Shown in pieces: positions 1 to 21,059 of a stretch of 21,059 nucleotides of DNA (positions are counted from its first letter, which is position 1; every line of letters starts with the position of its first letter). Origin of the DNA: a virus; IMG/VR virus record IMGVR_UViG_3300043449_001729, positions 1 through 21,059 of that record. One strand, written 5' to 3'. The notes beneath the pieces are model-generated. The model was not told the origin of the DNA, ran no database searches, and saw only the letters and a program-made list of their open reading frames with translations. Position numbers and translations under genes: made by a program.

Positions 1-671
1 AAACTTATCTATCTCCAATTTCGTTTGGTAGACCTGACCCTATTGTTGAGTTTGCAGAAAAACTTAAACGTACAGGCGATACCGATGATTGGAAAGCAGG
101 TAAGAAAATGGAGCCAAAGTTAAGAACTTTCGCACCGGTTATTGTAAGAGGTAAAGAAAGTGAAGGTGTTAAATTTTGGGGATTTGGTAAGACCGTTTAC
201 CAAGACATCTTAGGTTACATCGCTGACCCGGATTACGGAGATATCACCGACCCAATGAATGGTAGAGATATCGTATTAGAAATTACTTCAGCAGAAGAAT
301 CTAATGCAGCTTATCCAACAACAACTATTCGTGTTAAACCTTCTCAATCAAAGGTAGCTGATACAGCAGAAGGAATTCAAAGTGTATTAGAAAACCAAAA
401 AGATATTACTGAATTATATTCAGAATTATCTTACGCTGAATTAAAAGGTGTATTAGAGAATTGGTTAAACCCATCAGCAGCAGTAGCTACCGATGATGTT
501 GTTGAAGAATTGGAAGCACCAAAGGTATCCGCACCAAAACAACCATCAGTTGATTTAGGTGGAACATCTGATATTAGTGGTGATTTACCTTGGGAAAAGG
601 AAGAAGCTCCAAAAGCGGCAGCACCAAAAGATGATGTAGCATCTGCATTCGATGATTTATTCAACAACTAA
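1..671 (+). CDS. Single-stranded DNA-binding protein, gp32-like, 5' part missing
   Basis: This is the 3' part of a phage ssDNA-binding protein. The reading frame is open from base 3, so the start codon lies before the window; about 222 residues are visible. The first in-frame ATG at 108 is internal, because the sequence before it (LSPISFGRPDP...) reads as continuous protein. The visible part has an OB-fold-like stretch containing GVKFWGFGKTVY, then an Ala/Pro/Lys linker with repeated APK units, and an acidic end, DDVASAFDDLFNN. In the gp32 family such an acidic tail recruits other replication and recombination proteins. The expected role is to coat ssDNA at forks and recombination intermediates. 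The RecA/UvsX gene starts 12 bases downstream, as fits functional partners. The N-terminal zinc region of gp32 would be upstream and cannot be checked. The family call is moderately sure. Confidence 0.8.
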   Translation, partial: TYLSPISFGRPDPIVEFAEKLKRTGDTDDWKAGKKMEPKLRTFAPVIVRGKESEGVKFWGFGKTVYQDILGYIADPDYGDITDPMNGRDIVLEITSAEESNAAYPTTTIRVKPSQSKVADTAEGIQSVLENQKDITELYSELSYAELKGVLENWLNPSAAVATDDVVEELEAPKVSAPKQPSVDLGGTSDISGDLPWEKEEAPKAAAPKDDVASAFDDLFNN

Positions 672-683
672 AATTAGTTACAA

Positions 684-1790
684 ATGGCCAAAAGAGAAGA
701 AGATTTAGCGAGTATTCTCGCTGATTCTCTAAACAAACAAAATAAGGATGGTAAGATTGCCTACTTCTTAGATGATGATGGGGGCGACGCTCCTACCAAC
801 GTTAAGGATTGGTTATCTACGGGTAACGCAATGTTAGACGTAGCAATTTCAAATCGTCCTTATGGTGGTTTGCCGGTTGGTCGTATTAGTGAGATTACGG
901 GTTTAGAGCAGAGTGGAAAATCTCTGCTCTCCGCCCATCTCTTAGCAGAAACCCAAAAGAAGGGTGGTGTTGCAGTACTAATAGATACGGAAACCGCAGT
1001 AAGTAGAGAATTTTTAGAAGCAATTGGAGTAGATATCTCAAAACTACTTTACGTTTCAGTTGATACTGTTGAAGGTATCTTCGAAGCGTGTGAAACAATT
1101 ATTGAGAAAGTAAGAACGGGTGATAAGGATAGATTAGTTACAATCGTAGTTGATTCAGTAGCAGCAGCATCTTCAAAGAAAGAGATGGAAGCTGATTATG
1201 ATAAAGATGGTTACGCAACTGATAAGGCAATTATCATTTCCAAAGCAATGAGAAAGATTACCAATATGATTGGTCGTCAGTCAATTGCACTTGTATTCAC
1301 AAACCAATTAAGACAAAAAATGAACGCAATGTTTGGTGACCCTTGGACAACATCAGGTGGTAAAGCATTAGCATTTCATAGTTCAGTTAGATTGAGATTA
1401 AAAAGTATGGGTCAATTAAAAGTTGGCGATAGAATCGTTGGTATAAAAGTAAGGACTCAGGTTATTAAAAACCGAATGGGACCACCATTGAGACACGCAG
1501 ATTTTGATATCTTCTTTGATAGAGGTATTGATAACTACGGAGGTTGGTTGGCAGTTATGAAAGATGCTAAAATCTTAAAGCAAGCAGGAGCTTGGTATGA
1601 ATACATTGATATTGATACAGGCGAAATTAGTAAATTCCAATCTAAAGATTTCACTAAGATGTTAGAGAACGAAGAACTAAAAGACCAAATCTATCGTAGG
1701 ATTTGTGAGGCAACCATTTTACAATACAAAACAAATTCGGCAACGGATGAAGTTGAATCAACAACGGACGGAGCAAATGAGTCAGATTAA
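684..1790 (+). CDS. RecA/UvsX-family recombinase
   Basis: This strand-exchange ATPase of 368 residues pairs ssDNA with homologous duplex and in T4-like phages drives recombination-dependent replication. The Walker A loop is GLEQSGKS at residues 73-80, preceded by GGLPVGRISEI as in RecA. Walker B is LVTIVVDSVAA at 151-161. The DNA-binding loop region reads FTNQLRQKMNAMFGDPWTT and continues to SGGKALAFHSSVRLRL (about 205-240), which is closer to bacterial RecA (NQIR...GGNALKFYASVRL) than to T4 UvsX. The protein ends in a Glu/Asp/Thr-rich tail. The exonuclease gene overlaps its 3' end by 14 bases. The DNA encoding the P-loop forms a perfect 9-base inverted repeat and uses codons unlike the rest of the gene (see findings). 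The family call is sure; whether recA or uvsX is the better name is open. Confidence 0.95.
   Translation: MAKREEDLASILADSLNKQNKDGKIAYFLDDDGGDAPTNVKDWLSTGNAMLDVAISNRPYGGLPVGRISEITGLEQSGKSLLSAHLLAETQKKGGVAVLIDTETAVSREFLEAIGVDISKLLYVSVDTVEGIFEACETIIEKVRTGDKDRLVTIVVDSVAAASSKKEMEADYDKDGYATDKAIIISKAMRKITNMIGRQSIALVFTNQLRQKMNAMFGDPWTTSGGKALAFHSSVRLRLKSMGQLKVGDRIVGIKVRTQVIKNRMGPPLRHADFDIFFDRGIDNYGGWLAVMKDAKILKQAGAWYEYIDIDTGEISKFQSKDFTKMLENEELKDQIYRRICEATILQYKTNSATDEVESTTDGANESD
905..930 (+). other. Perfect 9-base inverted repeat in the recombinase P-loop codons
   Basis: AGAGCAGAG (905-913), loop TGGAAAAT (914-921), CTCTGCTCT (922-930). The arms match exactly. The repeat covers the codons for LEQSGKSLLS of the Walker A region and is unusually GC-rich for this window. 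Confidence 0.7.
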
Positions 1791-2835
1791 TAAGAAGTAT
1801 TTAGATATACTAAAACAAATAGATGAGGAACATAAAGGTTTTGGAGATTTGCAACGCAACTCGAAAACCTTAGTTATTGATGGTCTTAATACCTTCATTC
1901 GTTCCTGGTCAACCGCACCAAATCTTAACGATAATGGTGACCATATTGGAGGAATAGTCGGTACTTTAAAAAGTATCGGCTACGCCATCCGACTAATTAA
2001 CCCTACAAGAGTAGTCGTAGTATTCGATGGTAAAGGGGGTTCAAACAGCAGAAAAGAAATATACGCAGGATACAAATCCGAACGAGGCAAGAACAAAATC
2101 AAAATGAGATTGAATCGTGCCGCTTCGGTTGAAATGAATCCTGAAGAAGAAGGCATCTCAATGAAACGTCAAATGACAGCATTGGGAGAACTTTTATCTG
2201 CGTTACCCGTAACCATTATGATTTATGATGGTATCGAAGCTGATGATGTTATGGCGTATATCGCTACAACATTAAAGAAAGATAACGAAAAGGTAGTGAT
2301 AATGAGTTCGGATAAAGATTTCCTTCAATTAGTAAACAAAGATGTTAGCGCATATTCCCCATCTAAGAAAAAGATTTACACAATTGATGAAGTAAAAGAA
2401 GAATATGGATTTCATCCACATAACTTTATTAACTTCAGAATGATTGATGGCGATAAATCAGATAACGTAGAAGGTATTACCGGATTAGGCGCCAAAACGA
2501 TTATCAAAGCATTTCCAATATTAACAGAAGAAAACGTTCATACAACCGAATCTATGTTAGAGTACATTGAAACTCTACCAAAGAAATCAAAAGCACATGA
2601 ATTGTTTGAGAATAATTTGGAAATCTTAAAAAGAAATCGTAAATTGATGCAATTATCAGAACCGGAATTTAGTGGAAATCTTCGTATGAAAATTATGGAT
2701 AGATTTGATGAAACAATTCCAAAATTTGATAAGCATTCGTTTTTAAAATTAGGATTAAAACATCGTATGTTAGATGCTTTCCCAAATATAAACGATTGGT
2801 TACAATCAACATTTTCACATATAAGTAAATTTTAA
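1777..2835 (+). CDS. 5'-3' exonuclease, FEN/phage RNase H type
   Basis: This is a flap endonuclease/RNase H-like nuclease that would remove RNA primers and 5' flaps from lagging-strand fragments. I place the start at the ATG at 1777 (352 residues), since the family-like sequence begins soon after and a GGAG lies just upstream; an earlier in-frame ATG at 1705 would lie deep inside recA. Acidic metal-binding residues fall where expected: LVIDGLNTF (D35), VVVVFDGKGG (D84), DGIEADD (E154, D156, D157), SSDKDFLQL (D179, D181) and MIDGDKSDN (D225, D229). A helix-hairpin-helix-like VEGITGLGAKT follows at 231-241. Length is close to T4 RNase H. It overlaps the recombinase stop and is followed 10 bases later by the co-chaperonin gene. 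Confidence 0.92.
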   Translation: MSQINKKYLDILKQIDEEHKGFGDLQRNSKTLVIDGLNTFIRSWSTAPNLNDNGDHIGGIVGTLKSIGYAIRLINPTRVVVVFDGKGGSNSRKEIYAGYKSERGKNKIKMRLNRAASVEMNPEEEGISMKRQMTALGELLSALPVTIMIYDGIEADDVMAYIATTLKKDNEKVVIMSSDKDFLQLVNKDVSAYSPSKKKIYTIDEVKEEYGFHPHNFINFRMIDGDKSDNVEGITGLGAKTIIKAFPILTEENVHTTESMLEYIETLPKKSKAHELFENNLEILKRNRKLMQLSEPEFSGNLRMKIMDRFDETIPKFDKHSFLKLGLKHRMLDAFPNINDWLQSTFSHISKF

Positions 2836-2845
2836 AAAATAAGTT

Positions 2846-3151
2846 ATGACAGACAAAGTAGCACAACCATTAGGAGATAGAGTTCTTCTAAAAGAATCAG
2901 AAAAACAAAATGATAAAACAGCAGGTGGTATCATCATTCCAGATAGTGCAAAATTGGAAGATGTAAAACGTGCGCAAGTTATCAAAGCAGGACCTGGAAT
3001 TTATACTCAAAATGGAACATTAATTCCAATGAGCGTAACCGAAGGTGATGAAGTAATTTTACCACCATACCATCAGGGTATTGAGGTTAAAGTTAATGGA
3101 GAAAAATATACCTTATTAAGAGAATCAGAAATCTTAATGGTATTAAAATAA
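2846..3151 (+). CDS. GroES-like co-chaperonin
   Basis: This co-chaperonin of 101 residues should cap host GroEL, probably to fold phage capsid or other proteins. Family features are the N-terminal QPLGDRVLLKE, a flexible mobile loop at about 18-34 carrying the hydrophobic tripeptide in GGIIIPDSA, then AQVIKAGPG and GDEVILPPYHQGIEVK. The C-terminal LRESEILMVL matches the GroES closing strand. It resembles bacterial GroES (GGIVL in the mobile loop) more than the divergent T4 gp31. It is a little longer than the usual 90-97 residues, with extra residues near PPYHQG. It sits between replication genes and is probably cotranscribed with them. The start follows the A/T-rich context AAATAAGTTATG, without a Shine-Dalgarno. 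Confidence 0.95.
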   Translation: MTDKVAQPLGDRVLLKESEKQNDKTAGGIIIPDSAKLEDVKRAQVIKAGPGIYTQNGTLIPMSVTEGDEVILPPYHQGIEVKVNGEKYTLLRESEILMVLK

Positions 3152-3179
3152 TTTTTAAATTAAAACATGGAGAAAAACT

Positions 3180-3425
3180 ATGAAGTGTATTAAATGTATT
3201 AAAGTAGCCAAAGGTTACGAATTAGATGAAATCCGTAGAGTAGCAGATATTGATGCGGATGAAAGAGTAAAAGGTGGTTATTGGAAGTTTATTCCAAAAT
3301 CAGAATGGAAGTTGGCAACTCGTAAACCGACCAAGTCCGACCAAGTTATCGACCAAGCTACCGACCAAGTAGTTGAGTTATCAATCGAAGAGAAGAAATT
3401 AGCAAGAAAGAAAAAAACTAAATAA
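3180..3425 (+). CDS. Small basic protein of unknown function
   Basis: I do not recognise this 81-residue protein. It begins MKCIKCIKVAKGYEL, which contains a CxxC pair but no second pair, so a zinc site is doubtful. The middle (RVKGGYWKFIPKSEWKLATR) has the look of a small beta domain. The C-terminal third has DQ-x-x repeats (SDQVIDQATDQVVE), encoded by near-identical DNA octamers, and ends in a lysine-rich tail (KKLARKKKTK). It has one of the few plausible Shine-Dalgarno sequences here, GGAG seven bases before the ATG. Its stop overlaps the helicase start by one base (TAATG), so the two are probably translationally coupled and it may work with the helicase. That link is inference. Confidence 0.75.
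   Translation: MKCIKCIKVAKGYELDEIRRVADIDADERVKGGYWKFIPKSEWKLATRKPTKSDQVIDQATDQVVELSIEEKKLARKKKTK
3328..3369 (+). repeat. Four copies of the octamer CGACCAAG
   Basis: The octamer CGACCAAG occurs at 3328, 3338, 3350 and 3362. The last three are in frame at 12-base spacing and encode the repeated Asp-Gln pairs of the small protein. The first is 10 bases from the second and lies in another frame, so the repeat is at the DNA level and not only a protein repeat. Confidence 0.8.
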
Positions 3426-4780
3426 TGGAAGCAGTAGATACATTAACCAAATATGGCCAATCGTATCAATCTAAAGTTGTAGCTTCCCTTATATCAGATG
3501 TAAAGTTCTTAGAACAGGTAACTGAAATAACTAAACCAGCTTTTTTTGAATCACAAGCCAACCAATGGATTATTGGAGAAGTTCAACACTACTTCGATGA
3601 ATTCCGTACATCCCCTACTATGGAGGTGTTTAAGATTAAGGTGGGCGAAGTTGAGGATAAAGTATTAAAGCAGACTGTTGTTGAACAACTAAAGGCTGTA
3701 TATTTACAGGTTGGTTCTGAAGATTTACCATATGTTAAAAAAGAATACCTTACTTTTGCTAAAAATCAAAAAGTTAAAGATGCCCTTCTAAAATCGGTAG
3801 ATTTACTCAAAGCAGGAAACTACGATAAGATTATAGATACGATGATGGCAGCATCCAAAGTTGGAGTAGAAAATGACTTAGGATTAGATTACATCGATAA
3901 TTTCGAATTGATTATGGAAGATGTCAAACGAAATTCAGTATCGACGGGATGGGAAGTAGTTGATGAGTTAATGGATGGTGGATTAGGTCCCGGCGAATTA
4001 GGGGTTGTAATGGCACCTTCTGGTATTGGTAAGAGTTGGTTCTTATCAAAGATAGCTTGTTCAGCAGTTCAAAAAGGATTAAATGTTTTACATTATACTT
4101 TGGAATTATCTGAAAGTTATGTAGGACAACGATATACAACAATCCTTACAGGTATTCAAACATCCGAACATAAAGAACGTAAAGAAGAAATCGTTCGTAA
4201 GATTAAGAATACGCCAGGTAGAGTTCGTATTAAATACTATCCACCACAATTCGCATCTTCAAAAACATTATCAGCTCATATTGAAAAGTTAAAAGCAAGT
4301 GGATTCAATCCAAATTTAATTATCATTGATTACGCCGATTTATTAAAAAGCAGTAGTAATAGAGATGGATTATATGCAGAATTGGGTGGTATCTACGAAG
4401 AACTTAGAGGTTTGAGTGGTGAAACGGGTATTCCAATTTGGACAGCAACTCAAACTAATAGAGCAGCTATTGACCACGAAGTTATCCAAGCGGATTCAGT
4501 CGGCGATTCATATAAGAAAGTTCAAACGGCTGACTTCATTATGAGTGTTAGTAGAAAGACCAAAGATAAATTATCAAACACAGGTCGTATTCATATTGTA
4601 AAGAATCGATTTGGACCTGATGGAATGACATTTCCTGCTAAGATTGATACGTTTCACGGAATTATGGATGTGTTTGCAGCTAATTCCGCAGATGGAGTTA
4701 TCGCAACAAAAGACTCTAAAAATGGAGAAAATTTAGAGAAAAAATTATTACATAAAAAGTATGTGGAGAATATGGGATAA
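3425..4780 (+). CDS. Replicative DNA helicase, DnaB/gp41 type
   Basis: This is a hexameric 5'-3' helicase that would unwind the fork on the lagging strand. Of the 451 residues, the first 150 form a helical N-terminal domain and the rest a RecA-like ATPase core. STGWEVVDELMDGGLGPGEL (173-192) is the usual lead-in. Walker A is APSGIGKS at 197-204, HYTLELSE (223-230) is the H1a-type motif, Walker B is LIIIDYADLL at 298-307, and WTATQTNR (339-346) carries the conserved Gln. The end of the core (HIVKNRFGPDG) matches the DnaB motif H4 region. The start overlaps the previous stop by one base. No primase is visible in the window, and there is no primase domain on this protein. Confidence 0.93.
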   Translation: MEAVDTLTKYGQSYQSKVVASLISDVKFLEQVTEITKPAFFESQANQWIIGEVQHYFDEFRTSPTMEVFKIKVGEVEDKVLKQTVVEQLKAVYLQVGSEDLPYVKKEYLTFAKNQKVKDALLKSVDLLKAGNYDKIIDTMMAASKVGVENDLGLDYIDNFELIMEDVKRNSVSTGWEVVDELMDGGLGPGELGVVMAPSGIGKSWFLSKIACSAVQKGLNVLHYTLELSESYVGQRYTTILTGIQTSEHKERKEEIVRKIKNTPGRVRIKYYPPQFASSKTLSAHIEKLKASGFNPNLIIIDYADLLKSSSNRDGLYAELGGIYEELRGLSGETGIPIWTATQTNRAAIDHEVIQADSVGDSYKKVQTADFIMSVSRKTKDKLSNTGRIHIVKNRFGPDGMTFPAKIDTFHGIMDVFAANSADGVIATKDSKNGENLEKKLLHKKYVENMG

Positions 4781-4878
4781 CTGAAAAAATGTCATATAAA
4801 GTTTTCTAAAGAAAAGAGAAAATTTTAATTTTAGACATATAGTTATACTTACACTTCAAAAGAAAATAGACCAATAAT
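4781..4878 (+). other. Intergenic stretch before nrdB, no clear promoter
   Basis: This 98-base AT-rich gap precedes the reductase genes. It contains a weak TTTTCT-AA-AGAAAA inverted repeat near 4802-4815 and a GTTATAC at 4842-4848 that resembles the bases after the TATATTTG box of the 10711 promoter. I could not fit the TTG, 20 bases, TAnnTTTG pattern to it. Confidence 0.4.
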
Positions 4879-5892
4879 ATGAGCAAATTATTTACTGAAA
4901 GAATCGCCTACAAACCATTTGAATACCCAGACTACTACAATGAAGGTTGGTTAAAGCAAATGCAGGCATTTTGGTTACATACTGAAATACCAATGCAGGG
5001 CGATGTGAAGGATTGGAATGAAAATTTAACAGAAGAAGAAAAACATTTAGTAGGTAATATTCTTTTAGGATTTGCACAAACGGAATGTGCAGTTTCTGAC
5101 TATTGGACAGGTATGGTTACCAAATGGTTTCCAAAGCATGAGATTAGACAAATGGCAATGTCGTTTGGTTCACAAGAAACAATCCATTCAGTTGCATACT
5201 CATACTTAAACGAAACATTAGGATTAGATGACTTTGCAGGCTTTATGCATGATGAGGTTATGAAAGAAAGATTTGAACTTCTTACAAACACAACCGCAGA
5301 TTGGACTCCCAAAGATTTACAAAAGAATCATAAGGCGAGAGTAGAAGTAGCACGTTCATTAGCAATCTTTTCAGCATTTGCAGAAGGTGTGGCATTATAC
5401 TCATCATTCGCTGTATTATATTCTTTCCAAATGAGAAATCTATTGAAAGGTATTGGGCAACAAATGAAATGGAGTGTTAGAGATGAATCTCTACATTCAA
5501 AAATGGGATGTCAATTATTCAGACATATGTGTGAGGAGTTTCCTGAATTATTGGAGGAAGCTAAAAAGGATATTTACGAAGCAGCACTTATCATTAGAGA
5601 TTTAGAACATAAGTTCATTGATAAAATTTTTGAAATGGGTGATTTAGAGAATCTTAAAGCAGATGATTTAAAAGAATTCATTACAAAGAGGGTTAATGAG
5701 AAATTAGCAGAATTAGGTTATAATCCAATACCAGGAGGAGATGATTACTTTGAATTTGATGAGAAGAAAGCATCCGAATTGGATTGGTTTTATCATCTTA
5801 CGGGAGGAGTTACACACACCGATTTCTTCGCAATGAGACCAACGGATTATTCAAAAGCAGGAGAAGGTGAAAATTGGGATGATATATTTTAA
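4879..5892 (+). CDS. nrdB: Ribonucleotide reductase class I, beta (radical) subunit
   Basis: The beta subunit houses the metal centre and radical used by NrdA to reduce ribonucleotides. Its 337 residues carry the expected ligands: E69 (FAQTECAV), E100 and H103 with the radical tyrosine Y107 (QETIHSVAYSY), E169 (AFAEGVALY), and E203 with H206 (RDESLHSKMG). The tyrosine points to a tyrosyl-radical type, not a Tyr-less manganese/iron type. The acidic end GEGENWDDIF fits the flexible tail that docks into NrdA. The nrdA gene starts 10 bases later. The order is nrdB-nrdA, and no intron or homing endonuclease interrupts either gene. Confidence 0.97.
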   Translation: MSKLFTERIAYKPFEYPDYYNEGWLKQMQAFWLHTEIPMQGDVKDWNENLTEEEKHLVGNILLGFAQTECAVSDYWTGMVTKWFPKHEIRQMAMSFGSQETIHSVAYSYLNETLGLDDFAGFMHDEVMKERFELLTNTTADWTPKDLQKNHKARVEVARSLAIFSAFAEGVALYSSFAVLYSFQMRNLLKGIGQQMKWSVRDESLHSKMGCQLFRHMCEEFPELLEEAKKDIYEAALIIRDLEHKFIDKIFEMGDLENLKADDLKEFITKRVNEKLAELGYNPIPGGDDYFEFDEKKASELDWFYHLTGGVTHTDFFAMRPTDYSKAGEGENWDDIF

Positions 5893-5902
5893 ATTATAAG
5901 TT

Positions 5903-7684
5903 ATGAAAAATTACGGAGAAGAATATGGATGGGAAGTAGATGTCGATTTTCCTTATTGGGGAAACAATGAGATATATGTAAAAACCATATCCAAAACATA
6001 TCTACAAGCCGGCGAAAAGCCAAAAGATGCATATTGGAGAGTTGCTACGGCAGTTGCTAAGAGATTGGATAAACCGCAATTGGCAACAAAGTTCTTTGAT
6101 TACATTTGGAAGGGATGGTTATGTTTAGCAACACCAGTATTATCAAACACAGGTACTGATAGAGGTTTACCAATCTCTTGCTTCGGTATCGATGTGGGTG
6201 ATAGTGTTTATGAAATCGGTTCTAAGAACTTAGAATTGATGTTGTTAGCAAAACACGGAGGTGGTGTTGGTATTGGAATCAATATGATACGACCTGCAGG
6301 TTCTAAAATCACCGGCAATGGAACAAGCGATGGTATTGTACCATTTGCTAAAATTTATGATTCTACAATACTTGCAACCAATCAGGGTAGTGTTCGTAGA
6401 GGAGCAGCATCGGTAAACATTAAAATTGAACATAAAGATTTTGAAGATTTCTTAGAGATTAGAGAACCTAAAGGTGATGTAAATCGCCAATCACTTAACT
6501 TACATCAATGTGTTGTAATTAGTGATAAATTTATGAAGAAATTGGAAGAAGGTGATAGTGATGCTCGTAGAAAATGGGGTAAATTATTACAAAAAAGAAA
6601 AGCAACCGGCGAACCATATATTATGTACAAAGGAAATGTGAACAAAGCAAATCCTGAAATGTATAAGAAGAATGGATTGAAAGTTCATATGACTAATATT
6701 TGTTCTGAAATCGTTTTACATACCGATGAACAACATTCATTCGTTTGTTGTTTGAGTTCTTTGAACTTAGCAAAATACGACGAGTGGAAAGATACTGATT
6801 TGGTTTATACATCCACCATTTTCTTAGATGGTGTATTGGAAGAATTCTTACAAAGAGCTAAGAATATGAAAGGATTTGAGAATTCAGTTCGTTCAGCAGA
6901 AAGAGGTAGAGCATTGGGATTGGGAGTTTTAGGATGGCACACTTACCTACAACAAAAAGGATTACCATTTGAAGGGTTACAAGCACAATTTGAAACTCGT
7001 AAGATTTTTTCTCAATTAAAGATTGAATCTGAAAGAGCAAGTAGAGATTTGGCAAACGAATATGGCGAACCATTATGGTGTAAAGAAAGTGGATTCCGTA
7101 ATACTCACCTAAGAGCGGTAGCACCTACGGTATCAAATTCTAAATTGAGTGGTAATGTAAGTAGTGGTATTGAACCTTGGGCAGCTAATGTATTTACGGA
7201 GCAAACATCAAAAGGAACTTTTATTAGAAAGAATCCTGAATTGGAAAGAGTATTTAAAAAAATAGGTAAAAACACCAAAGAAGTATGGGATAAAATACTT
7301 GCAGATGGTGGTTCGGTGCAAGATTTAGATTTTTTAGATGAATGGTGTTTTTCGCAAGGAAAATTAGTTGAATGTAAAGAAGTATCGATAGATGAAAGAG
7401 CACATAGATGTAATTCGGTTAAAGATGTATTCAAAACATTTAAAGAAATTAATCAATTAGATTTAGTAAGACAAGCAGGTATAAGACAACAATATATTGA
7501 CCAAGCAGTTTCTCTAAACTTAGCATTTCCTGCAACCGCAGAACCAAAATGGATTAATCAAATCCATATGGAAGCTTGGAAGCAAGGAGTAAAAACTTTA
7601 TATTATATGAGAACCGAATCAGTTTTACGAGGTGATATCGCTGCGAGAGCAATGGATGAAACTTGTGTAAGTTGTGAAGGATAA
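5903..7684 (+). CDS. nrdA: Ribonucleotide reductase class I, alpha (catalytic) subunit, no ATP-cone
   Basis: The catalytic subunit reduces ribonucleoside diphosphates to deoxy forms. Recognised elements are TPVLSNTGTDRGLPISCF with redox Cys93, the active-site set N265/C267/E269 in TNICSEI, the partner cysteine in CCLSSLNL (282-283), SSGIEPW, the tyrosine pair Y567-Y568 (LYYMRTES) of the radical path, and the C-terminal pair C588-x-x-C591 that relays electrons from thioredoxin. At 593 residues it is much shorter than the roughly 760 of E. coli NrdA: the protein starts directly at the catalytic barrel without an N-terminal ATP-cone, so the usual dATP off-switch should be absent. The thioredoxin gene 3' of phoH is a likely reductant. 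The start context is AAATTATAAGTTATG. Confidence 0.96.
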   Translation: MKNYGEEYGWEVDVDFPYWGNNEIYVKTISKTYLQAGEKPKDAYWRVATAVAKRLDKPQLATKFFDYIWKGWLCLATPVLSNTGTDRGLPISCFGIDVGDSVYEIGSKNLELMLLAKHGGGVGIGINMIRPAGSKITGNGTSDGIVPFAKIYDSTILATNQGSVRRGAASVNIKIEHKDFEDFLEIREPKGDVNRQSLNLHQCVVISDKFMKKLEEGDSDARRKWGKLLQKRKATGEPYIMYKGNVNKANPEMYKKNGLKVHMTNICSEIVLHTDEQHSFVCCLSSLNLAKYDEWKDTDLVYTSTIFLDGVLEEFLQRAKNMKGFENSVRSAERGRALGLGVLGWHTYLQQKGLPFEGLQAQFETRKIFSQLKIESERASRDLANEYGEPLWCKESGFRNTHLRAVAPTVSNSKLSGNVSSGIEPWAANVFTEQTSKGTFIRKNPELERVFKKIGKNTKEVWDKILADGGSVQDLDFLDEWCFSQGKLVECKEVSIDERAHRCNSVKDVFKTFKEINQLDLVRQAGIRQQYIDQAVSLNLAFPATAEPKWINQIHMEAWKQGVKTLYYMRTESVLRGDIAARAMDETCVSCEG

Positions 7685-7695
7685 ACTTAAATACA

Positions 7696-8421
7696 ATGGC
7701 TGAAAATCAATCAACAAAATTCAAAGAATTGACCGAAAAAATTAGAGAAGATAAAACTGATAAACCAAAAGGACCTATTAAGTTCCAAATTCAGTTAAAT
7801 GAAGAACAAAAAGAAGCTAAAGAAAAGATTTTAAATAACGCCATAACAATACTAAGTGGTAAAGCCGGTAGTGGTAAAACATTATTAGCTTGTCAGGTTG
7901 CATTGGATATGTTATTTAAAAAGACGGTAAACAAAATCATTATAACTCGCCCAACGGTAAGTAAAGAAGAAATTGGATTTTTACCGGGTGATTTGAGAGA
8001 AAAGATGGAGCCTTGGATGCAACCAATATATTCTAATTTTTATCAATTATATAACAAAGAAAAGATTGATAAGATTTTAGAAAGTGGGCAAGTTGAAATT
8101 GTACCATTGGCATTTATGAGAGGTAGAACTTTCTTAGATGCATTTATTATCGTAGATGAGGCTCAAAACTGTACAAACGACCAAATGGAAATGATTACAT
8201 CTCGTTTGGGATTAAGAAGTAAAATGGTTGTATGTGGTGATACGCAGCAAGTAGATTTAAAATATAGAGGAGATAGTGGGTTCAAATTCTTATTATCAGC
8301 TGCAAAGAAGATTAAGGATATGGATTCACAAACATTATTAACCAATCATAGACATCCAGTTGTAGACTCCTTATTGGATGCATATGATGATTTTAAAAAC
8401 AAAACAAATGGTAACAGTTAA
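7696..8421 (+). CDS. PhoH-like P-loop ATPase
   Basis: This PhoH-family ATPase has 241 residues. PhoH proteins are very common in phages; an RNA-related helicase/ATPase role is suspected but not settled. Walker A is GKAGSGKT at residues 55-62, after LNEEQKEAKEKIL, which resembles the Q-motif region of helicases. Typical PhoH sequence follows: ITRPTVSKEEIGFLPGDLREKM (83-104), FMRGRTFLDAFIIVDEAQN with Walker B at 150-158, and CGDTQQVDL. The first 30 residues are charged and variable. The thioredoxin start lies inside its last codons (14-base overlap), so the two are probably translated together as part of the reductase cluster. Confidence 0.94.
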   Translation: MAENQSTKFKELTEKIREDKTDKPKGPIKFQIQLNEEQKEAKEKILNNAITILSGKAGSGKTLLACQVALDMLFKKTVNKIIITRPTVSKEEIGFLPGDLREKMEPWMQPIYSNFYQLYNKEKIDKILESGQVEIVPLAFMRGRTFLDAFIIVDEAQNCTNDQMEMITSRLGLRSKMVVCGDTQQVDLKYRGDSGFKFLLSAAKKIKDMDSQTLLTNHRHPVVDSLLDAYDDFKNKTNGNS

Positions 8422-8671
8422 AAAATTTAGCGCCGTATGGTGTGGACCATGCAGAGCATTAGCTCCTGTTATGAACGAAATTAAAGGACAATTTTCAAAT
8501 GTAAAATTTGAAGAATATGATGTAGATGTAGCATATGAAGAAGCTACTAAATATGGTGTACGTTCAGTTCCAACGGTAATAGTTGAAAAGAATGGGATAG
8601 AGGTAGATAGATTCGCCGGAGTACAGTCAAAATTAACATATATTAATTCATTAAATGAAAATTTAAAGTAA
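8408..8671 (+). CDS. Thioredoxin/glutaredoxin-like protein
   Basis: This small dithiol oxidoreductase of 87 residues has the classical active site WCGPC at residues 11-15 and the cis-proline in VRSVPTVIV (P55). I chose the ATG at 8408 because it gives MVTVKKFSAVWCGPC, starting at the first beta strand; a longer in-frame start at 8378 would lie further inside phoH. It lacks the first helix of full-length thioredoxin (about 105 residues), as many phage thioredoxins do. Its place just after nrdB-nrdA-phoH suggests it re-reduces the C-terminal cysteines of NrdA. The next promoter-like site begins immediately after its stop. Confidence 0.93.
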   Translation: MVTVKKFSAVWCGPCRALAPVMNEIKGQFSNVKFEEYDVDVAYEEATKYGVRSVPTVIVEKNGIEVDRFAGVQSKLTYINSLNENLK

Positions 8672-8675
8672 AATA

Positions 8676-8707
8676 TTTGTGATTCTCAAAAAAAAGTGTT
8701 ATATTAG
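8676..8707 (+). promoter_or_regulatory. Bacteroidetes-type promoter-like site before the HTH gene
   Basis: TTTG (8676-8679) is followed after exactly 20 bases by TATATTAG (8700-8707), one mismatch from TATATTTG. Four bases (ACGT) then separate it from the ATG at 8712. Spacing and position match the sites at 13467 and 20427, which supports both the promoter and the start chosen for the HTH gene. The transcript would be leaderless. Confidence 0.55.
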
Positions 8708-8711
8708 ACGT

Positions 8712-8906
8712 ATGTTAAAAGGAGAAGCGCATCCAATGCACAAGCTGACTGAAAAGCAAGTATCTCAAATTAGAGAACTTTGGAAAGTAGGTCATCGTAA
8801 TGTCAAAGTATTGGCTAGAAACAATGGAGTTTCGCCTGCTAACATTAAAAAAATAGTTACAAACCAAACGTGGACACATATGATAAAGTGGCCATACGAA
8901 AGGTAA
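8712..8906 (+). CDS. Small helix-turn-helix DNA-binding protein, HNH-endonuclease C-terminal domain type
   Basis: This 64-residue protein reads GEAHPMHKLTEKQVSQIREL, then VKVLARNNGVSPANIKKIVTNQTW. That is the pattern of the DNA-binding C-terminal region of phage HNH homing endonucleases (GE-NP-AKLTE-QV--IR ... LA--FGVS---I--I---TW). There is no HNH catalytic part, and no remnant of one upstream, where the thioredoxin gene sits. It could be a freestanding regulator derived from a homing endonuclease, or a remnant. I prefer ATG 8712 to the in-frame ATG at 8679, because 8712 gives the canonical domain start and lies 4 bases after a promoter-like box. It is strongly basic. Its target is unknown. 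Confidence 0.7.
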   Translation: MLKGEAHPMHKLTEKQVSQIRELWKVGHRNVKVLARNNGVSPANIKKIVTNQTWTHMIKWPYER

Positions 8907-8911
8907 TAGTT

Positions 8912-9070
8912 ATGTCAAACGAAGAAATCATTGAAGAAATTCTAGTAGAAGCTGCTGGATATGGATTACGAATTGAAGTTTTGGATACTGCAAGAAAATT
9001 GTTAGAAGAAAATCCAAAAATGGAAAGAATTAATGCATACGAAGAAGCTTATAATGAATGGATAAAATAG
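8912..9070 (+). CDS. Small acidic protein of unknown function
   Basis: I do not recognise this 52-residue protein. It reads as two or three amphipathic helices (NEEIIEEILVEAAGYGLRIEVLDTARKLLEENP, then INAYEEAYNEWIK; the first stretch spans residues 3-35) and is strongly acidic, with no cysteines or membrane segment. I chose the ATG at 8912, five bases after the HTH stop, preceded by AATAGTTATG as at other starts here; a longer frame from 8870 would run back into the HTH gene. The first Mom-like gene begins 4 bases after its stop, so it belongs to that transcription unit. Confidence 0.6.
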   Translation: MSNEEIIEEILVEAAGYGLRIEVLDTARKLLEENPKMERINAYEEAYNEWIK

Positions 9071-9074
9071 TTAT

Positions 9075-9830
9075 ATGAAGGTAGATGGAAAAGATTATTG
9101 CGATATATCCAAACTTTCAATCAGATTAGTAAGTAAGGATATAGCAAAAGATATTATAGTTAATAACCATTATAGTGGTATATGGACAAAAGTATCTTAT
9201 GCAATAGGACTATTTCATATATCAAACGATGAACACAAATTCTTTGGTGGAGTAAACGAAAAACTTATTGGAGTAGCTTGTTATGGTGACCCGGTTGGCA
9301 GACATTCGGGCGCATCCATTTCGGAACTATTAGATAGAACGGAGGTTTTAGAACTTACCCGTTTATTTGTATTTGATGGATATGGTAGTAATATTGAAAG
9401 TTGGTTCGTTGGTAAATCATTCGAATGGTTAAGAGAAAACGCATCACATATCAAAGCATTAGTATCATATTCAGACCCAAAGGTTGGACACTTAGGAACA
9501 ATATATCAAGCAACCAATTGGATATATCAGGGAAATAGAATCAGACCAAATGATAGTTGGAGTTTTAAATGGAGTGAGATTGATGAATGGCATCATAGTA
9601 GAACTTCATATGTAAAATATGGAACTAATGACCCAAAGATAATTCAAACAATGGTAACATCTCCATTTTGGATTAAAAAAGAACCACGCAAACATAGATA
9701 CGTTTATATTTTGCTAAATGGAAAAGAAAAAAAGAAATTATTTAAATCATTAAAATACCCATCTCTACCTTATCCGAAACTCAATACTGAATTTGTGGAA
9801 GAGATATTTAAATTAGAGCCAATAAACTAA
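9075..9830 (+). CDS. Mom-like DNA modification protein, copy 1
   Basis: This 251-residue protein resembles the phage Mu Mom family, GNAT-like enzymes that convert adenine in DNA to an N6-carbamoylmethyl form and so block restriction. Family-like blocks are KDIIVNNHYSG with H32-Y33 (Mu Mom has a His-Tyr pair at a similar place), NEKLIGVACYGDPVG, VLELTRLFVFDGYGSNIESWFVGKSF (about 91-116), HIKALVSYSDPKVGHLGTIY followed by QATNWIYQG. The N-terminal 150 residues closely match the protein of the next gene, so the pair arose by duplication. The C-terminal 80 residues diverge more and may set specificity. Whether it makes the Mu modification or another one cannot be read from the sequence. Confidence 0.8.
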   Translation: MKVDGKDYCDISKLSIRLVSKDIAKDIIVNNHYSGIWTKVSYAIGLFHISNDEHKFFGGVNEKLIGVACYGDPVGRHSGASISELLDRTEVLELTRLFVFDGYGSNIESWFVGKSFEWLRENASHIKALVSYSDPKVGHLGTIYQATNWIYQGNRIRPNDSWSFKWSEIDEWHHSRTSYVKYGTNDPKIIQTMVTSPFWIKKEPRKHRYVYILLNGKEKKKLFKSLKYPSLPYPKLNTEFVEEIFKLEPIN

Positions 9831-9834
9831 AGTT

Positions 9835-10638
9835 ATGAAAGAAGAAGGCAAAAATTATTGCGATACATCCAAAGTATATATTGCACCAATTAGTAAAGAT
9901 GTAGCAAAAGATATTATCGTAAAGAAACACTATACACATGCTTGGACAGCTTGTAGATATGCATTGGGTATTTTTTATAAAATGAATGAAACCAATGCAC
10001 TAGGTGAAGATAATAAGTTAATTGGATGTTTAGTTTATGGATTTCCCGTTGGAGCAAGAGCAGCAACTTCTATTTCAGAGTTACTTACAAAAGATAACGT
10101 ATTAGAATTAACTCGTCTATATTGCGATGATGGATATGGTTCAAATATTGAATCATATGCAATGGGACAATCATTCAAATGGTTTAGAGAAAATGATTCA
10201 GCAATCAAAGCACTTATTTCTTACGCCGATAACGGACAAGAACACTTAGGTGGCATTTACCAAGCAACCAATTGGATTTATCAGGGGTTAAATACTGATA
10301 TTGCACTAATGCCAAATTATGGTATTTCACTATCAAATGACCCATTCAAATGGATTCATAGTAGGACTGTGTTTACAAAATGGGGTAGTGGTAATTTAGA
10401 ACATCTTCGTAGAGAAATTGGTAAGGATGGTTACAAAGAATTTTGGAGAAGAGAAGAACCACCGAAGCATAGATACCTACAAATCATTACTGCTGATAAG
10501 AAAGAAAAGAAAGCAATTATGAAATCCTTTAAGCATGAAATTAGACCTTATCCAAAAGATACTCGTGCTTTCAATAAGGATATCCAAAATTGGAAAACAA
10601 TCGCACCCGAAACGGAAATAGATACCAAATTTTGGTAA
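9835..10638 (+). CDS. Mom-like DNA modification protein, copy 2
   Basis: This 267-residue protein is the tandem paralogue of the preceding one, starting 4 bases after its stop. It shares YCD-SK near the N-terminus, SKD-AKDIIV-HY (H32-Y33), SISELL, VLELTRL, DGYGSNIES, AIKALISYAD, EHLGGIYQATNWIYQG and the later HSRT and PPKHRY blocks. By eye about half of the first 150 residues are identical. A differing segment lies around 158-180, where this copy has a 10-20 residue longer stretch (TDIALMPNYGISLSNDP). The divergence suggests two maintained enzymes with different targets or steps, not a recent copy. The start follows AACTAAAGTTATG. No terminator is evident after it, and the next promoter-like site is about 50 bases on. 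Confidence 0.8.
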   Translation: MKEEGKNYCDTSKVYIAPISKDVAKDIIVKKHYTHAWTACRYALGIFYKMNETNALGEDNKLIGCLVYGFPVGARAATSISELLTKDNVLELTRLYCDDGYGSNIESYAMGQSFKWFRENDSAIKALISYADNGQEHLGGIYQATNWIYQGLNTDIALMPNYGISLSNDPFKWIHSRTVFTKWGSGNLEHLRREIGKDGYKEFWRREEPPKHRYLQIITADKKEKKAIMKSFKHEIRPYPKDTRAFNKDIQNWKTIAPETEIDTKFW

Positions 10639-10686
10639 TATCTAACTAATTGATTATCAATAGGTTGGATAAATATGTCCAAAATC

Positions 10687-10718
10687 TTTGGTAATATCGA
10701 ATATAATTCGTATATTTG
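10687..10718 (+). promoter_or_regulatory. Bacteroidetes-type promoter-like site before the DGQHR gene
   Basis: TTTG (10687-10690), 20 bases, TATATTTG (10711-10718), followed by TTATAC. Transcription would begin near 10723-10726, leaving a leader of about 120 bases before the ATG at 10843. Confidence 0.7.
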
Positions 10719-10724
10719 TTATAC

Positions 10725-10842
10725 AAATGAGAGATAACTCATTAACATCGGAGGAGACCCCCTCCAAAAAAAATCAAAGGGAGAACACCCTATTAAATCA
10801 AAGGTAACAGTGACACCTTAAGTCACATAAAACAAAATCAAA
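10725..10842 (+). promoter_or_regulatory. Structured 5' leader with hairpins, a possible pseudoknot and three AAATCAAA copies
   Basis: This non-coding leader is built of alternating modules. Hairpin 1 is GGAGG-AGACCC-CCTCC (10750-10765). Hairpin 2 is AGGG-AGAACA-CCCT (10778-10791). A third element has AAGGT (10801-10805) pairing with ACCTT (10815-10819) while the enclosed GTGAC (10810-10814) can pair with GTCAC (10822-10826), the topology of an H-type pseudoknot; the two bases in the last loop are tight, so the stems may instead alternate. AAATCAAA occurs at 10771, 10795 and 10835; the first two extend to AAATCAAAGG, and the third touches the ATG. These GC-rich stems stand out in AT-rich DNA. 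A role in controlling translation of the DGQHR protein is inferred. It matches no riboswitch I know. Confidence 0.55.
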
Positions 10843-12354
10843 ATGATTAAAAAAACAATCGAAGCAAAAGTAGTTCCCGCTACGCTTGAAACTATTAGAA
10901 AGTACTCGGGTAAAATTTATGTAGATGAAACAAATTTACAAAGATTAATTGATAAATGGTCAGACCAGATAGCATCAGACCATATGACTGCATGTTTGAA
11001 AGGACATTCAAACATTTACACAATCGTATTAATTAGTATTAATGGAGTTATTAATTATTGTGAACAACTTATTCAAAGTTATGATGAAGGTTCTGCGCAA
11101 TATGAATCTGTAAAAGATACTTTGGATTATTTAAACAATATTAAATCCAAAGGATATGAATATATAAATGTTGATGGACAGCATAGAACGGATTGTTATA
11201 CTAGATACTTATCTAACCAATTCGTAATTAAACAATCGGTTGTAAATGAAATCCAAACCGATAAAGGCATCTTTGTTGAAGATTTAAAAGATAAGAAATT
11301 TAAAGAACTTCGTAAAGAAACGCAAGATGAAGTATTATCTACTCCACTTACATTAGTAGTAGTTAATTCAGGAACATTAAATGATTTGGTTGATATTACA
11401 ATTTACACCAATATAGGAGAACCTTGGAATAAGCATGAGATGCGAGTTATTATTCCATCTCAATTTAATAGGTCTTTGCATGAATTTATGGCAAATAATC
11501 CATTATTAACTGCTATGTTTAAACATACTAAGAAATTGGATGGTGATTATTCTTTAGTTAAAAAAGGCGATTCTTTAATTATATGTGAATGGTTTGCGTA
11601 TCACTATAATGTAAAACAAAACAACATTTATTTATGGCCAAAGGAAACTACTTTGAATAAATTATGTTCAATTGAAGGCCTTGATAATTTTACTAAAGCT
11701 AGATTCACCGAAGCTAAAGGTTTAATCTCATCTACAATTGAATTAATTAATAATGGAGGTAGTATTAAACATGAACGTAGTTTCTTAGATAATGCTTTCA
11801 TTTTTATGAATATTCTTCAAAATGCAAATCATCCATTAAATCCAATAGGTAAGAAAATCAATATTAATGATTATCATAAATTCTATGATTGGTTTGCTAA
11901 AATGGAGGCAAAACTTCGTTTGGAAGATTTTTATGTTACGGTAAAGGGTAAAATCGTAATTGAACCAATCACTGGTAAAAAGATGACAAATTCCGAATCA
12001 TTTAAGAGAAAGTGTTCAGCTAAGAAAGTCGATGATATTCAACTTCGTTCTGAAAAAATGATTACAAAATTTGCAGAATCATATGATACTTTATTTGCAG
12101 AAGGAACTATAACGCCAATTGATACAAAAAATTATACTAAACAAGATAAATTAGAAGTAGCCATTGCTACCGATTTTATCGATGCGGATGGTAAACCTTT
12201 TACATTTGAAGATTTAATGGGTTCAAATTCTATCATAGAAGGTGACCATAAAACAGCCAGAGCAAAAGGTAATGAAACATCAAAAGCAAATTTAGTTTTA
12301 AGAAATAAAACGGCAAACATTAGAAAATCCGATAAAACAATAGCAGGTAAATAA
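10843..12354 (+). CDS. DGQHR (ParB/DUF262-like) protein with C-terminal HNH-like nuclease motif
   Basis: This 503-residue protein has two recognisable ends. Near the N-terminus YINVDGQHRTDCYTRYL (107-123) matches the DGQHR/DGQQR signature of ParB-like domains found in DndB, DUF262/GmrS and SspE. At the C-terminus FTFEDLMGSNSIIEGDHKTA followed by RAKGNETSKANLVLRNKTANIRK (about 454-495) fits an HNH motif: the D468-H469 pair, then N483 and N492. The same pairing, a DGQQR domain plus an HNH domain, occurs in GmrSD (cuts glucosylated-hmC DNA) and SspE (phosphorothioate-linked defence). The middle is mostly helical with no recognised motif. Its place beside Mom-like and glycosyltransferase genes fits sensing of, or cutting according to, DNA modification. 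It could instead be a homing-type nuclease. The domain calls are fairly sure; the role is not. Confidence 0.72.
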   Translation: MIKKTIEAKVVPATLETIRKYSGKIYVDETNLQRLIDKWSDQIASDHMTACLKGHSNIYTIVLISINGVINYCEQLIQSYDEGSAQYESVKDTLDYLNNIKSKGYEYINVDGQHRTDCYTRYLSNQFVIKQSVVNEIQTDKGIFVEDLKDKKFKELRKETQDEVLSTPLTLVVVNSGTLNDLVDITIYTNIGEPWNKHEMRVIIPSQFNRSLHEFMANNPLLTAMFKHTKKLDGDYSLVKKGDSLIICEWFAYHYNVKQNNIYLWPKETTLNKLCSIEGLDNFTKARFTEAKGLISSTIELINNGGSIKHERSFLDNAFIFMNILQNANHPLNPIGKKININDYHKFYDWFAKMEAKLRLEDFYVTVKGKIVIEPITGKKMTNSESFKRKCSAKKVDDIQLRSEKMITKFAESYDTLFAEGTITPIDTKNYTKQDKLEVAIATDFIDADGKPFTFEDLMGSNSIIEGDHKTARAKGNETSKANLVLRNKTANIRKSDKTIAGK

Positions 12355-12355
12355 T

Positions 12356-13459
12356 ATGAATAAATTTTGGGAATCAGAAGTAGGAAATTACGATAAAAAG
12401 GTATTGATTGTACCAAATTACACTCACTTCGGAGAGGGTAAAAATATAAATGCAGATTCATTTGTATTGGTAATGAAATCTTTTTTAGATAATGCTGGGT
12501 ATGATAATCTACAATTTATAATCCCATATCCGAATGGTAGCATGCCAACGGATTTTATGAAATACAAAAATGTAAAACTTATCAATATGGGGAACGTTTC
12601 TACGTTTCCCCCATTGATGAGAATTCAATTTCCCGATTCGGCATTTAAGAAAATCTTTTCGGAGGAAGGTATTGATATTATTTGGTCACATTTGCCGGAG
12701 TGGACAAATCAATTGTTAATTGTTAGAAGATATAACACAGTTACTCAACCCGTTTTGGGTTATTGTCATTGGTGGGAGATTCCTGAAAATGGTGCATATA
12801 ATCACAACTCATTTTGGAATAACGTACAAGGTATGTTAAAAATGAAAGTATGTGGAGTTAACTCACAATGGGTAAAGAACTTAATTATAAAAAGAGCATC
12901 TGAATTCATTAATCAACAAACATTAGACAAATTAGAACAAATCATTCAGCCTTGGTATTTGGGATGTGATGAATTTGTAGAAGGTAGTGTTAGACAAAAA
13001 ACTATTTTATTCAATCATAGAGCAGATGGTTATACCGGAGCTGAATGGTTTTTTGAAGAGATGGATAAATTATGGGAACAAAGACAAGATTTTAAAGTAT
13101 TAACTTCAATCGCTAGCGTAGCAAAACCATATACCGAATCTATAAGGCATCCTAATAGAGAGCACTATTTAAACAATGTAGGTAGTGCAGATGTTGGGGT
13201 TGGTTGTTTTACAAAATACTCCGCATGGAGTATGAGTACAACCGATGGATTAAGTAGAGGAGTTCCATATATTTTACCAAAAGAATTATGTTATGAAGAA
13301 ATGGTTGGTAAAGATTATCCATTGTTATACAAAGGTAAAAAAGAATTTGTAAAAATACTTACTGATTATTTAGATGGAAAAATAGAAAGACCAAATACAA
13401 AACCAATTGCTGAAAAGTTGTATTGGAAAAATCAACTAAAGAATTGGAAAATTGATTAA
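12356..13459 (+). CDS. Glycosyltransferase, GT-B fold likely
   Basis: This 367-residue protein reads as a two-domain GT-B glycosyltransferase. The N-terminal half starts with a Rossmann strand, KKVLIVPNYTHFGEG, and later has IIWSHLPEWTNQ and LGYCHWWEIPE (H138), where acceptor-side residues would lie. The C-terminal half has ILFNHRADGYTGAEWFFEEM (217-236), typical of the nucleotide-sugar domain start, then ADVGVGCFTKYSAWSMSTTD and GLSRGVPYILPKELCYEEMVG, the region that binds the donor phosphates. There is no signal peptide or membrane segment, so it is cytosolic. Its place among modification genes suggests it transfers a sugar to DNA bases, as T4 AGT and BGT do, but a protein or cell-wall target is possible. 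It starts 1 base after the previous stop. Confidence 0.72.
   Translation: MNKFWESEVGNYDKKVLIVPNYTHFGEGKNINADSFVLVMKSFLDNAGYDNLQFIIPYPNGSMPTDFMKYKNVKLINMGNVSTFPPLMRIQFPDSAFKKIFSEEGIDIIWSHLPEWTNQLLIVRRYNTVTQPVLGYCHWWEIPENGAYNHNSFWNNVQGMLKMKVCGVNSQWVKNLIIKRASEFINQQTLDKLEQIIQPWYLGCDEFVEGSVRQKTILFNHRADGYTGAEWFFEEMDKLWEQRQDFKVLTSIASVAKPYTESIRHPNREHYLNNVGSADVGVGCFTKYSAWSMSTTDGLSRGVPYILPKELCYEEMVGKDYPLLYKGKKEFVKILTDYLDGKIERPNTKPIAEKLYWKNQLKNWKID
12589..12611 (+). other. GC-rich inverted repeat inside the glycosyltransferase gene
   Basis: GGGGAACGT (12589-12597), loop TTCT, ACGTTTCCCC (12602-12611). Nine base pairs with one bulged T. It is an unusually stable stem for this AT-rich DNA and encodes MGNVSTFPP. 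Confidence 0.6.
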
Positions 13460-13474
13460 TTTTTAATATATTTG
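13444..13474 (+). promoter_or_regulatory. Bacteroidetes-type promoter-like site before the DruA-like gene
   Basis: TTG (13444-13446), 20 bases, TATATTTG (13467-13474), then TAAT and the ATG at 13479. The TTG lies in the last codons of the glycosyltransferase. With a start point about 5 bases after the box, the mRNA would begin at or next to the ATG. It would also serve the polymerase gene, 1 base beyond the next stop. Confidence 0.65.
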
Positions 13475-13478
13475 TAAT

Positions 13479-14705
13479 ATGAAATTTTGGGATACAGGCG
13501 AAGAAACAAACACAACCACATTTGATTATGATGTGATGAAAAAGAAGTTCATTGAAAATTTGGACTATCTTAAAGAAATGTCAGTAGAGGAACAAACTCT
13601 ATATAAGAAGTGGATTGAATGGAATGAGGATAGAGTTTCTAATATGAAACGTTTGCCGGCCCTACAATCTTATTATGATTCTTTGTGGAAACCAACCGAT
13701 ATTACTAATAAAGAATTAACTATTTCAGAAATTGAATCAATTGACCCGTATGTTGAAATAGTAGAAGATGACCCAAAAGAATCGACCCGTTGGACCGAAA
13801 TTCGTAAACTAATTCATACAATGGAGTTTTCTGCTAACCCTGGTAGAAACGTAAAGATATACGTTAAAGATAAAACAAGTGGAAAGATATTAGGACAGAT
13901 TTGTTTAGGTTCTGATATTACTTCATTGGGTGTTAGAGATGAATTCATTGGTTGGAGTAAAGAAGATAAATTTGAAAAGGGTAAATTAAATTGTACATCT
14001 ATTGCTACAACTATTGTATCAACTCAACCATTTGGATATAACTTCTTAGGAGGTAAGTTAATTGCAGCATTGGCAACTGCACCTGAAATTAGAGCATATT
14101 GGAAAACTAAATATGATAATCCATTAGTTGGAGTAGGTACAACATCTTTGTATGGCATTCACTCACAATATAATGGTATTCCGCATTTCAAAACATTAGG
14201 AGAATCTAAAGGTAAGATTTCTACAAAGCCAGATGATTCAGTTTACGACCCGTGGCATCAATGGTTAAAAGAAAATCGTGCTGAATGGTATAAAACGCAT
14301 ATTATGGATGAGAGAGAAAGAAATGGTGCTAATATGGGTTACGAAAAAAATGGACCTGTAAGTGGAATTAAACAAAAGATTATTCAGGCAATTTTTAAAG
14401 AATTGGGAATTAAAGGAAATGCTTATGACCACGGATTCCAAAGAGGTGTTTACTTTGCACAAATGTATCAGAATGGTAATGATTTTCTTTGTTCTAAAAT
14501 AGAAGAAAAAGATTTAGTATTAAATGAAAAATTTGCTAAAGGAAATGAATACACTATTAAATGGTGGAAAGATAAAGCCATTAAAAGATATACAAAACTA
14601 CACGAAGAAGGTAGAATTAAACCGGAAGTATTGTTCTATGTGAATGCAATCGGAATGACGTGGGAACAAATGAAAGAACATTATTTAAAAGAAGTAGGAA
14701 GATAA
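13479..14705 (+). CDS. DruA/DUF4338-like protein
   Basis: Residues about 95-250 of this 408-residue protein resemble the DruA/DUF4338 family, named from the Druantia anti-phage system but also found in phages and mobile elements. Family-like features in order: RKLIHTMEFS, KILGQICLGSDITSLGVRDE then FIGWSKEDK (150-163), STQPFGYNFLGGKLIAALAT (181-200), a YDNPLVGVGTTSLYG segment (212-226) and HFKTLGESKGK (236-246). The order of a strand ending in a Y, a W/F and a LG---G turn recalls the Mom block IYQATNWIYQG, so a shared GNAT-like core is possible, though weak by eye. The first 95 residues and the last 150 (helical, Trp- and Lys-rich) are not recognised. The gene directly precedes the polymerase gene. 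Confidence 0.6.
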   Translation: MKFWDTGEETNTTTFDYDVMKKKFIENLDYLKEMSVEEQTLYKKWIEWNEDRVSNMKRLPALQSYYDSLWKPTDITNKELTISEIESIDPYVEIVEDDPKESTRWTEIRKLIHTMEFSANPGRNVKIYVKDKTSGKILGQICLGSDITSLGVRDEFIGWSKEDKFEKGKLNCTSIATTIVSTQPFGYNFLGGKLIAALATAPEIRAYWKTKYDNPLVGVGTTSLYGIHSQYNGIPHFKTLGESKGKISTKPDDSVYDPWHQWLKENRAEWYKTHIMDERERNGANMGYEKNGPVSGIKQKIIQAIFKELGIKGNAYDHGFQRGVYFAQMYQNGNDFLCSKIEEKDLVLNEKFAKGNEYTIKWWKDKAIKRYTKLHEEGRIKPEVLFYVNAIGMTWEQMKEHYLKEVGR

Positions 14706-14706
14706 T

Positions 14707-17268
14707 ATGTATCAAAACATCTATTACGAAAGACAAAAGAATTTAATTCATCTATGGGATGATAAAAGTGGATATCAAACTTTTCCATACCGAAAGTATG
14801 CTTATAAAAAAGACCCATATGGAGAATATCGTTCTATGTATGGTGATAAGTTAACTAAAGTTGGTAAATGGGAAAAGGAAGATGCTGAAGATTTATTTGA
14901 ATCGGATGTTCCCGAAACAACGAGAGTGTTGGTAGATATATACGATAATGATTTACCATCAGTTGGACATAGAACTCTTACATTTGATATTGAGGTAGAA
15001 ATGATATCAGGTCTACCAAACACACGAGAAGCAAAAAACGAAATTACTGCAATTGCTGCACACGATGGAGCAACTAAATTGTATGATGTATTCGTATTAG
15101 ATAAAGAAAGAAAAGTAAAAAATAATGCCAAAAACTTTAACAAAGATGGTAGAGAAGTCAGCCTCCACATTTTTGACAATGAAAAAAATTTACTACATGC
15201 TTTCCTTAATTACTATGAGGAAATTAACCCAACGATTTTAACGGGTTGGAATATAGATTTCTTTGATATTCCGTATTTGTATAATAGATTAAAGAATGTA
15301 TGCGGTGAGGGTAACGCTAAACGATTATCGCCAATTGGACAAGCATTCTGGTCTCCATATAGAGAGAAATTTAGTTTTGGTGGTGTAGCAATTTTGGATT
15401 ATATTAATCTATATAAAACTTACACATATACATTGGAAGCATCTTATACATTAAATTACATTGCTACTAAAGAATTGGGCAGAGGTAAAGTTGAATATGA
15501 GGGAAGTTTGGATGATTTATTTGTAAATGATTTAGAAAAATTCATTGAGTATAACATTGTCGATGTGGATTTAGTTGTGGCAATGGATGATAAACTCCAA
15601 TTCATTGAATTATGTAGAGCTGTTTGTCACGCCGGATATGTGCCATATGAGGATTACATCTATTCATCAAAATGGTTAGAAGGAGCTTGCTTAGGGTATC
15701 TGAAAAAGAAAGGATTAGTAGCAACCAATAAACCAAAAGATAGAAAGGAAAGGATGCAAGCACTTCGTGATAACAACGAAGAGAAATTCATTGGAGCATA
15801 TGTAAAAGAACCCATCGTTGGTAAGTATGATTGGATTTATGATTTGGATTTAACATCACTATATCCATCAATCATTATGACATTAAATATCAGTCCCGAA
15901 ACAAAGGTTGGTAAGATTCAAAATTGGGATGCAGAGGAAAATATTAGAGGAGTAGAGAAGGTGTATAAGCTAGTGGGTAACGATGGTGATACTTACGAAT
16001 ATACTACACAGGAATTAAAAGAAGTTATTAAAGATAGTAATTTAGGTGTTGCTGCAAATGGAGTTCTTTATACACAAGATAAACCGGGTCTAATCGCAGA
16101 TATTTTAAATGATTGGTTTCAAAAGCGTGTTGAGTTTAGAAAATTAGAAAAAAAATATGGTGAAGCGAAAGATACGGAAAAGTATGAATTTTATGCTAAA
16201 AGGCAATTGGTTCAGAAGATTCTTCTTAATTCTATGTATGGTGTGCTTGGTCTTCCTGCCTTTCGGTTTTATGATATTGATAATGCTGAGGCGGTTACGA
16301 TTACAGGTCAAACTGTTATTAAGAAAACAGCAGAAATGGCAAACATCAAATATTGGAAAGAACTCGGAACTAAAGAAGATTATAATGTGTACATCGATAC
16401 TGATTCCATTTATATGATGGCTGAACCATTAGTAAAGCATCGTTATCCCGAATATAAAGAATTTGATGAAAAACGAATGGCTTCCGAAGTAAATACAATT
16501 GCTGAAGAAACACAAACATTCTTAAACTCATTCTACGATATGTTGGCAGAGAGATTCTTTTTCATTCCAAAAGATAAACATAGATTTGAAATCAAAAAAG
16601 AATACATCAGTAAAGCAGGATTTTGGGTAGCCAAAAAACGTTACGCACAATGGATGGTATTGAAAAATGGTATTCCATGCGATAAATTGGATGTTAAAGG
16701 ATTGGATGTAGTTCGTTCATCATTCCCCAAAGCATTTCAGGACCAAATGAGTGGTATGTTAAAGGATATCCTAATGGGTAAGGATAACGAATATGTTGAT
16801 AAAAAATTATTAGCATTTAAAGCTAGTATGGCTACTTTGCCTGTTAATAAAATAGCAAAGGGTGGAGCAATTAAAGAATTGAGTAAATATGATAATGGTA
16901 GTTGGAGAAAAGATAGTGGGTTATCAATTGCATCTTTTGAGAAAGGAACACCTGCACACGTTAAAGCAGGTATCACTTACAATCGACTATTGAAATTCTT
17001 TAACGCACCATATAAGCATGAACCAATTAGAGATGGTGATAAAGTAAAATGGGTATATCTTAAAAACAATCCATTAGGATTGGATACTGTGGCTTTTAAA
17101 GATTATAATGACCCGAAAGAAATTATGGAATTCGTAGAACAATATATCGATAGAGATAAATTATATGTTTCGGATATGGAAAACAAAGTAGATGATTTCT
17201 ATACCGCACTTAAATGGCAAAAGGCTTCAACCGAAGCTCTAACCGCCAAAAAGTTTTTCTCATTTTAA
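14707..17268 (+). CDS. DNA polymerase, family B, T4 gp43-like
   Basis: This is the replicative polymerase with proofreading, 853 residues (T4 gp43 is 898). Exonuclease motifs: Exo I FDIEVE (D94, E96), Exo II WNIDFFD (N182, D187) and Exo III YNIVD (Y282, D286). Polymerase motifs: A is DLTSLYPS (D381-S388), B is KILLNSMYG (K504-G512), and C is YIDTDS (D564, D566), followed by KKRYAQWMV. The C-terminal KWQKASTEALTAKKFFSF probably holds the clamp-binding tail. No intein or intron interrupts it, although motif B is a common insertion site, and codon use there differs from the rest of the gene (see findings). The clamp gene follows after a promoter-like site. Confidence 0.97.
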   Translation: MYQNIYYERQKNLIHLWDDKSGYQTFPYRKYAYKKDPYGEYRSMYGDKLTKVGKWEKEDAEDLFESDVPETTRVLVDIYDNDLPSVGHRTLTFDIEVEMISGLPNTREAKNEITAIAAHDGATKLYDVFVLDKERKVKNNAKNFNKDGREVSLHIFDNEKNLLHAFLNYYEEINPTILTGWNIDFFDIPYLYNRLKNVCGEGNAKRLSPIGQAFWSPYREKFSFGGVAILDYINLYKTYTYTLEASYTLNYIATKELGRGKVEYEGSLDDLFVNDLEKFIEYNIVDVDLVVAMDDKLQFIELCRAVCHAGYVPYEDYIYSSKWLEGACLGYLKKKGLVATNKPKDRKERMQALRDNNEEKFIGAYVKEPIVGKYDWIYDLDLTSLYPSIIMTLNISPETKVGKIQNWDAEENIRGVEKVYKLVGNDGDTYEYTTQELKEVIKDSNLGVAANGVLYTQDKPGLIADILNDWFQKRVEFRKLEKKYGEAKDTEKYEFYAKRQLVQKILLNSMYGVLGLPAFRFYDIDNAEAVTITGQTVIKKTAEMANIKYWKELGTKEDYNVYIDTDSIYMMAEPLVKHRYPEYKEFDEKRMASEVNTIAEETQTFLNSFYDMLAERFFFIPKDKHRFEIKKEYISKAGFWVAKKRYAQWMVLKNGIPCDKLDVKGLDVVRSSFPKAFQDQMSGMLKDILMGKDNEYVDKKLLAFKASMATLPVNKIAKGGAIKELSKYDNGSWRKDSGLSIASFEKGTPAHVKAGITYNRLLKFFNAPYKHEPIRDGDKVKWVYLKNNPLGLDTVAFKDYNDPKEIMEFVEQYIDRDKLYVSDMENKVDDFYTALKWQKASTEALTAKKFFSF

Positions 17269-17300
17269 TTTGGAACATTCGAAATATTTTCTTATATTTG
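17269..17300 (+). promoter_or_regulatory. Bacteroidetes-type promoter-like site before the sliding clamp gene
   Basis: TTTG (17269-17272), 20 bases, TATATTTG (17293-17300), then TAACAAT. The TTTG begins on the base after the polymerase stop codon. The leader before the ATG at 17333 would be about 27 bases, A-rich and unstructured. Confidence 0.7.
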
Positions 17301-17332
17301 TAACAATAAAAATAAAATTTAAAAATTAGATT

Positions 17333-18046
17333 ATGAACAAAAACAATTTACAAAGATTCATTCAGAAGTATTCACTAGGTGGAGTAATTGAATCAGTAGC
17401 ATGGAACGCAGAAGGAAACAAATTATCTGTACGTTTCATTTCAGATGACAAGACAATGCTGGGTGAAGTGGATTTTAATGGCTTTACATCAAAACCATTC
17501 AATGTTGGTATTTACACTACATCATTGTTAAAAAATTTATTAGGTATTTTGGATAACGATTTATCTTTAAATGTTGATATGGCTGGCGATAAAGCTACTG
17601 TATTAAAATTGGTTTCAGAAGAAACTGAAACTTCGTATCAATTGGCTGATTTAGGTGTGATTCCTGCGGTACCTGATTTAAAAGTATTGCCGGAATTTGG
17701 TATCTCAATTGAGATGGCATCTACTATGATTGATAAGTTTATCAAAGCAAAAGGTGCATTAAGTGATATCGATACATTCACTGTGTTTACTGAAGGTGGT
17801 GATTTGAAGATGGCAATTGGTTATTCATCTATCTCTACAAATAGAGTAACATTCACTTGTGAAAAAGGATACGCTGATGAAGTTAAACCTATTTCTTTCT
17901 CCGCTAAATATCTTAAAGAAATCTTAACGGCAAACAAAGAGGCAACCGCTGCTAAACTTAAAGTATCAGCAGATGGATTAGCACACGTTGAATTCATTAT
18001 CGATGAGTTCGTATGTAAATATTATTTAGTAGAAATTTCAAATTAA
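17333..18046 (+). CDS. DNA polymerase sliding clamp, gp45-like
   Basis: This 237-residue protein matches the size of the T4 gp45 clamp (228), a trimeric ring that tethers the polymerase to DNA. The sequence shows repeated beta-strand stretches of a two-domain clamp: KLSVRFISDDKTMLGEVDF, FNVGIYTTSLLKNLLGILDN, LSLNVDMAGDKATVLKLV and, in the second half, KPISFSAKYLKEILTANKE then KLKVSADGLAHVEFII near the C-terminus. It has the mid-protein linker DLGVIPAVPDLKVLPEF. Identity of single residues to gp45 is low, so the call leans on size, strand pattern and position between polymerase and clamp-loader genes. Its own promoter-like site may give it higher expression, as a processivity factor would need. 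Confidence 0.85.
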   Translation: MNKNNLQRFIQKYSLGGVIESVAWNAEGNKLSVRFISDDKTMLGEVDFNGFTSKPFNVGIYTTSLLKNLLGILDNDLSLNVDMAGDKATVLKLVSEETETSYQLADLGVIPAVPDLKVLPEFGISIEMASTMIDKFIKAKGALSDIDTFTVFTEGGDLKMAIGYSSISTNRVTFTCEKGYADEVKPISFSAKYLKEILTANKEATAAKLKVSADGLAHVEFIIDEFVCKYYLVEISN

Positions 18047-18050
18047 TAAA

Positions 18051-18362
18051 ATGACAGAGCAATTAGAACTATCCCCACAAGAGGAATTACAACAACAAGA
18101 AGCAGGTAGTATTGGAGTAACTGAATCAAAAGCTATCGCAGATGCAGAGTGGTGCTTTCAATTCTTTAATAATGAACCAATAGTATTTGCTTTTTCAAAT
18201 GAAGGAGAAGTGGCAACAACATTATCTTTACAAATTGAGCCAATAGAAAATGAGGGATTAAACTTCCAACAAAACGGAATGACTTTTAGAATTTTCCCAA
18301 GACCAATTAGTGAAGAAACAAAAAAAGAAAGAAAAAATGCAAGTCAAAATAAAGAAGCTTAG
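18051..18362 (+). CDS. Small acidic protein of unknown function
   Basis: I do not recognise this 103-residue protein. The first 20 residues are Glu/Gln-rich (MTEQLELSPQEELQQQEAG). Then comes a probable beta-rich core, WCFQFFNNEPIVFAFSNEGE, VATTLSLQIEPIENEGLNF and MTFRIFPRPI, and a charged Lys/Glu tail. There are no catalytic motifs. It starts 4 bases after the clamp stop, and its last 26 bases overlap the dUTPase start, so it is likely made together with both. A role near the clamp or in dNTP metabolism would be a guess. Confidence 0.75.
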   Translation: MTEQLELSPQEELQQQEAGSIGVTESKAIADAEWCFQFFNNEPIVFAFSNEGEVATTLSLQIEPIENEGLNFQQNGMTFRIFPRPISEETKKERKNASQNKEA

Positions 18363-18765
18363 TCCAGAAGCAGTTATACCACAATATGCAAAGGATGGTG
18401 ATGCTGGTATGGATTTGGTAGCAACATCAATAAAGTTTGATGGTACACAAATTACATACGGAACAGGATTATCAATGGAAATTCCCAAAGGATTTGTAGG
18501 ATTAGTATTTCCTCGTTCATCTATTCGTAAAACTGATTTATCATTAAGTAATTCAGTAGGTGTAATCGATAGTGGATATAGAGGTGAAATACAGGCTACA
18601 TTTAACCAAAAAGCTTTATCTAAAAATGGTAGTCTTTTATATGGGGTTGGTGATAGAATTATGCAAATTATAATCATACCATATCCACCCATTGAATTTG
18701 AAGAAGTAAATGAATTAAATAACACCGAAAGAGGCGAAGGCGGATTCGGTTCAACTGGAAAATAA
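18337..18765 (+). CDS. dut: dUTPase (dUTP diphosphatase), trimeric type
   Basis: The enzyme splits dUTP to dUMP and PPi, keeping uracil out of DNA and feeding dTMP synthesis. All five motifs are present in 142 residues: 1 is DAGMDL (22-27), 2 is PRSS (59-62), 3 is GVIDSGYRGEI (75-85) with catalytic D78 and base-stacking Y81, 4 is GDRIMQ (105-110), and 5 is RGEGGFGSTGK (132-142). I chose ATG 18337, which gives the usual family start MQVKIKKLSPEAVIPQYA; a longer start at 18310 only adds a lysine-rich run encoded within the preceding gene. The clamp-loader gene starts 1 base after its stop. An unmodified-T or A-based modification scheme would fit a phage that avoids dU. Confidence 0.96.
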   Translation: MQVKIKKLSPEAVIPQYAKDGDAGMDLVATSIKFDGTQITYGTGLSMEIPKGFVGLVFPRSSIRKTDLSLSNSVGVIDSGYRGEIQATFNQKALSKNGSLLYGVGDRIMQIIIIPYPPIEFEEVNELNNTERGEGGFGSTGK

Positions 18766-18766
18766 T

Positions 18767-19714
18767 ATGAGTTTTTTCGCAAACGATATAAACAAAAGAG
18801 AGCATAGCTTGTGGGTGGAGAAATACCGCCCACAAACTCTTGCTGACTATGTTGGTAATGAAACCATCAAAGAAACTATCCAACAATATTTGGATAACAA
18901 CGATATTCCGCATTTATTACTTTATGGTAAAGCGGGTACGGGTAAAACTACATTAGCAAAGTTAATTGTAAACACAATCAAATGTGACCATATGATTATC
19001 AACGCATCGGATGAGAACAATGTGGATACCGTTCGTAACAAAGTAAAGAATTTCGCATCATCGGTAGGTTTTGCAGGATTTAAGGTTGTGATTTTGGATG
19101 AGTTTGATTATATGACTCCAAACGCACAAGCAATCCTTCGTAACTTAATGGAAACATTCAGTAAACATTGTAGATTCATTTTAACATGTAACTACATTGA
19201 GAAAATCATTGACCCGATTCAGAGTAGATGCCAATCATTTGCAATTACACCTCCAACTAAAAAAGATGTAGCGGTTCAGGTTTCTAAGATTTTGGATAAA
19301 GAAAATATCAAATATGATTTGAAAAATGTAGCTGATATTATTAGTTCATATTATCCAGATATTCGTAGAATATTAAATACTTGCCAATTGCAATCAGCTA
19401 AAGGTGAATTAAAAGTAGACCATGCAATTATGGTGGAATCTAATTTCCAAACCAAATTGATTGAATTACTAACATCATCGGATGATAAACGTAATCTATT
19501 TATGAAAACCAGACAGGCGGTAGCAGATAATCGTTTGAATGATTATTCAGAAATGTACACTATGTTATATGATAAAGTAGATGAATACGCATCCGGAGAT
19601 AAGGCAAATGTAATACTTACTATTGCAGATGGATTATCAAAAGATGCTTTAGTAGTAGATAAAGAAATAGTGTTTATGAGCACAATTATTCAAATTTTAA
19701 ATATTATAAAATGA
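18767..19714 (+). CDS. Clamp loader large subunit, AAA+ ATPase, gp44-like
   Basis: This 315-residue AAA+ protein resembles T4 gp44 and replication factor C small subunits; four copies with one gp62 would open and load the clamp. It begins with the RFC-box sequence LWVEKYRPQTLADYVGNE. Walker A is GKAGTGKT (54-61), INASDENNVDTVRNKV matches the family's second box, Walker B is VVILDEFD (107-114), sensor 1 is ILTCNY (138-143), and the SRC arginine finger is at 153-155 (QSRCQSF). The C-terminal third is the helical collar region. Its stop overlaps the next gene's start as ATGA, pointing to translational coupling within the clamp-loader operon. Confidence 0.95.
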   Translation: MSFFANDINKREHSLWVEKYRPQTLADYVGNETIKETIQQYLDNNDIPHLLLYGKAGTGKTTLAKLIVNTIKCDHMIINASDENNVDTVRNKVKNFASSVGFAGFKVVILDEFDYMTPNAQAILRNLMETFSKHCRFILTCNYIEKIIDPIQSRCQSFAITPPTKKDVAVQVSKILDKENIKYDLKNVADIISSYYPDIRRILNTCQLQSAKGELKVDHAIMVESNFQTKLIELLTSSDDKRNLFMKTRQAVADNRLNDYSEMYTMLYDKVDEYASGDKANVILTIADGLSKDALVVDKEIVFMSTIIQILNIIK

Positions 19715-19947
19715 TAGACCAATTTAACCAACCACAAATCGATTTAAAAGATACGAGAGATGTAGCATGCGAATGTGGTAACCTAATCTTTATGCCGGGT
19801 TATAGATTTCGTAAAGCATCTAAGTTATTAACTGGCGGTGATAAAGATACTGTTATGCCATTTGAAGTATTCTTATGTACAAATTGTGGTAAACCATTGC
19901 AGGACTTTTTACCTGAAGAATTAAAAATTACAAAAGAAGAAAACTAA
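19711..19947 (+). CDS. Small zinc-ribbon protein of unknown function
   Basis: This 78-residue protein has two cysteine pairs, C20-E-C22 (ACECGNLIF) and C56-x-x-C59 (LCTNCGKP), arranged as a zinc ribbon: two knuckles 33 residues apart, each followed by Gly. The region between is basic (YRFRKASKLLTGG). It lies between the two clamp-loader subunit genes, overlapping the first as ATGA and the second as TAATG, so all three are probably translated in step. In T4 genes 44 and 62 are adjacent. A structural or regulatory role in the clamp loader is possible but only inferred from position. Confidence 0.8.
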   Translation: MIDQFNQPQIDLKDTRDVACECGNLIFMPGYRFRKASKLLTGGDKDTVMPFEVFLCTNCGKPLQDFLPEELKITKEEN

Positions 19948-20399
19948 TGGCAGCTAAAAAGTTATTCGACCATCTTAATGCAATTACGGCGGAACAAGAC
20001 CCAAACTATTTCGATAAGTTATCGGAAGAGGATTTGAAATCGTGGAGTAACTTTATGATTAATCGATTCTTGTCTATGAAGCCGGAATGGGTTGAACTAA
20101 TTGCATCATTATTACCTTTAACTCAAACTCTTCGTCCAAAGGAGATGTACAAATTGTATATAAATGTTCTACCAAAAGGTAAACAATATCTGAAATATAT
20201 AAAAGGTAAATCGGAAGATAAATATGAGGAGTTTTTAGTGGAGTTAATTAAAAAAGATTTTGGAGTACCCGAATCACAAGCATTGGAATATATTGATATT
20301 CTTTATTCAACTAGAGAAGGTAGAGAAAATATTAAATACATTTGTGAAAAGTATGGTATAGATAAAAAACAAATTACGAAACTGAAATTAAAGATATAA
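19947..20399 (+). CDS. Clamp loader small subunit, gp62-like
   Basis: This 150-residue protein looks like the non-ATPase subunit that completes the phage clamp loader with gp44. It has the start LFDHLNAI, then SWSNFMINRFLSMKPEWVEL (33-52), matching the gp62 block with PFMINR-LS, and LRPKEMYKLYINVLPKGK (72-89). The rest is helical (LVELIKKDFGVPESQALEY, then REGRENIKYICEKYGID). It is somewhat shorter than T4 gp62 (187). No P-loop is present, as expected. The similarity is short, so position after the gp44-like gene carries much of the weight. A promoter-like site follows within 5 bases of its stop. Confidence 0.78.
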   Translation: MAAKKLFDHLNAITAEQDPNYFDKLSEEDLKSWSNFMINRFLSMKPEWVELIASLLPLTQTLRPKEMYKLYINVLPKGKQYLKYIKGKSEDKYEEFLVELIKKDFGVPESQALEYIDILYSTREGRENIKYICEKYGIDKKQITKLKLKI

Positions 20400-20402
20400 T
20401 TC

Positions 20403-20434
20403 TTTGGTTTATTTAAATAAATTTCGTATATTTG
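20403..20434 (+). promoter_or_regulatory. Bacteroidetes-type promoter-like site before the nuclease gene
   Basis: TTTG (20403-20406), 20 bases, TATATTTG (20427-20434), then TTAT and the ATG at 20439. Spacing to the ATG is 4 bases, as at 13479 and 8712, so the mRNA is probably leaderless. Confidence 0.7.
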
Positions 20435-20438
20435 TTAT

Positions 20439-21059
20439 ATGGCTAGAGTATCATTTTCACAATATAGTATGTGGAGCAGTTGCCCACATCAATATAAACT
20501 AAGTTACATAGATGATTTAAGAGAATCATCATCCAACATACATTCTGTATTTGGTTCAGCAATGCACGAAACATTGCAAGAATATTTAAGTAGATGCCTT
20601 CGTATCTCCAAATCACAGGCTGATAAGGGAATGGATACGAAGGCTTTCCTTAAAGAAAAAATGAGAGAGTTTTTTCTAAAAGAATCCAACGAAGGTAAAG
20701 ACCCTATATGTTCTAAAGAAGAATTGGTAGAATTTTTAGAAGATGGAAATCTCATTTTAGATTACTTTCAAAAACCAAAAAATTTCAATAATTTCTTTTC
20801 TTTAAAAGATGATGAGTTAGTTGCAATTGAGCAACCCATCAATACTAAAATTTCAGAAAATGTAAACTTTTTGGGATTCATTGACTTTATTGTTAGAAGT
20901 AAAGCAACTGGCAAATATCGTATTACCGATTTCAAAACATCTACAAAAGGTTGGAGTAAGTATCAAAAATCAGACCCGATTAAAAATACTCAAATACTTT
21001 TATATAAGAAATTTTATGCAGAGATGTTAAAAATTTCTGAAGATATGATTGAAGTTGAA
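20439..21059 (+). CDS. PD-(D/E)XK nuclease, RecB/Cas4-like, 3' part missing
   Basis: The frame from ATG 20439 stays open for 207 codons to the window edge, so the gene is cut off. It begins MARVSFSQYSMWSSCPHQYKL, the usual start of RecB/Cas4-like nucleases, including a cysteine that in some members binds an iron-sulfur cluster. GSAMHETLQEYL supplies the conserved His, FLGFIDFIV the first metal-binding Asp, YRITDFKTS the D-x-K catalytic pair, and NTQILLYKKFY the Gln-Tyr motif. This is an exonuclease/endonuclease fold used in recombination, DNA processing or host DNA breakdown. Whether three more C-terminal cysteines (Cas4 type) exist cannot be seen. It follows the clamp-loader genes and has its own promoter-like site. 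Confidence 0.88.
   Translation, partial: MARVSFSQYSMWSSCPHQYKLSYIDDLRESSSNIHSVFGSAMHETLQEYLSRCLRISKSQADKGMDTKAFLKEKMREFFLKESNEGKDPICSKEELVEFLEDGNLILDYFQKPKNFNNFFSLKDDELVAIEQPINTKISENVNFLGFIDFIVRSKATGKYRITDFKTSTKGWSKYQKSDPIKNTQILLYKKFYAEMLKISEDMIEVE

Follow-up and report, generated by a model that had tools for sequence, protein, structure and literature searches.

Gene content of the locus and conservation of the DGQHR-HNH protein

The window (i.e., the whole stretch of viral DNA that was analyzed, 21,059 nt long) covers a replication region of a T4-like phage. Its genes, named in part from reading the translations, include those for UvsX, a 5' exonuclease, GroES, gp41, NrdB, NrdA, PhoH, thioredoxin, gp43, the clamp, dUTPase, and the clamp loader. 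Among them lies the ORF studied here, hereafter the target, which encodes a protein of 503 aa. It is preceded by two genes for Mom-like proteins, the nearer of which we call MomB, and followed by genes for a GT-B glycosyltransferase (GT) and a DruA-like protein (Table 1). Upstream of all of these, a 75-aa ORF (window positions 8679–8906) resembles phage HNH endonucleases in their DNA-binding part (PHROG 20467, 5e-5) and has no nuclease domain.

Table 1. Features at the target locus; positions are those of the window unless another locus is named.
Feature	Position	Strand	Basis
Mom-like DNA modification protein A	9075–9830	+	Pfam Mom 1.6e-42
Mom-like DNA modification protein B (MomB)	9835–10638	+	Pfam Mom 2.2e-42
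Palindrome TTGATTATCAA upstream of promoter	10650–10660	.	Sequence
Bacteroidota-type promoter TTTGG-N-TTCGTATATTTG upstream of target	10687–10718	+	Motif; same before most slot genes
Structured 5' leader of target mRNA, several short hairpins	10719–10842	+	Fold z -4.1
H-type pseudoknot AAGGT-AACA-GTGAC-ACCTT-AA-GTCAC, ending 16 nt before ATG	10801–10826	+	Stem pairing across units
Target, 503-aa DGQHR/DUF262-like and HNH protein	10843–12354	+	ATG start, open ORF, 26 related viral loci, dN/dS ~0.05
ParB/Srx/DUF262-like N-terminal domain, residues 8–195, with invariant LQR (32–34) and N190	10864–11427	+	VIA-align, PADLOC NsnA, conservation
DGQHR motif, residues 111–115, putative NTP-binding/hydrolysis motif	11173–11187	+	Sequence; D, G, Q, and R the same in all 14 aligned
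HNH motif region, E466-G-D468-H469 ... N483 ... N492 ... K495	12238–12327	+	Conservation, Pfam HNH, hhalign
GT-B (GT4-like) glycosyltransferase, beginning 2 nt past target stop	12356–13459	+	Pfam Glycos_transf_1, Foldseek, adjacency in 8 of 8 distinct lineages
DruA-like DUF4338 (GNAT) protein	13479–14705	+	Pfam DruA 9.1e-20, PADLOC DruA 5.8e-21
Leader with pseudoknots, locus L008	10885–10987		
Leader with pseudoknots, locus L091	6893–6994		
Leader with pseudoknots, locus L099	1929–2027		

Relatives of the target are encoded on 26 viral loci or contigs, 15 of them distinct. Searches of 50,697 phage and 72,556 plasmid records turned up no relative, and neither did two exact-seed pattern scans of bacterial genomes, the reach of which extends to fairly close relatives only. 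In close pairs (L008/L026 and L095/L099) the dN/dS ratio is about 0.05, which points to purifying selection and hence to a working gene. In one of the relatives (L106, positions 984–2503) the homologue is broken into frames of 346 and 156 aa, possibly a decaying copy or a sequencing error.

An alignment of 14 family members, 23–78% identical to the window protein, revealed that L32-Q33-R34, D111, G112, Q113, R115, and N190 are invariant, that H114 is kept in all but one sequence (L084, which has T), and that at least 90% of the members keep H469, G476, N483, and N492. The first-pass annotation had proposed conservation of D111, R115, H469, and N492 as a check on the motifs, and none of these key residues varies freely.

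Domain architecture and predicted fold

The same annotation, made from the sequence alone, had placed VDGQHR at residues 110–115 and an HNH-like D468-H469...N483...N492 arrangement in one polypeptide, and both lie at exactly these positions. The target itself had no significant sequence match in Pfam, PHROG, NCBIfam, or the PDB. The best profile for its DGQHR domain was PADLOC NsnA (PDLC03877), which matched residues 103–253 (1.2e-8); a literature search retrieved no description of NsnA, and the profile differs from the target locus in covering neither the HNH part nor the partner genes.

An AlphaFold2 model built from the 14-sequence alignment reached a mean pLDDT of 70, with about 50 at the HNH end. 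Plain Foldseek of this model against the PDB produced no match below an E-value of 0.001. When the Foldseek candidates were realigned with VIA-align, the 16 best rows all belonged to the ParB/Srx/DUF262 superfamily and covered residues ~8–200. The top row was SspE (Z 7.2, 145 aa, 3.7 Å) and the second BrxU (Z 7.0, spanning target residues 8–414), after which came ParB (Z 6.4–6.8), Noc, KorB, sulfiredoxin (Z 5), and DndI (Z 4.3 over 253 aa). A Z of about 7 is not decisive by itself, and it is the agreement among these rows that counts; the N-terminal domain is predicted to have a ParB/Srx-like fold. The statement that the middle 300 residues match nothing holds only in part, since up to about residue 195 they make up the rest of the ParB-like domain and residues 206–420 are modeled as helical, as in BrxU, which explains the region partially.

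Searches beyond the PDB pointed in the same direction. In BFVD the model matched GmrSD_N-annotated proteins of phages and giant viruses (E-value 1e-8), and hhalign connected the target family with GmrSD_N-HNH proteins that sister phages carry at the same site (E-value 3e-9, collinear over residues 107–500). The likeness to GmrSD and SspE proposed from the letters is thus upheld by the SspE and BrxU rows, the profile comparison, and the viral GmrSD_N models.

At the C-terminus, two relatives about 41% identical (L105 and L108) display a canonical HNH motif (DVDH...GGEH..ENMVLRT..NRSKGKK). Pfam HNH and HNH_4 each matched six of ten target-family C-terminal domains, the best at 4.5e-4, which is below the curated cut-off. 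The HNH parts alone of the target family and of the GmrSD_N-HNH proteins (cluster 3 of our survey) aligned with an E-value of 3e-6 in hhalign. Strands are predicted at residues 463–467 and 484–488, and the C-terminal helix is modeled with low confidence. The region therefore carries the HNH (His-Me finger) signature, i.e., beta-beta-alpha with D/E-H...N...N/H, in a residue pattern at least 90% conserved and with Pfam matches below threshold. A predicted C-terminus lacking a beta-beta-alpha-metal fold, named beforehand as evidence against the assignment, was not seen: the model has both HNH strands, at a pLDDT of about 50. Because of the conserved motifs, the fold rows, and the collinear profile link, we consider that the target is a divergent DGQHR/DUF262-HNH protein and, by prediction, a nuclease.

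DNA-modification genes and an exchangeable slot near gp43

The neighboring genes had been described as putative DNA-modifying enzymes, in agreement with the Pfam matches to Mom (about 1e-42, twice) and DruA (9e-20) and with the presence of the GT-B glycosyltransferase. Mom is encoded in all nine long sister contigs and in none of 14 control genomes; the best phage match of MomB is a Polaribacter phage. Pfam Glycos_transf_1 was found in 10 of 22 members of the GT family next to the target, and Foldseek matched the GT to GT4 enzymes (E-value 1e-10) and to a phage glycosyltransferase (~1e-9). A hydroxymethylated base was considered as the GT substrate and rejected, since the PF00303 enzyme of the sister phages looks like a plain thymidylate synthase. 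The DruA-like DUF4338 family has been named GNAT (PMC10853773). DUF4338 proteins of this kind also occur in T4-like marine phages that have no Druantia system, specifically the Pelagibacter phages HTVC008M and Mosig and the Synechococcus phage S-CAM9 (L193–L195).

The interval between MomB and gp43 was surveyed, with 80 loci fetched through MomB. Each of the 52 distinct complete intervals held at most one protein in the position of the target, which we call the slot, and at most one GT type. A slot protein was present in 25 intervals, 21 of them with a GT, and absent from 27, 13 of them with a GT (p ~0.009, uncorrected for kinship and with some loci recruited through the target). The slot was occupied by members of the target family, GmrSD_N-HNH proteins, proteins in which GIY-YIG/ParB-like features are weak, a ParB_N protein bearing EVK, a protein resembling AAA/helicases, and unknown proteins. 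hhalign gave no significant link between the target family and slot clusters 4, 6, and 9, whose ParB-like and nuclease character is suggested by motifs and weak matches only.

Several individual occupants deserve mention. The ParB_N-like proteins of L056 (1190–2389) and L063 (9712–10878) share a conserved D...EVK and, judging by this motif, may be PD-(D/E)XK nucleases. Slot proteins of ~600 aa in L036 (10889–12643), L055 (1349–3127), and L082 (5916–7760) contain an invariant DRGH and have no Pfam match above threshold, and L034 (3051–4655) carries an AAA/helicase-like protein (AAA_22 1e-4) in place of a ParB-like nuclease. In L001, Mom and the target homologue are separated by a putative GIY-YIG homing-type ORF (1075–1965), within the same variable interval.

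Comparison of the window with L008 delimited the exchanged segment: the DNA is ~90% identical on both sides and 50–80% inside the gene, from just past the promoter to near the gene end. With two types each of target and GT, every one of the four pairings occurred (window, L001, L008, and L091), so the target is exchanged independently. Specifically, L008 and L091 share 92% identity in the target, 58% in the GT, and 70% in MomB, as expected of single-gene transfer between divergent phages. An allele-matched pairing of nuclease and GT is contradicted by this reassortment, and because the alleles reassort freely the GT does not serve any particular target allele as its dedicated antidote.

At the level of gene families the linkage is wider. 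A GT adjoins the target in eight of eight distinct lineages with enough flank, and it adjoins the cluster-3 gene in 25 of 29. A scan with the cluster-3 family yielded 50 loci, and the order DruA-like, GmrSD_N/HNH, GT-B recurs in distant T4-like phages with a gp43 ~30% identical, in which no Mom was seen. Exceptions were L165, L170, and L172, with the nuclease and no GT, and L174, with a GT ~3 kb away. A DUF262-HNH gene and a gene for an EcoRI-family adenine methyltransferase are both present on an Enterococcus plasmid.

Promoter, pseudoknotted leader, and probable host

The promoter motif TTTG-N-TAnnTTTG precedes most slot genes, although these are unrelated; a 146-kb sister contig has 19 copies on its coding strand, against 2.2 expected. 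From this promoter type and its enrichment we infer that the host probably belongs to the Bacteroidota. Two further promoters of this type lie in the window, at 17269–17300 (before the gp45 clamp gene) and 20403–20434 (before a Cas4-like nuclease gene). The palindrome upstream of the target promoter could be an operator; TTGATTATCA or TTGATWATCAA is also found ahead of several non-homologous slot genes.

Between promoter and start codon, the window leader contains one clear pseudoknot and short hairpins, while most leaders of the target family contain two tandem H-type pseudoknots ~40 nt apart, the nearest ending 15–20 nt before the ATG. In eight of nine family representatives at least one H-type pseudoknot was stronger than in any of 30 shuffles, the exception being L095 (2 of 30). 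Across 10 pseudoknot units every stem position is paired, and seven of ten positions vary, nearly always on both sides, a result that is partly circular in that the arms were chosen for complementarity. The tandem pair is unique to the target leader in the 146-kb contig, and scanning the viral collection for this pattern recovered it only before target-family genes, apart from two chance matches in unrelated sequence. Rfam held no match for the target leader. The leader of an unrelated slot gene in L056 seems to hold a looser, similar arrangement. By its position, the pseudoknotted leader probably limits translation of the target.

Comparison with known systems

The closest biochemical model would be the logic of DndI, the DUF262-DUF1524 HNH nickase of the IscS-DndBCDE-DndI system (PMC11662687). 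DndI cuts DNA that lacks the mark; on self-DNA, the mark drives NTP hydrolysis, which releases the enzyme (PMC11662687). Like the target, it combines a ParB/DUF262 fold, DGQ(Q/H)R, a helical middle, and a C-terminal HNH, and its gene adjoins DNA-modification genes. In contrast to DndI, the target has no DUF1524 match, has Mom, DruA-like, and GT neighbors instead of Dnd, and is phage-encoded. Reading of phosphorothioation was rejected: the PT-sensing Tyr before QR (Y25-Q26 in DndI, Y30 in SspE) is replaced by Leu32 in the target and by Leu in all family members, and no ssp or dnd genes were found among the window ORFs or the scanned neighbors (Mom, GT, DruA, and T4-like replication genes).

The Type IV enzymes of the SspE/BrxU-GmrSD group (PMC4619093) were the top fold matches and share the QR and DGQ-R motifs and the D-H-N-N residues, whereas the target has DGQHR in place of DGQQR and a generic HNH in place of the DUF1524 motifs. 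As to GmrS/DUF262, defined by QR and I/V-D-G-Q-Q-R motifs, the target family has LQR (32–34) and V/I/L-D-G-Q-H-R; the Pfam GmrSD_N model was not reached by the target and gave E-values of 0.07 or worse in two of 14 members. As to GmrD/DUF1524, of the motifs (E/D)H-x-PQ, L(G/A)NLxLLxxxN, and NxxFxxKK the D-H-N-N residues are present, with no PQ and no NxxFxxKK. Pfam DUF1524 had no match in any family member, HNH and HNH_4 being matched instead. By its C-terminal part the target thus falls outside the GmrSD family in the strict sense. Likewise, the curated DndB/DGQHR models (TIGR03187 and PF14072) had no match in NCBIfam or Pfam despite the pentapeptide, and an HNH extension is not part of that family.

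The cluster-3 slot proteins (e.g., L011 and L012) resemble the target in slot, architecture, and GT and often DruA neighbors. They differ in sequence (~14% identity), in their YQR and DGQQR/DGGHR motifs, and in the GT subtype, and no strict pseudoknot leader was found for them. Finally, Mom-REase fusions predicted in jumbo phages were proposed to leave momylated phage DNA intact while attacking the DNA of the host or of a superinfecting phage (PMC7824862), the same self-sparing logic as proposed here. Those modules have REase-fold domains fused to Mom, whereas the target is a free-standing DGQHR-HNH protein, encoded in an exchangeable slot and accompanied by a GT and a DruA-like GNAT.

A putative modification-discriminating nuclease and alternative roles

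To the reading that the target is a phage-encoded nuclease discriminating by DNA modification, attacking host or rival-phage DNA and sparing the phage's own modified DNA, we give about an even chance on sequence and comparative grounds. We favor it because a putative NTP-dependent reader and an HNH cutter are joined in one protein that lies beside marking enzymes, is swapped like a weapon, and follows a guarded leader. The DGQHR domain would bind and probably hydrolyze nucleotide and would read the modification state of DNA, upon which the HNH domain would nick or cut non-self DNA, i.e., the host chromosome or a co-infecting phage. The marks that spare phage DNA would come from the neighboring Mom and DruA-like acyltransferases, joined in most relatives by the GT-B glycosyltransferase. 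A slot shared with other nuclease-like proteins in related phages is what one would expect if these are weapons that have to keep changing. Against this stand the low pLDDT (~50) of the modeled HNH region and its missing PDB Foldseek match at an E-value of 0.001, the reassortment of target and GT alleles, the slot nucleases with no GT neighbor, and the PF00303 enzyme, which looks like thymidylate synthase and so does not point to a hydroxymethylated base that the GT could use.

Sporadic insertion of a single gene near gp43 is also typical of homing endonucleases, in which T4 phages are rich. In co-infected cells, a mobile enzyme of this type would cut alleles near gp43 in which the slot is empty or has another occupant, and its gene would be copied in by recombination; the ParB-like domain would bind DNA. 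Such an enzyme would account for the sporadic presence at one site, the single-gene transfer between L008 and L091, and the GIY-YIG ORF in the interval of L001. We nevertheless think homing unlikely, given a 500-aa NTPase-like architecture common to restriction enzymes, a strongly constrained DGQHR motif, slot occupants unrelated in sequence, a promoter and regulated leader of its own, and a pairing with GT and DruA-like genes that persists across phages with polymerases ~30% identical. The opposite polarity, a Type IV-like nuclease that cuts foreign-modified DNA of rivals bearing other acyl or glycosyl marks, as GmrSD and BrxU do with glucosylated hmC DNA, would fit the BrxU and SspE fold matches; moreover, sister phages differ in GT type, never with both types in one interval, so that rivals would be marked differently. 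However, a nuclease tuned to the mark of one GT sub-type should not co-occur with both, yet the four-gamete reassortment reveals target types with both sub-types of GT A, and we likewise regard this polarity as unlikely.

Two other roles appear less probable still. A non-discriminating host-takeover nuclease, with a role like that of T4 endonucleases II and IV, a purely regulatory DGQHR domain, and self-protection by compartment or timing, would suit the location among replication and nucleotide-metabolism genes and the host-type promoter; it is improbable in that many sister phages share the core genes but lack the target, and in that the target is linked to modification genes. Tandem H-type pseudoknots that follow the promoter, ~40 nt from each other and ahead of the ORF, recall the layout of ToxI loci; the protein would then be a toxin governed by its own RNA, and leader and protein would form a phage-carried addiction or abortive module with a type III-like antitoxin RNA. 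This we hold to be very improbable: the units are only two and dissimilar in sequence, Rfam had no match, most other slot families have no such leader, the protein is unrelated to ToxN, none of the libraries searched having shown a likeness to it, and the position 15–20 nt before the ATG suggests translational control in cis.

Returning to the modification-discriminating nuclease, it is possible, and we propose it tentatively, that these T4-like phages carry a self/non-self system, made up of a marking set (Mom/DruA-like GNAT and GT-B) and one exchangeable modification-reading nuclease, restrained by pseudoknots and aimed at rivals with a different slot nuclease. With the same caution, such a system might be previously undescribed. 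DUF262-HNH enzymes are known as bacterial defenses that read DNA modification. If the proposal is true, these phages would provide a natural example of restriction-like enzymes being turned on hosts or on other phages. The closely related phages with an empty slot, slot protein A, or slot protein B offer a ready test set for what the Mom, DruA, and GT marks protect against, and the same phages are suited to asking what role the DruA-family GNAT plays and whether a dangerous nuclease is under the control of an mRNA pseudoknot.
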